Assembly: GCF_030532915.1 (NCBI RefSeq)
Contig: NZ_JAUNKD010000002.1
Span: forward strand, 62,001-126,000
Direction: 5' to 3'
Origin: Capnocytophaga sp.
Lineage (GTDB): Bacteria > Bacteroidota > Bacteroidia > Flavobacteriales > Flavobacteriaceae
DNA: 64,000 nt
Positions 1-64,000 of the stretch are shown piece after piece; the first letter of the stretch is position 1; every line of letters starts with the position of its first letter. The notes under the pieces were generated by a model, which worked only from the letters and a program-made list of their open reading frames with translations, did not search any database and was not told the origin of the DNA. The position numbers and the translations under genes were made by a program.

Positions 1-3000
1 GTAATTGCGTCGAATTTATCAATGGTTCGGGTTATCGGCGCAATCGTTGTACAGCCGTTGGCGTCTGTTACATTGATAGTTACCGTACCACCGGTGTAGT
101 CATTGGTTATTAACTGCGTTCCGTTTACGGTTTGTCCGTTATATGTAATGGTAAAGCTATACGGAGGTGTTCCGCCTGTTACTTTGGTTGGGTCGAGCGT
201 TACCACAGCACTTTCAGGGGTGTTGCCCGAAGCGCAACCAAACTGTTTTACGGTTACGAAATCAGCGGCAACATTCACTGCATCAGGTTCACCTACCACA
301 ACATTTGTAGTAGTTTGACAACCGTTGGTTGATAGCGCTGTAATCATATACGGACCTGCCACTAACCCTTCAAATCCTTTGATAGTTGGATTATACGGCG
401 CTCCTGACGATATCGTGTAGGTAACCGCTGGAGCTCCCGTAGCGATTTCGTTTATCAGGATTTTTCCGTCAGATGCTCCGTTACAAGTTGCTGAAACGGT
501 GCTTGCCGTAAAGGCAGGATACACCGGAGGTGCTACCGTTACCGTAAAGGTAAGCGGCGGACAAGCAGCAGCGCTTAGGTCTTTATCCCATAACTTGATG
601 ACATAAGTTCCTTGTGTATTAGCGGTATAGTTGTAAGGCGTTGCAGGTAAATCTTGACGTGCAATCGTGCTCGCTCCTGAAACTTCATATTGGTATACAC
701 CAGAACCTCCCTCGGCTTTGATTTCAATTACGGCTTCTTGCCCCGTAACACAACCTAACAATTTGGTCTGTTTTACTTCACCTTTTATTTTGGTAAGCAA
801 CATAGTTGGTGTACTTACTGACTCACAGCCTGTTTGTACATCTTTTAATTTTACCTCATACTGAACCCCACCTGCAAGGTTGGTAAACGTATCGCTTGTT
901 TGCCAAGCTCCCCACGTTCCACCTACTTGCCGGATGGCAAATTCGTACGTTCTGCCTGCCACAGGCGTATGTTCAGCCTTGATAGAAAGCGGTTCTTCAC
1001 AGCTGTTCGGCACTGCCTTAACCGCAGGAGCCGTTCTTTCTGAATCTATATTTACGCTTCCTAAAACTTTATCACAACCGTGTTGGTCTGTCATCTTTAT
1101 CTGAACAGAAATTGGTGATGCGGTTGTATTAAGATTATTTGAATTGATTTCAATAGTTGTATTGTTTGTTGTAATCGGAGCTACAAAAGCAGCACTTGTT
1201 AATTCAAAAGTATAGGTGCCGCCACCTCCGTGCGGATTTTGAATTTCAATCACGCCCGGAATTGTACAGGTAATACCTCGCTTTACGATTGGCGTACCTT
1301 GCAATTCGGTTTGTACATACATTTGCGTGTCAAGGCTTGCCCATTTACAAGCTGTTCCTTGCTCTTCAATTTCCATATAGTAAGTACCCACCGGCAAATT
1401 CGGAACGGCAATACGAATATCACCCGGTTTTGGAGGCATCGGGCTATTTCCGGTAAAGCCTGTTCCCGGAACCACATTACCCGTTGCTTTATCAATTACT
1501 TTCCAATCAAAATGAGTTGCTACCGATGTAGAGTTTGCCGATCTTTTCACTACAAAAGTAATAGTACCGTGAGTAGCACCGAAACAGATAGGTGTAACCT
1601 CTGCGTCCACTTTCATTGGCGGAACATACCCCTCATAAATATCTTTTTCATTTTGTTGGATACAACCCTTGCTATCTTTCACATAGAAGATATAAGTTCT
1701 TCCCGGAGTAAGACCCGTAAATCGATATTTATTGGTACTTCCCGGTACGTTTGATGAATGCCAAACCGTTGCCGGATTATGTGGGTCTTCCATCGTAAAG
1801 GTATAAGGTGGAATACCGCCCGTGGCCGTTACCTCAACGGTAAATCCGCCCGGTGTACACGTTCCTGTGAAACCTGTTATTAAGTCGGTTGCCACTGCCA
1901 ATTCACTAAGCGGGAATGGCACGGTGTAGCGCGGAAGTGTTGTTAAACAAATCACTCCCGAAGCCGTATCAACCACTCGAAGCGAAGGCGTGAACGTATC
2001 ACCCACTTTTTTGCCGTTGATAATAGTTTGTGCTGTTGTAACATCCGCCCAACTTGCTCCTCCATCAACGCTGTACTGCACTTTGTAACCCAAAGCGGTA
2101 TAGGCATCTATCAAGTTTTGTGATACTGTTAATGTTAAAGTAACGGTTTGCCCAAATACCACACAACCTGTTGTACCCAATGTAATGGTAGCGGTCAGTT
2201 GTGGTTTGTCGGTAATCATTACCGTTTCAGTATGCACACAACCATATCGGTCGGCGATGGCTACGTCATAGGTTTTACCGGGTGCAAGATTTGAAAAATC
2301 ATACGTTTTGTTGATATAGTTTGGCACGGAAGTAATCGGTGCCGTTACACCCTGCTCGTATAAATTCAAGGTGTACGGACCATCACCCACAATATTCGTG
2401 ATGGCGATGTTTCCGGTGTAACCGTGGCAACTTGGGTCTTTCGGTGTAACGGTAAACGCAATAGCAGGTGCTTGCGCTACAGTTACCGTTGTGGAGTACA
2501 CACAGGCTGCCGATTTCACATATACGTCATAAGCTCCGGCTGCCGTTACATTTTCACTGTACGGACTTGCTCCGGCTGTATATGTAGGTGCTGTTCCCGC
2601 AGGTACAATGTCAAATTCATACGCACCATCGCCTCCCGTAGCCGTAACTTCAATTTTACCGGCATTACAGCTAACAGACGTTTCCTTAGTGGTTACCACT
2701 AATTTCGGATGGATGACTACTTGTTTCACATCTGCACATCCGAAAGCATCTTCCACACGAATGGTATAACCCGCTCCGGTTGATGCAGACAAGCCCGTAA
2801 AGGTATATGTCATTGAGCTGGTTGCCGAAGGCGTTTGCCAAGCTCCGTTGTTGATACTGAAACGATAATCGCCGTTTCCGTCGGTTACGGTTACCACAAT
2901 TTCGGCATCGTTATTTCCGGAATAACAAGCTGTTGGAACTGCCGTAAAGACAACTTGTTTTGGAGCTGCAACATCAACAGTTACCGAAACCGAACAGTTG

Positions 3001-6000
3001 TTTTTATCGGTTATGGTAAAGGTTTGTGCACCCACTGGAACTTGCGTAAACACATTGGTTTGTTGTGGCGGGAATGTTCCGAATTTGTAACTATAAGGAG
3101 GCGTTCCGCCCTGTGCTTGCAGCGTAACCGTTGCCAATCTGTTGTTACTACATTTTGCCGGCACGGTAATCGTTCCGGTTGCCGTAAGGGCATCGGGTTG
3201 TGTTACCGTGATAGGCACTTCAAGCGTACAGGTTGCATAGGTTAAGGTAACGGTGTGCAATCCTGCCGATAAATTCGGAATAGTGATTGTCGGGGTATTT
3301 GCGTTTTGTGAAGCACCCGTATCAACCTTATAGGAATAGCCCGCACCGAAGTTTTCAACATTGATGATTGCCTGTGCATCACTTTGCCCGTTACAGCTTA
3401 CGCCCGTAACGCTTGCCAAATTGGCTTTAAATTCCTGACCCGGAGCCACCGTGATTGTAACGGTCATCGTGTAACCACAATCTTCGGCACCCTGCACCGG
3501 ATTTTTCTCTTTGTACTGAATTACCACTTGATGCGTTCCGACGGCAACGTTAGCAAACGCACCCGTATTGTTCGTTTCCGTACCAAGCGTATAGGTATAA
3601 TCGTATGTATTTGGTGTTGCCGTTATGGTAAAGTTTCCGGTTCCGTCACAATTATATGTAATTGCCGGATTGGCATTTACCGTTGGCGGTGTAGGACGAG
3701 CCGGAACCACGATGGTTTCCTGTACCTGACAGCCGTTGGCATCAGTTACCGTGATATTATGTGTACCCACACCTAATTTTATGGTGCGCGGAACATTACT
3801 TTGGTAATTTGTTCCGCCTTGGTTGTCGTTGTAGGCAGGTGTTCCGCCTGTAACGGTATATTCCACCTCTGCCATATCACTTGCCGGGTCACAACTTATC
3901 AATTTTTTGAAGGTTGTCGTAATAGCCAAAGCAGCGGCAGGTTGTTCAATAAGCACTTGTTTTGTTACCTCACAATTTTTGGCATCACGAACGATGATGG
4001 TGTAATTGCCAGCCGGCAAATTGTTGTACTGGTTTTGTGAACCTCTGTCCGTACCGTTTACAAAATATCTGTACGGAGGCGTTCCGCCCGTAACATTCAC
4101 GGTAATGGAACCTGTGCTTTCACCAAAACATTTCACATCAACTTTGGTAGTTGTAAAATCCGGATTTTGCGGAGCAGTCAGCTCTCTGTCTACACTTGTT
4201 TTACAGCCTTTTGCATCAGTGATTTCAATGGTATAAACACCTGCATTAGCTGATTTGTAAGTTATTTCATTACCTACCAAAGCCGTTTCAGGCATCACCA
4301 CAGTTGTACCCATTTTGAGGGTATACTTATAAGGTGTATAACCTCCGGCAACTAAGACTTTAATGCTTCCCTCATTGGTAGGAGGCGTATCACAAGTGAT
4401 ATCTTTCTCTACCGTAGCACTTTGCACTCTGAGCTCAGGCTGAATGGTTTCTGTTAAAGTTCCTTCACAACCGTATTTATCAACCACTTTAATGGTGTAT
4501 GTTCCGGGTTGTAAATTTCCGAACGAGAATGAAGCGTTGTTAGTCGGTGCCTGAACATTTCCGTTGATTGAGAACGTAAACGGAGCCGTACCGTTGGCAA
4601 CCGTTACATCAAGTTTGGCAGGCGTTCCCGGCGTTACACAATAACTTGACGTATTTGCTACGCTTATTGTCGGTATTGGTGCTTGTGTAACGTTAAACTG
4701 TACTTTTGAAGAACAGTTGTTTGCATCAGTAGCAGTTAGTTCGTGCGTACCTGCCTGCGTAATGGTAAAGTTAGGCGTGTTTTGTGCAAGTACCGTTCCG
4801 TCAGGTTGTTTTAGTTCAAATCGTAAAGCTCCTACGCCTCCCGAAGCCATAAAGGTAAGCCCCACAGATGCCGGATTACAGCCCAATACCACGTCGTTTA
4901 TCGGTTGAATTGTTATCTGCGAAGGATTATTTACCGTAAAGGTACGAGTTTTCTCACAATGTGTTGTGGTTTGACCAAATCGGAACACAACATTGTGTGT
5001 ACCGCCCGCTATGTTGTTCCATACAAACGGATTAGCAGTTTCCCGCACAAAAGGTCCTCCGTCTTTGGACACCCAATAACCGGCAGGATCTGTGTTTTTC
5101 AAAGCTATTTGGTATGTTCCGTTGTTGGCATCGTTACAAAGAATATCGGTAACCCGTTGGGTGTTTGGAAGCACGTCAAACGCTTTATCGTTTTCGATGG
5201 TTACGGTTAAAGTCTCGTCAAACGAACAGATTTTTGGCAATTGATATAAATAAATATCGTCAATAGCCACATCATTACCATTAGTTACCAAGCTTCCGGA
5301 ACGAATCACAGCATATAATTCGGTGTTGTTACCCGGATTTAACGGATATTGATATGTATACCAATCACTTACATTGGTACTTTTCGGAATCACGTATCTA
5401 GGCGGTGTACTACCCGCAACAAGTGTCCCTATAGGCTGTGAAATAAGTGGTGTGTTCGCTGCAATGGCAGCCTCACTGGTATATAACTCAATAGTTAAAT
5501 CAGGGTCTGCCGCCCTAGGATTTGAACCCCTAGTGTTAATCAAATTCATTGCAGCTATCGAAAATTGAATGGGTTGATTGGGTTCCACATCTATCATTTT
5601 CCGTTGATACAAAATAGCTCCTTCCGTTCCCAAAATATTACCAACATTCACAAATAACATTCGTCCGTTGGTAAGCCCTGTATGATCAGTAGGCTGTGTC
5701 CAAGCCGGATTATTTTGAGAACCCAACCCTCGAGAAACAACATATTCACCATCATTCAGACGAGTACTAGCAGGATCAAATGACACATTACCCACCGGTG
5801 GAGGAAGTGTAACACTATTAGGCTGAAGTTGCCCCAAACCATTTATAATACGATACGTTCTTCCATCTGTATGCAATTTAAGATCATCAGGATATAAAGT
5901 TGCATTTCGAGTCAAAGGCTCAAAATAATATTTTGAATTGATGTAGGGCGTTCTTACATTGGTTGTTCCTGCACCAAAATCTTCAATAAACAATTCGTGA

Positions 6001-9000
6001 CGAATTGGCGTTGTCGGGTCAGCATACTTGATTTTAATGGTGTGTTGTCCCGGAGGCAAATTTGAAAACGTAGAAGTGGTTGTTTCTACACCTCCTATTT
6101 CGTATGTATAAGTATAAGTGCTTTGATTGCTACCGATACTTATGTTTCCGGTTCCGTCACAATTGTAGGTTACCGTACTTGTAAATACCGGATTTACAGG
6201 ACGCGGATCAACCACCACCTGAGTTCGAAATTCACAATCAACCGCATCACGAACTATGACAGTGTACGTACCGGGCAATAACCACATTTCACGAACGCTT
6301 CCCCAAGTTGTTCCGCCGTCAAAACTGTACTGATACGGTTCTGTACCACCACGCACATTGGTGATACGCACCCGTGCCTTATCGGCATTAGTACCTGTAC
6401 CACAACCTATTAACTCCGAAACCCCGGCAGAGGCAATAACCCTTCCGGCAGCCGAAGGCGGTAAAGTTATAGTTTTTGAAATGGTACAATCCACCGAACC
6501 GTTGCTGTAAATCAAGGTAGGGGTATAAGTAGTTTCAGGAGTCAAGCCTATGAATTTTGGTCCCAATTGCGAGGTTGTTCCTCCGTCAATACTATATTTG
6601 ATTTGGTAACCATCAGGGTTTGTTACATTTATAAACTCAATCGTTCCTTTTGTACCACAGTCAGTTAATTTTTCCACCACATCAAAGGTAGGCGGTGTTG
6701 CTGCTCTGACAGGGTCAGAAACTACCGTTACCTCACAGTTGTTGGCATCTACCACTTTTATGGTGTAACGACCTGGATTTGAAACAGTAAATTCATAAAA
6801 ATGCCCCGTATAGTTTTGCTGATAAGTAGCCCCTCCGTCAATGCTGTAACTGTAACTGGTTCCGGGCGTTCCTCCAAAGGCATCTACCCGAACGATTCCT
6901 TCGCCATTACACATTAAATGACTTTTGACCGTTACACGAGCCTGCAAATCAGGGATTTTATCAACCACCTTGGTGTCAGTCATTCGACATCCGTCAGGGG
7001 TTTGAACCTCAATGTAGTAGGTTCCGTTATCAATTCCGGTAAAGGTAACATCTGAATCGTTAGAAGCCGGCTGGCTCGCCACCACAGCTCCCGTAGCGTT
7101 ATCTCTTCGGATGGTATAGGTATACTGCGGATAGGCATCAATTACCTGTACGCGAATGGTTCCTTTGGTATTGGCACAGGCAAGAGGTGTTGTCGTTACC
7201 GTAATTCTCGGATTTTTCTTGATGATAGACGCCGGTGCTTGGAACACACAAGCCGTATAGGTTGCCCCTGCTGCCAATTTTTGGCGCATCAAAACCGTAT
7301 ATGAATCGGTATTGGTAATGTTGGCAAACACATTACTATCCTGATACGGACGCACTATGGTTCCGGCACTGCTTTGCAAAGCATACTGATAGCCCGCAGC
7401 AGGATGCGTTACCGTAATGCTACCCTGTGTGTTACAGATAATATCACGCACATTAAGAGCCGGCGTAAGTTGTGTTTTTGAAACTTTAAAATAGAAAAGC
7501 GCCACACAACCGCCTTGGTAGGTAATTTCAACACGATAATCACCCGGTTGTGAAGCCGTATAACTGTTTCCGTTATGAACCTGTGACCACGTACAACCGT
7601 AATTGTCCCTAACCGGACAGTTTATAGAGTGCGCAGGCGGCACGTTACACGATTCGTTACGGCGTTCCCACTTGTAACTCAATGCTTGCGTAACGTTTAA
7701 GTGGATTTGTCGGGAATCGGCAGTACCACAAAGGTAAATCTGCGGGTATTTAGTCCCGTCATTCGGACAAATAACCACCTCTGAGGCGTAGGGTTCTATC
7801 GGATTACTTTTCAGTGCCTCATCGTGAAGTTTCACATCAATTTCTTCAACCATATCGGCACATCCTGCTTTTTTCTTAAGCACACGATACACACCCGATT
7901 CAGTAACGGTAAGGGTTTGTGCGTTACCTCCCGGAACGGGTTGCCCGTTACGCGTCCACGCATACGTATCAAAATTGGCTCCGGCGGTTAAGGTTAGTGT
8001 TTTTTCGCAAAGCGTTTCTTTGGCTTTACTCACACAAGTTCCTAAATCGGCGATGAAAGTTGAAGGTCCTGTTAAATTCCCTTCACAATCTTTGTGTGAG
8101 GTTACACTTTCGGCTGTAAATCCGTCACGTGATGTGTTTTGTACACCAAAATATTTAGCGTGAACAATGTTGGCAATCACGTTTGAACAAGCATCTCGCA
8201 AATCATCACAATGATCAGGCACTTTCATTTCAAAAGAAACGGTTTGCCAATCGGTTTGTCCTTTTTTAACGATATTATTCGGGATTTTGAATTTCAGCTC
8301 GTTGGTCGTTTCATTATATTCATAATCCGTATTTCTGACCGGATTTGACTTCCATGATAATTTGATGGAATTAATATTTTCAAACAACAGATTTTTAGGT
8401 AGTTTGTCAGTAAGCACCAAATCACGGGCATCATCATTACCCGAGTTTCTGAATTTAATTTCGTAACGAAGTCTATTACCCAAATTTACGCTACCTCCCG
8501 TAACATCCGTACCCGAATCAACCCGAAAAACTTTTTTCTCCAAATTGATTACAGGTGCAATTACCTCAACGTTAAAGGCAAACATAAAGGGATAATATGA
8601 ATCGGTAACTGTTGAAGGCGAGATTCGTATTGAAGAAGCCCCGTTGGGTATCAATCGTTTGGCATTATTAGGAACATTTAAAATACCGGCATCAAAACCC
8701 AATAAGTTGGTACTACTAGGATTTCGATTGGTATTTGCTCCTGTTAAACCGGTTATTTTACTATTGAAGAAATTATTTTGAGGGCGCTCTCTATCACTCA
8801 TCTGTGTTGAAAATCTTGTCCTTGGATTGGTCATTCGCAATCCGTCACCGGATATTCCTAATTCTCCTTCCAACGCCGCAAAGGCAAAGGTTGCGTTTAC
8901 AGGACCGGTAGGTACGGTTTGGAAACCGGTAACATCAATATTCACATTTGTATTATTTCTATTGATTACCGAAAAACCATCAAATATGGTAATATGGCGG

Positions 9001-9725
9001 CTTTCTCTGGTCTGGTCTTCATATACAACAATCAAGTTCCAACCGGCAGCATAGCCTACTCCCGAATCTTCCCTTCCTTTGGGTGCCATTATATTGGCCA
9101 CTGTATACTCTCCGTCAAAAGCACCGTTACGCCTTGCTGCTTCGGCTTCTAATAAGGAAGTTACATCTGCCAAATAAACATAAGCTCGTTGACCACTCTC
9201 TTGAGGCCAACCTGCGCTAAGTGTCAGAATATCGTATCCATCATAGACCTGTATTCCTGTCAAATTTTGATAGGTCGTTGCATTAGGCGTTTTGAATTTG
9301 ACTTGCCCAAATTTACTACGTTCAAATCTTGGATTTTGTTGATTTTTAATACGTTCTTGTGTGTAAGCCGCTGACCAGTACAGATAGGCTTTCTTAACTC
9401 TCAAACAAGAAGAGCGAGGATTCGGACTTTGAATCCTTGCTGAACTTGAATTAAAGGTAGTTCCATCTTTGTCAATGTCTATATAATCCAAATTAACAGC
9501 TGCATTATGCCCGTGTCTGCCCGTGTAAGGCAGGTTTGGATTGGTATGCCCGTGGTTCCGGTCATTCACGTTTAAAATGGAGTTCCCCACCAGCAACATA
9601 TCCCCTTTCACGGTCTCTTGATGACGAACACCAAAAGGAACGTAGTTAGGTGACCTTTGTGCAAATAACTCTCCCGTAGCCAATACCAAAAGCGTGGCGT
9701 ACAAGATAAAAACCGCTCTTTTCAT
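1..9725 (-). CDS. Giant SprB-like T9SS surface adhesin, partial
   Basis: The frame is open from an ATG at 9725 to the left edge, 3,241 codons without a stop, so the C-terminus is missing. It begins with a signal peptide (MKRAVFILYATLL...GELFAQ). Residues to about 380 form an N-terminal domain common to long Bacteroidetes surface proteins. About residues 390-500 resemble a DUF11 repeat (NLGNRLRYEIKFRNSGND). The rest is a long run of beta-sandwich modules of the SprB-repeat type with CFGESTGSITVNVTGGTPPY-like units (that one near residue 1865). Around residues 1240-1495 a different jelly-roll-like module interrupts the run (ending near NGNDVAIDDIYLYQLP). SprB-family proteins are exported by the T9SS and serve in gliding or adhesion. 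The upstream PorP/SprF gene and type B protein support this. A type B C-terminal sorting domain is predicted beyond the edge but not seen. Confidence 0.85.
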   Translation of the reverse strand, partial: MKRAVFILYATLLVLATGELFAQRSPNYVPFGVRHQETVKGDMLLVGNSILNVNDRNHGHTNPNLPYTGRHGHNAAVNLDYIDIDKDGTTFNSSSARIQSPNPRSSCLRVKKAYLYWSAAYTQERIKNQQNPRFERSKFGQVKFKTPNATTYQNLTGIQVYDGYDILTLSAGWPQESGQRAYVYLADVTSLLEAEAARRNGAFDGEYTVANIMAPKGREDSGVGYAAGWNLIVVYEDQTRESRHITIFDGFSVINRNNTNVNIDVTGFQTVPTGPVNATFAFAALEGELGISGDGLRMTNPRTRFSTQMSDRERPQNNFFNSKITGLTGANTNRNPSSTNLLGFDAGILNVPNNAKRLIPNGASSIRISPSTVTDSYYPFMFAFNVEVIAPVINLEKKVFRVDSGTDVTGGSVNLGNRLRYEIKFRNSGNDDARDLVLTDKLPKNLLFENINSIKLSWKSNPVRNTDYEYNETTNELKFKIPNNIVKKGQTDWQTVSFEMKVPDHCDDLRDACSNVIANIVHAKYFGVQNTSRDGFTAESVTSHKDCEGNLTGPSTFIADLGTCVSKAKETLCEKTLTLTAGANFDTYAWTRNGQPVPGGNAQTLTVTESGVYRVLKKKAGCADMVEEIDVKLHDEALKSNPIEPYASEVVICPNDGTKYPQIYLCGTADSRQIHLNVTQALSYKWERRNESCNVPPAHSINCPVRDNYGCTWSQVHNGNSYTASQPGDYRVEITYQGGCVALFYFKVSKTQLTPALNVRDIICNTQGSITVTHPAAGYQYALQSSAGTIVRPYQDSNVFANITNTDSYTVLMRQKLAAGATYTACVFQAPASIIKKNPRITVTTTPLACANTKGTIRVQVIDAYPQYTYTIRRDNATGAVVASQPASNDSDVTFTGIDNGTYYIEVQTPDGCRMTDTKVVDKIPDLQARVTVKSHLMCNGEGIVRVDAFGGTPGTSYSYSIDGGATYQQNYTGHFYEFTVSNPGRYTIKVVDANNCEVTVVSDPVRAATPPTFDVVEKLTDCGTKGTIEFINVTNPDGYQIKYSIDGGTTSQLGPKFIGLTPETTYTPTLIYSNGSVDCTISKTITLPPSAAGRVIASAGVSELIGCGTGTNADKARVRITNVRGGTEPYQYSFDGGTTWGSVREMWLLPGTYTVIVRDAVDCEFRTQVVVDPRPVNPVFTSTVTYNCDGTGNISIGSNQSTYTYTYEIGGVETTTSTFSNLPPGQHTIKIKYADPTTPIRHELFIEDFGAGTTNVRTPYINSKYYFEPLTRNATLYPDDLKLHTDGRTYRIINGLGQLQPNSVTLPPPVGNVSFDPASTRLNDGEYVVSRGLGSQNNPAWTQPTDHTGLTNGRMLFVNVGNILGTEGAILYQRKMIDVEPNQPIQFSIAAMNLINTRGSNPRAADPDLTIELYTSEAAIAANTPLISQPIGTLVAGSTPPRYVIPKSTNVSDWYTYQYPLNPGNNTELYAVIRSGSLVTNGNDVAIDDIYLYQLPKICSFDETLTVTIENDKAFDVLPNTQRVTDILCNDANNGTYQIALKNTDPAGYWVSKDGGPFVRETANPFVWNNIAGGTHNVVFRFGQTTTHCEKTRTFTVNNPSQITIQPINDVVLGCNPASVGLTFMASGGVGALRFELKQPDGTVLAQNTPNFTITQAGTHELTATDANNCSSKVQFNVTQAPIPTISVANTSSYCVTPGTPAKLDVTVANGTAPFTFSINGNVQAPTNNASFSFGNLQPGTYTIKVVDKYGCEGTLTETIQPELRVQSATVEKDITCDTPPTNEGSIKVLVAGGYTPYKYTLKMGTTVVMPETALVGNEITYKSANAGVYTIEITDAKGCKTSVDRELTAPQNPDFTTTKVDVKCFGESTGSITVNVTGGTPPYRYFVNGTDRGSQNQYNNLPAGNYTIIVRDAKNCEVTKQVLIEQPAAALAITTTFKKLISCDPASDMAEVEYTVTGGTPAYNDNQGGTNYQSNVPRTIKLGVGTHNITVTDANGCQVQETIVVPARPTPPTVNANPAITYNCDGTGNFTITATPNTYDYTYTLGTETNNTGAFANVAVGTHQVVIQYKEKNPVQGAEDCGYTMTVTITVAPGQEFKANLASVTGVSCNGQSDAQAIINVENFGAGYSYKVDTGASQNANTPTITIPNLSAGLHTVTLTYATCTLEVPITVTQPDALTATGTITVPAKCSNNRLATVTLQAQGGTPPYSYKFGTFPPQQTNVFTQVPVGAQTFTITDKNNCSVSVTVDVAAPKQVVFTAVPTACYSGNNDAEIVVTVTDGNGDYRFSINNGAWQTPSATSSMTYTFTGLSASTGAGYTIRVEDAFGCADVKQVVIHPKLVVTTKETSVSCNAGKIEVTATGGDGAYEFDIVPAGTAPTYTAGASPYSENVTAAGAYDVYVKSAACVYSTTVTVAQAPAIAFTVTPKDPSCHGYTGNIAITNIVGDGPYTLNLYEQGVTAPITSVPNYINKTYDFSNLAPGKTYDVAIADRYGCVHTETVMITDKPQLTATITLGTTGCVVFGQTVTLTLTVSQNLIDAYTALGYKVQYSVDGGASWADVTTAQTIINGKKVGDTFTPSLRVVDTASGVICLTTLPRYTVPFPLSELAVATDLITGFTGTCTPGGFTVEVTATGGIPPYTFTMEDPHNPATVWHSSNVPGSTNKYRFTGLTPGRTYIFYVKDSKGCIQQNEKDIYEGYVPPMKVDAEVTPICFGATHGTITFVVKRSANSTSVATHFDWKVIDKATGNVVPGTGFTGNSPMPPKPGDIRIAVPNLPVGTYYMEIEEQGTACKWASLDTQMYVQTELQGTPIVKRGITCTIPGVIEIQNPHGGGGTYTFELTSAAFVAPITTNNTTIEINSNNLNTTASPISVQIKMTDQHGCDKVLGSVNIDSERTAPAVKAVPNSCEEPLSIKAEHTPVAGRTYEFAIRQVGGTWGAWQTSDTFTNLAGGVQYEVKLKDVQTGCESVSTPTMLLTKIKGEVKQTKLLGCVTGQEAVIEIKAEGGSGVYQYEVSGASTIARQDLPATPYNYTANTQGTYVIKLWDKDLSAAACPPLTFTVTVAPPVYPAFTASTVSATCNGASDGKILINEIATGAPAVTYTISSGAPYNPTIKGFEGLVAGPYMITALSTNGCQTTTNVVVGEPDAVNVAADFVTVKQFGCASGNTPESAVVTLDPTKVTGGTPPYSFTITYNGQTVNGTQLITNDYTGGTVTINVTDANGCTTIAPITRTIDKFDAI

Positions 9726-9826
9726 AAACGTTGATTTACTTTTATTTTTTGTGCTTACTTTCATTGCGTAAAAGTATAAGGATTAGTAATTATTTTATAT
9801 GTTGTTTCGAAAAACGAATTCTTGAT

Positions 9827-11224
9827 TTATTGTTTAACAACCCGTAATATCCAAATGCTCACTTCGGCAAATTCGCGTCGTTTAAGCATTTGGGTCATTA
9901 TGAGTCCGGCATCTTCTTTCGAGTCATACGGCTGATTGAAATACACATAAGTCATACCATTTTGCGGATGCAAAAAGGCATTTGCCACAAGCCCCAAAGA
10001 GCGCACCTCTTGTAGGCGTTGGTAAGCTCCTTTCGGATTTCTAAACACACCCAGCACCACATAATATCCGTCAGAAATTTTACCCCCTGCAATTTTATGT
10101 TCCTGAACACTGAGTCGTTCCTGTAATGGTTTTCCGGTGTTTTGTTTTTGCTCCGTTTCGGGCTTAACATTGGTTTCAGCCACTTTTTCAGACTCAGGTT
10201 TCGGCTCTTTTTTAGCATTTTGTGCCTGTTTTGCCCGCTCAATTTCAGCTTCTTTGGCAGCTTTTCGTTCTTTTAGTTGCTTGGCTTTCAAATGTCGATC
10301 GCCCCCAAATTGGTAAGCTAGCGTAATTTCATAAGTTCCGCCCAAATTGCTTGCATACGTTCCTATGCCTTGCTCATAACCGAAACTTGCACTAAAATGC
10401 GAATTTACATTAAAGCCCAAACCGCCAAAAGCACCATACTTTCGGTCGTAACCTGCATATAACCAACCAATAAGAGGCATATCAAGCATTGCGTGCCCCC
10501 CGAATTGGTAATTTTCAGAACTTCGCCTCACGCGAGCCATCAATGAAAGTGTTGCCTCTTCCAATATACCCGAAGCACTTGCCATTGTGTTGCGATACAT
10601 CAAATGCCCCACAAATGATTTCGCATTGAACGGCACGGCCATTTCTCCTGCCGAAAGGGCGTAATCAACCAGATTTTCAGCAACCACCCCAAAATGCATT
10701 CTTCCGAAATTGATATCAAAACCGGGCTGAATGTTAAAAATTCCGGTATTGGAAATGTTATCAAAAGTAGGGTCAGCTGGATTGTTCACAACAATATCAC
10801 CACGTGAAATTCCAGTCATCCCGAAAGAAGCATTCACCCCTAAGCGCAAATAATTTTCGTCTGAAATTTCAATTTGATGAATGTAATTACCTAATATTCC
10901 GTAATTTGAAAACACTCCTGCTTTCTTTTGGTAAACCATTCCGTGGAACATATCTTGGTCAGTCCATTTTTTTCCGTAAGTAGCTGCGAAGGTTTTAAAA
11001 TTATTTTTAAAACTCAGCCATTGGTTTCTGTGATAAAGCGCTATGTGCGATTCCTTCTGTCCCAAAATTGGGAGAGCAGGGTTCATCAAAAAGGAATTGA
11101 ACTTAACGGAGGTGTGACCGGGCATCTCATAAGGCAAATAATAGGCTCCTCCCCCTTTTTGTGCTGCCACAAATTGGAGAAAAAAAGTAAAAATCAATAC
11201 TATGCCATTTCTTCTTGTCATCAT
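9827..11224 (-). CDS. PorP/SprF family T9SS outer membrane protein with SPOR-like tail
   Basis: 465 aa. A signal peptide (to about residue 21) is followed by the PorP/SprF opening: SVKFNSFLMNPALP and later NQWLSFK. A predicted beta-barrel runs to about residue 310. Next comes a Lys/Glu/Ala-rich linker (about 315-375), then a C-terminal segment that looks like a SPOR domain (DGYYVVLGVFRNPKGAYQRL, to the end). PorP/SprF proteins assist secretion and anchoring of specific type B cargo, and SprF is needed for SprB display in Flavobacterium. It sits between two T9SS cargo genes: 14 nt after the Ig-like protein and 101 nt before the giant adhesin, so the three probably form one operon. A SPOR-like tail is not part of the minimal family; it could bind denuded peptidoglycan or stabilise the complex (inference). 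Confidence 0.85.
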   Translation of the reverse strand: MMTRRNGIVLIFTFFLQFVAAQKGGGAYYLPYEMPGHTSVKFNSFLMNPALPILGQKESHIALYHRNQWLSFKNNFKTFAATYGKKWTDQDMFHGMVYQKKAGVFSNYGILGNYIHQIEISDENYLRLGVNASFGMTGISRGDIVVNNPADPTFDNISNTGIFNIQPGFDINFGRMHFGVVAENLVDYALSAGEMAVPFNAKSFVGHLMYRNTMASASGILEEATLSLMARVRRSSENYQFGGHAMLDMPLIGWLYAGYDRKYGAFGGLGFNVNSHFSASFGYEQGIGTYASNLGGTYEITLAYQFGGDRHLKAKQLKERKAAKEAEIERAKQAQNAKKEPKPESEKVAETNVKPETEQKQNTGKPLQERLSVQEHKIAGGKISDGYYVVLGVFRNPKGAYQRLQEVRSLGLVANAFLHPQNGMTYVYFNQPYDSKEDAGLIMTQMLKRREFAEVSIWILRVVKQ

Positions 11225-11238
11225 TTTTCGTTGTCCTA

Positions 11239-14200
11239 TTATTTAATTATGGTGATTACACCTTGTTTTTCTACTTTTCCGTCTACTTCAATGGTATAAA
11301 TATAAAGGAGCGCCCGTTGCCCTAAATCTTTAGTTGTATTTGCATTAGGCCATCTGTTGTCATAGTTTATTCCGTCAAAAACAACTTTGCCCTCTTGTGA
11401 GTATATTCTGACCCTTACATTGGCTTTATTGCTATATTCATTCGGGATTTCCCAGAAATCATTAAAGCCGTCACCATTGGGGGTAACCACGTTAGGGATT
11501 TCATTAATTTCATATAATTCACTGATAGTAAAGACTATAGTTACCGGTGCACAGGTGCTTCCTATGGTTGCCGTAAGGGTGTAAGTGCCTGCCTCGGTAA
11601 CAGTTACCCTTTCACCGGAAGTTTGCTGTGTGGGTGTTGACCAATAATACTCATAATCGCTGCTACCGTCAAGCACGCCCACCTCCAAGCCTTTACTTGC
11701 CGAGAATGAAGCTCCGTTTGCTATCTGTGCGTTGTTATCCAATCGGATAATTTTAACATTATCAGCCGTGAAATAATTCACCGAAACAACAGGCGATTTT
11801 TTAGTACACGCACCGTTGGAAACTTCTATGTAGTAACTTCCCGGCTCGGAGGCTTCGTAAACAGCCTCAACTGCACCGTCAATTTTGCCTCCTTCCTTAT
11901 ACCATTGATATGAATAGGCTGCCGACGACACGGAAGACGTTAAAGTTGCCGTTCCGCCCGGACAAATATGCGGTGTGTTGTTGGCACTGCCCGAAAGTAT
12001 GGTAACATCGGGTACAGAAGCGAACGAAACTCGTAATTTATTCGATTCGGTAATTGATGATTTGTAAAACGCCTGCAATGAATAGTCGCCTACCGTACCA
12101 TCATTTTGCACCACCAAACTGCCGGGATTGGTTTGCCCCGAAATAGGTGTTCCATCTTTAAGCCATTGATAGGTAAAGCTACCAAAATCATTAGCACTCA
12201 ACGGAATAGGGTCTTCACCTACCAGAACGCCCTCTAATTTTTGCAATTCCAACGTAATTTCAGTAGCCGTACCGTTACAGTTATCTGACTGATTTTGAGA
12301 TTTAAAACCAACAGTAGGTTTCAAACTTTTTACCTCTATAAAATATTGTGTCGGGGTCACCCGTTTTTCGTTGGCACAAGTGGTTCCTCCGTTAATTAGT
12401 TCAGCATAATAACTTCCCGATTGGGTTATTGTTAGTGAAAGCCCCGTTTGTCCCGAAATCTCAGTTCCGTTTCTGAACCATTTAATCGAGGGGTTTGTCA
12501 TTGTATGCGAGATGGTTAGCTCATAGGTTTTTCCTTCAATATAAACCTCACGTTGCCGTAATTCACGCGACCAACCTGCGGTAACGTCATCTTTAATCGC
12601 AACAATTGAATTGGAAGTTGCCGGACAGCCCACATCGTTCTGTTTGGTAATTGACACGTGATACGTTCCCGTTTGCGACACCTGATATTCGTGCTTGCCA
12701 AGTTCTTGCAACACCTGAACCCCGTCTTTGTACCACGTATAAGTTGCCGAAGCATCAGCAGGTTCAGCCGTGAGGGTTACCGTACCGGTACAAAACTCAA
12801 TGCTTCGTCTGCCTTGATTAAGTTTAATAGCATTAGCGTCAACCAATTGAATCGGTAATTCGTTGGAACGGGGAATCGTATAGCCCGAAGCGGACACCTG
12901 TAATGAATAAGTCCCGTTTTGGGAAATATTTTGAAGGAACAATTCCGTAGTGGTAGCTCCTGATACGGCTTCTGTTCCTTTGTACCACTGGAAATTAAAC
13001 ATATTATAGGTAGACGCATCCATTTCTACTTCTTCGGTGGTAGTTACGGCTAAAATCTTTTCAATGGCAAGTGATGTTTTGTCATACAAACAAGCTTGAT
13101 AAGTAGCCGATTTGTATTTAATTTCAACTTTAAAATTTGTCGGGCTTTTTAAAACAACCTTTTCAGAAGTAACCGAGCCGGAACAGGTTCCCTGTTGGGT
13201 TACTTTTACCTGATATTCACCGGGTTGCGTAGCCGTATATTGAGCCGATGTAGCCCCCGAAATGGGATTGCCGTTCAAAAGCCATTGGTACGTAGGGTTT
13301 TCGGCGGTTGTTTGTGCCGTAAGTTGTCGCGAAGCTCCGGGCAACATAAAATCGCTTCCCGTTAAGGTTACTGAGGCGTTGAATTCTTCTTTAAACTTAA
13401 TTTCGATAACATTGGTACGCTCCTCACAATCTTGCCCCGTAGCACTGATACCTAAATAGTACTTTCCGGCGGCGGTATCATCAGCTGGGGTGGTATACGT
13501 ATCAAGCCCTACCCCTTCACGTACCACCACATCATTGCGATACCATTTATATGTATAAGACGCGTTTTTCTGATTTGCAGTAAAAGTTACAGTTTGTCCC
13601 TTACAGATGGTATTGTCGGTAGATGAAGAGGAAATCGCCAATCCGGTATTTCCACCAACGGTTACATTAACAATATTTGAACGCAAATAATCGCTGGCAC
13701 TTTGGGAACAAAACTGACCGTAATCAGGCGTTGCATAATAAGCTCCGGGTTCAGAAACCCGCAATGAAGGTCCCGTAGCCCCAGCAATAAGCTGGTTATC
13801 TTTATACCATTTATAACCCGCCTCATCGGTTCTGTCCACTGAAATTTCTTGTGAGTGTCCCGGACAAAGCGCCAAAGTGGACACTCCATTATTAAGTTTC
13901 AACGAAGTGGTACTTTTTATGAAGTAGGCTTGAAAAGGACGCGATTCCGCCGAAGAAGACGGATTGCTACTGCTTACCCGCACCTTGTAGCCATCGCCCC
14001 GTATTGAGTTGGGGAATGAAATAGTCGTATTGATTTCAAAACTCGTGTTTTGCCCCGTGATTGTTTTTAAAAGCGTAGGGTTTGAGAAATTACCGTTGGC
14101 ATCAGATAACTCAATAACGTACTGATTGTTGGCATTGGGTAACGGGGGCGTCCATTTGAATGAAATCGCGAAGTTGTTATGCCCGTCTCTGGCACAGATG

Positions 14201-14319
14201 TAATTCGTGTTATTCAAAAAATTAACCGATTCCACTTTTCCTCCATTTTGCGAGAACGAAACGCCCGCGACCAAAAGCAGAAACCAAGTTAAAACACTAT
14301 GAGAAAAATGAGTATTCAT
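11239..14319 (-). CDS. T9SS type B sorting domain protein with Ig-like repeats
   Basis: 1026 aa. A signal peptide (to about residue 23, ending GVSFSQ) precedes a string of roughly ten Ig/PKD-like modules of 80-100 residues. Most carry a tryptophan strand such as YKWYKDNQLIAGAT, YQWLLNGNPISGAT or YTWYKDGVQV followed by a GxYxVxV strand. The last 90 residues match the type B gliding-motility C-terminal domain (VVTPNGDGFNDFWEIPN, then VRIYSQEGKVVFDG), the signal for T9SS export. It is the first gene after the promoter at 14381-14410 and is followed 14 nt later by the PorP/SprF gene. It is probably a cell-surface or matrix protein that works with the giant adhesin; its ligand cannot be told from sequence. 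Confidence 0.88.
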   Translation of the reverse strand: MNTHFSHSVLTWFLLLVAGVSFSQNGGKVESVNFLNNTNYICARDGHNNFAISFKWTPPLPNANNQYVIELSDANGNFSNPTLLKTITGQNTSFEINTTISFPNSIRGDGYKVRVSSSNPSSSAESRPFQAYFIKSTTSLKLNNGVSTLALCPGHSQEISVDRTDEAGYKWYKDNQLIAGATGPSLRVSEPGAYYATPDYGQFCSQSASDYLRSNIVNVTVGGNTGLAISSSSTDNTICKGQTVTFTANQKNASYTYKWYRNDVVVREGVGLDTYTTPADDTAAGKYYLGISATGQDCEERTNVIEIKFKEEFNASVTLTGSDFMLPGASRQLTAQTTAENPTYQWLLNGNPISGATSAQYTATQPGEYQVKVTQQGTCSGSVTSEKVVLKSPTNFKVEIKYKSATYQACLYDKTSLAIEKILAVTTTEEVEMDASTYNMFNFQWYKGTEAVSGATTTELFLQNISQNGTYSLQVSASGYTIPRSNELPIQLVDANAIKLNQGRRSIEFCTGTVTLTAEPADASATYTWYKDGVQVLQELGKHEYQVSQTGTYHVSITKQNDVGCPATSNSIVAIKDDVTAGWSRELRQREVYIEGKTYELTISHTMTNPSIKWFRNGTEISGQTGLSLTITQSGSYYAELINGGTTCANEKRVTPTQYFIEVKSLKPTVGFKSQNQSDNCNGTATEITLELQKLEGVLVGEDPIPLSANDFGSFTYQWLKDGTPISGQTNPGSLVVQNDGTVGDYSLQAFYKSSITESNKLRVSFASVPDVTILSGSANNTPHICPGGTATLTSSVSSAAYSYQWYKEGGKIDGAVEAVYEASEPGSYYIEVSNGACTKKSPVVSVNYFTADNVKIIRLDNNAQIANGASFSASKGLEVGVLDGSSDYEYYWSTPTQQTSGERVTVTEAGTYTLTATIGSTCAPVTIVFTISELYEINEIPNVVTPNGDGFNDFWEIPNEYSNKANVRVRIYSQEGKVVFDGINYDNRWPNANTTKDLGQRALLYIYTIEVDGKVEKQGVITIIK

Positions 14320-14689
14320 TACGCAAAATCTTTAAAATAAAACTGTGCAAAAATCCCATCGTAAAGCACATTTATCAAGACAAAAGTACAAAAATTAATG
14401 AAACAACAAACACCTATAAAGGTAATCCGTTTTAAAAACAAAGTCAAAGGGCAAATTTCAGTGATTTAGCCAAAGCTATAAAAATATTAAAATTTAAAAA
14501 ACAATATAAAAAAGTTTATCTAAATTATATTTTTAATAACAATAATTCATTTATTAAATACATTTATAAATAATTTCACAATATAAAAGTAAAATCAAAA
14601 GATATTGTTAATTATGATTTTTTTAAGATGTATGATTTTTTTTTAACATATAGTTTTCAACATTTTTTTGTTAATAAAATCTTTAAATA
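14320..14689. other. AT-rich intergenic region with promoter of the T9SS operon
   Basis: 370 bases between the start of the Ig-like T9SS gene and the stop of the PepSY/flavodoxin gene, both on the minus strand. The right two thirds (about 14450-14689) is very AT-rich with A and T runs; I see no gene in it and no clear hairpin terminator. The left part holds the promoter listed separately. Confidence 0.6.
14381..14410 (-). promoter_or_regulatory. Bacteroidetes-type promoter of the T9SS surface operon
   Basis: Read on the minus strand there is TTTG (complement of 14407-14410), an 18-nt gap and TACTTTTG (complement of 14381-14388). This matches the Bacteroidetes TTTG / TAnnTTTG consensus. It lies about 60 nt before the start codon of the Ig-like T9SS protein. 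Confidence 0.6.
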
Positions 14690-16882
14690 TTAATAACAAT
14701 CCATTAAAATTTGCCCTTTATTCTGAAAAAAACTCAGCGGTTTTTGTAGGTGTTTTCTGCTAAAAAAATCAAGAGTCTCAACAACGCTTTTTTGCATCGC
14801 TACCGAACCACATAGCATCACCACGCCTCCACCGGCAAGCAATTTGGTAAAAAAAACGGCTTGTTGCTTCACAACATCTTGAACATACCGTTTAGCACCT
14901 TCCCGTGAAAAAGCCAACTGCAAGTCTGTCAGTTGTTTATCTTCTAAAAAACGATACACAAACGGGCTGTAAAGCTCAAATGATTTTTCGGTTTTTCCAC
15001 CCCAAATCAGGCGTACGTTTCGTTTCTGTTCATTGGCTTGTATCATTCCTAAAAAAGGTGTAATTCCGGTGCCTGTGGCAATACAAACCACTTGATTAGC
15101 TTTTTTCGGAAAGTGAAACTTCGGATTTTTTTCGATACCGGCCTGCAACGCATCACCTTCTTTCAATTCATTTAAAAAATTAGAAATCAGCCCTTTACAA
15201 TGTCGTTTTACGCTTAACAGAATTTGATTATCTTTCACTTTCCCGATAGAATACAGCCGCTCCCGTTTATCTTCGTTTGAGGTAATCCCGAGCAAATCAC
15301 CGGAAGAAAAACGTACGTTTTCATCAGGTTGTAACCAAATTAAAAACGTTTCATCACACTGAATTTCAGTCTTTTTCACTACCGTAAATGTATATTGCTT
15401 TCGTTTTTTTAAAGGAAGTAAATCCGCAGCTAATTGTAAGTTAAATCCGTGATGAGAAGCCCACGTATTTACCCAAGCAGAAAAAGACTCAAACGACTGG
15501 TTATTAACTGTATGCACTTCCATTAATTGAGTTGCATTAGGCGATAATCTCAGCAAAGCATCTACATCATAGGCATACTTGCAAAAATCAGGATACGCTA
15601 GCGAACCAAACCCCAACACAGCATACGAAAACGAATGAGGCACAAAGATTTTAGCACACAAGTCATTGAATTTTAATGCATTGACAGGTGCTTCACCCTG
15701 ACCATAAGTAGAAGTCATCACAACCAAATGTTTCATATTCGGATAGGTTTCAAAGGCATTCATTTCTGCCAAAAAAACTTTAATCTTTTGCCTAACCAAC
15801 TCATTATAAAGCATATTGGCAAAACTTATCGTTGTTCCGCCTTCCGAGCCAACAAGAATAACATAATCACACTCTTCCTTTTTAAATCTATTCTTTATAA
15901 CTGATTTTCTGCGACTTAACGCAATTGAAAAACCCGAATACATAAAAAATAAAATCCCAATAGCCGAAAGCCCCAAAATAATCGACCAGAGCCAAGCACC
16001 CCGCCCCGTATGCAAAACAGAGCTATAATGCGTAATGAGTTTAAAAACCGAAAAATCAACACGATGAAGCACCTCACCCGTTAACTGATTCACAACCAGC
16101 TTTTTATCAGTCGTTTCTACGGTAAAAAATTCCTCAACATCTTCAAAAAGAGGAAACTCAACCTTACGAACTCCTGACAAAGGAATATCAAAAACCTCAA
16201 AATCAACTATTTTTTTTCGAGGTTCTTCCAAAAGAAGCTCATTATCAATCGTATATAAAAGTTCTTTTTCAGAAAAAAACGAAAAACCTTCCAGTGAAAG
16301 ATAAATACCTGTAAATGAAATAATAAGTATCGGAAACAAAATCAATCTACCTAATACGGAATGATAATACGGAAAAGAATTTTCTTTCACGAGAGGCCTA
16401 AAAAAGTTTTTCCAATGTTTTTGCTTCCTGACAATGAGCAACATACCCGAAAAAGCAATCAACAACAATAGAAATGATGTTATCGCCATAAGCACACGCC
16501 CCACCTTCCCCATAAAAAGAGAGCGGTGTAACGTCTGCGAAAACGTGAATATTTCCGAACGTTTAGAAACAGCCCCCAGTTTTTCCCCACTTTTCGGGTT
16601 CACATAAAATACAGTATTATACCCCTTATTATCAACAACTTCCGCTTTAACAAAATCATTTTCATCAACTTCAAGGGTAAGTACTTCGGTATATTTTGCT
16701 TGCAAAACGGCAATGGTTTCACCCAAAGTAATTTCATTAAAAGAATCACTTTTTAACGGCCTAAACTGCTGTGAAACAGGTTCAATTGCCAAAATAATTC
16801 CGGTTACCGATGCCATTAAAATAAAAACCGAAGCCAATAACGACAGGGCTAAATGCGCATAACGCCAAACAGATATGGTCAT
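14690..16882 (-). CDS. PepSY-TM / flavodoxin / ferredoxin-reductase fusion protein
   Basis: 730 aa inner-membrane flavoprotein. Residues 1-345 are a PepSY-associated TM region with four evident membrane helices (starting YAHLALSLLASVFILMASV; last near SIILGLSAIGILFFMYSG). About 355-480 is a flavodoxin-like domain (VILVGSEGGTTISFANMLY, then MTSTYGQGEAPVN). About 500-730 is a sulfite reductase/P450 reductase-type FAD and NAD(P)H module (RLYSIG, GTGITPFLGMIQ, VMLCGS). Such fusions move electrons from NAD(P)H through FAD and FMN to a membrane partner and are often tied to iron or haem reduction. No TonB receptor gene adjoins it here, so the electron acceptor is unknown. A good promoter lies at 16920-16950. 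Confidence 0.8.
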   Translation of the reverse strand: MTISVWRYAHLALSLLASVFILMASVTGIILAIEPVSQQFRPLKSDSFNEITLGETIAVLQAKYTEVLTLEVDENDFVKAEVVDNKGYNTVFYVNPKSGEKLGAVSKRSEIFTFSQTLHRSLFMGKVGRVLMAITSFLLLLIAFSGMLLIVRKQKHWKNFFRPLVKENSFPYYHSVLGRLILFPILIISFTGIYLSLEGFSFFSEKELLYTIDNELLLEEPRKKIVDFEVFDIPLSGVRKVEFPLFEDVEEFFTVETTDKKLVVNQLTGEVLHRVDFSVFKLITHYSSVLHTGRGAWLWSIILGLSAIGILFFMYSGFSIALSRRKSVIKNRFKKEECDYVILVGSEGGTTISFANMLYNELVRQKIKVFLAEMNAFETYPNMKHLVVMTSTYGQGEAPVNALKFNDLCAKIFVPHSFSYAVLGFGSLAYPDFCKYAYDVDALLRLSPNATQLMEVHTVNNQSFESFSAWVNTWASHHGFNLQLAADLLPLKKRKQYTFTVVKKTEIQCDETFLIWLQPDENVRFSSGDLLGITSNEDKRERLYSIGKVKDNQILLSVKRHCKGLISNFLNELKEGDALQAGIEKNPKFHFPKKANQVVCIATGTGITPFLGMIQANEQKRNVRLIWGGKTEKSFELYSPFVYRFLEDKQLTDLQLAFSREGAKRYVQDVVKQQAVFFTKLLAGGGVVMLCGSVAMQKSVVETLDFFSRKHLQKPLSFFQNKGQILMDCY

Positions 16883-16919
16883 TCAAAAATTATTTTTATT
16901 TAAATTAAATACAAAAAAG

Positions 16920-16950
16920 CAAAAATACACAAAAAAACAACTTTGGCAAA
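16920..16950 (-). promoter_or_regulatory. Promoter of the PepSY/flavodoxin gene
   Basis: Minus strand: TTTG (16947-16950), 19-nt gap, TATTTTTG (16920-16927), about 40 nt before the ATG at 16882. Confidence 0.5.
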
Positions 16951-17000
16951 GCATAAAACACTTCGACAAAGTCATTTTCCGTAATGAAACCCGCAATTAA

Positions 17001-18260
17001 TTACAAATCCAAATCAAATTGTTTAATTTTTCGGTATAAGGTTCGCTCTGAAATTCCTAATTCTTTGGCGGCTTCTTTTCGTTTTCCGCCATTGCGTTCC
17101 AATGATTTGATGATGAGTTCCCGCTCCTTATCTTGCAATGACACCGGTTCTTCTTCTATATCTTCCTCATAATCATAAAGTTCCTCCTTGTCAGAAACAT
17201 CACGGACGGGCTGCACGCGTTCCACCGGAATTATGGAAACCACCGGAGCGGCATCAACCGTATGAGTTCCTTCGCCATATATTCGGTGAATTAGTCCTTT
17301 ATGATTTTCTTCAACCTGCTGATAATTACCATTTTGCAAAAGTTCCAGCGTAAGTTTTTTCAAATCGTTCAAATCATTTTTCATATCGAACAACACCTTA
17401 TATAGTATTTCCCGTTCGTTACTGAAATCATTTTCGGGGCGACTTGCATTCACTATGGTGGGCAAACTATGGGTTTCATTGGGCAAATAATGCTGCAAAA
17501 CAGCTGATGAAACTTCTCTTTTTTGTTCTAAAACGGAAATTTGTTCCGCCACATTGCGCAATTGCCGTATGTTTCCGCTCCAACGATAATTTACCAACAA
17601 ATGTACGGCATCTTCGGTGAGTCTAATAGGCGTAGGCATTTTGTATTTTTCGGCAGTATCAGAAGCAAACTTTCTGAATAACAAATAAATATCATCTTTT
17701 CGGTCACGCAATGCTGGTAAGTGAATTTGAACCGTACTGAGCCGATAAAACAAATCTTCACGAAAACGCCCTTTTTTGATTGCTTCAAACATATTCAGGT
17801 TGGTTGCCGCCACAATGCGCACGTTGGTTTTTTGTACCACCGATGACCCCACCTTGATGAATTCCCCATTTTCAAGCACGCGCAAGAGTCGCACCTGTGT
17901 GGTTAGGGGCAACTCCCCTACTTCGTCCAAAAAAATGGTTCCGCCATCGGCTTCTTCAAAATAACCGCTACGAGTAGAAGTTGCACCCGTGAAAGCTCCT
18001 TTCTCGTGTCCAAACAACTCAGAATCAATTGTTCCCTCAGGAATCGCCCCGCAGTTTACGGCTATATATTTTCCGTGTTTGCGCAATGAAAGTGCGTGTA
18101 TGATTTTCGGAATCGCCTCCTTGCCCACACCACTTTCACCCGTTACCAACACCGAAATATCGGTAGGCGCCACCTGAATTGCCGTTTCAATGGCTCTGTT
18201 GAGCTTGGCATCATTACCGATAATGCCAAAGCGTTGTTTTATTGCTTGTATATTTTCCAT
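17001..18260 (-). CDS. Sigma-54 interaction domain transcriptional regulator
   Basis: 419 aa, with no receiver or sensor domain before the AAA+ module. The ATPase domain starts by about residue 12 and contains Walker A (GESGVGKE), the sigma-54-binding loop GAFTGA, Walker B (GGTIFLDEVGEL) and the arginine-finger region (FREDLFYRL). The C-terminus is a Fis-type helix-turn-helix (RKEAAKELGISERTLYRKIK). An acidic, poorly conserved linker (about 280-370) separates them. It probably activates RpoN-dependent promoters; how it senses a signal is not visible. The Walker A following residues read KEAIPKIIH. It is 27 nt downstream of rfbD and may be co-transcribed with it. Confidence 0.9.
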   Translation of the reverse strand: MENIQAIKQRFGIIGNDAKLNRAIETAIQVAPTDISVLVTGESGVGKEAIPKIIHALSLRKHGKYIAVNCGAIPEGTIDSELFGHEKGAFTGATSTRSGYFEEADGGTIFLDEVGELPLTTQVRLLRVLENGEFIKVGSSVVQKTNVRIVAATNLNMFEAIKKGRFREDLFYRLSTVQIHLPALRDRKDDIYLLFRKFASDTAEKYKMPTPIRLTEDAVHLLVNYRWSGNIRQLRNVAEQISVLEQKREVSSAVLQHYLPNETHSLPTIVNASRPENDFSNEREILYKVLFDMKNDLNDLKKLTLELLQNGNYQQVEENHKGLIHRIYGEGTHTVDAAPVVSIIPVERVQPVRDVSDKEELYDYEEDIEEEPVSLQDKERELIIKSLERNGGKRKEAAKELGISERTLYRKIKQFDLDL

Positions 18261-18287
18261 TATATCTATTTCATTTTAAACATAATA

Positions 18288-19145
18288 CTAACCCGAAGTC
18301 AGCATTTTTTCCAATGATTTTTTCCAATGCGGAACAGCATACTGAAAATCGTTCTTCAATTTTGATTTATCCAGAACCGAATAGTGTGGGCGTTTCACCT
18401 TTGCCGGAAATTCATCTGACAAACAAGGAGTTACCTTACATTCATTGCCTGAAAGTCGTACAATTTCCGTAGCAAAATCAAACCACGAACAAACACCTTC
18501 GTTCGAAAAATGATAGGTTTCTTGTTTATTTTTAAACAAATCATTTTCAATTACATACAAAATAAATTCGGCTAAATCAGCGGCATAAGTCGGCGTGCCA
18601 ACCTGATCAAAAACCACCTTCAATTCAGTGCGTTCAGCACTCAATTTCTGAATGGTTTTCACAAAGTTATGCCCAAAAGACGAATAAAGCCACGAGGTTC
18701 GGATTATCAAATGCGGAATGCCTTCGGTGCGTATTGCCTGCTCGCCATCAAATTTCGTTCGCCCATAAACACCCAGTGGTTGTTCGGCATCTTGCTCCGT
18801 ATAAGGCCTATTTTTGCTTCCTGAAAACACATAATCCGTTGAAATGTGAATGAGTTTTACTCCTTGTTGTTTACAAACTTTGGCAAGATTTGCTACCGCC
18901 ATATGATTTACCAAATCGGCTGCCGTTACATTGTCTTCGGCTTTATCCACTTGTGTATAGGCTGCGCAATTAACAATTATATCCACTTGATTATCAACAA
19001 CAAAACTCGCTACTTTTTTCAGGTTTGTTATGTCTAAATCCGTAGTATCTGTAAAAAAATAAGTGTTTTTAACTGAATTGGTAACCAACTTTCGGATTTC
19101 GGAACCAAGCTGACCGTTGGCTCCCGTTACTAATATGTTCAACAT
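18288..19145 (-). CDS. rfbD: dTDP-4-dehydrorhamnose reductase
   Basis: 285 aa from the ATG at 19145. The frame extends eight codons upstream to a TTG, but the Rossmann motif MLNILVTGANGQLGSEI begins at the internal ATG, so I chose that. It is an extended SDR family enzyme: GxxGQLG dinucleotide-binding motif, ISTDYVFSG and the catalytic YGRTKFDGE (YxxxK). It reduces dTDP-4-dehydro-L-rhamnose to dTDP-L-rhamnose with NAD(P)H, the last step of dTDP-rhamnose synthesis for surface polysaccharide. rfbA, B and C are not next to it in this window. Confidence 0.88.
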   Translation of the reverse strand: MLNILVTGANGQLGSEIRKLVTNSVKNTYFFTDTTDLDITNLKKVASFVVDNQVDIIVNCAAYTQVDKAEDNVTAADLVNHMAVANLAKVCKQQGVKLIHISTDYVFSGSKNRPYTEQDAEQPLGVYGRTKFDGEQAIRTEGIPHLIIRTSWLYSSFGHNFVKTIQKLSAERTELKVVFDQVGTPTYAADLAEFILYVIENDLFKNKQETYHFSNEGVCSWFDFATEIVRLSGNECKVTPCLSDEFPAKVKRPHYSVLDKSKLKNDFQYAVPHWKKSLEKMLTSG

Positions 19146-19182
19146 TTTTTGTCTGTTTTTCGGTTGCAAAAATACAAAAAAG

Positions 19183-19749
19183 TTAGTCTATTTTCATTTT
19201 CCAAAGCCCACGAAGTTCTCCCATTTTGTAATTTGTGGCTTTGTCATTCGGGTACTTTTGCGTAATGATTTGTTGCACTTCGGGTTGTATGTCAGTTTGT
19301 TTGTTACCGTGGCACGCAAGGCAGGTGGGCATCGCAAGCGGAATGGCTTTGTAGTAAAAAACGGCGCCGTCAGCCTCCAAAATAAAATGTTTGGGCTGAT
19401 TTTCAGTAAGTAAATTAGTCATCTTTTCCCACGCCTGTTTATCGGTCTGTGATTGAATTTCATTTTTAGGATTGCGATTTTTATCGGACAAACGACTTAT
19501 TGCAATTCCTTCTTTTTCAAGTTTTTTTGTTAATGATATGGCATTTTCATTGCAAAAATGAACCGCTTGAACCACTCCGTTTTGCGCAATTTGCTCTGAC
19601 ACGTTTTTTAATAATATTTTTTGAGTTTCAGAGGTGAGACTATCACCCAGCTTTAAATATTTTTCGTAATCGGCTGCTGATAATTTTTTAGGATGTTGCC
19701 GGCAGCTCCAAAAAAGAAGGCTTGCCACAAAAAGAATTAATACTCTCAT
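19183..19749 (-). CDS. DUF3365 (Tll0287-like) haem-binding-type lipoprotein
   Basis: 188 aa from the ATG at 19749 (a TTG two codons upstream is less likely). The N-terminus is a lipoprotein signal (LILFVASLLFWSC). The body matches the DUF3365/Tll0287-like family, with a c-type haem motif CLACHGNK (CxxCH) near residue 140. This family is thought to sense or bind ligands through haem in the periplasm. The preceding gene ends only 2 nt before this start, so the two are probably co-transcribed. The C-terminal KMGELRGLWKMK is typical of flavobacterial members. Confidence 0.75.
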   Translation of the reverse strand: MRVLILFVASLLFWSCRQHPKKLSAADYEKYLKLGDSLTSETQKILLKNVSEQIAQNGVVQAVHFCNENAISLTKKLEKEGIAISRLSDKNRNPKNEIQSQTDKQAWEKMTNLLTENQPKHFILEADGAVFYYKAIPLAMPTCLACHGNKQTDIQPEVQQIITQKYPNDKATNYKMGELRGLWKMKID

Positions 19750-19751
19750 AA

Positions 19752-20738
19752 TCAATTATTTTTTGTTATTATATTTTTCGTTAAATCCGATGCGAATTTT
19801 TCCACATTTTTGAAAATTTCACTTCGGTTATTGGGATATTTTTCTTCAATAAGTTCCATTTTCGGAATTTCTGCCTTAAAAATTTGATTCATATAGTCCA
19901 TTTTTGGCGGATACTCATAAAATAATTTTCCTTTGGGGAAGTTATTTTTGCGTTGCCAGTGTTCAAATTCCTGAAAAAAGCAATCGTGAACGGGCATTTT
20001 CACAGCCTCAAACAACTCATTATCAACAACTTTTACAAAACGATATAATCCGTGGATTTCTTGGGCAAAACACTTGTCTATTTTCTCCCGCGGATAGCCC
20101 AATTTTTGGTAAGCCGCACAAAGTTCTTGCAAACAATCTGAGATTTTTTGGGCATTTTTTTCCATAAGTGCCACGAAAAACAACAACACAAAACGCTCCC
20201 AAATGGTTATTTTCTTTTGCAAAAATTTTTCGGTTTTTCGCAAGGCTTCGTCTTTCAAATGCGGTTCTTTGAAATAAAGTACTTTAAGCATATTCACCGC
20301 ATTTTCAGTGTAATAACTCCCTTTTGAATGTGGCAAATCTTTCGGAAAAAGCCACTGAATCACCTCAAAATCATTACACGCAAAAGCCGAAAGTGCATCA
20401 AAAAAAGCGTTGCAATGGTCGGTGCCACTTGCCGTAATGGAAACATCTAAAAGTTCTTGTCGTGAAGTTTGAAACAGCACCTTGTTGAGCAATTCAAAAT
20501 CCTGATTTTCAAAGGCAAGGTAAAAACCAAAATCCTTCGTGTAATTGAGCAGACTGATGTACAATTTTGTTTTAATCACCTCACTTTCATATTCTTGCAA
20601 ATGCTCTGCAAAAGTTTCTTCGTTCCATTGCTGAAATTCGTCCCAAGTTTTTGGCGGATAGTAATAGCCCCATTTTTGAAAACTTTCTTCTCGTTTTTCG
20701 TGATATAATTTGAGGAATTTCTTGATATTTTTGGTCAT
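19752..20738 (-). CDS. Hypothetical helical protein, possibly immunity-like
   Basis: 328 aa, cytoplasmic, no signal peptide. It is rich in Phe, Glu and Lys and predicted almost wholly helical. I do not recognise it firmly. The spacing of helices and a segment near residues 200-245 (EKISD-like CLQELCAAYQKLGYP, then GLYRFVKVV) recall Imm49-type immunity proteins, but this is a weak visual resemblance. No toxin gene adjoins it. It has its own promoter (20761-20790) and runs straight into the DUF3365 lipoprotein gene. ATG start at 20738. Confidence 0.6.
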   Translation of the reverse strand: MTKNIKKFLKLYHEKREESFQKWGYYYPPKTWDEFQQWNEETFAEHLQEYESEVIKTKLYISLLNYTKDFGFYLAFENQDFELLNKVLFQTSRQELLDVSITASGTDHCNAFFDALSAFACNDFEVIQWLFPKDLPHSKGSYYTENAVNMLKVLYFKEPHLKDEALRKTEKFLQKKITIWERFVLLFFVALMEKNAQKISDCLQELCAAYQKLGYPREKIDKCFAQEIHGLYRFVKVVDNELFEAVKMPVHDCFFQEFEHWQRKNNFPKGKLFYEYPPKMDYMNQIFKAEIPKMELIEEKYPNNRSEIFKNVEKFASDLTKNIITKNN

Positions 20739-20760
20739 TTCACAACATAAATTAGAACCA

Positions 20761-20790
20761 CAAATATAATCAAAATGAGGGTTCTCACAA
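20761..20790 (-). promoter_or_regulatory. Promoter for the 19.2-20.7 kb gene pair
   Basis: Minus strand TTG (20788-20790), 19-nt gap, TATATTTG (20761-20768), 22 nt before the ATG at 20738. It is back to back with the L31 promoter. Confidence 0.5.
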
Positions 20791-20839
20791 CAATTGAAAC
20801 AAAAATCTGCATTAAATCGCTTCTTTTTTCAAAAAAATA

Positions 20840-20869
20840 TTGCTTATTAAATAAATATGCCTATCTTTG
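20840..20869 (+). promoter_or_regulatory. Promoter of rpmE2
   Basis: TTG (20840-20842), 19-nt gap, TATCTTTG (20862-20869), a near-perfect Bacteroidetes promoter 39 nt before the ATG of L31. Confidence 0.7.
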
Positions 20870-20908
20870 CCCCTTGAAAAATTTAAGAAGATAAAAACAT
20901 ACATTGCA

Positions 20909-21160
20909 ATGAAAAAAGGAATACATCCAGAGTCTTACAGATTAGTAGCTTTTAAAGATATGTCAAATGAAGACATTTTCATCACAAAATCTACTGTTGA
21001 TACAAAAGAAACAGTTGTTGTAGAAGGTGTTGAGTATCCGTTAGTAAAGTTGGAGATTTCAAGAACTTCACACCCTTACTACACCGGAAAATCAAAACTT
21101 ATTGATACTGCCGGACGTATCGACAAGTTCAAAAGCAAATACGCTAAATTCAACAAGTAA
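20909..21160 (+). CDS. rpmE2: 50S ribosomal protein L31 type B
   Basis: 83 aa from the ATG at 20909 (MKKGIHPESYRLVAFKDMSN). The frame runs 14 codons further up, but that part spans the promoter's transcription start and is not coding. It is the type B paralogue without the CxxC zinc pair of type A, with the family's VVEGVEYPLVKLEISR and HPYYTGK motifs. It has a strong promoter and an intrinsic terminator, so it is a single-gene transcript. Confidence 0.95.
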   Translation: MKKGIHPESYRLVAFKDMSNEDIFITKSTVDTKETVVVEGVEYPLVKLEISRTSHPYYTGKSKLIDTAGRIDKFKSKYAKFNK

Positions 21161-21181
21161 TAATTTTTTGAAGCCAAGAAG

Positions 21182-21216
21182 AACTCCCTTATTGTGGGAG
21201 TTTTTCGTTTTTGCTA
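21182..21216 (+). terminator. Intrinsic terminator after rpmE2
   Basis: Stem AACTCCC / GGGAGTT (21182-21188 with 21196-21202), 7-nt loop, then T-rich sequence. Confidence 0.8.
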
Positions 21217-21236
21217 CCTTATTATTGTTTTGCTTT

Positions 21237-21692
21237 TTATTTCCCAACAGCTGAAAAACAGGGTAATTCTTTCAAAAAAATATATTTCCCGTTGGCGTAA
21301 TCAATTTGGCAGAAAAAATGTTGCAAACCGTTGGTAACCATCAATAATTCTGATTTTAAAGCCAAATTATAGCGGGCAATTTGGTCGAAAACGCTTTGGG
21401 TGATACTTACACTCGGGGCTTTGCATTCAACAACAAGTGAAACTTCACCTGATGACGAAAATACAACAATATCATACCGTTTGGAAAGCCCATTGACGGT
21501 CAATTCCTTTTCTACATTTATCAGCGATTTCGGATATCCTTTCTCTTCCATTAAAAAACGAACAACGTGCTGACGAACCCATTCTTCGGGTTGCAAAACG
21601 ATGAATTTTTTTCGGATTTCATCAAATATAAGCAGTTTATCAGCTGTTTTTTTTATCCGAAAAGGATACGACTTAAAGTTTAATTTTTCCAT
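21237..21692 (-). CDS. HsdR N-terminal-like (PD-(D/E)XK type) nuclease-fold protein
   Basis: 151 aa from the ATG at 21692; the frame extends 11 codons to a TTG. The sequence RKKFIVLQPEEWVRQHVVRFL followed by YDIVVFSSSGEVSLVVECKAP is the small stand-alone HsdR_N_2-type protein conserved in Flavobacteriia. The D...ECK core matches a PD-(D/E)XK nuclease active site. It is not part of a restriction operon here: no methylase or specificity subunit is near. Its role is unknown, probably DNA metabolism rather than restriction. Confidence 0.75.
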   Translation of the reverse strand: MEKLNFKSYPFRIKKTADKLLIFDEIRKKFIVLQPEEWVRQHVVRFLMEEKGYPKSLINVEKELTVNGLSKRYDIVVFSSSGEVSLVVECKAPSVSITQSVFDQIARYNLALKSELLMVTNGLQHFFCQIDYANGKYIFLKELPCFSAVGK

Positions 21693-21776
21693 AAAAACAT
21701 TTGTAAAACAAAAAAAACACGACAATTTTTGCCGTGTTCTTTGGTTAATTTTTTAACCATATTTGTATAACTATTA

Positions 21777-22880
21777 TTAATTCAAACCGAAAATAGTTCT
21801 GAAAACGTGTTTTACTTTGTTTGAAAAATACGAGAAATAGTTAGCCGCTTTTGACGAAGTTCCGTCAGTGAGTACCAAATCAGGGTCGTATTTTCCGTTG
21901 CCGTCTTCGTTGTAAATCAAGTCAGCAACTTTTTTGTTATTGCTCAACACCTCAACTTTTACAAACGTATTTAGTTCTTGGGCAGTATATTTTTCCTTGT
22001 TGAGATTTTTAAGTCCTTCGACGTCAGCAGTTGCTTTGATGGTTAAATCCTCAAATTTCACATTGAAAGTAGCGTCTTTAAAGTTAGCAAAGGCGATATC
22101 TTTAAAGTTTACTTTATCGGGTGATATAGCGCTGTTGTTTGTCAAGTTGATAACCCCATCAACTGTGGTTGTACAACCATCGGGTGCGCTGGTAACCGAT
22201 GAAAAATCATACGCATTTCCGTTCTTTTTCAGTGAAATTTTTGTAGTGAAAGGCGCTCCGTAAACTACAATATTTGCATCTGTAACAAACGTAGGGATAA
22301 ATCCGTAATTAATCCCTTGAATATCAACCTCCATTACTTTTTTACCTTCAACAGTAGCGGTAAATTTACCTTTGGTAGGCAAGTTTATTTTCCCGATAAT
22401 AACACCTGCATAGTCTTCAATCACAATGGTTGAATTGTTAGTTGTGGCTGTGTTATTTTTTGGAAAATGCAAGGTAACATTCGTATTTTCAGCGGTTTTG
22501 TCCCAAGATTGGGTAGCGCTGTTCCAAGTGTAAGTGCCTTTTACGTTTTCATAAACAAATCCACGTCGGGCATATTGTCTTTGAAACTTTTGGCTCAAAT
22601 AGGTGTACCAAGTTTTACCTTGGGTAGTTGCCGAAGACAAAAAGAAATTATCATAGAAAAAATCAGAAAAACCGGTAGGTTTTAGTTTTTTCAAGCACTC
22701 ATAAAAATTGGCGATAGTTCCTTCAATTGATTGTTGTTCAGCGCTTCGTGCTGACGTAATTGTTGTTAATGAGGTGGTTTGCTCTTGTTCACTTGCATTG
22801 TCATTCTTTGAGCAACCAACAAAAAAGATCGCACTCACAAGGGCAATCATCGTGCTTTTAGTCATACTAACTCTCTTCAT
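21777..22880 (-). CDS. Putative lipoprotein of unknown function
   Basis: 367 aa from the ATG at 22880, where MKRVSMTKSTMIALVSAIFFVGC forms a clean lipoprotein signal with the lipobox Cys near residue 23; the frame extends 16 codons to a TTG that would spoil it. The mature part has a low-complexity start (NDNASEQEQTTS), an apparently beta-rich middle and a basic C-terminus. No catalytic motif is seen. It is probably attached to the outer membrane. A promoter lies just upstream (22908-22937). Confidence 0.7.
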   Translation of the reverse strand: MKRVSMTKSTMIALVSAIFFVGCSKNDNASEQEQTTSLTTITSARSAEQQSIEGTIANFYECLKKLKPTGFSDFFYDNFFLSSATTQGKTWYTYLSQKFQRQYARRGFVYENVKGTYTWNSATQSWDKTAENTNVTLHFPKNNTATTNNSTIVIEDYAGVIIGKINLPTKGKFTATVEGKKVMEVDIQGINYGFIPTFVTDANIVVYGAPFTTKISLKKNGNAYDFSSVTSAPDGCTTTVDGVINLTNNSAISPDKVNFKDIAFANFKDATFNVKFEDLTIKATADVEGLKNLNKEKYTAQELNTFVKVEVLSNNKKVADLIYNEDGNGKYDPDLVLTDGTSSKAANYFSYFSNKVKHVFRTIFGLN

Positions 22881-22907
22881 AATATATAATAAGGTGTATA
22901 TTTTTTG

Positions 22908-22937
22908 CAAAAATATAACTTTTTTCAATTATACAAA
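22908..22937 (-). promoter_or_regulatory. Promoter of the lipoprotein gene
   Basis: Minus strand TTTG (complement of CAAA at 22934-22937), 18-nt gap, TATTTTTG (22908-22915), 28 nt before the ATG at 22880. Confidence 0.5.
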
Positions 22938-23003
22938 ACAATTGAATGATAAAAAAGAATGCCCACCGAACATAACAGTATTTTTTGATACGCACAAAGC
23001 TGT

Positions 23004-23936
23004 TTATGAGTCACCTATCCGATAGTTTTCATCTTCACCTTCCAGAATTTGTAAATAACTTTTATAGCGCGACCAAGCAATTTGGTCATTCTCCAGCGCT
23101 TCTTTAACAGCGCATTGGGGCTCTTCCAAATGCAAACAGTTATTAAACTTACAATCAGCCTTTAAGGCAAAAATTTCTGGAAAATAGTCACCCAATTCTT
23201 CCTTGTCCATTTCAACAACGCCAAAGCCTTTGATACCGGGTGTATCAATGATTCTTGCATCAAATTCAAGGTCAAACATTTCGGCAAACGTGGTGGTGTG
23301 TTGTCCCTGCTGATGCTGCTGTGAAATCTCGGCTGTTTTTAAATTCAAGTTAGGCGATAAAACGTTGATTAGCGTACTTTTACCAACACCTGAATGTCCC
23401 GAAATCACGCAAGTCTTACCCCGCATCAACTCTTTTACTTTTTCAATATTTTTCTGCGTAACAGCCGATATACCAATACATTCGTAGCCTATTTTTCGAT
23501 ACAAAGCTGCCAAATATTTCACTTCAAGAAGCTCCTCGTCTGAATACGCGTCTATTTTATTGAATAACAGCACAACAGGAATACGATACGCCTCGGCGGT
23601 AACCAAAAATCGGTCAATAAACGCAGTAAACGTAGGCGGATTATTGAGGGTTATAACCAAAAGAGCCAAATCAATGTTCGAAGCAATGATGTGCGTTTGT
23701 TTTGACAGATTGACCGACCTGCGGATAATGTAATTTTTACGCGGATGAATCTCTTGCACAATGCCGTTGCCCTCGGTGTCAAGCTCAAAAGTTACCACAT
23801 CACCCACAGCCACCGGATTGGTGTTTTTAATGCCCTTAATGCGGAATTTCCCCTTGATTCGGCATTGGTAAAACTCCCCTTCACGGGATTTCACCGTGTA
23901 CCAACTGCCCGTGGATTTATACACGATTCCTGTCAT
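23004..23936 (-). CDS. rsgA: Ribosome small subunit biogenesis GTPase RsgA
   Basis: 310 aa from the ATG at 23936. The frame extends five codons to a TTG. It is a circularly permuted GTPase: N-terminal OB fold (to about 70), G4 motif LLFNKIDAY before G1 GHSGVGKST, then G3 DTPG. The C-terminal zinc site has the Cys/His cluster in DCKFNNCLHLEEPQC. RsgA checks late 30S maturation and releases assembly factors. It starts 27 nt after the GH3-family gene ends, so the two are likely co-transcribed. Confidence 0.95.
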   Translation of the reverse strand: MTGIVYKSTGSWYTVKSREGEFYQCRIKGKFRIKGIKNTNPVAVGDVVTFELDTEGNGIVQEIHPRKNYIIRRSVNLSKQTHIIASNIDLALLVITLNNPPTFTAFIDRFLVTAEAYRIPVVLLFNKIDAYSDEELLEVKYLAALYRKIGYECIGISAVTQKNIEKVKELMRGKTCVISGHSGVGKSTLINVLSPNLNLKTAEISQQHQQGQHTTTFAEMFDLEFDARIIDTPGIKGFGVVEMDKEELGDYFPEIFALKADCKFNNCLHLEEPQCAVKEALENDQIAWSRYKSYLQILEGEDENYRIGDS

Positions 23937-23963
23937 TGTTGCGTTTTTCAAAAGTATGTTATT

Positions 23964-25475
23964 TTACTGAATTTTAAGAAGTTCTTCAATATATTCTCGG
24001 CTGTTTGAAAGTCGCGGAACTTTGTTTTGCCCGCCCAGTTTTCCCTTTTCTTTCAGCCAATCGTGAAACAGATTATGTCGTGCCACGTGAATTTTAGGCA
24101 TATTGAGCGTCATATTATTGTAGCGTTTCGCTTCGTAATCCGAATTTAATTTTTGAAGTTCCGCATCTAAAATTTCAGTGAATTTTTCAATGCTTTGAGG
24201 CGGTTTGCTAAATTCGATAATCCATTCGTGTCCGCCTTTGAGCTTGTCTTGCATAAAAATAGGAGCAACCGTATAGTCAATCAGTTCACTATGTGTCAAT
24301 TGACAGGCTTTTTCAAGTGCTTTTTCGGTATTCTCAATAATGAGTTCTTCCCCGAACACATTGATAAAATGCTTGGTGCGACCCGTAATTTTAATACGAT
24401 AAGGCGAAGTGGACGTAAACCGAACCGTATCGCCTATCAAATAACGCCAAAGCCCTGAGTTAGTGGAAATAACCATTGCGTAATTCTTCCCGGGCTCCAC
24501 TTCCCAAAGCGGAATAACCTTCTCTCGATTCGTGCCGAAAGTATCCATCGGGATGAATTCATAAAAAATGCCGTAATCCAGCATCAACAACAGCTCATCG
24601 GAATTATTTCGGTCTTGAATGGCAAAAAAACCTTCGGAGGCATTGTAAATTTCGTAATAGCGGAAGGCGCCTGACGGGATTAACTGCTTGTACTGCTCGC
24701 GGTACGGCACAAAACTCACCCCGCCGTGAAAGTAAACCTCCAAGTTTTTCCAAAGTTCCAACAAGTTTTCTTTGCCCACATCTTCCAGCACCCGATTCAG
24801 CAGCACTAACATCCACGACGGAACGCCTGCCATACTGGTAACGTTTTCGTTTTTAGCTTCTTTAATGATGGCCTGAAGTTTCGTTTCCCATTCGCTCATC
24901 AATGACACTTTGTTGCTGGGTGTGCAACTAAATTCTGCCCAAAACGGAAGATTTTCAATCAAAATAGCCGATAAATCACCAAAGTAAGTGCCGTTTTCTT
25001 CATATAATTCTTTACTACCACCAAGCCGCAAACTCTTTCCTTTAAAAAGGTTTGAATTTTCATTGTTATTCAAATACAAACAAAGCATATCTTTGCCCGA
25101 TTTGTAATGACAATGCTGCAAAGCCTCTTCACTTACCGGAATAAACTTGCTCTTGGCATTGGTTGTACCACTACTTTTGGCAAACCACTTGATGGGCGTG
25201 TTCCAAAAGATGTTGCGTTGCCCTTTGCGTGCTTGCTCAATAAAAGGCTCAAAGGCTTCGTAGGTAACAACGGGCGTATTTTTAACAAATTGCTCATAGT
25301 TTTTTACCGTTGAAAACCCGTAACTTTCACCGATTCGGGTACTTTTGGCTGCGTTTAACAACTCGGACAACACACGCTCTTGCGTTTGATGCGGATTACT
25401 TGTAAACTGCTCAATTTGAGCTATTCGCCGTTTTAAAAACCAAGAAGTTATTGAATTGAATAGTGCTAATGGCAT
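23964..25475 (-). CDS. GH3 auxin-responsive promoter family protein
   Basis: 503 aa from the ATG at 25475 (MPLALFNSITSWFLKRR); the frame extends 34 codons further to a TTG in non-conserved sequence. It belongs to the ANL/GH3 adenylating superfamily: the P-loop-like SSGTTNAKSKFIPVS, the YNASEGFFAIQ motif and the WRYLIGDTVRFTS / KITGRTKHFINVFGEEL hinge region are all present. In plants GH3 enzymes join amino acids to hormones. The substrate of the bacteroidete homologues is not established. It precedes rsgA by 27 nt and is divergent from the DUF2797 gene. Confidence 0.9.
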   Translation of the reverse strand: MPLALFNSITSWFLKRRIAQIEQFTSNPHQTQERVLSELLNAAKSTRIGESYGFSTVKNYEQFVKNTPVVTYEAFEPFIEQARKGQRNIFWNTPIKWFAKSSGTTNAKSKFIPVSEEALQHCHYKSGKDMLCLYLNNNENSNLFKGKSLRLGGSKELYEENGTYFGDLSAILIENLPFWAEFSCTPSNKVSLMSEWETKLQAIIKEAKNENVTSMAGVPSWMLVLLNRVLEDVGKENLLELWKNLEVYFHGGVSFVPYREQYKQLIPSGAFRYYEIYNASEGFFAIQDRNNSDELLLMLDYGIFYEFIPMDTFGTNREKVIPLWEVEPGKNYAMVISTNSGLWRYLIGDTVRFTSTSPYRIKITGRTKHFINVFGEELIIENTEKALEKACQLTHSELIDYTVAPIFMQDKLKGGHEWIIEFSKPPQSIEKFTEILDAELQKLNSDYEAKRYNNMTLNMPKIHVARHNLFHDWLKEKGKLGGQNKVPRLSNSREYIEELLKIQ

Positions 25476-25568
25476 TTTTTTACTACTTTTGAAAAATTTT
25501 TGGTGCGGTCGTGTTAACTGATGAGCGACCCTAATTAAAATCGGGTAAAGATAATAAAAAAAATAAAT

Positions 25569-26363
25569 ATGTTTCAAGGAGTACTACAAAAAATGATTAC
25601 CGAAATGGCAACGCCCGTGCAGTATTATATGCAATTGCAAGACGATTTTCTTTCAGTTAATCAATTGATTGGTAAAAAATTACGAATAGAATTCTCACAC
25701 TTTCAATGTTTGAATTGCGGGGGCAGTCAGCCGATTTTCCGACAAGGATTTTGCAAAAAATGTTTCTTTGAAGTGCCGCAAGCCGCCGATTGGGTAATGA
25801 ATCCGGAGCTGAGCAAAGCCCATTTAAACATTGAACACCGCGATTTGGCATACGAAAAGCAAATGCAACTGCAACCGCACTGCGTGTATCTGGCAAATTC
25901 AAGCTCCGTGAAAGTGGGCGTAACCCGCGCCTCGCAGATTCCCACCCGATGGATTGACCAAGGGGCGCACGAAGCCCTTATCATCGCGCAAATGCCCAAC
26001 CGCTACTTGGCCGGCATTACCGAAGTGGCGCTCAAACAACATATTTCCGACAAAACCAACTGGCGCAAAATGCTCACCAACACCATCGACCAAACCGACT
26101 TGATTCAGATAAAAAACCAACTCTTCCCCTTGATGCCCTCCGAAACGAAGGAATTCTTTGCGGAACAAACACAACCCTTCCACATCCAATTTCCGGTAGA
26201 AAAATACCCCACCGCCGTAAAATCCTTAAATTTGCTCAACACCCCAACCTACGAGGGCACACTCAGCGGCATTAAAGGGCAATACCTTATCTTTGAGGAC
26301 AATACCGTTTTCAATGTTCGTTCCAATGAAGGGCAAGTGGTGCGATTAGCCATCACGAATTAA
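25569..26363 (+). CDS. DUF2797 domain protein
   Basis: 264 aa. An N-terminal zinc-ribbon-like segment (CLNCGG...CKKCFFEVP, about residues 47-70) precedes the conserved HCVYLANSSSVKVGVTRASQ and PTRWIDQGA motifs of DUF2797. The C-terminus (YLIFEDNTVFNVRSNEG) matches the normal family end. Function is unknown; the SVKVGVTR strand recalls GIY-YIG-like folds, but no nuclease role is shown. ATGs at 25569, 25593 and 25605 are all possible starts. Codon use is more GC-rich in the second half than in neighbouring genes. Confidence 0.85.
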   Translation: MFQGVLQKMITEMATPVQYYMQLQDDFLSVNQLIGKKLRIEFSHFQCLNCGGSQPIFRQGFCKKCFFEVPQAADWVMNPELSKAHLNIEHRDLAYEKQMQLQPHCVYLANSSSVKVGVTRASQIPTRWIDQGAHEALIIAQMPNRYLAGITEVALKQHISDKTNWRKMLTNTIDQTDLIQIKNQLFPLMPSETKEFFAEQTQPFHIQFPVEKYPTAVKSLNLLNTPTYEGTLSGIKGQYLIFEDNTVFNVRSNEGQVVRLAITN

Positions 26364-26515
26364 TCCGCCAAAAAGCAAAACAACCTTTTCGCCTTGACGA
26401 AGAAGCCCATCGGCAGACTTGGCAGGTGCTTCTTCCCGACGAAAAACGAATTGTTTTTCAGCCCGATAAAATTAATCCGCAAAAAAAGCCTTTTTTTATT
26501 GGTCATTCCAATTAA
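26345..26515 (+). pseudogene. Possible short coding fragment overlapping the DUF2797 end
   Basis: An open frame overlaps the last codons of DUF2797 in another phase and continues to TAA at 26513-26515. It reads as plausible protein (HHELIRQKAKQPFRLDEEAH, then TWQVLLPDEKRIVFQ), unlike typical intergenic translation. There is a stop just upstream in this frame and no ATG, GTG or TTG start. It may be a remnant of a lost gene, or a small protein with a rare ATT start. Not recognised. Confidence 0.3.
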
Positions 26516-26529
26516 AAATAATACCTTTG
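26499..26529 (+). promoter_or_regulatory. Promoter of mdh
   Basis: TTG (26499-26501), 20-nt gap, TACCTTTG (26522-26529), 60 nt before the ATG. Confidence 0.65.
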
Positions 26530-26589
26530 GGGCTCAAATTAACAATTGTCGTTACAAACAAATAAAATAATAACAAATAACAGAAAGAT

Positions 26590-27522
26590 ATGAAAGTAAC
26601 AGTAGTAGGTGCCGGAGCCGTTGGGGCAAGTTGCGCCGAGTACATTGCAATTAAAAATTTTGCATCAGAAGTAGTTTTAGTAGACATCAAAGAAGGTTTT
26701 GCCGAAGGTAAAGCAATGGACTTGATGCAAACAGCTCCGCTTAACGGATTCGATACCAAAATCGTGGGCGCTACCAATGATTATGCAAAAACAGCAGGAA
26801 GCGACGTTGCCGTGATTACTTCCGGCATTCCACGCAAACCCGGAATGACCCGCGAGGAGCTTATCGGAACCAACGCCAACATCGTGAAATCGGTAGTGGA
26901 GCAACTCGTTAAACATTCACCTAACGTGATTGTAATCGTGGTGAGCAACCCGATGGACACGATGACCTATTTGGTGCACAAAGCCACGAATCTGCCCAAA
27001 AACCGCATCATCGGAATGGGAGGAGCCCTTGACAGCGCCCGCTTCAAGTACCGCTTGGCAGAAGCCTTGGATTGCCCGCTTTCTGACGTTGACGGAATGG
27101 TAATCGCCGCGCATAGCGACACCGGAATGTTACCGCTTACGCGTTTAGCCACCCGCAACGGCGTGCCAGTTTCTGAGTTTTTATGCGAAGACAAGCTCGC
27201 TCACGTATCGCAAGAAACCAAAGTAGGCGGCGCTACCCTGACCAAACTACTCGGAACATCGGCTTGGTATGCACCCGGAGCTGCCGTATCGGCATTGGTT
27301 CAAGCCATTGCGTGCGACCAAAAGAAAATGTTCCCTTGCTCGGTAGTTTTAGAAGGCGAGTACGGACAAACCGACATCTGCTTGGGAGTTCCCGTAATCA
27401 TTGGCAAAAACGGTGTAGAAAAAATCGTGGAAATCAAATTAAACGACGCCGAAAAAGCCAAATTCAACGAAAGTGCCGCTGCCGTTAAAGAGGTTAATAA
27501 AGATTTAAGCAGCGTGCTATAA
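26590..27522 (+). CDS. mdh: Malate dehydrogenase
   Basis: 310 aa, normal length for the LDH-like MDH group. NAD-binding GAGAVGASCAEYIA lies at the N-terminus, the substrate arginines in IPRKPGMTREELIGTN, VVSNPMDTMTYL in the middle, and the catalytic His in AAHSDTGMLPL. It interconverts malate and oxaloacetate with NAD in the TCA cycle, so it works with the citrate synthase at 34.6-35.9 kb. It is a single-gene transcript between a good promoter and a strong terminator. Confidence 0.95.
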   Translation: MKVTVVGAGAVGASCAEYIAIKNFASEVVLVDIKEGFAEGKAMDLMQTAPLNGFDTKIVGATNDYAKTAGSDVAVITSGIPRKPGMTREELIGTNANIVKSVVEQLVKHSPNVIVIVVSNPMDTMTYLVHKATNLPKNRIIGMGGALDSARFKYRLAEALDCPLSDVDGMVIAAHSDTGMLPLTRLATRNGVPVSEFLCEDKLAHVSQETKVGGATLTKLLGTSAWYAPGAAVSALVQAIACDQKKMFPCSVVLEGEYGQTDICLGVPVIIGKNGVEKIVEIKLNDAEKAKFNESAAAVKEVNKDLSSVL

Positions 27523-27573
27523 AAAATCAGTACTTTCTATAAAAAGTATTTGAGATTTTAATTATGTTGTTAT

Positions 27574-27616
27574 AAGAAACAGTGCAAATCATCGTGTTTG
27601 CGCTGTTTCTTTTTTA
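27574..27616 (+). terminator. Intrinsic terminator after mdh
   Basis: Long stem AAGAAACAGTGCAAA (27574-27588) with TTTGCGCTGTTTCTT (27597-27611, one G-T pair), short loop, then a T run. Confidence 0.85.
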
Positions 27617-27702
27617 AGACTAATCCCCTACCCGCTTTAAACAAAGAATTAAGAGGGCAATTTTTCTCCCAATAATCATCAAACAACACATTCGCCTTGA
27701 CA

Positions 27703-27954
27703 AATTTACGGAAAATTACCACGCACACCACCTTTGGCAAAGTTTTGAACTTTGACAAAGGTTTTTACACTGCATTCATCAACACGAATTTACGGAAAAT
27801 TACCACTCACACTACCTTTGGCAAAGTTTTGAACTTTGACAAAGGTTTTTACACTGCATTCGCCAAAACGAATTTACGGAAAATTACTATGCACACCACC
27901 TTTAGCAAAGTTTTGAACTTTGACAAAGGTTTTTATACCACATTCGCCAAAACG
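27703..27954. repeat. Three tandem 84-bp repeats, each holding a CCTTTG palindrome
   Basis: Units start at 27703, 27787 and 27871 (AATTTACGGAAAATTAC), with a partial fourth from 27955. Each unit contains an imperfect palindrome, ACCTTTGGCAAAG, TTTTG, AACTTTGACAAAGG, able to form a hairpin. The period is a multiple of three, so a 92-codon frame stays open across it, but this looks like a by-product. The same palindrome occurs at 34361-34460. Confidence 0.85.
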
Positions 27955-27982
27955 AATTCATTAAATTTCTTATAAAATAGGT

Positions 27983-28291
27983 GATTCGTCTTCACGAATT
28001 TACTAAAATAAGTAGAAAAATAGTAATTCGTTTCGACGAATTTATCAAAACGAATAAAAAAATAGTAATTCGTCTTGACGAATTTACTAAAATCAACTTA
28101 AAGCAATAAATTCGTCAAGACGAATTTAGTCCTATAAATTAAAAGAGCTAATTCGTCTCGACGAATTGGGTGCTACAAACTAAAATAACAAATTCGTCGA
28201 GACGAATTTTGTAAAATAAAAATAAACCGCTAATTCGTGTTGGCGAACGCACAAAACACCTGCAAGTTCAGCTAATTCATCAAGACGATTT
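27983..28291. repeat. Array of eight AATTCGTC-NN-GACGAATT palindromes
   Basis: 18-bp palindromic units at about 27983-28000, 28025-28042, 28067-28084, 28109-28126, 28150-28167, 28191-28208, 28232-28249 and 28274-28291. They recur every 41-42 bp, about four helical turns. Central dinucleotides vary (TT, TC, AA, GA), and several are perfect palindromes. The outer units are degenerate. Spacers are AT-rich and differ. Confidence 0.85.
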
Positions 28292-28329
28292 AGTATATTT
28301 TTCTTTTATAACCAAAAACAATCCTGACT

Positions 28330-28408
28330 ATTCCCCCTTTGAAGGGGGCAAGGAGGATGTCCGTCTCCAAAATTCCCCCTTTGAAGGGGGCAAGGGGGAT
28401 GTCCGTCT
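28330..28408. repeat. Two 37-bp direct repeats with a CCCCCTTTGAAGGGGG core
   Basis: Copies at 28330-28366 and 28372-28408 differ at one base and share the order palindromic core, CAAGG(A/G)GGATG, TCCGTCT. A degenerate inverted copy lies at 28563-28593. This type of C-rich repeat is common between genes in Bacteroidetes. Confidence 0.8.
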
Positions 28409-28736
28409 AAAACAACACACACAAACCACATCAAAAAAATTAAATTTCAAAACGACCCACATTGGTACATTTTTTGCTACTAAAATAATAAAGACGAACG
28501 CGGATAAAATCACCCGAAACACAGGTATCGTTATCCCGATTGGCTTGGACAATGAGATTTTACATCTCCCCTACTCCCATTCAAAGGAGAAATTATAAAA
28601 AGATACATTTTTCTTGTTCTTTTTAAAGAAGAAATTAGGATAAAAAGCCACTGTATGTTAGGCTTATCACAAAAAACAAATAGTTTATAACCCAAAAATA
28701 GTAGTTAATTACAATAATTCTTAAATAAACTAGCAT

Positions 28737-29411
28737 ATGATTGAGAAATTCGACATCAGTCAGGTTCGTAACGGCATATTTTTGTCGGTTGTAACCAATG
28801 TGCGCGATTATGTAGCGCAGGAAAACGTGACGGATTTGGGGCTTGAAGCCATCAGCTCTGAATTCGCCCAATCGGTAGCCACCTTTACTGAGGTATTTAA
28901 AGCCGCCGAGCGTGGTAGCAAGCACACCAAAGACGTTGCCCGCCTTGACCGCGAGCGTGACGGGGCGTTGGTGGGGCTTATCAAACACGCCAACCTCTTT
29001 GCCAAGTTCCCCGAAAAGGACAAAGCCGAAGCCGGTGAAGCCCTCGCACGGATTTTCAAAAAGTACGGCAAATCACCTCAAACAAAACCCTTTGCCGAAG
29101 AAACGGGCATCATCATCGCCCTGCTTGCCGAGCTGGAAACACCCGAAAGCAAAGCGCAACTCGACCGTATCGGGGCAACCCCTTGGGTTGAGGTGCTCAC
29201 CCGCGCCAACAATGAGTTTGTCAGCCTCTCAAAAGAAAAAACCTACGAGGTTGCCAACACCGAAGCCGGCGCTACCAAAACCGCCCGAAGCAAAACCTAC
29301 GAGGTATTTAAAAAATTGGTCAAAACCATCAACGCGTTGGCTTTCTTAAACGGTGAGGACAAGTACAAACGCCTCATTGACAACATCAATCAAGAACTTA
29401 AAAAGGCGTAA
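28737..29411 (+). CDS. DUF6261 family protein
   Basis: 224 aa, cytoplasmic, nearly all helical, rich in Ala, Lys and Glu. The pattern FDISQVRNGIFLSVVTNVRDYV at the start and KTVARSK-like TARSKTYEVFKKLVKTINAL at the end match DUF6261, a family found in Bacteroidetes, often in variable copy number. Function unknown. The codon usage is much more GC-rich than the flanking repeats. It ends at a clear terminator. Confidence 0.75.
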   Translation: MIEKFDISQVRNGIFLSVVTNVRDYVAQENVTDLGLEAISSEFAQSVATFTEVFKAAERGSKHTKDVARLDRERDGALVGLIKHANLFAKFPEKDKAEAGEALARIFKKYGKSPQTKPFAEETGIIIALLAELETPESKAQLDRIGATPWVEVLTRANNEFVSLSKEKTYEVANTEAGATKTARSKTYEVFKKLVKTINALAFLNGEDKYKRLIDNINQELKKA

Positions 29412-29426
29412 AGCAAAAGAAAGAAG

Positions 29427-29459
29427 AGAAAGTGTATAGGCACTTTCTTTTCTTTTTTG
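29427..29459 (+). terminator. Intrinsic terminator after DUF6261 gene
   Basis: AGAAAGTG (29427-29434) pairs with CACTTTCT (29441-29448), 6-nt loop, followed by a T-rich run to 29459. Confidence 0.8.
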
Positions 29460-29608
29460 TATTTTTGCCTGAATTTTGAACGTTTCGGGTTATTTTGTTC
29501 TGATATTTTAAACAGAAGCCACAAGTTTCTGTCAGAAAATCAAACTAATACAAAAAATAATCGTACAATCTAATCCCTAAACCCCATTTCACTAACAACT
29601 AACAAACA

Positions 29609-31504
29609 ATGAGCGACAACATCAAACACGAATGCGGCATCGCGATGGTGCGACTGCTAAAACCACTGGATTTTTACAAACAAAAGTACGGAACTACCTT
29701 CTACGGCATCAACAAAATGTATCTGATGCTCGAAAAACAACACAATCGCGGGCAAGACGGTGCCGGACTGGCAAGCATCAAACTCAATATGCAACCCGGC
29801 GAACGTTATATCAGTCGCGTTCGAAGCAATGACCCCCAACCCATACAGGATATTTTTACGCAGATAAACCGCCGTATCAGCGAATTACTGAAAGAATATC
29901 CTGAATTGAAAGATAATGCCGAAGCCCAAAAGAAAATGCTTCCGTATGTGGGTGAAATTTATCTGGGGCACGTCCGCTACGGCACGTTTGGCAAAAACAG
30001 CATCGAAAACGTACATCCTTTTTTACGACAAAACAACTGGCAATCACGCAATTTAATCGTAGCCGGAAATTTTAATATGACCAATGCCAAAGAACTCTTC
30101 CGGCGTTTGGTGGCTCTGGGGCAACACCCCAAAGAAGACACTGACACCGTGACGGTTATGGAGCGTATCGGGCATTTTTTAGACACCGAAGTGGAAGTTT
30201 TATACCAAAAGTTCAAAGACGAAGGACTTTCAAAAGTGGAAGCCTCCAAACGCATTGCCGAAGAGCTTGATGTAGCGAAAATTCTGCGTAAATCTGCCCG
30301 CCGATGGGACGGTGGTTACGCTATGGCAGGCATTCTGGGGCACGGCGATGCCTTTGTGGTGCGTGACCCGGCGGGTATTCGTCCGGCATATTATTACCAA
30401 GACGATGAAGTGGTGGTTATTGCTTCGGAACGACCTGTCATTCAAACAGCTTTCAATCTTGAATTTGACCAAATACACGAATTGGAACCCGGTTCGGGCA
30501 TTATTATCAAAAAAGACGGTAGCGTATCAGTAACTGACATCACGCCGCAGCTCCCACGCAAGGCTTGTTCCTTCGAACGGATTTACTTCTCACGCGGAAG
30601 CGATAAAGAAATCTATCTGGAACGCAAAAAGCTGGGCGCATTGTTGCTTCCCGAAGTATTGGAGTCTGTTAATAACGATTTGAAAAACACCGTATTTGCC
30701 TACATACCCAATACGGCAGAAACTTCGTATCTCGGTTTGGTGGAGGAAGCCGACAACTACCTAAACAAGCTCAAACACCAACAGATTTTAGCGCAAAACG
30801 ACATTTCTGCGGAAAAACTGGCTGAAATCCTTTCGCAAAAAATCCGGAAAGAGAAAGTTGCCATTAAAGATGCCAAACTCCGCACCTTTATCACCGAAGA
30901 CAGCTCACGCGATGACCTCGTCGCCCACGTGTATGACATTACCTATGGTTCGGTACAAAAGGGTGACAATCTGGTTATTATCGACGATAGCATTGTTCGC
31001 GGAACCACCTTAAAGAAAAGCATTCTCAACATTTTGGGCAGGTTAAAACCCAAGAAGATTGTAGTGGTTTCATCAGCGCCGCAAATCCGCTACCCCGACT
31101 GTTACGGCATTGATATGGCTCGTTTGGAAGATTTGATAGCCTTTGAAGCTACCCTGCAATTGCATCGCGAACGCGGAACGTACGGCATCGTTGATTCAGT
31201 TTATCAGAAGTGTATCAAGCAAGTAGATTTAAGTGATGACAAAGTGGTGAACTACGTTAAGGAGATTTACGCACCTTTCACCGATGAAGAAATCACCGAC
31301 AAAATCACCGAATTATTACTTCCGAAAGATTTTGCCATCGATGTGAAGATTATTTTCCAAAGTGTTGAAAATTTGCACGAGGCTTGCCCCAAAAACTTAG
31401 GCGATTGGTACTTTACCGGCGATTATCCTACCAACGGAGGCAATCGCGTCGTAAACCGAGCCTTTATTAATTTCTACGAAGGCAAAAAAGACCGAGCGTA
31501 TTAA
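29609..31504 (+). CDS. purF: Amidophosphoribosyltransferase (PurF), long Bacteroidetes form
   Basis: 631 aa, longer than the roughly 500 aa of the E. coli type. The class II glutamine amidotransferase Cys is at residue 9 (HECGIAMVRL), so a short propeptide may be removed. RGQDGAGLASI and GHVRYGTFG mark the Ntn domain. A helical insertion (about 370-430) precedes the PRTase domain with its PRPP loop VIIDDSIVRGTT. It makes 5-phosphoribosylamine from PRPP and glutamine, the first step of purine synthesis. No other pur gene adjoins it. Some Bacteroidetes carry two PurF-like proteins, so this may be the second. Confidence 0.85.
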   Translation: MSDNIKHECGIAMVRLLKPLDFYKQKYGTTFYGINKMYLMLEKQHNRGQDGAGLASIKLNMQPGERYISRVRSNDPQPIQDIFTQINRRISELLKEYPELKDNAEAQKKMLPYVGEIYLGHVRYGTFGKNSIENVHPFLRQNNWQSRNLIVAGNFNMTNAKELFRRLVALGQHPKEDTDTVTVMERIGHFLDTEVEVLYQKFKDEGLSKVEASKRIAEELDVAKILRKSARRWDGGYAMAGILGHGDAFVVRDPAGIRPAYYYQDDEVVVIASERPVIQTAFNLEFDQIHELEPGSGIIIKKDGSVSVTDITPQLPRKACSFERIYFSRGSDKEIYLERKKLGALLLPEVLESVNNDLKNTVFAYIPNTAETSYLGLVEEADNYLNKLKHQQILAQNDISAEKLAEILSQKIRKEKVAIKDAKLRTFITEDSSRDDLVAHVYDITYGSVQKGDNLVIIDDSIVRGTTLKKSILNILGRLKPKKIVVVSSAPQIRYPDCYGIDMARLEDLIAFEATLQLHRERGTYGIVDSVYQKCIKQVDLSDDKVVNYVKEIYAPFTDEEITDKITELLLPKDFAIDVKIIFQSVENLHEACPKNLGDWYFTGDYPTNGGNRVVNRAFINFYEGKKDRAY

Positions 31505-31558
31505 CAAATTCAAGGAGATGAACGCTGCAAAAAAGCAATAAAACACAAAATTTTTAGG

Positions 31559-31588
31559 TAAGGGCGGGCTATTTTTCGCCCTTATCTT
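31559..31588 (+). terminator. Hairpin after purF
   Basis: TAAGGGCG (31559-31566) pairs with CGCCCTTA (31577-31584) around a 10-nt loop. The T run is in the loop and weak after the stem, so termination may be partial. Confidence 0.5.
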
Positions 31589-31605
31589 ATATGAAAGTGT
31601 ATATA

Positions 31606-31839
31606 ATGAAACAAATATTAGGAAAAATCTCTAAAAATGCGGTTCCGATAGCAAAAATTGTAGCTTCGGTGTATGTTATTTATATTTTTATCGTTGAAAA
31701 ACATCTTCGAAGACATTCTCCACTGAATTTAGACACCATTTTAATGCTTATAACAATGCTTTGGCTCGTTAATGAGATTTCAAAAGGTTTTAAAGCGATT
31801 AAAGCATCTTTCAAATCAGATAAAAAATCACAAAGATAA
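31606..31839 (+). CDS. Small two-TM membrane protein
   Basis: 77 aa from the ATG at 31606; an in-frame ATG at 31591 sits almost on the purF hairpin and is less likely. Two hydrophobic helices (AKIVASVYVIYIFIV and ILMLITMLWLVNEI) are followed by a basic tail (KASFKSDKKSQR). Not recognised. Its position 40 nt before the SUMF1-like gene suggests shared transcription. Confidence 0.5.
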   Translation: MKQILGKISKNAVPIAKIVASVYVIYIFIVEKHLRRHSPLNLDTILMLITMLWLVNEISKGFKAIKASFKSDKKSQR

Positions 31840-31881
31840 CCATAAATCCAACATCAATAATAAAAAACATCCAAATCAGCA

Positions 31882-32736
31882 ATGAAACACTTTGTCTTTT
31901 TTGTATTTTTGACAATATTTACAATCAAAATAGAGGCACAATCTTTAGGAAACTACCCCGAAAAAGATAAAATATCGGTAAAAGGTGGTACTTTTTTGAT
32001 GGGAAGCAAAAAAAACGAAGGTGAGGCTAATGAACGTCCGCAACATCAAGTAACAATTGCTGATTTTAAAATCAGCAAGTACGAAATTACGAACATTCAA
32101 TACGCCGAATTTTTGAACACCAATGGAAATCAGTTCAAAAATGGAGTACCTTATCTTGAACTAAAAGAAGGTTGGTGCCAAATTGAAGAAAAAAATGGAA
32201 AGTTCTTCGTAAAAAAAGGCTACGAACAGCATCCGGTAGTGTTGGTTTCTTGGCACGGAGCCAAAGCCTATGCCGAATGGGTTAGAGGTAAATTACCATC
32301 GGAAGAACAATGGGAATATGCCGCCCGCGGAGGCAAGAAAACCCAAAATCACACCTATGCAGGAAGCAATTCAGTCAATGAAGTGGCTTGGTATCGGCAA
32401 AATACAGATGAATTACAGCCCGTTGGCAAAAAAAAGCCCAATGAATTAGGCATTTATGATATGAGTGGTAATGTAGCGGAATGGTGTAATGATTTTTTTA
32501 TTTCATATGATTACAAATTAGGAAACACTTCTTCTCCTCAAATGGAAAGTTCCTTCGTAAGTCGTCTTTTTTGGGCTGTTATAAGCAAAACGCCGGGCAA
32601 TAAAGAGTATGAAACAAATAGAGTAACGCGTGGTGGACATTATAATCAACATTTATCAAGTCTTCGTATTGCCAGACGCTATAATTGCACTGAATTAGGA
32701 CAAATTTTTATTGGATTTCGGGTTGTTTTTGATTAA
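31882..32736 (+). CDS. Secreted SUMF1 / formylglycine-enzyme-fold protein
   Basis: 284 aa. A signal peptide (to about residue 20, ending KIEAQS) precedes a complete SUMF1 fold: GGTFLMGSKKNEGEANE, KYEITNIQYAEFLN, WEYAARGG, NELGIYDMSGNVAEW and the closing RIARR...IGFRVV. Formylglycine-generating enzymes carry a C-terminal Cys pair that is not present at the RGGHYNQHLSSLRIARR position, so sulfatase maturation is unlikely. It may bind ligand or act structurally, like the SUMF1-fold proteins GldJ and GldK of the gliding/T9SS machinery. No sulfatase gene is nearby. Confidence 0.8.
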   Translation: MKHFVFFVFLTIFTIKIEAQSLGNYPEKDKISVKGGTFLMGSKKNEGEANERPQHQVTIADFKISKYEITNIQYAEFLNTNGNQFKNGVPYLELKEGWCQIEEKNGKFFVKKGYEQHPVVLVSWHGAKAYAEWVRGKLPSEEQWEYAARGGKKTQNHTYAGSNSVNEVAWYRQNTDELQPVGKKKPNELGIYDMSGNVAEWCNDFFISYDYKLGNTSSPQMESSFVSRLFWAVISKTPGNKEYETNRVTRGGHYNQHLSSLRIARRYNCTELGQIFIGFRVVFD

Positions 32737-32985
32737 TTTTTTACAATCAAAAGATAATTCATAAAAAAAATAATCCTTTACAAACGTACATTAGAATTAT
32801 AAAAACGAATTCTATCATAACAAAAATCCATTTTTTACATATTAGAATTTATTCTACCTGTTAATACAAATAAACAACAATCATTTATACCACTTCATAA
32901 AATCAGAAGTAATTTATAGCAATAAATATATACTCACACATAAATTTATCGTTTAATTATCAAAAATACATCTTAACTTATTACA

Positions 32986-33180
32986 TTATTAGTTTTATTT
33001 TAATAATTATACTCATTATTTTACTAATAAGTAATTACATTAAAGTATTTATACCAATCATTTCAACAATTAGAATTTATATTTTACTAATTATATCAGC
33101 TATTACAGTAATTAGGATATCTATTTTATTAATTATAGTAATCATTTAACCAATTAGAATCACTATTTCAACACTATTTT
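32986..33180. repeat. Degenerate 42-bp AT-rich tandem array
   Basis: About four and a half units with the recurring order AATTAGAAT, TATTTTA, TAATTATA, then ATCATTT/GCTATTA. The clearest unit starts are 33068, 33110 and 33152, with more diverged units from 32986 and 33026. Period 42 bp, the same as the palindrome array at 28 kb, but the sequence is different. Confidence 0.65.
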
Positions 33181-33280
33181 TATATATAACTACTTATTTT
33201 AATCAAAAAACAATATTTTTTGTTTATACATATATCTATTTTCACATTAATACTATATATTTTTTAAATACTTACAAATA

Positions 33281-33321
33281 AAAACACATTCCTTTACAAG
33301 TAAAGGAATGTGTTTTTATAT
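33281..33321. terminator. Strong bidirectional terminator
   Basis: A 17-bp inverted repeat, AAAACACATTCCTTTAC (33281-33297) with its complement at 33300-33316, followed by T-rich DNA on the plus side and A-rich DNA before it. It serves the DDAH-type gene on the minus strand and could stop reading from the left. Confidence 0.85.
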
Positions 33322-33378
33322 TTTTATTTTAAAATTTATTATTTTTTTCTTCAAAACAATACTATGAAACTTCATTTT

Positions 33379-34296
33379 TTAGTCCCGAATGAGCGGTAAC
33401 GTTGAACATCGCAGCAGTCCTTCCTGTTTTGAGATTTCATAGTATGGAATTTCTTCCACTGTGAAGCCATTATCGCGCAACCAGTTATTTAGACGCGTAA
33501 ATCGCTGTTCGGAAACGACCACTTCGGGTGATATGGAGAACACATTGCTGAACATATGGTACATTTCGTCTCTTGTGATGTGAAATAGATTTTCTTTTCC
33601 GAAGAGTTCTAGCAGATAAACGTAGTCTGCCTCTTCACGGAAGCCTGATTTGTAGATTATTCCTTTATCTTTACCAACAGGTTGGAAACAACAGTCGAGG
33701 TGCAGGGCATTATCTCTGGCTTCAAGGTTGGATTTGACCAAATCAAATTCCCTTACTATCTTATTCGGAAACAAACTCTTGATGAATTGCACCCCTTCCA
33801 TATTAGTTCGGGCGGTAATGTAATTTTTATAGTCACTACCTTTGTATGTTCCGATGAAAATATGGTCGTTCCAAGGCATCACGTCGCCTCCTTCAATATG
33901 CACCTCGTTTGGCGGAATGACAACCTTGCTTTTATCAATATTCTCAACGATATACTCAATGGCTTGGTATTCGTTCTCTCTATCGGGCAAGATATTGGCT
34001 TTGATAAACTTATCTTCTATCACAAAACCGATGTCGCGCGTAAAGATTTGGTTACAATTTTCGATAATTTGGGGTCGGTAAATGGTAACTCCGTGTTTTT
34101 CCAGCGCAGTTTTGAAGGCTTCCATTTCAGTTACCATATCTTTTTCGATGGGATACGTACCGGCTTTAATATGTTCAAGCGATTTTGGGTCGTAGGCCTC
34201 TTCGATTTTGGGAGTAGGCCCGTTGCTTTGAGCCGTTCCGAGGATTACTGCCCTTAATCGGTTGGTTTCATTTGTAATATTCAGTTTTAATTCCAT
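33379..34296 (-). CDS. Dimethylarginine dimethylaminohydrolase / amidinotransferase family protein
   Basis: 305 aa, full-length pentein-fold enzyme. FTRDIGFVI carries the early Asp, VHIEGGDVMPW the substrate-binding Glu/Asp, NALHLDCCFQPV the catalytic His, and GLLRCSTLPLIR the C-terminal nucleophilic Cys. The family hydrolyses guanidino groups of arginine derivatives (DDAH, arginine deiminase or citrullinase-like). The exact substrate cannot be told here. ATG at 34296; the promoter lies some 230 nt upstream and the leader contains two palindromic repeats. Confidence 0.85.
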   Translation of the reverse strand: MELKLNITNETNRLRAVILGTAQSNGPTPKIEEAYDPKSLEHIKAGTYPIEKDMVTEMEAFKTALEKHGVTIYRPQIIENCNQIFTRDIGFVIEDKFIKANILPDRENEYQAIEYIVENIDKSKVVIPPNEVHIEGGDVMPWNDHIFIGTYKGSDYKNYITARTNMEGVQFIKSLFPNKIVREFDLVKSNLEARDNALHLDCCFQPVGKDKGIIYKSGFREEADYVYLLELFGKENLFHITRDEMYHMFSNVFSISPEVVVSEQRFTRLNNWLRDNGFTVEEIPYYEISKQEGLLRCSTLPLIRD

Positions 34297-34360
34297 ATTC
34301 TGATTTCTTTTTTAGTTTCTACTTATATTATTTTGTTTAGTTTGATACTCACCTCCACTT

Positions 34361-34460
34361 ACCTTTGTCAAAGTTTCAGAACTTTGACAAAGGTTTTAAG
34401 TAGTTCGATACTTATTTTGCTTTATCTTTGTCAAAGTTTCAGAACTTTGACAAAGATTTT
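34361..34460. repeat. Two CCTTTGTCAAAG palindromes in a 63-bp tandem repeat
   Basis: Copies at 34361-34397 and 34424-34460: CCTTTGTCAAAG, TTTCAG, AACTTTGACAAAGG and CTTTGTCAAAG, TTTCAG, AACTTTGACAAAG. The period is 63 bp and part of the flanks repeats too (GTTTGATACT / GTTCGATACT). Same family as the palindromes at 27.7-27.95 kb. Confidence 0.85.
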
Positions 34461-34526
34461 GAGCAATTCTGATGTTATTTTGTGTTCTTACTATGATTTT
34501 TTATTCAATTTGATTATTATTTTATG

Positions 34527-34556
34527 CAAAAATACATTTATACACTATATTCACAA
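34527..34556 (-). promoter_or_regulatory. Promoter of the DDAH-type gene
   Basis: Minus strand TTG (34554-34556), 19-nt gap, TATTTTTG (34527-34534). It gives a leader of roughly 225 nt containing both palindromes. Confidence 0.5.
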
Positions 34557-34583
34557 TTACTTTTCACTAATTTCCTATCTTTT

Positions 34584-34625
34584 TTTAAGAAAAATAAAAA
34601 AGCCCCGAATAGTACGAGGCTTTTT
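34584..34625 (-). terminator. Terminator of citrate synthase
   Basis: AAAAAGCCCCG (34597-34607) pairs, with one mismatch, with CGAGGCTTTTT (34615-34625). On the minus strand a T-rich run follows. Confidence 0.8.
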
Positions 34626-34640
34626 ATAAAAAGTTTATGA

Positions 34641-35924
34641 TTATCTTTTACTGATTTCAACAAATTTACGCTCGGTTTGCCCCACATACACCTGTCTTGG
34701 TCTTCCGATGGGTTCGTTTCCTTGGCGCATTTCTTTCCATTGGGCAATCCAACCGGGTAAACGCCCGATAGCAAAGAGTACAGTGAACATTTCCACGTGC
34801 ATTCCTAAGGCACGGTAAATAATTCCGGAGTAGAAATCCACATTCGGGTACAAGTTTCTTGACTTGAAATATTCGTCTTCCAAAGCCACTTTTTCCAAAT
34901 GTTTGGCAATGTCGAAAACGGGGTCGTCAATTCCGAGTGATTGCAACACTTCGTCGGCAGCTTGTTTGATGATTTTGGCGCGCGGGTCAAAATTTTTGTA
35001 CACGCGATGCCCGAAGCCCATAAGTCGGAACGGATCGTCTTTATCTTTGGCTTTATTGATATATTTTTCAACATCGCCACCATCGGCTTTGATGTCTTCC
35101 AACATTTCTATAACTGCCTGATTTGCACCTCCGTGTAGCGGTCCCCAAAGAGCTGAAACCCCTGATGAAATGGTTGCAAAAAGTCCCGCGTGTGATGAAC
35201 CCACCAAACGCACCGTTGATGTTGAGCAGTTTTGCTCGTGGTCGCCGTGCAAAATCAATAATTTGTTAAGTGCACTCACCACTTTTGGGTTCATTTTGTA
35301 TTTTTCGGTAGGGATTGAAAATGTCATCTGCAAGATGTTTTCAATGTACCCCAGCTCATTATTATAGTAATTCAGCGGAAGCCCCTCGCGTTTACGATAT
35401 ACCCAAGATGACAGCACCGGAATTTTAGCCATCACTTTACAAACAGCCTCATACACGTCTTTTTCGCAAGAAACGTCCACTCCTCGGGGGTTGAACGCCG
35501 TTAAAGCACTGGTAAGTGAAGCCAAAATCCCCATCGGGTGAGCCGTTTTGGGGAATCCGTCTAAAATTCCCTTCATTTCTTCGTGAACAAGCGTGTATTT
35601 GTGAATGGTAGTAATGAATTTATCATACTGGGCTTGAGTGGGTAACTCTCCGAAAACGAGCAAGTAAGCCACTTCCAAGAAATTAGCTTTTTCGGCTAAC
35701 TCTTCAATATTATACCCGCGATAACGCAAAATACCTTTCTCGCCATCTAAAAATGTGATGGCACTTTTGCACGAACCCGTGTTTTTATATCCTGAATCTA
35801 AGGTAATTAACCCGGTTAAAGCACGTAATTTTTCAATATCAATGGCTTTTTCGTTTTCGCTTCCTGTAACAATCGGGAATTCATATTCTTTCCCTTCAAA
35901 CGTTAGTGTTACTTTTTCTGACAT
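34641..35924 (-). CDS. gltA: Citrate synthase
   Basis: 427 aa from the ATG at 35924 (MSEKVTLTFEGKEYEFPIV); seven upstream codons to a TTG are probably not used. It is the hexameric bacterial type: GSCKSAITFLDGEKGILRYR, catalytic His regions LHGDHEQNCSTSTVRLVGSS and GFGHRVYKNFDPRAK, and the catalytic Asp in NVDFYSG. It condenses oxaloacetate and acetyl-CoA. It is a single gene with a strong terminator; mdh, supplying its oxaloacetate, is about 7 kb away. Confidence 0.95.
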   Translation of the reverse strand: MSEKVTLTFEGKEYEFPIVTGSENEKAIDIEKLRALTGLITLDSGYKNTGSCKSAITFLDGEKGILRYRGYNIEELAEKANFLEVAYLLVFGELPTQAQYDKFITTIHKYTLVHEEMKGILDGFPKTAHPMGILASLTSALTAFNPRGVDVSCEKDVYEAVCKVMAKIPVLSSWVYRKREGLPLNYYNNELGYIENILQMTFSIPTEKYKMNPKVVSALNKLLILHGDHEQNCSTSTVRLVGSSHAGLFATISSGVSALWGPLHGGANQAVIEMLEDIKADGGDVEKYINKAKDKDDPFRLMGFGHRVYKNFDPRAKIIKQAADEVLQSLGIDDPVFDIAKHLEKVALEDEYFKSRNLYPNVDFYSGIIYRALGMHVEMFTVLFAIGRLPGWIAQWKEMRQGNEPIGRPRQVYVGQTERKFVEISKR

Positions 35925-36052
35925 AGTTGTTAGTTTATTAGACAATAATGATTCTTAAACGTTGCTAATATATGATTCTTTTTCCGAAAAACAATTATTT
36001 TTACAAAGTTTTTTTTCGAAATAAAAACAAAATAATTATAAAAAACTGAAAA

Positions 36053-37084
36053 TCAAACACTAATTTTCATTCCTTTTTTAAAACTTTCCTGTGCCTTTTC
36101 TATCAATTCCATCACATTTAAGGCTTGCCGGCTTGGTACGGGATTGCTTTTTCCGTGAACAATTGCCTGATACAAGTCTTCATAAAAATTCATATAATTT
36201 CCGTGTTGGGCGATGGTTTCTTTTTTAGAATCAGTGTGCAGTATGCCGTTGGGCAAGGTGATTTTTTCAAGCCAATATTCGGTTGTGGGCGTGAGTCCTC
36301 TCGCCAACACTTCTTCCTGAACATCAAAACGTTGCTGTAAAAAACTACCTTTATCGCCGTGCAAAATGTATTCCCACTGTTTTTCTTTCGCTATTGTGGA
36401 AGATTTGAGTCGCACCCGAAGTTCGTTTTCGTAAAACAGAATCACCTCAAAATAATCATTGGTTTGCGTTTTTTGGCGGAAGAATCCCAAATCGGCAAAA
36501 ACAAATTTCGGCATTTTAAAAAGTTGCAGCGCTTGGTCAATCAAATGCGCACCCAAATCGTGCAAAGCCCCTGATCCTTCGGAAATTTCTTTATGTGTTT
36601 TGGCACTGATTTCGGTTCGGAAACGGTCAAACCGAATCTCAACTTCTTTCAAATTTCCTAAAACGCCACTTTGCATAATTTCTTTTACTTTCAGAAAATC
36701 ACCATCATAACGCCTATTTTGATAAACACTTAAAAAACAATTATTTAACTCCGACATTCGACAAAGTTCTTCGGCTTGTGAGGCATTGACGGTGAAGGGT
36801 TTTTCCACCAATACATTTTTGCCAAGTAACAGCGCTTTTTGGGCGTATTCAAAATGAGTTTGCACAGGCGTATTAACCACAATCAAATCAATCGTTTTAT
36901 CAGCAAACAATTCATTATAAGAACGATATAATTTTGTCTGCGGATATTTTTCACGCGAATCATTTCGGTGGCGTTCTACAATCGCCGTTAATTCAAATTT
37001 CGGATTATTGGCAATAAACGGAGCGTGAAAAACACGTCCGCTCATTCCGAAAGAAGCCAAACCAACACGGATTATTTTGCTCAT
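36053..37084 (-). CDS. Gfo/Idh/MocA family oxidoreductase
   Basis: 343 aa from the ATG at 37084 (MSKIIRVGLASFGMSGRVFH), where the Rossmann motif begins; the frame runs 26 codons further to a GTG without conservation. NAD(P)-binding GLASFGMSG, the family EKPFTVNASQAEEL motif and a C-terminal GFO_IDH_MocA_C domain (GSGALHDLGAHLIDQAL) are present. It is probably a soluble NAD(P)-dependent sugar or inositol-type dehydrogenase; the substrate is unknown. Divergent from dnaN. Confidence 0.9.
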   Translation of the reverse strand: MSKIIRVGLASFGMSGRVFHAPFIANNPKFELTAIVERHRNDSREKYPQTKLYRSYNELFADKTIDLIVVNTPVQTHFEYAQKALLLGKNVLVEKPFTVNASQAEELCRMSELNNCFLSVYQNRRYDGDFLKVKEIMQSGVLGNLKEVEIRFDRFRTEISAKTHKEISEGSGALHDLGAHLIDQALQLFKMPKFVFADLGFFRQKTQTNDYFEVILFYENELRVRLKSSTIAKEKQWEYILHGDKGSFLQQRFDVQEEVLARGLTPTTEYWLEKITLPNGILHTDSKKETIAQHGNYMNFYEDLYQAIVHGKSNPVPSRQALNVMELIEKAQESFKKGMKISV

Positions 37085-37357
37085 TTTAGTTTTTTGCCAA
37101 AGATAATTATTTTCCTGAAAAGCAAAAAATCCGCAGAAAAAAAGAAATATTTTTTTAAGCACACAAATATCTGATTATCAATTACAAACATTAAAATCAT
37201 TATCAATAATATAGATTAAGGTAAAAATAATTTTGTAATTTCTTCTCTTTTTAATACATTTGCTAACTATTTTACGTTCTTTACGCCTTTCATAATAAGG
37301 AAAATATTTTCAGGCTTAAAGAAAATTTCAAAAATAAAAATTACACAGGAGAGAAAT

Positions 37358-38506
37358 ATGAAGTTTATTGTATCAAGTTCGTACTTACTTAAAAAACTGC
37401 AAGTTATAGGTGGCGTTATCAACAACAGTAACACAATGCCTATTCTTGATAACTTTTTGTTTGAACTATCAACCAACGTTTTAACCATTTCGGCTTCGGA
37501 TTTAGAAACAACCGTAAAAGGAACGTTGGAAGTGGAATCAGACTCGGAAGGAAGCATTGCCGTTCCTGCAAAGTTATTAATTGACATACTAAAAACCTTT
37601 GCAGAACAGCCTCTTACGTTTATCATTAAAGATAACAACACCATTGAAATTAGTTCTACTCACGGAAAATATTCATTGGCATACCTAAATGGCGAAGAAT
37701 TCCCGAAACCGGTGAGCCTAACCGACCCCAACAAAGTTACCATTTTGGGTGATGTGTTGGCAACCGCCATTCAAAAAACCATTTTCGCAACCGGCAATGA
37801 CGATTTACGCCCAACAATGAGCGGTATTTTCTTTGAGTTTACCGAAAACGGACTCACATTTGCCGCCACCGATGCTCACAAATTGGTAACATACCAACGA
37901 GAGGACATCAAAGCCACTGAACCTTCGGAGTTTATTATGCCTAAAAAACCGTTAAACTTACTGAAAGGCATTTTAGCCGGAAGCGAAACCGAAGTAGAAG
38001 TTGAATACAACGAAAGCAACGCCAAATTTTCATTTGACGGGTTGGAATTTATATGCCGTTTGATTGACGGAAAGTTCCCGAACTATGATGCCGTAATCCC
38101 GAAAGAAAATCCTAATAAATTGATTTTGAACAGAGCTCAATTTTTAGGTTCGGCTCGGCGTGTTTCCATCTTTTCAAATAAAACAACGCATCAAATTCGG
38201 TTAAAAGTTGCGGGGTCAGATCTGCAATTATCAGCCGAAGATGTTGATTACAGCAACAAAGCCGAAGAGCGTTTTGCGTGTAACTATCAGGGCGACGATA
38301 TGGAAATCGGTTTTAATTCACGTTTTCTGATTGAAATGCTCAATAATTTGGATTCAGATGAGGTAATGCTTGAAATGTCAATGCCTAACCGTGCCGGAAT
38401 TTTAACCCCTATTGACGGACTTGACCCAGGCGAAAAAGTCTTGATGCTGGCAATGCCTATTATGTTGAGTAACAGTAATCAAAGCAATCAAAATAATCAA
38501 AGTTAA
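37358..38506 (+). CDS. dnaN: DNA polymerase III beta subunit (sliding clamp)
   Basis: 382 aa with the three repeated clamp domains: MKFIVSSSYLLKKLQVIGGV and PILDNFLFEL in the first, TLPTMSGIFFEFTENG-like DLRPTMSGIFFEF in the second, and LLNLDSDEVML-like MLNNLDSDEVMLEM with LMLAMPIML at the end. It encircles DNA and tethers polymerase III. An AGGAGA Shine-Dalgarno-like run lies at 37347-37352. dnaA is not next to it, as is usual in Bacteroidetes. A C-terminal tail rich in Asn, Gln and Ser follows the last clamp strand. Confidence 0.96.
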   Translation: MKFIVSSSYLLKKLQVIGGVINNSNTMPILDNFLFELSTNVLTISASDLETTVKGTLEVESDSEGSIAVPAKLLIDILKTFAEQPLTFIIKDNNTIEISSTHGKYSLAYLNGEEFPKPVSLTDPNKVTILGDVLATAIQKTIFATGNDDLRPTMSGIFFEFTENGLTFAATDAHKLVTYQREDIKATEPSEFIMPKKPLNLLKGILAGSETEVEVEYNESNAKFSFDGLEFICRLIDGKFPNYDAVIPKENPNKLILNRAQFLGSARRVSIFSNKTTHQIRLKVAGSDLQLSAEDVDYSNKAEERFACNYQGDDMEIGFNSRFLIEMLNNLDSDEVMLEMSMPNRAGILTPIDGLDPGEKVLMLAMPIMLSNSNQSNQNNQS

Positions 38507-38513
38507 ATAACAA

Positions 38514-38548
38514 TAAAAAAAGCGGAGAGAAATTCTCCGCTTTTTTAT
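38514..38548. terminator. Bidirectional terminator between dnaN and the serine hydrolase gene
   Basis: AAAAAGCGGAGA around 38516-38527 pairs with TCTCCGCTTTTTT around 38534-38546, serving both convergent genes. Confidence 0.85.
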
Positions 38549-38550
38549 TA

Positions 38551-39699
38551 CTAATATCCAAAATCTTTATATTCAGCTCCTTCCAAAATAAAATCAACAA
38601 TGCGCTGCAAATAAATATCAATCTGCGGATTGGTAACGTTAAAAAGCATTGAAACAACAACTTGTTCTTGCGGATAGACGTAAAACCAAGCATAGCCTCC
38701 CACTCCATTGCCGATATGCCCGTAGTAAGGACGCTGATTCCAATCCTTGCTTGACTGCCAACCGATGCTATATCCCGTTTCACGGTCATCATCAGTGCAT
38801 AAGGATGTTAACATCTCACTTTCAACTTCTTGCGAGAGAAAATCGTGACAAATCACCACACTTCCCAATCGGGCAACGTCTTCCGAAGTGGAAAGAAAAC
38901 CGCCGCCCGCCAATTTATAATAATTGTGAACGGGAGCCGAAGGCCTAAATCCTTTTTTGGTACGCGCATACGGAATTGCCGCATTGGCAAGCATTTTTCC
39001 CTTATCGGGGAAAGTATTTTGCATTCCCAACGGTTTTAACACCTCATCAGAAGCAATATCTTCAAATTTTCGGTTAAGACAACGTTGCACCGCCAACGAA
39101 ACCAAATTCCAGTTGAAACTACTGTACAAATACTTCGTTCCGGGAGCAAATTCCAGAATATCGTTTTTGAAAAAATCAATTCCTTCCTCAATTGTTAAAG
39201 GCTTGTTATTGAGCATTTCACTCCCTTTATAGGTACGTATTCCGGCTATATGTCCGCCTAATTGTTTGATGGTGAAATCAAAGGGTTTTCTCGGAAAATC
39301 AGGAACATACTCATAAAGTGACAAGTTCCAATCAAATTCCTTTTTATCTTGCAAACGCGCCAAAACCACCCCTGAAAGTGGTTTGGAAACACTTGCCACC
39401 CGAAACAACGTTTTTTTCGGGTCAATCGGGGTTTTCTTTTCAATATCGGCATAACCATAGCCCTGTTGCCAAATGATATGATTCTGTTTGGTGATTGTTA
39501 TCGAAACACCCGGAATGCGCTTTTCCTGCAACAAAAACTGAATGATTTTCTCGGCTTCCTTCTTGGCTTCGACAAATGAAGTTACTTCCGAAGGATTTTT
39601 ACGAAACACATCAACATCTTTCAAAGGCTTATTTTGCCCGAAAATTGACTGAAAAAATGAAAAAATGGCTGAAAACAAAAGTATATATTTTAAATTCAT
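38551..39699 (-). CDS. Secreted serine hydrolase, beta-lactamase/PBP4-like family
   Basis: 382 aa from the ATG at 39699. A signal peptide (to about residue 21, ending FQSIFGQ) precedes a class C beta-lactamase-like fold: the SxxK nucleophile motif in RVASVSKPLSG, the second motif near YLYSSFNWNLVSLAV, and a late HIGNGVGGYAWF (HxG) motif. Such proteins are peptidases or esterases acting outside the cytoplasm; resistance to beta-lactams is not implied. It ends at the shared terminator with dnaN. Confidence 0.88.
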   Translation of the reverse strand: MNLKYILLFSAIFSFFQSIFGQNKPLKDVDVFRKNPSEVTSFVEAKKEAEKIIQFLLQEKRIPGVSITITKQNHIIWQQGYGYADIEKKTPIDPKKTLFRVASVSKPLSGVVLARLQDKKEFDWNLSLYEYVPDFPRKPFDFTIKQLGGHIAGIRTYKGSEMLNNKPLTIEEGIDFFKNDILEFAPGTKYLYSSFNWNLVSLAVQRCLNRKFEDIASDEVLKPLGMQNTFPDKGKMLANAAIPYARTKKGFRPSAPVHNYYKLAGGGFLSTSEDVARLGSVVICHDFLSQEVESEMLTSLCTDDDRETGYSIGWQSSKDWNQRPYYGHIGNGVGGYAWFYVYPQEQVVVSMLFNVTNPQIDIYLQRIVDFILEGAEYKDFGY

Positions 39700-39745
39700 C
39701 AACTTATTTGTAAAAAACGGGGCAAAAATAACAAATTAATTTCAA

Positions 39746-42205
39746 TTAAAACGTAAGCCCAAACATTATCCCGTCGCCTTTAAAGCCGCCTTCGTAAGTA
39801 CGAACGTATTCCACCCGAAGAAAACGAACAATTCCCCAGCCGATATTCTCCAAACCAAAGGTCAATTCTTGATAAGGTTTAAATTTCGGACGATTGATTT
39901 GATGAAATCCGGCTACGAAATTCCATTGTAACTTATTGAATAACGCTATTTTATTTGACAAAAAGCCTCCAAAACGATGCCGAACGTGCGTTTCCAAATA
40001 GCCTTCATTGGTCGAATGCGAATAATAAGGCAACAAATAGAACGATGAAGCCAGATTTTCGTTCAACTGCACGTGTGTTTGGTTTCCGTTAAAATGCTTA
40101 TAATCAATAAAACTAATGTCTTTCGCATTGAAAAACCAACCGCCCCGAACATCAATATCCATCTTACCTTTGTTACTGAAAGAAGGAGCATAACGCACTT
40201 GCCCCGAAACCAACTGATGCTGATAGGATTTCTTGCTGGTACTAAACGCATTAGCAACTGTTAAGTGCAAGGACGGATACCGATTTTCAAAATCATACAC
40301 CCTGCGATTGGGCAAAGTCGTGTAGGTGCGATTGAAATAAAAATCGGCTTGAAGCGCAAATTTTGTAACATAATGTTTTTCAAAGCCTTCCGTATCGATA
40401 TCAGGTTGCAACGGATTATTGGACGTGTAAGATTTCTCCTTTTTAACAAAGGCATAATCCGTGTTGTTAATCAAGGGTTTACGCTGACTAAACGAAATTC
40501 CGCCCGAAAGCACAATATTACTCGAAACATCTTGTGAATAAGCCACTTGCAGAAATTCATCATTATACAATTTCATATAATTATCCTTGAAAAAGAGCGA
40601 ACTAACCGCATTGACAAGCCCTGAAATCGGGGCATCTCGGTTGAATTGCCTCGCTTCCACCCCGCCCGAAATTTTCATTTTGGCGTTGTTGATTCGATTG
40701 AATCGTCGAGCAAATCCGCCGCTGAAACGCAGTCGGTTTTCTGCAAAACTATACTGAAAATCAGCATAAATATTGGTTGAGGCGAACGTTTTGTCGCTCC
40801 ATTTCACAAATGAAAATCCTGAACCTAAAAACCAACCTTGAACAGTGTTGAAACCTCCTGCCATTGGGTCGACTAATCCCTTGTAAGAGAATTGAATACC
40901 TTTTGATTTTTTACGATACGTATAACCTGTAAGCACGTCCCAAACGCCGAATTTATTTTGCTTGGTTTCCACCGAATCAATGTATTTTTCGGAAGAACGC
41001 ACCCGCTCCACGCTGTCTTTTTTGATATAATTAAGCGTTTCTTCTGCCGTAAGCGGAATTTGTCGGTGTTTTTCCCAAAAAAGACTATCTTTTTTATTAG
41101 AATTTTCTGCAAAACTACGAATTTCACCCTTAAATTCCTTTTTATCGAAAGCATCTCTAAATTTGTAATTGCTATACACATACGAGAAAGTTCCTTCAAG
41201 TTCAATCACCAAAATTTTTGCCTTTAAATCAATAGTTTGCAGGTTTTTACTCCAAAAATTTTCTTGCTGATTGTAGCTGAAATTCTGCACGATGTGAAGT
41301 TCTTTAATCGCCGGATTTTGCATTCGATAGCCTTTCAAAAGCACATCAAGTGCGTAAATCGCCCACGAATCTTCCACAATATAAATATATCCTTCAAAAA
41401 CAGGCTCTTTATCACGCTTCGGAATCATCTTTATCTTATTGATTATCCGATTTTTATCATCATAAAACGTACTTTCCAACTGAAATTTGTAATACGAAAA
41501 AGCGGCATCGGCAAGGGGCGAAACGACGTGAGCATCAAAATTCAGAAATTCGTCGTAAAAATCGAAATCAGCATCGGCTGCCGTATTGAAACTGAATCCG
41601 TTACTGTTTCCGGCGATTTTCGAGGCGATGATGTGTTCTTTTAATTTATTGGGTTTCTGAAACTTAACTTTTGAAATGGTTTCGGACTGATACACAATGC
41701 CCGTGCCTGTGGAGTCGAGGCTTCCGTCGGCATCGCCCACTTCTTGACCGAGGATTTTCTTCGGAACGTTTCGCACCCGAAAAAATCCTTTGGAGTAAAA
41801 ATCGGCTTCAAATCGATTGGCTTTTTCGCTGTTTTTTACACGATTTTTAATCGCATTACGGATAATGGCATTCGCCGGATTGTCTTTATTACTGACAATC
41901 ACCTCATTAAGCTGAAAACTTTCTTCCTGCAAAGTAATGTTCAATTCGTAAGGAAACTGCTGAATATCAAGCGTTTTACGTTCTAATTTGTAACCCAAAA
42001 ACTGAAAAATAAGTGTCGGCTTTTTTTCCTTTATATTTAACTGATAATCACCGTTTTCATTGGAAGTTGTCCCGACCGTACCGTCTTCGGTGTAAATGCT
42101 CACGTAAGGCATCGGAGCGTTATTTTCATCGGTAATTTTTCCTTTAATTTGTGAAAAACACACCGAAGTTGTCAAAAAAACGATAAAAAAGACTATTTTT
42201 TTCAT
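39746..42205 (-). CDS. DUF5686 family outer membrane protein with carboxypeptidase-regulatory-like domain
   Basis: 819 aa from the ATG at 42205 (MKKIVFFIVFLTTSVCFSQ), a clear signal peptide; the frame extends 20 codons further. Residues about 20-105 form a CarboxypepD_reg-like domain (IKGKITDENNAPMPYVSIY, then QFLGYKLERKTLDI). The rest is the DUF5686 region, ending in a predicted beta-barrel with a terminal aromatic residue (GIMFGLTF). It is abundant in Bacteroidetes; function unknown, probably outer membrane. A promoter (42237-42266) lies just upstream and is close to that of the divergent pabB-like gene. Confidence 0.85.
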   Translation of the reverse strand: MKKIVFFIVFLTTSVCFSQIKGKITDENNAPMPYVSIYTEDGTVGTTSNENGDYQLNIKEKKPTLIFQFLGYKLERKTLDIQQFPYELNITLQEESFQLNEVIVSNKDNPANAIIRNAIKNRVKNSEKANRFEADFYSKGFFRVRNVPKKILGQEVGDADGSLDSTGTGIVYQSETISKVKFQKPNKLKEHIIASKIAGNSNGFSFNTAADADFDFYDEFLNFDAHVVSPLADAAFSYYKFQLESTFYDDKNRIINKIKMIPKRDKEPVFEGYIYIVEDSWAIYALDVLLKGYRMQNPAIKELHIVQNFSYNQQENFWSKNLQTIDLKAKILVIELEGTFSYVYSNYKFRDAFDKKEFKGEIRSFAENSNKKDSLFWEKHRQIPLTAEETLNYIKKDSVERVRSSEKYIDSVETKQNKFGVWDVLTGYTYRKKSKGIQFSYKGLVDPMAGGFNTVQGWFLGSGFSFVKWSDKTFASTNIYADFQYSFAENRLRFSGGFARRFNRINNAKMKISGGVEARQFNRDAPISGLVNAVSSLFFKDNYMKLYNDEFLQVAYSQDVSSNIVLSGGISFSQRKPLINNTDYAFVKKEKSYTSNNPLQPDIDTEGFEKHYVTKFALQADFYFNRTYTTLPNRRVYDFENRYPSLHLTVANAFSTSKKSYQHQLVSGQVRYAPSFSNKGKMDIDVRGGWFFNAKDISFIDYKHFNGNQTHVQLNENLASSFYLLPYYSHSTNEGYLETHVRHRFGGFLSNKIALFNKLQWNFVAGFHQINRPKFKPYQELTFGLENIGWGIVRFLRVEYVRTYEGGFKGDGIMFGLTF

Positions 42206-42236
42206 CAAATAAGCTGTTTTTTTGGTTGATTTTTTG

Positions 42237-42266
42237 CAAATGTAAAAATAAATACAAAAAATCAAA
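42237..42266 (-). promoter_or_regulatory. Promoter of the DUF5686 gene
   Basis: Minus strand TTTG (42263-42266), 18-nt gap, TACATTTG (42237-42244), 32 nt before the ATG at 42205. Confidence 0.5.
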
Positions 42267-42274
42267 AAAATACG

Positions 42275-42282
42275 TACCTTTG
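42275..42282 (+). promoter_or_regulatory. -7 box of the pabB-like gene
   Basis: TACCTTTG on the plus strand, 79 nt before the ATG; no good TTG is found about 20 nt upstream, so this promoter is weaker or needs help. Confidence 0.35.
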
Positions 42283-42360
42283 CGTGTTGTTTTTAATTTT
42301 TTTCACCGTTGAAACAAATTTCTGAAAAACAATTTTACAAAACCGCTAAAATCTTAAAAA

Positions 42361-43674
42361 ATGCGTATTGAAAAGAAATTTAACATCGATTCGTTGCAAA
42401 ACATAAAAAAAAGAGCCTTATTTTGGGTAAATTCCTTACAAACGGAGGTAATTTGGCTGGATTCTAATCAATATCCGGATAAATTTCGTAAAAATGAAGC
42501 TATTTTGGCTTTTTATCCGCATAAAACGTTAAAAAAACACGAAACAAAAGGAGCTTTTGATGCGTTAAAATCGTTTATTGATGTTACAAGCGATTATATT
42601 TTCGGTTATTTGTCGTATGATTTGAAAAATGATGTTGAAAATTTGTCCTCCAACAATTCGGACGGATTGTTTTTTCCGGAAATATATTTCTTTCAACCCA
42701 AAAAAATTGTGTTCTTTAAGGAAAATCATCTTGTTTTTAGTTATTTGGAAAGCATTTTTAACGAAATTGATAGCGATTTTGAGAAAATTTGTACTTTTTC
42801 GGTCGAATTTCCTCAAAAAAAGGTAAAATCAACGCAAAAAAACTCGGTTTTGGCACAAATTTCAAAAGAAGAATACGTAAATCGGGTTGAAAAAATGCAA
42901 AAACACATTGCACTGGGCGATATTTACGAAGCTAATTTCTGTCAGGAATTTTACGTTCAAAATACTGATATAGAGCCTCTTGCTATTTACCAGAAACTTA
43001 ACGAGATTTCCGAACCGCCTTTTGCTTGTTTTTTGAATTTGAAGCCGTATTACGTGCTGTCGGCTTCTCCTGAAAGATATTTGCAACGTTCTGAAAATGA
43101 GGTAATTTCTCAACCGATTAAAGGAACGGCAAAACGTTCTGAAAATCAGGAGGAAGACCTGAAGCTCCGTATTGATTTGGAAAACAACCCAAAGGAACGT
43201 TCTGAAAATGTGATGATTGTGGATTTAGTCCGTAATGATTTATCGCTTTATGCCGAAAAAGGAAGCATAAGGGTCGAAGAACTTTGTAAACCCTACACTT
43301 TCAAGCAAGTACATCAACTTATTTCGACCATCGGCACGCAGGTTAAGGACGGGACGCACTCGGTTGATGTGATTCGTTCCACTTTTCCGATGGGAAGTAT
43401 GACGGGAGCTCCGAAAATATCGGCAATGCAAATCATTGAAAATCTGGAAGAAAGCAAACGAAGCGTGTACAGCGGAGCGGTGGGTTACTTCACGCCCGAA
43501 GCCGATTTTGATTTTAATGTGGTCATTCGCAGTATTTTATATAATTCTGAAAATCAATATCTTTCATTTTCAGTAGGAAGTGCCATTACCGCCGAGTCCG
43601 TCCCCGAAAAAGAATACGACGAATGCCTTATCAAAGCCCAAGCAATGATGCAAGTTATTGAAAATCAACCCTAA
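42361..43674 (+). CDS. pabB: Aminodeoxychorismate synthase component I
   Basis: 437 aa, a chorismate-binding enzyme. The catalytic core spans about residues 170-437: GDIYEANFCQEF, LSASPERYL, PIKGTAKRSENQEED, ERSENVMIVDLVRNDL, GSMTGAPKISAMQIIE and YSGAVGYF. PIKGT carries the Lys typical of PabB; anthranilate synthase TrpE has PIAGT. It therefore probably aminates chorismate to 4-amino-4-deoxychorismate for folate synthesis. No pabA or pabC gene is adjacent; the glutaminase must come from elsewhere. The N-terminal third is shorter and more AT-rich than in E. coli PabB. Confidence 0.88.
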   Translation: MRIEKKFNIDSLQNIKKRALFWVNSLQTEVIWLDSNQYPDKFRKNEAILAFYPHKTLKKHETKGAFDALKSFIDVTSDYIFGYLSYDLKNDVENLSSNNSDGLFFPEIYFFQPKKIVFFKENHLVFSYLESIFNEIDSDFEKICTFSVEFPQKKVKSTQKNSVLAQISKEEYVNRVEKMQKHIALGDIYEANFCQEFYVQNTDIEPLAIYQKLNEISEPPFACFLNLKPYYVLSASPERYLQRSENEVISQPIKGTAKRSENQEEDLKLRIDLENNPKERSENVMIVDLVRNDLSLYAEKGSIRVEELCKPYTFKQVHQLISTIGTQVKDGTHSVDVIRSTFPMGSMTGAPKISAMQIIENLEESKRSVYSGAVGYFTPEADFDFNVVIRSILYNSENQYLSFSVGSAITAESVPEKEYDECLIKAQAMMQVIENQP

Positions 43675-43678
43675 AAAA

Positions 43679-44737
43679 TTACAAACCTATTAAAAACGCC
43701 ATTGTATCAACCCCATCGGCATAATCCCAAAGTTGCGGTTCTTGGGTTTTCCCAAACGGAATTTCGTTTTCCATAAATCCTTTGGCTACAACACATTGTA
43801 TTTTATCGGAATCGGTTTGGAGCTTTTCTTTGAGTTGCTGCAAATCATCATAAAATTCATAAAATAGTGTAGCAATGGGTGAGGCATAACTTGCATCTTC
43901 TTTCAGAATTAAAAATCCATTTTCACGAAGTTTAAACAAACTCATCAAATAAACCGCTTTGTTGTAATCGTAATTATTGGCGTATTTTTGTCCGTGAATG
44001 ATGTCCTTAAACGGATAAATTGCTTTAAAAAGAAGGTCGAAATCGTAGTTTTTAGGCACAAAAACCTTTGAAACGCTTCGGCAACCCAATCCGAAATAGG
44101 TAAAAATGTCTTTTCCAAGCTGAAAAAGTTCATTTTCGGCCTCTTTTCCGGTTAATATTGCAACAGAATTGCGATTTTTGCGGATAATATGCGGTTTTTT
44201 TCCGAAATAATATTCAAAATAACGTGCCGTATTATCACTTCCCGTAGCGATGACAGCGTCAAAATCGGTTATTCGCTCATCGGTAAAGACAAATTTTCCC
44301 TGCCAAGAAGGTTCGGTTTGTTGTAAAAAATCAGCGATAAAAGGCAAAAGTACCTTGTCATCTGACGATAATTTCACCACCGCCTTATGCCCTGACATTA
44401 ATACCGACAAAAAATCGTGAAAGCCCACTAGTGGAATGTTACCCGCCATAATAATAGCTACGGTTTTAGGCGTAACATTCTCAAAATTATACCTTTCAAG
44501 CCACTTGTTAATATTTTCTTCCGTGAGAGCTTCTGCCCACGATTTACAGGCAAATTGCAGATTATCAGCCGTAAACCAACCATTTTGTTGTTCGGCTATT
44601 TGAAGTATTTCTTTGAACTTTTCGAAATGTTGGTCGTTATTTGGTAATAATTCTGTATTTTTTATGTATGGAAAAGACGCAAATTGCGATAAAAACTTGC
44701 CTAAATTCACCAAACTGCTGTATTTTCGGTTTTTCAT
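43679..44737 (-). CDS. Acyl-CoA reductase (LuxC-like)
   Basis: 352 aa. It matches the LuxC-like acyl-CoA reductase family: PKTVAIIMAGNIPLVGFHDF, GHKAVVKLSSDDKVLLPF, DFDAVIATGSDNTARYFEYYF and the catalytic-Cys segment FTYFGLGCRSVSKVF. It would reduce an acyl-CoA or acyl thioester to an aldehyde with NADPH. In Bacteroidetes it is linked loosely to lipid or flexirubin-type pathways, but no such genes adjoin it here. It ends 4 nt from the convergent pabB stop. Confidence 0.85.
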   Translation of the reverse strand: MKNRKYSSLVNLGKFLSQFASFPYIKNTELLPNNDQHFEKFKEILQIAEQQNGWFTADNLQFACKSWAEALTEENINKWLERYNFENVTPKTVAIIMAGNIPLVGFHDFLSVLMSGHKAVVKLSSDDKVLLPFIADFLQQTEPSWQGKFVFTDERITDFDAVIATGSDNTARYFEYYFGKKPHIIRKNRNSVAILTGKEAENELFQLGKDIFTYFGLGCRSVSKVFVPKNYDFDLLFKAIYPFKDIIHGQKYANNYDYNKAVYLMSLFKLRENGFLILKEDASYASPIATLFYEFYDDLQQLKEKLQTDSDKIQCVVAKGFMENEIPFGKTQEPQLWDYADGVDTMAFLIGL

Positions 44738-44808
44738 ATCTTATTTTTCTTCCGATTGACGGACAAAAGTATAATTTTTTTTCAAAAAAACGAAATTAAT
44801 CAAAAAAA

Positions 44809-45222
44809 TCAGTGAGGCAGTTTATTTTTGAAAATTCCGTAGAGATATGTTCCTAAAAGAGCCCCAATGATGGCGATGAGTATGTTCCAAACGCCCGCTC
44901 CGAGGAGTACAAATAAAGGTCCGGGACAAGCTCCGACCAACGCCCAACCCAACCCGAAGCATATTCCTCCGATAAGGTAACGCATTACGGATTTTTCCTT
45001 AGGCGGAATGTTAATTACCTTACCATCAATATCTTTTCGTTGGGTTCGTTTTATCCATTGCACACCCAAAACGCCAACAGCTAAGGCACCACCAATGAAG
45101 CCGTACATATGAAATGACTGAAAATGAAACATTTCGTAAATACGAAACCACGAAGCCGTTTCGCTTTTATACATCACGATGCCGAAGGCAATTCCTAATA
45201 AAATATACAATCCGTTTTTCAT
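44809..45222 (-). CDS. YeeE/YedE half transporter, second half (DUF6691 type)
   Basis: 137 aa from the ATG at 45222. Four hydrophobic segments; the signature GWALVGACPGPLFVLLGAG carries the conserved Cys of YeeE/YedE (TsuA-like) thiosulfate or sulfur-compound permeases. It starts 1 nt after the other half ends, so the two are translationally linked and probably form one heterodimeric carrier. The middle loop (TQRKDIDGKVINIPPKEK) is charged. Confidence 0.85.
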   Translation of the reverse strand: MKNGLYILLGIAFGIVMYKSETASWFRIYEMFHFQSFHMYGFIGGALAVGVLGVQWIKRTQRKDIDGKVINIPPKEKSVMRYLIGGICFGLGWALVGACPGPLFVLLGAGVWNILIAIIGALLGTYLYGIFKNKLPH

Positions 45223-45223
45223 C

Positions 45224-45775
45224 TTATCCAAAAATTAAAGGGAATATTGCAAAAACCATAACAAGTCCGCCGATAAAAAAGCCGACCACGGCGATAAGCG
45301 AAGGCAACTGAAAATCACTCAATCCGGAAATAGCGTGCCCCGAAGTGCATCCTCCGGCATAACGCGTTCCAAAACCGATGAGCAACCCGCCAACCAGTAA
45401 AATGATACTATTTTTTAAGGAAAATTCCGAAAATAATTCGGCAGGCGAATAGGCAACTCCGGCACTTTCAAAGCCCAAATCGTTGAGCTGACGAACAGTT
45501 TGTTCGGAAATAGCAGGAATTTGATTGTCCGATAATAAATGAGCCGCAATAGCTCCGCCGATAATCGCACCGAGCAGAAAGAGTAAATTCCAACGTTGTG
45601 ATTTCCAATCGAAAGCAAAAAAATCACAAGATTTTCCCGCCCCCAGAGCAGAGCATATCGTACGGAAATTTGACGAAAATCCGAAACTTTTTCCCAACAA
45701 AATCAGTAAAATCATAATGCCCCCAATCAAAGGACCGCCCACATACCAAGGCCAAGGCTGCATAATCCAATCCAT
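45224..45775 (-). CDS. YeeE/YedE half transporter, first half
   Basis: 183 aa with about five membrane segments. The conserved Cys motif is TRYAGGCTSGHAISGL; a second Cys-containing segment, ICSALGAGKSCDFF, follows the first helix. With the downstream half it makes the split form of the YeeE/YedE family that takes up thiosulfate or related sulfur compounds. It is the first gene of the pair. An outer-membrane barrel gene lies next upstream on the same strand. Confidence 0.88.
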   Translation of the reverse strand: MDWIMQPWPWYVGGPLIGGIMILLILLGKSFGFSSNFRTICSALGAGKSCDFFAFDWKSQRWNLLFLLGAIIGGAIAAHLLSDNQIPAISEQTVRQLNDLGFESAGVAYSPAELFSEFSLKNSIILLVGGLLIGFGTRYAGGCTSGHAISGLSDFQLPSLIAVVGFFIGGLVMVFAIFPLIFG

Positions 45776-45918
45776 AACGAAAAATTTGTGTTTCCAACAG
45801 GCAAAAATACGTTTATATTGCGTAATTCAAAAAAAATTGGATAATATTGACCGAATAAAGTCATTCGTCCACTCTTAAACCCAAGGCAAATTATGTTATT
45901 TCTGCTATATTTTTCGGA

Positions 45919-46827
45919 CTAAAACCGAAATTTATACTCCAAATTGGCAATAAAATGGCGTGTTAATCCATCAGGACGCACTTTTCGGGCAATAAAAGGC
46001 ATTCCGGCATTGAGTTGAAGGCTATTTTTTGCATTAAATTGGTAGTCAAGATAGATATTTCCGTTTAGCGTAAGCCCTTTTGAACCTAAAATAGCTTGTT
46101 TTTCGTCCGAAATATTGGTAAAATAATCGTTTGTAAGGTGATAAACGGGTAAAACACTTGGCGTAAAGGTCAGTTTATTGGTCAACGAAATCGGGTAAGA
46201 AACTCGAAACAAAATATCGCTACTTCGCTTGTAATTTCGGGTGGAATGGAATTTTTTCAAAAGCTCATTGGTCTGTATTTCAGCTAAAAATTCGTTTTTA
46301 TTCTGCAAAACAGGCTGTTGCCAAGCAAAAACAAGGTGTAATTTACGGATTTGATAACTAAGTGCCACTATCACATCAAGCGACCCTAAACTGGACTGGT
46401 AATCCATTGGAAGTGAAAGATTTTGGTATTTTTTATTTCCGTCAGAAAGCGGAATTTTTGTCCCCAACGTGAAGCCCAGCCGTTCAGTAAGCTGATAATT
46501 TCCTGAAAGTAAAACATCTGAAAGCCCGAAAGAATGGATTCCGTTTCCGTTTTGGGCAATCGACGTTAATCTTACATCAAAACTCACTTTTTCTGAAAAT
46601 TGCCGATTGTATTCCAGATAATTTCCCCAGACATTCACGTCCTTATCTCCTTCCCCGAAGAAAAAACCTGCCTTGATTTGATTCTTCACAGGCTCCAATC
46701 GTTCCCAAAAATTTACGGGTTTCGCTTTGTTAATAGTACAAAATCCGGCATCGCTACATCCTTGTGAAACAGCAGTTTGACAAAAAACAATCGCCATCAA
46801 AAAACTATAAAAACCAATTTTGTGCAT
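45919..46827 (-). CDS. Outer membrane beta-barrel protein linked to YeeE/YedE genes
   Basis: 302 aa. A signal peptide (to about residue 21, ending TAVSQ) precedes a mature start GCSDAGFCTINKAKP with two close Cys, then alternating beta strands ending LEYKFRF, as in outer membrane barrels. It contains FGLSDVLLSGNYQL and SYPISLTNKLTFTPSVLP. I do not know a named family. Its place 143 nt upstream of the split YeeE/YedE pair on the same strand suggests that it helps the same substrate across the outer membrane (inference). Confidence 0.7.
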   Translation of the reverse strand: MHKIGFYSFLMAIVFCQTAVSQGCSDAGFCTINKAKPVNFWERLEPVKNQIKAGFFFGEGDKDVNVWGNYLEYNRQFSEKVSFDVRLTSIAQNGNGIHSFGLSDVLLSGNYQLTERLGFTLGTKIPLSDGNKKYQNLSLPMDYQSSLGSLDVIVALSYQIRKLHLVFAWQQPVLQNKNEFLAEIQTNELLKKFHSTRNYKRSSDILFRVSYPISLTNKLTFTPSVLPVYHLTNDYFTNISDEKQAILGSKGLTLNGNIYLDYQFNAKNSLQLNAGMPFIARKVRPDGLTRHFIANLEYKFRF

Positions 46828-46940
46828 AATTTCAATCTTAATTTATGATGAATTAGTCGGGAAATTTTAAAAATCCTGACATTTTACGAACAAAATTTTC
46901 AGGCAAAAGTCCAATTTTTACAACAAAGCCAAAAAATTAG

Positions 46941-46948
46941 TATCTTTG
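46941..46948 (+). promoter_or_regulatory. -7 box before the 47.0 kb gene
   Basis: TATCTTTG on the plus strand, 52 nt before the ATG at 47001; no clear -33 TTG. Confidence 0.4.
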
Positions 46949-47000
46949 TAAATCAATTTGGAATATATTTTTTGCGAGCTACATTATTAATAACAAAAAT

Positions 47001-48038
47001 ATGAAAAATATCGAAACACTCAAAAAACTTTTTGACAAAGCGCAATCAGACTATCCAACAATTAAAAAGAATATTGAAAATCAAATAGTTCGTTGGTTTT
47101 GGACAAACGGACAATGGTTTGAGTTAGAGCCTTTTTATTTTGAAAAACACAGCTATGTTACACGAGGCGAAATTTTACCTCAAAAACCCGATGATTTTCA
47201 GGACTCTCTCTGGCAATATGGCGTTAATTCCAAGAACGAAATTATTGTGGAACGGGAAATGACCGAAACGGAAAACGACTATTATGAAACTTTTTATATT
47301 CACTCTGACAATCAAATACTTTGCTATCGATTTGATTGTGAAAATAGTAAAAAAATTTACAGCGTTAAGCTATTTTTATACGAAAATTCACTTCTAAAAA
47401 ACAGCTATGCCGTTTTTGAAAGCGGTGTTTTTTGTCAAGACATTCTTTTGTACGAAAATCAAAAATTAGTTGCCAAAAAAACCGAATCAGAAATGTTACA
47501 CGGCGAAAAATTTAACCAACACGAAACCTATTCGTATGACGAAAACGGGCAATTGCAAAGCATCAAAGAGGGTAATTTTGTGTGGTATGAAAGACCTTGC
47601 GAAAAATCGTTACGCTCCAAACTCACCGCTCAATTGCACGAAAAAATAACACCTCTTATAAAACAAACCATTGAAAACCAAGCACCTAAAGAACTGCTTT
47701 ATTGCATTAATTTAAGCTATCGCTCTAACGATTTATTACCGCCATTGGTGGGATTTGGCACGCAAGCTGACCGTGAAAAATGGTTAAAAAACAAGTTTCA
47801 TCACGATATAACTTGGGATGTTGCGCACTACACCCATTTTTCGGAAATACAACTCAATGAGGAAGTTACGGACTTACTCCGACTTTTCCATCAGGAAACA
47901 AATCAAAGCGTAAAATTCTTATCAGCCATACAAATCATTTCGGAATGTGTAAAATCTTTAAAAGTTGATTTACAAGATTTTTCTATCAAAAAAACCGATG
48001 ATTTTGTGGTGGGAATGAGTTGCTTTGGTGCGTCTTAA
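47001..48038 (+). CDS. Hypothetical protein with a single YD-like motif
   Basis: 345 aa, cytoplasmic, no signal. AT-rich codons. The middle (about residues 175-200) has a lone RHS/YD-type strand, YSYDENGQLQSIKEG, and the C-terminal part is helical (PLIKQTIENQAPKEL, LLRLFHQETNQSVK). Not recognised. Similar orphan proteins occur among immunity genes of polymorphic toxin systems, and the next gene is Imm26-like; this is context only. It has its own -7 box. Confidence 0.6.
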   Translation: MKNIETLKKLFDKAQSDYPTIKKNIENQIVRWFWTNGQWFELEPFYFEKHSYVTRGEILPQKPDDFQDSLWQYGVNSKNEIIVEREMTETENDYYETFYIHSDNQILCYRFDCENSKKIYSVKLFLYENSLLKNSYAVFESGVFCQDILLYENQKLVAKKTESEMLHGEKFNQHETYSYDENGQLQSIKEGNFVWYERPCEKSLRSKLTAQLHEKITPLIKQTIENQAPKELLYCINLSYRSNDLLPPLVGFGTQADREKWLKNKFHHDITWDVAHYTHFSEIQLNEEVTDLLRLFHQETNQSVKFLSAIQIISECVKSLKVDLQDFSIKKTDDFVVGMSCFGAS

Positions 48039-48123
48039 TCTTTTTAATCCATACGACAAATCAGACATTCACAAAAAAATAAGCAAAAAAATCGTATTTT
48101 TGCGAAACACAAACCAGAAAACA

Positions 48124-49284
48124 ATGTACGAACTAAACAACGAGCAACGCCGTTATTTCGGACTTGAACCCATTGAAGCTCACTGGGATAGAGTCATTTT
48201 TAAGGGCGACCAGTACCGCCCTGAGAGCATTTTGTATTTTGAGGGTGACACCATCAAACGCCACATCATTTCCACCAAAACGGAGTACAAGGAGGCTCAC
48301 TACGACGAACAAACGCGGCATCGCGAGGTGCTTTTGCCCAAAACCACACGCGGAAAAGAGCAAAAACTCAACGCCTCCACCTTTGAAAAACGCTCACCCA
48401 TAGGCGTTTATCTCTCGGTGGACGAATACGGCGACCTGGTGATAGGGAGCGTCACTTCGCAAATTTCCTTTTACCGCAGATTGTGGGAAAAACCCGTGCA
48501 AAAAGGGCAAAACCCAACTGATTTAATCGAGGAATTTATCCGAAATTCGCCTGAAAATCATTTTGAAGAAATCGAAAAATTTAAGCAACAAAAACGCCAA
48601 AATTTGAAATTCAAAAAAGGCGATTATTTTTGTTTTAAGCTCAATCGCACCGAATTTGGCTTCGGAAGGATTTTGATGAACATCGATAAACTTCGGAAAA
48701 CCAACATATTACCACTCGACCACCGTCTGTTTTCGCTGATGGGAAAACCTGTGCTGGTAGAATTGTTCGTGTTTGCTTCGCCTGACAAAAATGTATCGAT
48801 TAACCTCCTGAAAACCAAAGATGTTATGCCTGTTTCGGTGATGATGGACAATGCTTTTTTCTATGGCGAATACGAGATTTTTGACCACGAACCGATTCCC
48901 GATGAGGCGTATGACTTTCCGATGTCGTTTTATTTTGGCGAGGCGTTCACCGGTTTGCAATGGGGCTTGATTGAGTTGGAAATGGATATGCACCTATTTA
49001 AAAAATTGGCTTCCAGTGAATTAAAACAAGCCATAGAAGAAAATCAGTTTGTGAATAACTCCATCGGATTTGCCCCTGCGTATGATAATTTTCACATTTT
49101 GAATGCCTTGCAAGGTATTGAAATTGACCCTGAACATTGGCTATGGAAAGAGGATTTGCGAAACCCGAAATGGCAACAAATCCGCAATGAAATTTTAACT
49201 ATTTTTAAGTTAAATCCTGCGGAAAATTATGCCGAAAATTGCAAAAAATTAGGCGTTTTGCTACCCAGTGAAATCGCTGTGTAG
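48124..49284 (+). CDS. Imm26-like (immunity protein 26 family) protein
   Basis: 386 aa from the ATG at 48124 (MYELNNEQRRYFGLEPIE). The frame extends back to a GTG at 48025 within the previous gene, but a TATTTTTG -7 box at 48095-48102 argues for the later start. Residues about 170-300 hold FKKGDYFCFKLNRTEFGFGR and KPVLVELFVFAS, the layout of Imm26 (GD-x-F...YGFGR). The N-terminal half (HWDRVIFKGDQYRPESILYFEGD) has no family I can name. Imm26 proteins protect against nuclease-type toxins, but no toxin gene is beside it, so it may be an orphan. Confidence 0.55.
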   Translation: MYELNNEQRRYFGLEPIEAHWDRVIFKGDQYRPESILYFEGDTIKRHIISTKTEYKEAHYDEQTRHREVLLPKTTRGKEQKLNASTFEKRSPIGVYLSVDEYGDLVIGSVTSQISFYRRLWEKPVQKGQNPTDLIEEFIRNSPENHFEEIEKFKQQKRQNLKFKKGDYFCFKLNRTEFGFGRILMNIDKLRKTNILPLDHRLFSLMGKPVLVELFVFASPDKNVSINLLKTKDVMPVSVMMDNAFFYGEYEIFDHEPIPDEAYDFPMSFYFGEAFTGLQWGLIELEMDMHLFKKLASSELKQAIEENQFVNNSIGFAPAYDNFHILNALQGIEIDPEHWLWKEDLRNPKWQQIRNEILTIFKLNPAENYAENCKKLGVLLPSEIAV

Positions 49285-49427
49285 AGAGTTTATTAAGAAT
49301 CAACATATTATATATTTTATTTGATAATCAATAATATATAAATCAGAGAACATTTTATCATAACCCCAAAAAATCATTTTTGTTACAAAATGCTTCTGTT
49401 ATCATTTTTCATAAATTTCGTAAAAAT

Positions 49428-50996
49428 ATGCCTGAAATGGATTTTACAATATTGACAACCGCAGGAAACATCGCATTTTACGAAAGTTGCGAGGTTACCG
49501 AAATATTTCTATACCGAAAAAGCAACAACGAAATATTCAATTTCTTTACCATAGCCGTTTTTGAAGAAAAACCCTATAACGGACTGAATGAATGCTTTTT
49601 AGGCAATCGAATTTCTGTAAATAACGATTTTGGAATGGGCATCAAGCGATATTGGCTCACCCTTGAAGAGGCTACTGCGAAGTGCCACTCGCTCAAAACC
49701 CAAAACAAATGGAATGGCGACAATATACATTCAACTCATTATGAACAACTTAAATACTTGCCCAAGCAATACATTCCTTCTGCTGAAGGAAACAGAATAA
49801 ATAAAATTCTAAAAAATAACTACCACAGCGGTTCGTATATCATTGAATTTTTTAACGAAACGAAAGAAAGCGTTGATTTTCTACTAAAAACAGAAGTCAT
49901 AAATAAGTTCAACAATATTTGCGAAAAGATAAAAGAGGAAATTCCGATTGACCTTTCCGTGGTTCGAGACCGAATCGGCAACTTTATTTTTCAGTTTCCC
50001 ATCACTATAATTGACATTGATTCAAAGGCACTTAGCACTTGGAACGGCGTTGAAATTCGTTTTGCTTGGCACAATGCTATTACCTCAATACCTGACTGTT
50101 TGGTGCAGGTTGAATCGGTTTTTGACCAAAACTATACGGGAGCAACCATCGAAAATTACAACAAAACCGAAAGCCAAAAAATTTATGTCGGGAACCTTGA
50201 CCAAACAAGTCATATCAAAATTTGGCGTAATGACCCTTCATTATTATTATGCTCACACAAAGGAAATTACATTCGTAATTTTAATCTCAGCACAGCAATC
50301 ATTCTTCCCGAAACAAGGATTTTTGAAATTGATGGCGAAATGCAAAAAGTGAAAGTATCAAATCGCCACAAAAACGAAAGAAAAGAAGCTAAAATAGATT
50401 ATGTAACACACATAAACAGCAATCTTTATGACCAAGAAAAGCAACAATTGGAACGAAATTTATCGTTCAAACAATATAAAAAAGGAAGCGATAACGCTTT
50501 GGAAGATTTGCAAAAACTCATTCGGGATAAAGACGAAAATGGCGTTTATTTGTGGGATCCGTATTTGAGTCCGACAGACATTTTCAAAACGCTGTTTCAT
50601 TCACAAACAGCAGGTGTTCCTTTACGGGCAATAGGCGCTGTAAATGAGAATATTAAAAAAGTTTATAACCAAAAAAGCAAAACTGCTGCCGAGATTATTT
50701 CAGGCTACAAATCCGTGCTGGACAACCCAAAACACAATAATTTTCAGCTAAATCTGGAATTTAGGGTGCAGCATTCAAATTACGGCTGGGATTTTCATGA
50801 CCGTTTTCTCATTTTTCCGAGCAGTAAGCTAAAAAAACCGCAGGTGTATTCACTTGGCACTTCAATTAATTCGTATGGAAAAACACATCACATTTTACAG
50901 GAAGTTTCTCACTCTCAACCTATTATAGATGCTTTTAATGAACTGTGGGATAGCTTAAATCATAAAAATTGTTTGGTATGGAAATTCCCGAAATAA
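49428..50996 (+). CDS. VPA1262-like protein with C-terminal PLD-like nuclease motif
   Basis: 522 aa from the ATG at 49428 (MPEMDFTILTTAGN); the frame extends 16 codons to a TTG. The N-terminal half (EVTEIFLYRKSNNEIFNFFT, IKRYWLTLEEA, FPITIIDIDS) resembles the VPA1262 family. The C-terminal region (about 370-522) has VYLWDPYLSPTDIFKTLFHS and, near residue 457, FHDRFLIF followed by YSLGTSINSYGK. That is the HDRF...GxSxxxxGK variant of the phospholipase D-like fold, seen in nucleases and in toxin or defence proteins. A second HxK motif is not obvious. It overlaps the next gene by 19 nt. Function not established. Confidence 0.55.
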   Translation: MPEMDFTILTTAGNIAFYESCEVTEIFLYRKSNNEIFNFFTIAVFEEKPYNGLNECFLGNRISVNNDFGMGIKRYWLTLEEATAKCHSLKTQNKWNGDNIHSTHYEQLKYLPKQYIPSAEGNRINKILKNNYHSGSYIIEFFNETKESVDFLLKTEVINKFNNICEKIKEEIPIDLSVVRDRIGNFIFQFPITIIDIDSKALSTWNGVEIRFAWHNAITSIPDCLVQVESVFDQNYTGATIENYNKTESQKIYVGNLDQTSHIKIWRNDPSLLLCSHKGNYIRNFNLSTAIILPETRIFEIDGEMQKVKVSNRHKNERKEAKIDYVTHINSNLYDQEKQQLERNLSFKQYKKGSDNALEDLQKLIRDKDENGVYLWDPYLSPTDIFKTLFHSQTAGVPLRAIGAVNENIKKVYNQKSKTAAEIISGYKSVLDNPKHNNFQLNLEFRVQHSNYGWDFHDRFLIFPSSKLKKPQVYSLGTSINSYGKTHHILQEVSHSQPIIDAFNELWDSLNHKNCLVWKFPK

Positions 50997-52447
50997 TTGT
51001 TAATCAGGCATTAAGATATGATTCTACTTCGGTTCACACAGAATTGGTGTACATCTTGCAAAAACTTGATAATGTGGCTATTAAATATTTCATCAATAAG
51101 CAAGAAAACGACACGATATGGACTGTTAATAATGAAATCCGAAGCCTCATCTCCAAAAACATCAACTCTATACAACTAAATGATAATGAGATTATTAACT
51201 CTATTTCACAGATTATTGTGACAACCGCACAATATTTTCGGAAAGGCATTTTGGAGACTGATATAAAGGCTATATTGATTTTTTTAAACCTGAATGCGTA
51301 TTTACGAATAAATATAGACAATTATTTAATAACCAATAATTTACATAAAAATAATATCGAATCACTCGCCAAAAAAATAACACAAACTTTAAAAGAATTT
51401 AACTTTTCAGTAGAGATATTAGCCGAGGCCCCTTTGTGGGAAAAGGAAATTTTTGACGATTTTCAAAACGGATTTTCAGAAGATAACATTTCAAAAACAT
51501 ATCGGTTTATAACTTGCGTTGAGCACAGTGGCACAGGATTTTATCTTAATTTTTTCACTGAAAATCTCATTTTATTTCTGCATAAAATTCACTTTAAAAG
51601 TTTTGTGAATACACTATCACTCTTACAAAATCCGATTGAGTGCACTTGTTATTTACAACTTTTTAACAAAGAAATATTGTTAAAAATAGCCAACGAACCA
51701 AATTTAACCAACAAATGGTTGAATTTTGAATTTATTCGCCAAATCACCGAAAAAGAAAACCTACAAATAATTGATTCAGAAGTGATAAGCGTAAAAAATA
51801 TTCTTGAACGGATTGGCAGAAATGATTTTAATTTTTTAAGACAAACGGCAGTGTATTTTCGTGGAAATCGATTGGTTAATGCTGCCTTAGGGGCATTACT
51901 AAGTTCCTGCGAAAACACTAAAATTGAAGCAATTACAACTGATTTTTCAGTAAATCAGCACCACTCAAACGCCAAGGCCAGAAACGAATTTTTGCGTTAT
52001 TTTGAAAGATTTGCCACCGCCGAACAATTTACATTTTTACTTGAACGCATATTTGAAAAATGGAAACATTGTGTGAAAGATATTTTGGCAGAAAATAAAT
52101 TTCAAAATGAGATTTTATTTACCGATTTTTCAAGTTATATCATTAAACATCATACACTTAAAACAAACAATGAAGAGTTGCTTTCACTGATGAAAAGCTT
52201 GATGGACAAAATTGAAAACCTTGATTTAGAGTGGTTTTCTTCAAGTTGCAATCAATTAACAAAATTTCACATTTATCATTCACAATTGCACTTACTCACA
52301 TTTGTATATAAGAATAAAAATTTAAACGATATTGAAACCGCAAATAAATACAACAAACTAATTTCCAACAACATACAGCTTTTACGCTACACCTCAACTG
52401 ATACAAGAATTCATTTCCAAAAAGGAAAAGAAAATATGGAGAAATAG
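50978..52447 (+). CDS. Unrecognised helical partner of the PLD-like protein
   Basis: 489 aa from the ATG at 50978, which lies inside the last codons of the PLD-like gene (19-nt overlap), so translation is coupled. The protein is AT-rich, mostly helical, with Asn-, Ile- and Glu-rich repeating helices and no membrane segment or catalytic motif I can identify. HEAT-like packing is conceivable (helix pairs such as NEFLRYFERFATAEQFTFLL). No family recognised. Its fixed pairing with a nuclease-like protein suggests a sensor, inhibitor or scaffold (inference). Confidence 0.65.
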   Translation: MEIPEIIVNQALRYDSTSVHTELVYILQKLDNVAIKYFINKQENDTIWTVNNEIRSLISKNINSIQLNDNEIINSISQIIVTTAQYFRKGILETDIKAILIFLNLNAYLRINIDNYLITNNLHKNNIESLAKKITQTLKEFNFSVEILAEAPLWEKEIFDDFQNGFSEDNISKTYRFITCVEHSGTGFYLNFFTENLILFLHKIHFKSFVNTLSLLQNPIECTCYLQLFNKEILLKIANEPNLTNKWLNFEFIRQITEKENLQIIDSEVISVKNILERIGRNDFNFLRQTAVYFRGNRLVNAALGALLSSCENTKIEAITTDFSVNQHHSNAKARNEFLRYFERFATAEQFTFLLERIFEKWKHCVKDILAENKFQNEILFTDFSSYIIKHHTLKTNNEELLSLMKSLMDKIENLDLEWFSSSCNQLTKFHIYHSQLHLLTFVYKNKNLNDIETANKYNKLISNNIQLLRYTSTDTRIHFQKGKENMEK

Positions 52448-52567
52448 TCCATTTTTTAACATTTAAAACAAACAGCAAAATTATTTTATTATACTATTGA
52501 TTTTCAACAACATACCCAAAAGAAAATGTTTTCATTACGACAAAAAACAAAGTTTTTTGAATAACAA

Positions 52568-52599
52568 TTTGTTATTTTGCTCAAAACGTCTTATTTTTG
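52568..52599 (+). promoter_or_regulatory. Promoter of the yqeY gene
   Basis: TTTG (52568-52571), 20-nt gap, TATTTTTG (52592-52599), 28 nt before the ATG. Confidence 0.6.
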
Positions 52600-52627
52600 C
52601 ACCTCTTTTTAGAGATTTTAAGTCTGT

Positions 52628-53077
52628 ATGAGTTTACAAAATAAGGTAATGGAGGCTTTGAAAGAAGCGATGAAAGCCAAAGACACAGTGGCTTTGGAAT
52701 CATTACGAGCCATAAAATCAGCTATTTTGCTGGCTAAAACCGAAGCAGGGGCCTCTGACGAACTTTCAGAAGCTGATGAATTGAAAATTTTGCAACGTTT
52801 GGTAAAGCAACGCAATGATAGTGCCACCCTTTACGCATCGCAAGAGCGCAATGATTTGGCAGAACCTGAATTGGCACAAATAGCTGTTATTGAGCGCTTT
52901 TTACCCAAACAACTTTCGGAAGATGAAGTTACAACCGAAGTTTCGGCAATTATCACCAAGGTAGGCGCTTCAACAATGAAAGATATGGGAAAAGTAATGG
53001 ACATTGCTACACAACAATTAACGGGCAAGGCCGATGGTAAACTCATCGCAACTGTTGTAAAAAAATTATTATCATAA
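52628..53077 (+). CDS. GatB/YqeY domain protein
   Basis: 149 aa, full-length stand-alone YqeY. MSLQNKVMEALKEAMKAKDT, LRAIKSAILLAKTEAG, RNDSATLYASQERNDLAEPE and RFLPKQLSEDEV are the family signatures. The domain is related to the tail of GatB in the tRNA amidotransferase; it is thought to act on tRNA or RNA, function unclear. It is 12 nt upstream of tRNA-Arg and marks the conserved chromosomal side of the integration site. Confidence 0.92.
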   Translation: MSLQNKVMEALKEAMKAKDTVALESLRAIKSAILLAKTEAGASDELSEADELKILQRLVKQRNDSATLYASQERNDLAEPELAQIAVIERFLPKQLSEDEVTTEVSAIITKVGASTMKDMGKVMDIATQQLTGKADGKLIATVVKKLLS

Positions 53078-53089
53078 GAATTCTTTTTA

Positions 53090-53163
53090 GGCTGCGTAGT
53101 TCAACTGGATAGAATATCAGATTTCGGCTCTGAGGGTTGGGGGTTCGAATCCCTCCGCGGTCA
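53090..53163 (+). tRNA. tRNA-Arg (anticodon UCG)
   Basis: 74 nt fold as a cloverleaf: acceptor GGCTGCG with CGCGGTC (two G-U pairs), D-stem GTTC/GAAT, anticodon stem TCAGA/TCTGA with loop TTTCGGC (anticodon TCG), variable loop GGGTT, T-stem GGGGG/CCCTC with loop TTCGAAT, and discriminator A. CCA is not encoded. A tyrosine recombinase gene follows, so its 3' end is probably the attachment site of the element. Confidence 0.9.
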
Positions 53164-53178
53164 CAAGGAACATATTTT

Positions 53179-53223
53179 TGGCTCAATAAACTTAGTAATT
53201 AACTGATTTATTGAGCCATTTTT
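53179..53223 (+). terminator. Terminator after tRNA-Arg
   Basis: Perfect 12-bp stem TGGCTCAATAAA (53179-53190) with TTTATTGAGCCA (53207-53218), then five T. Confidence 0.8.
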
Positions 53224-53235
53224 AAAAACAAAAAA

Positions 53236-53281
53236 GTGGCTCTTGCCACAAAACTTGCCACAAAAATTTTTCTTGTGGCAA
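53236..53281. repeat. GCCAC repeats between tRNA and integrase gene
   Basis: CTTGCCACAAAA is repeated in tandem at 53242-53253 and 53254-53265. TTGTGGCAA in inverse orientation is at 53273-53281, and GTGGC at 53236-53240. Such short repeats next to a recombinase gene are candidates for arm-type integrase binding sites. Confidence 0.5.
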
Positions 53282-53382
53282 ACGTTAAAAATGGTTTCAA
53301 TTTTTCAAAAACATTTGAAAAAATGAAACACCAATTCTTTGTTGACACGAAAGGGTTACAGCTGGTTAAAAAGTTAGTAACT

Positions 53383-54492
53383 ATGAATGTCAAAATTTAC
53401 CGCCGTGATTATGTGAACAAACACGGCTTGTTCCCCATTTATCTATTGATTACCTCACAAGGCAAACGCATTCGTGAGCGGTTGGGTGTGGAAGTTCGTC
53501 CCGAAGACTGGGACGAAAAAAACGGCAGACTCAAAAAGTCCGCCCAAAATGCGGTCGAATACAATCTGATTATCGACAACGTTTTGAAGAAAATCACCCA
53601 TATCCGAACCGAATATCACCTGAATGACAAAGCCTTAACGTTGGAAAAATTGGTCGAAGAATACAACAACGCTTCGTCCAACACTTGTTTTGTTGCCTTT
53701 ATGGAAAAATACGTAGAGCAGCAGAACATCAAACCCGGTTCCCTTCGGAAAGAAAAATCACGCATCGCCAAAATCAAGCGTTTTCAAAAGGAAATTCCCT
53801 TTTCGCAAATCACCATTGAGTGGGTAGAACGCTACAAAAACTATATGGCAAAGGAATGTAAAAACAACGCCAATACGATTGATTCCAACCTAAAAACGCT
53901 TAAAAAATACTTACATATCGCTGAAAAATACGGCATTCGGCTCAATTTGGATACGGACGATATAAAAACCCGCACCCACCGAAGCAACCGCGTGAATTTG
54001 AGTTTCGCCGAATTGGACAAACTCAAAGAGTTCTATTTTTCAAGCTATATCAATCCGCGGTTAAAATTGCCGTTGGGATATTTCCTATTTTCCTGTTATA
54101 CAGGGCTTCGAATCAACGAAGTTAAAAAATTGAAGCGGGAAACTATCGGCAAAACCATTACCTTTACGTCCGATAAAACAAGCAAAACTAATACCATTCC
54201 GCTCAATAATTCGGCTCGGAGCTTCGTGGAGCATTATCCCGATTTGTTCGTCAAATGGATTTCTGAACAGAAGATGAACGATTACATCCGTGAGGCGGTC
54301 AATATTGTCGGTATCCGCAAGCGTGTGAGCTTTCATACGGCACGCCACACCTTTGCTACCAACTATTTACGTAAAGGCGGAAAGGTCGAGGATTTGCAGA
54401 AATTCCTTGACCATTCAGACATTTCCACGACAATGATTTACGTCCATATCATTGAAAAAGAGCAAATAAACGTGTCGTTGCTGGACGATTAA
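53383..54492 (+). CDS. Tyrosine recombinase / integrase
   Basis: 369 aa from the ATG at 53383 (MNVKIYRRDYVNKHGLFPIY), the usual start of the Bacteroidetes phage-integrase SAM-like group; ATGs at 53323 and codons further up lie in the repeat region. Arm-binding domain to about residue 75, SAM-like core-binding domain (about 90-190), catalytic domain with R in TGLRINEVKKL, HxxR in HTARHTFAT, then LDHSDISTTMIYVH with the nucleophilic Tyr. It would integrate and excise the element at tRNA-Arg. Its stop overlaps the convergent DUF6712 gene by 4 nt. Confidence 0.92.
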   Translation: MNVKIYRRDYVNKHGLFPIYLLITSQGKRIRERLGVEVRPEDWDEKNGRLKKSAQNAVEYNLIIDNVLKKITHIRTEYHLNDKALTLEKLVEEYNNASSNTCFVAFMEKYVEQQNIKPGSLRKEKSRIAKIKRFQKEIPFSQITIEWVERYKNYMAKECKNNANTIDSNLKTLKKYLHIAEKYGIRLNLDTDDIKTRTHRSNRVNLSFAELDKLKEFYFSSYINPRLKLPLGYFLFSCYTGLRINEVKKLKRETIGKTITFTSDKTSKTNTIPLNNSARSFVEHYPDLFVKWISEQKMNDYIREAVNIVGIRKRVSFHTARHTFATNYLRKGGKVEDLQKFLDHSDISTTMIYVHIIEKEQINVSLLDD

Positions 54493-55376
54493 AAATACAA
54501 CCCACTTTTTTTAGCAATCACCGCCCTTGGTTCGATTTCTGTTTTGGCAAAACACGGAAATTCATCGGGGCTGTTTTTCAGTAGCGTAAGCAAACTTTCG
54601 GTGTATTGCTTGGCTTTTGAAAGAAATTCCGCTCGCAAATGCAACAAGTCGTTTTGCTCCAACAATTGTGATTTTTGCCACGGCAATTGCTCCCACTGAA
54701 TGACGATTGCCGACTTGGTAAAGGTCAGTCCTGCCGTCAAAATGGCATCGGCAAGGGTGTAGTAAGCCGTTATTTTCTTTAAGAAAAACAGCGCTTTCTC
54801 ATTGGTTTTCAAGTTTTCAAGCGTGCAATTGGGCAACTGATTGGCTAAATACAAATGCCACACATCGTCCATCAACGGAATGAGCTTCAAAAACACCTCG
54901 TACGAATCGCCAATGGGGTAAATCTTTGAAAATTCAAAGGGCGAAGCAAATAGCGTACGTTGTATTTCGTTGTAAATCGGCAACTTATCTTTGAGTTCCG
55001 ACTGTTGCAACTCAAAAACGGCATCGTTCAAGGCTCGGTCGCCAATGGCAATGGCATTCAGCCCGTAATCCCGAATGTCCCACCAAGGCGACCGCTCCGT
55101 TTTGCCGTCTGAAAACGTATTTGTTCCCGTATTGGAAAGGTGCATTTTCAAAAACGGAATCGACAAGGCAACCGCGTAATTGGCTGTGGCTCTTTTTATC
55201 CGCTCCCAAACAGAAGGGGCTTGCTTGTCGTCTGTGAGCAAGGAAAGTATTTCCTTCCCTACGAAAGGCAAAATCTTATCACTTAAAGCCTGCTCAATAT
55301 ATGGCTTTAATGTCTTAATATCCAATTGTTTGGATACATTAATATGGGCTTTTATTTCGTCTATATTGTCAAACAT
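54489..55376 (-). CDS. DUF6712 family phage structural protein
   Basis: 295 aa. The pattern LKPYIEQALSDKILPFVGKE, RIKRATANYAVALSIPFLKM and DRALNDAVFELQ matches DUF6712, a protein of Bacteroidetes prophages and probably a head-tail adaptor or completion protein (role inferred from gene order in such phages). It looks complete. It is the last gene of the minus-strand block and meets the integrase gene tail to tail. Confidence 0.7.
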   Translation of the reverse strand: MFDNIDEIKAHINVSKQLDIKTLKPYIEQALSDKILPFVGKEILSLLTDDKQAPSVWERIKRATANYAVALSIPFLKMHLSNTGTNTFSDGKTERSPWWDIRDYGLNAIAIGDRALNDAVFELQQSELKDKLPIYNEIQRTLFASPFEFSKIYPIGDSYEVFLKLIPLMDDVWHLYLANQLPNCTLENLKTNEKALFFLKKITAYYTLADAILTAGLTFTKSAIVIQWEQLPWQKSQLLEQNDLLHLRAEFLSKAKQYTESLLTLLKNSPDEFPCFAKTEIEPRAVIAKKSGLYF

Positions 55377-55411
55377 AATGTAATGGATTATTTTTTTGAC
55401 AAAATACGGAA

Positions 55412-55436
55412 ATAAAAAAAGTCCCCGAAAGGACTT
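55412..55436 (-). terminator. Short terminator after the two-TM gene
   Basis: AAGTCC (55419-55424) pairs with GGACTT (55431-55436); A run on the plus strand gives a T run on the minus strand. Confidence 0.6.
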
Positions 55437-55452
55437 GTTTTTTTATTTGAAT

Positions 55453-55803
55453 TTATTTTTTGTTCCTGTAGTAATGTGTATAAAAATGTCCTCGAAGAAC
55501 GATAAAGGTAAGTCCCAGTACGTTTAATGTTGTTGTACCAAGCAAAGTAATCAGGACACTATCGGACAAATGCAAAAAGCAATGATTCAATATCAATATC
55601 GTCAAAACAAACCCCAACCACACCGAAACCGTACATACAGCCCATTTAGCCAACCACTTTCGATCTTTTGTATCGGAATTATAACGAACAGCTTCAAGTT
55701 TTTTGATTTGTAAGTTTAATTCACCGGAGTCGATATCTAAATCTGGGTCAGAATCTCCTCTTTTTTCTTTTTTATCGAAAATATCAGATAAATTCTTCTC
55801 CAT
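55453..55803 (-). CDS. Two-TM membrane protein beside a Panacea antitoxin, candidate toxin
   Basis: 116 aa. An acidic, charged N-terminus (KKEKRGDSDPDLDIDSGE) is followed by two hydrophobic helices (WAVCTVSVWLGFVLTILIL and SVLITLLGTTTLNVLGLTFI) and a short basic tail. No named family. It starts 2 nt after the Panacea-domain gene, so the two are surely co-transcribed. Panacea (PanA) antitoxins pair with many unrelated toxins, including membrane-active ones; this makes the protein a candidate toxin. An alternative is an unrelated membrane protein. Confidence 0.6.
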   Translation of the reverse strand: MEKNLSDIFDKKEKRGDSDPDLDIDSGELNLQIKKLEAVRYNSDTKDRKWLAKWAVCTVSVWLGFVLTILILNHCFLHLSDSVLITLLGTTTLNVLGLTFIVLRGHFYTHYYRNKK

Positions 55804-55805
55804 GC

Positions 55806-56267
55806 CTAAATATTAATTTCTGAAAAATATTGTTTTATATATTCATTCTTTATAGGCATATTCCAATTAAAACCCTCTTCTTTGGTAGTTTTATACCAAG
55901 GTCCCCCTTCTGTATGTGACCAATCAGAAAGTGTTGTAGCCGAATATTTAGCATATTTCTCTATAATTGAAGTCATAACGTTCACCAAATTTTCATCCTT
56001 GACAATTTCTTGAAATTCAGGATTATTCTTGTCATAAACTTTACCAAAGTTCACTTTTTTTCGTGTTTTTGGAAAAACAGGACCAAATGGCCAGGCTTTC
56101 GGGCTTTCATCAAAAATAACAACATCTGCTTTTGCTAAAAAATACCCGTAAACGATATACATCAACTTCTGTACTTTTGTTACATTCAACACATACCCCT
56201 TCTCGTTAGCTAACGCCAACATCAACTTGGCACTCAATATGCTACTATGTATTTTTGAAGTACCCAT
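55806..56267 (-). CDS. Panacea-domain (SocA-like, DUF4065) antitoxin
   Basis: 153 aa from the ATG at 56267, chosen because a perfect AGGAGG lies 8 nt upstream (56276-56281); an ATG seven codons up lacks this. The Panacea/DUF4065 motifs are plain: KVQKLMYIVYGYFLAKAD, ESPKAWPFGPVFP and TLSDWSHTEGGPWY. The domain neutralises diverse toxins in PanAT systems, and SocA in Caulobacter is an adaptor for a toxin's proteolysis. It sits between a 71-aa gene and a two-TM gene in a short phage-borne operon. Confidence 0.85.
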   Translation of the reverse strand: MGTSKIHSSILSAKLMLALANEKGYVLNVTKVQKLMYIVYGYFLAKADVVIFDESPKAWPFGPVFPKTRKKVNFGKVYDKNNPEFQEIVKDENLVNVMTSIIEKYAKYSATTLSDWSHTEGGPWYKTTKEEGFNWNMPIKNEYIKQYFSEINI

Positions 56268-56275
56268 TTTATTAT

Positions 56276-56281
56276 CCTCCT
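56276..56281 (-). promoter_or_regulatory. Strong Shine-Dalgarno AGGAGG for the Panacea gene
   Basis: AGGAGG on the minus strand, 8 nt before the ATG at 56267. Bacteroidetes genes seldom carry a full Shine-Dalgarno, so it both fixes the start and hints at foreign origin. Confidence 0.7.
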
Positions 56282-56284
56282 CTC

Positions 56285-56500
56285 TCATATTAGGAAGGGC
56301 AAAAAGTGTGCCAATACTATCGTTTCTACTTCAATAACTCCAAATCCTTTTTTACCTAATTTTGCAGGAATGACTTTTACATTCGTGATTTCCTCTTTAT
56401 TTTTTTTGAAAAACTTCAAATATTTTTGAGGATTGTAAAATACCTTTTTATCAGTAATTAATGGATAATCAATCACTTGCTTGTTGTTTTTTACATTCAT
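56285..56500 (-). CDS. Small protein upstream of the Panacea gene
   Basis: 71 aa, basic, no membrane segment except a weakly hydrophobic end (TIVLAHFLPFLI). It starts 29 nt after a TACCTTTG box (56529-56536) and ends 17 nt before the Panacea ATG. Not recognised. It could be a third member of the putative toxin-antitoxin operon. Confidence 0.5.
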   Translation of the reverse strand: MNVKNNKQVIDYPLITDKKVFYNPQKYLKFFKKNKEEITNVKVIPAKLGKKGFGVIEVETIVLAHFLPFLI

Positions 56501-56528
56501 ATTAATATTGATATAGCCACAGATACTG

Positions 56529-56536
56529 CAAAGGTA
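56529..56536 (-). promoter_or_regulatory. -7 box of the Panacea operon
   Basis: TACCTTTG on the minus strand, 29 nt before the ATG at 56500. The -33 TTG is not at standard spacing. Confidence 0.4.
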
Positions 56537-56636
56537 TGAAAAAAATACAAATGTCCGACACTTTGATTGACAAAATTATATTTTTGGCTTTTGACTGATA
56601 GCTTTTAGCCAATGGCTATTCGCTAATCGCTATCCG

Positions 56637-57344
56637 CTAATTCACAATTGTTTGCTGTCCGTTTGGGTTTTTATCCAACGTGGTTAAATTGATGTTCGGG
56701 AAATTGCCGTATAGTGTAGGGTCCCAATTGTTCCAATCGCGGATACGCTCAAAAATTTCAAGGGTACGAATCCGACGAATGGGCATCCGCGTGCTTAAAA
56801 TGGTGTATGCCTCCCGCTTGTCCGACCCCGCTCCGTTCAGCCCGCCGCCCGAACCGCCCGGAATACCCGCGCCGAGCAGACAAGGGTCTACGCCCATCGG
56901 AAACAAAATTTCCGAGTTCCCCGCCGTGGCATCGGGCAAAAAACTACCGTCTTTAATTTTATCGTCAATCGGCACAACCTCAATGCCTTTGATAAGATTG
57001 CCGTTCTGGTCTCGGAAGAAAGGCGAAATCAGCGACCGCCCCGCACTCTCGTTCCCGCTCATATGCTTGTCGATGGCATCAACCGTATTTTTGCGGTACT
57101 GTTCCTTTTCCGAAGCCGAAAATTCCCGCCATTCTTCCACGCCGTATTTATGCACGAAAAAATCATCGGCGATATACACCACAAACTTTACATTTAGCTG
57201 ATTTTCATACATATACTTTTTGAAAACGGGAACGGAAAGCACCACGTCCATCCAACCGTTGTGAAACGAACTGTGCCATTTTATCCTCGGATAATTCTTC
57301 TCGGCACCTATTTTAAAAATCATTTCTACCCAAAAATTGTTCAT
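56637..57344 (-). CDS. Phage portal-like protein, probably N-terminally truncated
   Basis: 235 aa. The stretch SEILFPMGVDPCLLGAGIPG followed by GSDKREAYTILSTRMPIRRI and RIRDWNNWDP looks like the C-terminal half of portal-type proteins in Bacteroidetes prophages. Such proteins are about twice this length, so the N-terminal half seems lost. The ATG at 57344 is preceded by a TACCTTTG box (57362-57369), so it could still be expressed. Codons are more GC-rich than in the Panacea operon next to it. Family assignment is by resemblance only. Confidence 0.4.
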   Translation of the reverse strand: MNNFWVEMIFKIGAEKNYPRIKWHSSFHNGWMDVVLSVPVFKKYMYENQLNVKFVVYIADDFFVHKYGVEEWREFSASEKEQYRKNTVDAIDKHMSGNESAGRSLISPFFRDQNGNLIKGIEVVPIDDKIKDGSFLPDATAGNSEILFPMGVDPCLLGAGIPGGSGGGLNGAGSDKREAYTILSTRMPIRRIRTLEIFERIRDWNNWDPTLYGNFPNINLTTLDKNPNGQQTIVN

Positions 57345-57361
57345 ACCTTTTATTTTTTTCG

Positions 57362-57369
57362 CAAAGGTA
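57362..57369 (-). promoter_or_regulatory. -7 box before the portal-like gene
   Basis: TACCTTTG on the minus strand, 17 nt before the ATG at 57344; the nearest TTTG is 26 nt upstream, a little far. Confidence 0.3.
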
Positions 57370-57414
57370 TCGCATTAATAAAATTAGTTAAAGGACAAAT
57401 GTTTTACAGATTGG

Positions 57415-57444
57415 AATAAAAAAGCCCGCTGAAAATCAGCGGGC
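57415..57444 (-). terminator. Terminator of hicAB
   Basis: GCCCGCTGA (57424-57432) with TCAGCGGGC (57436-57444), 3-nt loop; on the minus strand a T run follows (A run at 57418-57423). Confidence 0.85.
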
Positions 57445-57468
57445 GGGGTGTTGAAACTAATAGAAAGT

Positions 57469-57846
57469 TTATGTTAAATCAATGGTGGCAAGTTCACTAC
57501 CATACGATTTAATGCCTTGAAATATTTTTTGTACTTGTTTTTCTGACGGATATTTTTTTCGGTTTTTGTATTGTGAAATCAATGAATTGCTAATCCCTAT
57601 TCTTTTACTCAACGCAAAGATGTTGATGCCGTTATAGTATTCAAAAAACTGTGCTAAATCGAACTTAATCACAATGTCTTTTTCAGTAGCCAAAGGCTTG
57701 TCTTCGTATTCTAATAATAAATTTAACGCTTCAAGCATATTCTCTTTTAGTTCGGCATACGTATCGCCAACAGTGGTTACGTTTGCGTTTTCGGCATACG
57801 CTGAATACCCCGTATTTGTTTTTTCTACGATGAATGTTGTTTTCAT
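57469..57846 (-). CDS. hicB: HicB antitoxin with HTH domain
   Basis: 125 aa. Residues 1-60 are the partial-RNase-H-like HicB fold (IVEKTNTGYSAYAENANVTT, GDTYAELKENMLEAL). Residues about 75-120 are a XRE-type helix-turn-helix (FALSKRIGISNSLISQYK). It would bind HicA and repress the operon at the paired palindromes near 58.1 kb. It is the second gene, 27 nt after hicA, with a clean terminator. Confidence 0.9.
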   Translation of the reverse strand: MKTTFIVEKTNTGYSAYAENANVTTVGDTYAELKENMLEALNLLLEYEDKPLATEKDIVIKFDLAQFFEYYNGINIFALSKRIGISNSLISQYKNRKKYPSEKQVQKIFQGIKSYGSELATIDLT

Positions 57847-57873
57847 ATATTTAATTTTTAAACTATTAGGGGA

Positions 57874-58062
57874 TTATTCCCCTAATAGTGTTTTTCTGAT
57901 TTTAATTACCAATCCTGTACCTATTTCTTTGCTTGGATGTATCGGCACAACGCAGGTTTCTTCGGTTATCGGGCTATACCATATTTGGTGACTTCCCTTA
58001 CCTTTGCGAAGTGGGTAACATCCGGCTTTTTTCAGGATTTTCAATAATTCATTAGTTTTCAT
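57874..58062 (-). CDS. hicA: HicA toxin (mRNA interferase)
   Basis: 62 aa, normal length. The double-stranded-RNA-binding-like fold is recognisable from ELLKILKKAGCYPLRKGKGS, the catalytic His at residue 25 (GSHQIWY) and VVPIHPSKEIGTGLVIKI. HicA cleaves mRNA and arrests growth. It is intact. Its start overlaps the stop of the broken tape measure frame by 4 nt. Confidence 0.9.
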   Translation of the reverse strand: MKTNELLKILKKAGCYPLRKGKGSHQIWYSPITEETCVVPIHPSKEIGTGLVIKIRKTLLGE

Positions 58063-61000
58063 AGAACGAATCTATTAAATTTCAACAGGGCAAAGGTAAA
58101 AAATATTTTACTTATATACAAGTTTTTGAGTAAAAAATATTTTACTTTTTTCAAAAAAATGCCCGTCGGTGCCAATTGTTTTTGAGCTTGGAACGATTCC
58201 AAACTGGTTTGTAAGATTTCTTTATCGGCTTCTTTGCGTAGGGCTTTTTTGGCGTCTTCTAATGTTTTGATTTGCGCCAGTTCGCGCTCGCTCAGCTTGC
58301 CTCGCAGGGCTTCTTTTGCCGAATCTAAATCGTTGATAAGCAAGATTTCTTCGGCTTTTTCACGCTTTTTGATGTCGATACAGTCGTTGTACTCTTTAAG
58401 CGTACGCTCCACCTCCTTAACGCGGTGCTTCTCACGGACTTGTTCTAATTCTGCCGCCTTTTGTTTTTCAAGCTGAATTTCGATTTGGTTGTTAAGTAAA
58501 ATGAGTGGCTTTTTTTCTTCGATGATTTTTTTATAAATGGCAATAGCCCTTTTGGCATCGGCTTTTTCTTCAGCAGACGTTTCTGGGTCGGCGATCTTTT
58601 CGTTTGCTTCCCGAATTTTCTTGTTTAAATCTCTGATTTCGTTGGTAATATCTTCTTTTTCGTGTTTCAGGGTAAGTTTCTTACGTTCGTATTTGGTCTC
58701 TACTGCTGACAACTGTTTGTCGAGGCTCTCTTTCAAAATGACGGTTTCCTCGTCCTCCAATTCTTGTTGTTTTTTGATAAAATCACGTTGAGCCTTTAAC
58801 AAATCTTTTTGGGCTTGCCCATAGAGGTCGCCCGTGTATTTTTTAGGTTTTTTAGAGTCATCGTCAGTTGTAAGTTTGGGAGTACCATACACTGTTACAC
58901 CTTCTTCAAAATTTACTTCTTGGCTGTCTCGGGAATTCAAATCTGCATTAACATTTAATAAATCTGTTAGTTTTTGATTTTCAGTTTTATAAACATCTCT
59001 TGCTTCTATATATTCTCCGATGGCACTTCGTATGGCTACCAGCAAATGTTCTCTCTTCTTTATTTCGGGGTTATCACGTAAAATTTTATATTGCTCAACA
59101 GCCGATTTACCCTCTAAATTTAATTTTGCCACATACGAATTCGAATTACGTAATTTATTGATTTCTTGTTGAATTTGCTTTTCTTTTGCTTCCATTTTGG
59201 CTTGTGCCTCACCCGTTACGGAGGATTGCGTTTCTATGAGTCCTTCATTGGCTTTCAAACGTGCTTTTATAACAAGTTGTTTATTTACCGAGTCAAGTTT
59301 ATCTGCCAATTCTTTGGTTAATTTTCCTTCATTTTCAACATTTTTTAAATAATCAGGGTATTTTTCTTTTAGTTTATCAATCAGGTCTTTACGTTTTTCA
59401 AGCGGAATATTATTATCGGCTATCATTTTACGCAATGTGTTCAGTTGTGTGATTTCTTGATTGATAGAATTTATAACCTCTTTGTTGGCTTGGGTTACTT
59501 CGTTTTGTTTTTTTGAAAACAACGATATAGCTGTTATTGCGGTGGTTACGGCTCCGATGAATAACCCCAACGGATTCATTTTTGTAGCCATATTAAAAAG
59601 TCGTATGGCTTGTGTGGCTTTAGCTGTGTTTCCTGCCAAATGATACTTTGCGGCGGCATACAATAAAACAATACCGCGCTTGGCAGCCATTAGCACGCCT
59701 TGTGCCTTTATCACCACGTTATAAAGAACCGTTTGTTTCCAAGCCTCCTTGGTGCTGGTAGTTACCAACCAAACAGCAGCACGGTATGAAAGGAATGCCG
59801 TTGTAGCTACGGTTAAAAGTTTTACCAAAAAAGCCAAGCGCTCCCTAAATGTTTTTATCCCGTTTCCGGCTTCGTTAAATACACCCGTAATTTTACCTGC
59901 AATGCCCGTTATCCAATTGAAAAAATCAGGAACAACCCCGTCAGTAACAAACTCTCGAAATCCTCTACCGATTTTTTCCCAAATAGCGGCAGCATTGTTA
60001 TTCTTTTTGTTGAATTCTTCTTGAATAGATGTGGCTTCTTCCATAGCTTTACTTGAAAGTTCCATCAATTCACGGAAACGGGCAGCGTTGTCGCCTGCCG
60101 CACCTAAGGCTTTTTGCACTTCAAGCGTATTGAGTTTCAATCCTTTCAGCACATTTGCAGACTGATTCCCTGAAAGCCCTTTCATACTTTCGGCAAATTT
60201 CAAGAAAAATTCTTCGGGCTTGGTGTTGAACAGTTCTTGTGCCTCTTCTTTGGTGATTTTCATCTGCTTAGCGAAACCATCCAGATTGTTACCTGCTACG
60301 GACACAAATCGACTGAAACCGGAAGCTGCAATTTCGGCATCAATCCCGCTTTCTTCAAAGGCAGCCCCCAATCCGAGCGTTTTGTCAATGGCGGGTTTTA
60401 AGGCTCCCGGTAATTGTCCTACACGGGTAGTAAATTCGGTAATATTTCCTTCTGATGACGAACCATTTGCCCCTAATTCATTCAAAGCGGAACCAATTTC
60501 ATTGAGCGCCGTTGGGTAATCGCTGTCTTTGGTCTGGTCAAATAGGTTTTTAAGTTTACCTACTTTGGTGGTAACCTCTTCCAAACCGCCTTGGAACGAA
60601 TCACCCAGAGCTACGTAAATCTTGTCAATTTCGCGGGTAAATTCTTGTAATTGCTCTTTATCGGTAATGCCTAACCGCCCTCCGATTTGGGCGATGTTCA
60701 TTAAATCTAAGCGTTTAGTTCGGGTATCAAAGTTTCCAAATTCATTCCAAAGGGCTTCGACTTCTTTTTGAGCCAAGCCCGAAGTTTTTTGAACATCGGT
60801 GATAGCATCGGAGATTTCCAAAAGACGGTCAGTGGTTTCTCTGATTGTGTGCCAACCTGCTCTCAACCCTTCAAAAGACAACAATCCCGTTAAAACATTG
60901 GTTCTGTTAAAAAATGAAGAAAAAGAATTGCCGCTCCTTTCAAGTTCACGAGTAGTGGCGTTGATTTCATTTCGTACGTTTTCAAAGGCTTGACGGGCTC

Positions 61001-61166
61001 TTTTTACCTGTTCGGCTTTGTCAATAAACTCTTGTGTGCCAGGTTTGAGTCTACGCAGTTCGGCTTCCAGTTTGCGAGTGGTTGCCTGTAAATCTCTAAA
61101 TGTATTCTGCACCTGCTGACCGTTGATAATCAGTACGCCCTTAGTGGTAATTGTATTTTGTGCCAT
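58059..61166 (-). CDS. Phage tail tape measure protein, 3' end disrupted
   Basis: 1035 aa. The N-terminal coiled coil (LQATTRKLEAELRRLKPG), a TP901-type core (FDTRTKRLDLMNIAQIGGRL, ALNELGANGSSSEGN, LKGLKLNTLEVQKALGAAGD), hydrophobic helices about 440-560 and a long helical tail are typical of tape measure proteins. From about residue 1003 the sequence turns into a Phe/Lys/Leu run (FLKKVKYFLLKN...) that is the reverse reading of the hicAB promoter and operators. So the true C-terminus has been lost where hicAB joins, and the protein is probably non-functional. ATG at 61166. Confidence 0.85.
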   Translation of the reverse strand: MAQNTITTKGVLIINGQQVQNTFRDLQATTRKLEAELRRLKPGTQEFIDKAEQVKRARQAFENVRNEINATTRELERSGNSFSSFFNRTNVLTGLLSFEGLRAGWHTIRETTDRLLEISDAITDVQKTSGLAQKEVEALWNEFGNFDTRTKRLDLMNIAQIGGRLGITDKEQLQEFTREIDKIYVALGDSFQGGLEEVTTKVGKLKNLFDQTKDSDYPTALNEIGSALNELGANGSSSEGNITEFTTRVGQLPGALKPAIDKTLGLGAAFEESGIDAEIAASGFSRFVSVAGNNLDGFAKQMKITKEEAQELFNTKPEEFFLKFAESMKGLSGNQSANVLKGLKLNTLEVQKALGAAGDNAARFRELMELSSKAMEEATSIQEEFNKKNNNAAAIWEKIGRGFREFVTDGVVPDFFNWITGIAGKITGVFNEAGNGIKTFRERLAFLVKLLTVATTAFLSYRAAVWLVTTSTKEAWKQTVLYNVVIKAQGVLMAAKRGIVLLYAAAKYHLAGNTAKATQAIRLFNMATKMNPLGLFIGAVTTAITAISLFSKKQNEVTQANKEVINSINQEITQLNTLRKMIADNNIPLEKRKDLIDKLKEKYPDYLKNVENEGKLTKELADKLDSVNKQLVIKARLKANEGLIETQSSVTGEAQAKMEAKEKQIQQEINKLRNSNSYVAKLNLEGKSAVEQYKILRDNPEIKKREHLLVAIRSAIGEYIEARDVYKTENQKLTDLLNVNADLNSRDSQEVNFEEGVTVYGTPKLTTDDDSKKPKKYTGDLYGQAQKDLLKAQRDFIKKQQELEDEETVILKESLDKQLSAVETKYERKKLTLKHEKEDITNEIRDLNKKIREANEKIADPETSAEEKADAKRAIAIYKKIIEEKKPLILLNNQIEIQLEKQKAAELEQVREKHRVKEVERTLKEYNDCIDIKKREKAEEILLINDLDSAKEALRGKLSERELAQIKTLEDAKKALRKEADKEILQTSLESFQAQKQLAPTGIFLKKVKYFLLKNLYISKIFFTFALLKFNRFVL
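58091..58121 (-). promoter_or_regulatory. Promoter of hicAB
   Basis: Minus strand TTG (58119-58121), 20-nt gap, TACCTTTG (58091-58098), 29 nt before the hicA ATG. Confidence 0.65.
58096..58145. promoter_or_regulatory. Paired operator palindromes for HicB
   Basis: The 16-bp near-palindrome GTAAAAAATATTTTAC occurs twice, at 58096-58111 and 58130-58145, 34 bp apart. The first touches the -7 box and the second lies just behind the -33 region, as expected for HTH-type HicB autorepression. Confidence 0.7.
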
Positions 61167-61213
61167 AAAAAAAATCGAATTGACACAGCAAAATTCTGTG
61201 TTAATTCGATTTT
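61167..61213 (-). terminator. Long hairpin between the small phage gene and tape measure
   Basis: AAAATCGAATTGACACAG (61171-61188) pairs with CTGTGTTAATTCGATTTT (61196-61213, one wobble), with a T run on the minus strand directly before the tape measure ATG. It ends transcripts of the 61.2-62.2 kb genes. Confidence 0.75.
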
Positions 61214-61233
61214 TTCAAAGGACAACAAAAATG

Positions 61234-61458
61234 CTAATGAATGTTTGCTTTTTTATCAAGAAGTTTTTGACGTTCTCTCTTGAATTTTCGGTGGTTGCGA
61301 ACTTCAAACTCTACAATAACATACACAATCCACAGCACAATAGCACCTACTATAATGTACCAATATTGAAATAGATGCCAAACAATACCAGCAAGAAGAG
61401 AAACAAAAACAACGATTACGCCCCAAATAAAACTACCTAAACTATTGGAATTTTCCAT
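61234..61458 (-). CDS. Small two-TM phage-region protein
   Basis: 74 aa from the ATG at 61458. Two hydrophobic helices (FIWGVIVVFVSLLAGIV and YWYIIVGAIVLWIVYVIV) and a basic tail (RNHRKFKRERQKLLDKK). Not recognised; holin-like size and topology, but position before the tape measure is unusual for a holin. Confidence 0.5.
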   Translation of the reverse strand: MENSNSLGSFIWGVIVVFVSLLAGIVWHLFQYWYIIVGAIVLWIVYVIVEFEVRNHRKFKRERQKLLDKKANIH

Positions 61459-61482
61459 AACTAACAATTTTACGTTACAAAA

Positions 61483-61737
61483 TTACATTTTTTTGAATAA
61501 AAACCAAAGATACAAGCCTTGTTTTTCGTCAATGCCGTATTGAAAGCCAGTTTCTTTCAAAGCGTCAAAAATGTCGTGTTCGTCAATTGGGCTTTGCGGA
61601 ATAACGCCTCGCACCATTTGAAGCACATCAATCGTGGATTTTAAAACAACATCTTGTATGCTCTTATCCGGACGGATAGCTCGTGGGCTAAAATCCCGAA
61701 GCAACATTTCTTTTATCAATGCTTTATAGTCTTCCAT
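61483..61737 (-). CDS. Small phage-region protein
   Basis: 84 aa from the ATG at 61737; a GTG one codon upstream is also possible. Acidic C-terminal half with DEHDIFDALKETGFQYGIDE, a pattern seen in small proteins of Bacteroidetes mobile elements. Function unknown. Its ATG overlaps the previous stop (TGATG), so translation is coupled. Confidence 0.6.
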   Translation of the reverse strand: MEDYKALIKEMLLRDFSPRAIRPDKSIQDVVLKSTIDVLQMVRGVIPQSPIDEHDIFDALKETGFQYGIDEKQGLYLWFLFKKM

Positions 61738-61973
61738 CACGATTCGGGTTTAAAGGTTTTTAAATCACTACGAAGCACACAGATGAAACGAATAAACTCC
61801 ATTGCTTGATTTTCCGTGCCGTTGCTCAATGAGGCATCGCTCAAAAAAGTGGTTAAATCACTCAAAATCTCAAGGGTTTCCGCCAAATGAATGCCCTCGT
61901 CTTCTTGCCAATGCTGTAACATTTTCAGTGAACTTTCGGTGAGTGTTACATTGTTGATGTCGATTGTTTTCAT
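61737..61973 (-). CDS. Small phage-region protein
   Basis: 78 aa from the ATG at 61973 (MKTIDINNVTLTESSL). Helical and acidic (WQEDEGIHLAETLEILSDL). Placed between two coupled genes and upstream of the tape measure, where tail-assembly chaperones often lie, but no slippery site was seen. Overlaps the previous gene by 4 nt (ATGA). Confidence 0.6.
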   Translation of the reverse strand: MKTIDINNVTLTESSLKMLQHWQEDEGIHLAETLEILSDLTTFLSDASLSNGTENQAMEFIRFICVLRSDLKTFKPES

Positions 61974-62236
61974 AAGGCAACGGATTTTGAAGTTAGACAA
62001 TCCGACTTGGCAGTCAAGTTAATAAGTGCGTGAGCCAATGTTTTGCCCTGAGCCTGAACTTTTTCGTGACCGCACGAAAATGATAAACGCCACGCTCCCT
62101 TGCTGAATTTCATTGTAAGCGTACCGGGGTACTCATTTAAAAATTTAGAAAACAAGGTGTTCGCGTACGCCTCACGTAAACGTGCCAAATAACGTTTGCG
62201 GATAACTTTTTTTTGGTTTTCTTGAGGTTTTAACAT
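61970..62236 (-). CDS. Small basic phage-region protein
   Basis: 88 aa from the ATG at 62236 (MLKPQENQKKVIRKRYLARL); the frame extends 23 codons further into the structured leader, which is not plausible coding. Basic N-terminus, Cys in SFSCGHEKV. Not recognised. The first gene after the structured element at 62241-62385; its start codon region (TGTTAAAACCTC) is complementary to part of that element. Confidence 0.55.
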   Translation of the reverse strand: MLKPQENQKKVIRKRYLARLREAYANTLFSKFLNEYPGTLTMKFSKGAWRLSFSCGHEKVQAQGKTLAHALINLTAKSDCLTSKSVAL

Positions 62237-62240
62237 AACT

Positions 62241-62385
62241 AAAAAAATTAAAAAGGCGTAAGTAGGTGCTGTTAAAACCTCGTGATTTACGAAATTGCAT
62301 AACATTACTATTATGCGACACCCTTACGCCTGTAAATTTATATTTTTATTTGATATACAGATACAAAAATCTGCACGAGGTTTTA
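62241..62385 (-). ncRNA. Structured leader or small RNA with interleaved stems and terminator
   Basis: Minus-strand transcript expected from the promoter at 62392-62421. Helix 1: CTGTTAAAACCTCGTG (62389-62374) with CACGAGGTTTTAACAG (62284-62269), 16 of 16. Helix 2: AGGCGTAAG (62331-62323) with CTTACGCCT (62262-62254), followed by a T-rich run, a terminator shape, extended inside by GGTG/CACC. Helix 3: GCATAA/TTATGC (62316-62297) inside helix 2. Helix 1 and helix 2 interleave, so together they would make a pseudoknot or compete. No known RNA family recognised. Confidence 0.5.
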
Positions 62386-62391
62386 ACAGTG

Positions 62392-62421
62392 CAAAGATAC
62401 AATAAAAAATAAAACCTGCAA
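62392..62421 (-). promoter_or_regulatory. Promoter of the structured leader
   Basis: Minus strand TTG (62419-62421), 19-nt gap, TATCTTTG (62392-62399). Transcription would start at or just inside the first repeat arm. The -33 lies within the preceding gene's terminator hairpin. Confidence 0.6.
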
Positions 62422-62440
62422 ATTATTTGCAGGTTTTATT
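62408..62440 (-). terminator. Terminator of the secreted-protein gene
   Basis: AATAAAACCTGCAAAT (62408-62423) with its full complement at 62425-62440; T-rich on the minus strand after the stem. Confidence 0.85.
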
Positions 62441-62446
62441 GAAAAA

Positions 62447-63565
62447 TTAATTTTGTATAGCTGTAAGTTTTCCGTTCTCAAAGTATAAGTAATTTCCATT
62501 GCCATAAACCCATTGCTCTGAAACTGAATACTGTGTAGTTGTTTTATTAATACTTTCAGGTTTTCCCCAAGAATCTATGCACATTTGTTTTGACCAGCCT
62601 ATACGAACATATCCGTTAGCCATATCTTTAGCGACAGAATCTCCATATTTTTTCTTTAATCGTGCGTGTTTTTCTGCTTTTTCCCTTTCCCGTTCTTTTT
62701 CCCATTCTTCTTCTCTTGCTTTTTGATTAAGTTTTCCCTCTTTAATCCTAGCCTCTTTGTAGGCTGAATAAGCATCATAAAAATTTTTATATTCTTCTAA
62801 ATCCATATAATCACTTTTAAACAGAAAAGTGTCCAACATTAACTCCTTTGAGTTGTCAAATTTCACTATCAAACTTGGATAAGGCAGAGAATTGTATATA
62901 AAATCTATTGAAATAGCTTTAACTACGTCCTCTTTTTCAATTGGTTTAGGTTGTAAATAGGTCATATCGTAAATCCTTTCATACGATTCTTTGGGTATTT
63001 TGTATTTGAGTAACCGATTATTTAAAAACTGCTTGCCCAAATATTTACTCTTCATATTTTCAAAATATTTCTCTGCAACAAAATGTTTTATCTTACTTCC
63101 ATTTATTATAAATTTATTTCCTGTGCTTTTTTCTGTTGCATATATTTCTACATCATCCAAAAAGGTAACGTTTCGAAGCCTGTTTTTTTTGTCCCACTCT
63201 TCGGCAGATATTTTTTTTGTCCCACCAAAAGCAATGTCTTCTACTTCTACATATTTACCTGCTAACAAAGTTTCATATTCCTCTTTGTCAATCACCCTAT
63301 ATTCTTCTTTTTTGCCTTTTCTTGTTAGGAACTTTATAGAAAAAGTTGAATATCTATAATCATAATCTTTGTTTAACGGAAATGCATACAACCTGTTACC
63401 AATAAGCCCTAATAATTCGTGAGCAGTTCTATAATCTGAAATGTTTACACTAAAATTCTCGAAAGGTTTTATTGAAGAATTTTCATTATCTTGGTAGGTA
63501 ACATTAATTTGTGCATTTACAAACACAGCCATCATCACTGCAATAAATAAAAAAATATGTTTCAT
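62447..63565 (-). CDS. Secreted protein with BamE-like C-terminal domain
   Basis: 372 aa from the ATG at 63565, giving a signal peptide (MKHIFLFIAVMMAVFVNAQ). A beta-rich body, a charged coiled coil (EEEWEKEREREKAEKHARLK, about 290-310) and a C-terminal domain with GYVRIGWSKQMCIDSWGKP, EQWVYGNGNYLYFENGKLT that resembles SmpA/OmlA (BamE)-type folds in small exported proteins. Not a phage structural protein; likely host-benefit cargo or chromosomal DNA beyond the prophage. Ends at a strong terminator. Confidence 0.7.
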   Translation of the reverse strand: MKHIFLFIAVMMAVFVNAQINVTYQDNENSSIKPFENFSVNISDYRTAHELLGLIGNRLYAFPLNKDYDYRYSTFSIKFLTRKGKKEEYRVIDKEEYETLLAGKYVEVEDIAFGGTKKISAEEWDKKNRLRNVTFLDDVEIYATEKSTGNKFIINGSKIKHFVAEKYFENMKSKYLGKQFLNNRLLKYKIPKESYERIYDMTYLQPKPIEKEDVVKAISIDFIYNSLPYPSLIVKFDNSKELMLDTFLFKSDYMDLEEYKNFYDAYSAYKEARIKEGKLNQKAREEEWEKEREREKAEKHARLKKKYGDSVAKDMANGYVRIGWSKQMCIDSWGKPESINKTTTQYSVSEQWVYGNGNYLYFENGKLTAIQN

Positions 63566-63598
63566 AGTGTTATGATTTGAATTAAACAAAAAAATAAA

Positions 63599-63994
63599 TT
63601 ATCTCTTTCTTGAACTCCTCGTGTGAGGTCTAACATAAGTACCATTCTTTCTATAATATCCCCTAACATTTACACTTCCTCCAGAACTCTTTTTTGATTT
63701 GTTACTGTACGAAGGAGATTGATATTCAGAACTTGGTACGTAAGACTTATAGGAAATGTATTTAGGTTCATACACCCAGCCATAATAATCTTTCCATTTC
63801 AGGCGTTTGTATTTTCGTTTGGAAACGTTGCTTGACAAGTATACCCTTGTGTTTTTAGGGATTGTAACAATTTCTTTTTCAGATTTTTTATCTGAATATA
63901 AAACAGTATCTTCTGCTAACGAAACGGTATAATAGTTCGTAACACAAGAAGATGAAATTATAGAAATTAAAAAAGCAAATATGACTCTACTCAT
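63599..63994 (-). CDS. Putative lipoprotein with SH3-like domain
   Basis: 131 aa. Lipoprotein signal (MSRVIFAFLISIISSSC), an SH3-like segment (VLYSDKKSEKEIVTIPKNTR, then WKDYYGWVYEP), a Ser/Tyr-rich linker and a C-terminal motif SVNVRGYYRKNGTYVRPHTR. That ending is common to small secreted proteins in Bacteroidetes mobile DNA. It lies 33 nt upstream of the next secreted-protein gene on the same strand and may be co-transcribed. ATG at 63994, six bases from the window edge. Confidence 0.7.
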   Translation of the reverse strand: MSRVIFAFLISIISSSCVTNYYTVSLAEDTVLYSDKKSEKEIVTIPKNTRVYLSSNVSKRKYKRLKWKDYYGWVYEPKYISYKSYVPSSEYQSPSYSNKSKKSSGGSVNVRGYYRKNGTYVRPHTRSSRKR

Positions 63995-64000
63995 TTTATA

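Follow-up and report, generated by a model that had tools for sequence, protein, structure and literature searches.

A predicted leader RNA with a variable 12-nt antisense block in Capnocytophaga genomes and Riemerella phages

What kind of element arises when a long inverted repeat is interleaved with a second stem directly behind a promoter? This question is raised by the window, the 64,000-nt stretch of a Capnocytophaga sp. contig that was analysed here. Near its end, a 16/16 inverted repeat (62269-62284/62374-62389, spacing 89 nt) follows a promoter, and a 9-bp stem, GGCGTAAG/CTTACGCC, which leads into a T run, sits inside and across this repeat. This arrangement had been described correctly in an earlier, sequence-only reading, which proposed a structured regulatory RNA or attenuator and, as another possibility, an invertible segment of about 90 bp. 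The RNA lies on the minus strand. With A and B denoting the repeat arms and P3 the interleaved stem, the basic order from 5' to 3' is promoter, A, P3 5' strand, B, P3 3' strand, and U run; in full, it is promoter, A, P2, AU-rich linker, P3 5' strand, P4, P5, B, P3 3' strand, U-rich tail, and the ATG at 62236 (Table 1). Since A:B and P3 interleave, they would together form an H-type pseudoknot. A third partner, C, had been overlooked. It repeats A in direct orientation and lies 153 nt downstream of it, at the ORF1 start codon, which gives B two complementary partners. Of these, it is C that points to a target and a mechanism.

Table 1 Predicted elements of the RNA and downstream genes, given in window positions
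Feature	Position	Strand	Remarks
Predicted promoter	62392..62421	-	TTG (62421-62419), spacer of 19 nt, TATCTTTG (62399-62392)
A, copy of the target at the 5' end	62374..62388	-	12-mer 62388-62377 plus 3 nt lengthening the pairing with B
P2 hairpin	62355..62376	-	GTGCAGAT(TTTTGT)ATCTGTAT
P3, 5' strand	62319..62330	-	GGCGTAAGGGTG
P4 hairpin	62297..62316	-	GCATAA(TAGTAATG)TTATGC
P5 hairpin	62277..62295	-	immediately 5' of antisense segment B; in the window extends into B
B, antisense arm	62270..62284	-	12-mer 62281-62270 pairs with A and C; additional 62284-62282 with A only
P3, 3' strand	62255..62268	-	CACC-TA-CTTACGCC
U-rich tail after P3	62241..62254	-	presumed terminator tail or AU-rich translation leader
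C, putative target at the start of ORF1	62224..62236	-	ATG 62236-62234; target 12-mer 62235-62224
ORF1, putatively controlled gene	61970..62236	-	88 aa; 53% identical over 77 aa to ORF1 of CcC29b
ORF2, ORF3, ORF4, small	61234..61973	-	no confident family; ATG of ORF2 overlaps the stop codon of ORF1
Tail tape-measure protein	58059..61166	-	downstream of ORF1-ORF4, same direction

In the 2.66-Mb assembly of the same genome, the 12-mer TGTTAAAACCTC has three exact copies, A, C and, in complementary form, B; there is no fourth. If one mismatch is allowed, 30 matches including the three exact ones are obtained, compared to 27 for a reversed control pattern. The predicted promoter fits the Bacteroidota consensus. 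It is abutted by a 16-bp hairpin with a T-rich tail (62408-62440), likely the terminator of the upstream minus-strand gene, and the promoter TTG falls within the 3' arm of this hairpin.

Folding and covariation, two of the checks suggested in the sequence-only reading, were both in favor of a structured RNA. The 139-nt RNA folds at -40.5 kcal/mol, while shuffled sequences reach -22.0 on average (z -5.3) and none of 200 was as good. In an alignment of 23 sequences, which was fitted to the model and thereby favors a covariation signal, 14 of the 18 pairs of P3 and P4 show changes on both sides; 0 of 500 shuffles were as good, and sliding the partners against each other abolished the signal. A MAFFT alignment of eight sequences agrees, with nine of the 18 pairs changed on both sides. 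P4 is paired in 100% of the alignment cells and exhibits such changes in five of six pairs, and one P3 pair next to a conserved bulge is unpaired in 15 of the 23 sequences. As judged from these comparisons, P3 and P4, together with P2 and, in most units, P5, constitute a structured core that carries the 12-nt block of B beside P3. Termination at P3 is presumed from the appearance of the stem, its loop being too large for the terminator scan. Searches of Rfam yielded no match for the window RNA. The proposal of a structured RNA is supported with respect to P3, P4, the covariation of A with B and the novelty with regard to Rfam, and had to be extended by C.

Related units were detected in Capnocytophaga genomes, in phages of Riemerella, and in a few genomes of a second family. 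By Blast, similar DNA was found in 12 phage records, 11 of them from Riemerella phages, and with another query in 19 records, 18 of them from Riemerella phages. Similar DNA was also detected within the genus of the window, where most of the 50 of 100 genomes listed show short, weak matches only. With a covariance model of P3 and P4 built from eight sequences, R1, 13 loci were accepted within the genus, distributed over seven of the 20 genomes searched. In searches over more than 40 genomes, for which stricter filters were applied so that diverged members may be missed, R1 gave no hit outside the genus when 397 genomes of the family were scanned, and a scan of 395 genomes from the order added G681, which harbors two tandem units; a second model, R2, revealed units in four of 320 genomes of the family of G681, whereas 395 genomes sampled across the phylum yielded hits only in the window's own genome. 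A strict core pattern matched no stretch in IMG/VR and four in genome contigs, all of them known units. With a looser pattern, 92 stretches were obtained from IMG/VR, all of which were scanned with R1, and three contigs were found to hold units (L155, L158, and L164; L158 was treated as the same as G681:C22). The plasmid collection gave no match at an E value of 1e-3. Two candidates, L035 (G018) and L064 (G515), were dropped, as they looked coding-like by eye and neither a promoter nor A and B could be seen. The phage stretches examined carry no annotated RNA feature, the record of phage GRAP2 being devoid of any annotation. Record OQ791282.1 bears the name Shigella phage Henu10, but its sequence at the two unit loci matches that of Riemerella phages; the host label looks doubtful. 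For further comparisons, 25 units were tabulated, 22 of which are distinct.

The layout of these units is largely constant. The motif TAnnTTTG is present in all 25, and in all 25 A begins exactly 3 nt downstream of it; TTG is located 22-23 nt upstream of the motif in 24 of 25 units, G002 being the exception. If transcription starts where this conserved promoter-like sequence predicts, the RNA begins with A. The P2 stem begins at position 13-14 of A in 18 of the 22 distinct units. P5 ends exactly at the start of the 12-mer in ten of 22 and overlaps B in some others, and the best P5 that could be found was computed to be unstable in four. In many units, then, the scaffold appears to be arranged so that a single block of 12 nt stays free, whereas in the minimum free energy fold of the window P5 runs into the 12-nt block of B.

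Comparison of the blocks among each other revealed that A, B and C vary together from phage to phage in the units compared. With G-U allowed, all 11 positions compared between B and C are paired in 22 of 25 units, which are the units considered to have a cognate C. Among the 19 distinct units with C, pairing is found in 19 of 19 at each of positions 1 to 12, in six at position 13 and in one at position 14. Non-cognate pairing over 19 distinct B/C combinations, including two without cognate C, averages 7.35 of 11 with a maximum of 10, and the observed sum was reached in none of 100000 permutations. Cognate A:B pairing averages 13.9 of 14 compared to 8.8 for the other combinations, and again none of 100000 permutations was as high. 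Seven later loci, which were found by a model containing neither A nor C, all show 14/14 pairing of A with B and 12/12 pairing of B with C (G-U allowed), and two of them (L187 and L188) bring previously unseen 12-mers; since several of the seven are close to tabulated units of Riemerella phages, they do not represent seven independent events. Altogether, 20 versions of the B 12-mer were counted, and 17 of these belong to units with cognate C. Any two versions differ at one to ten positions, with a median of four, indicating that the specificities are not all well separated; some non-cognate A:B pairings reach 14/14, and some non-cognate duplexes were computed to be nearly as strong as cognate ones. 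The pattern has its irregularities. Position 1 of A is mismatched in eight of the 22 distinct units, and an extra base in A of G001C96 breaks the register of A:B, B:C being intact. Cognate C is absent from three of the 25 units, all of which keep A:B: in G002 and G014, the ORF found at the usual distance lacks a matching start, and in CcC23 no ORF begins close to the unit. The genomes of these three contain no exact target other than A and B.

Two explanations at the level of DNA had to be considered in the light of these data. A, B and C might be operators of a phage repressor whose specificity differs from phage to phage. A lies at the predicted start site, the repeats occur in direct and inverted orientation, and phage operators do diversify. 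This explanation is nevertheless very improbable, because G-U wobbles take the place of identity: in VR155, A and C each deviate from the perfect complement of B by one G-U, at different positions, and G-U pairs are found within A:B in CcC23, G012, and VR164. In addition, B is surrounded by covarying RNA helices, the A:B duplex extends 3 nt past the shared 12-mer, and inspection of the neighbouring genes by eye brought up no repressor gene shared by the units. Even harder to accept is the invertible segment between the 16-bp repeats. The perfect repeat in the window and an integrase gene about 8 kb away would suit it, but the arms differ among units, some being broken by wobbles or a bulge, and no inverted form was encountered in the 25 units or the seven further loci, although the search model, which needs P3 in its present orientation, would tend to miss inverted forms.

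Which genes are preceded by the units? In the window, the operon consists of ORF1-ORF4 followed by the tape-measure gene, with no recognised antirepressor. ORF1 did not match any entry of Pfam or PHROG up to an E value of 0.1, and no relatives of its protein could be confirmed in IMG/VR. By Pfam or record annotation, an antirepressor gene follows ORF1 in ten of the 25 units and is itself ORF1 in one more (11/25); for the other 14, none was recognised among the neighbours searched, and most of the Capnocytophaga operons belong to this group. In seven units of Riemerella phages (both units of PT03, those of CRP5, CRP34, CRP19, and PJA1, and the second unit of CRP12), ORF1 specifies 106-130 aa and the antirepressor starts 2 nt past its stop codon. 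PT03 and CRP12 contain two units each, one near NinG and one at most about 2-3 kb away from a tape-measure gene. AntA and KilAC were assigned by Pfam behind the first unit of PT03 and those of CRP5 and PJA1. The same combination is present in G681b, Rha with KilAC in G012, and AntA in CcC17, while in VR164 C directly opens a KilA-N+KilAC gene. In the Riemerella phage GRAP2 (L183), the unit is not followed by an antirepressor gene, and a gene for a WYL_2 protein is fused to the leader codons.

Nearly identical ORF1 proteins were found together with different 12-mers. Identities are 96% for CRP34 and PT03a, 93% for CRP5 and PT03a, and 99% over 126 aa for PJA1 and PT03b; in these Riemerella phages, the variable ORF1 codons precede the near-constant residues TAPTANNSSEVQ. 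By this comparison, the 12-nt address is swapped and the ORF1 protein stays. In tandem arrangements (L063; L189/L191), the first unit is followed by an ORF of 31-36 aa only, and the second by a full ORF1 and an antirepressor-like gene. The orphan unit of G1008 shares its 12-mer with the second unit of PT03.

From these observations it appears likely that the units specify a phage-encoded antisense leader RNA or attenuator, which represses the operon it precedes. The inferred sequence of events, from the transcript over its termination and processing to repression in trans and immunity, would be the following. Many transcripts would stop at P3 and the U run, giving an RNA of about 140 nt or a shorter one lacking A. 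When free of A, B would pair with C, either in cis, within the read-through transcript that carries both, or in trans, on transcripts made from a further copy of the same phage. The B:C duplex would block translation initiation of ORF1 and, by translational coupling, that of the closely spaced or overlapping next gene. Where the latter is an antirepressor gene, the lysogen would be kept dormant and incoming phages with the same 12-mer would be silenced, while phages with another 12-mer would escape. In the window, the same device is located ahead of a small-ORF/tape-measure segment of a prophage remnant. The role of A needs special attention. Computed energies are -17.5 to -25 kcal/mol for A:B and -14.6 to -17.2 kcal/mol for B:C in cognate units, so that in the full-length RNA B should be inaccessible as long as A is neither removed nor occupied. 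A could be a built-in decoy and likely a switch; for B to act, it would have to be cleaved off, occupied or kinetically late, or else the default state would be "on".

A strictly cis-acting attenuator would account for part of these features. Here, the A:B pseudoknot together with P3 would terminate transcription, an alternative arrangement involving B:C or P2/P5 would let polymerase or ribosome pass, and a free antisense RNA would be irrelevant. The retention of A:B even in the three units without C, the placement of P3 and the U-rich tail between leader and gene, and the positions at which P2 starts and P5 ends, by which A:B beyond position 12 competes with both hairpins, are all consistent with such a device. 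It would, however, need no variety of 12-mers, their diversification fitting better to interactions between copies, and the tandem units of G681 and G1008 with ORFs of 31-36 aa fit a role in trans. We regard an attenuator acting only in cis as rather improbable.

The antisense leader RNA preferred here has its closest likeness in a few enterobacterial elements, P1, P7, P4, and Gifsy-1, for which antisense phage control of this layout is described. As with c4 of P1 and P7, the proposed antisense RNA is encoded in the leader of its own target operon and would be directed against a translation start, a small first ORF is followed by an antirepressor gene (in ten of 25 units, mostly of the AntA type, and not in the window), and specificity differs between relatives, as in the heteroimmunity of P1 and P7. 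c4 has two complementary regions; the comparison of B with C, which covered a single block, identified one that ends after 12 nt. The additional target copy A at the 5' end and the P3 stem with its U run are differences. The organisation of the P1 immI operon is c4-icd-ant in the excerpts of PMC8198154 and PMC12197685. In the excerpted text of Weinberg 2010 (PMC2864571), c4 is given for Proteobacteria and phages only, whereas the units described here belong to another bacterial group, the Bacteroidota. The covariance model RF01695 (c4) matched neither the window up to an E value of 10 nor six homologous loci up to an E value of 5.

The CI leader of P4 resembles the units in another respect, the order A-B-C within one leader, in which B is complementary to the upstream A and the downstream C. 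The middle segment of the P4 CI leader is named seqB. According to excerpts of PMC4825925, one segment of that leader pairs with seqA upstream and seqC downstream. Here, C is located at a start codon, which is a difference, and the likeness is drawn from layout. The mature CI RNA of P4 is made by processing and causes premature termination, whereas premature termination is for the units a presumed step. For Gifsy-1, the same excerpts describe IsrK-orf45-anrP, with a short leader RNA, a read-through mRNA and a small ORF translationally coupled to the antirepressor gene anrP. The likeness is again one of layout, and the direction of control differs, since IsrK activates and repression is proposed for the Bacteroidota RNA. 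The units might nevertheless operate in the IsrK mode, with B:C as the default "off" state and a short A-bearing RNA titrating B to switch translation on. A, which duplicates C, would form the free 5' end, and a short RNA activating its own read-through mRNA has a precedent in IsrK (excerpts of PMC4825925). In the units, however, A and B share one short RNA, so that A would be self-occupied, and activation of this kind is considered unlikely. On the best reading, the RNA works like c4 and CI, yet is filed as neither. Word searches of the open-access literature revealed no report of an RNA at these loci, and the paper on phage RAP44 (PMC9745183) contains no mention of an antirepressor, a small RNA, immunity or KilAC.

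Such an RNA would be a Bacteroidota counterpart of these enterobacterial systems, with no detectable relation to the c4 family of Rfam. Its specificity would be reduced to one 12-nt block, exchanged by natural isolates with nearly the same protein kept, which would allow immunity groups to be predicted from sequence and put to a direct test. About 19 sender/receiver RNA pairs of graded orthogonality would be available from nature, 17 with cognate C and two from the later loci. If true, phage genes would be under a swappable RNA lock, among them, in some phages, the gene that switches the phage out of dormancy. A wider proposal is tentative and, in our estimate, doubtful. It holds that the units are a new family of Flavobacteriales phage RNAs providing modular immunity, with a fixed scaffold, an exchangeable 12-nt antisense address, the same address in target codons 1-5, and a decoy copy. 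Units without a working gene, i.e. the tandem short-ORF units of G681 and G1008 as well as CcC23, would then be free-standing address cassettes silencing the antirepressors of other phages.

The region from 53090 to 62440 of the window is a prophage remnant, which begins with a tRNA and a tyrosine integrase (53236-54492). It further includes genes for a DUF6712 protein (54489-55376), a SocA/Panacea-type protein (55806-56288), and HicA (57874-58062), the latter with a HicB-like partner recognised by eye (57469-57846). No att repeat was apparent, as 53081-53300 and 58000-76000 share no word of at least 13 bases. Pairs resembling toxin-antitoxin systems (PIN, RelE-like, HicAB; by eye) are located directly upstream of the units at several Capnocytophaga loci, L078, L080, L083, L028, L084, and L026.
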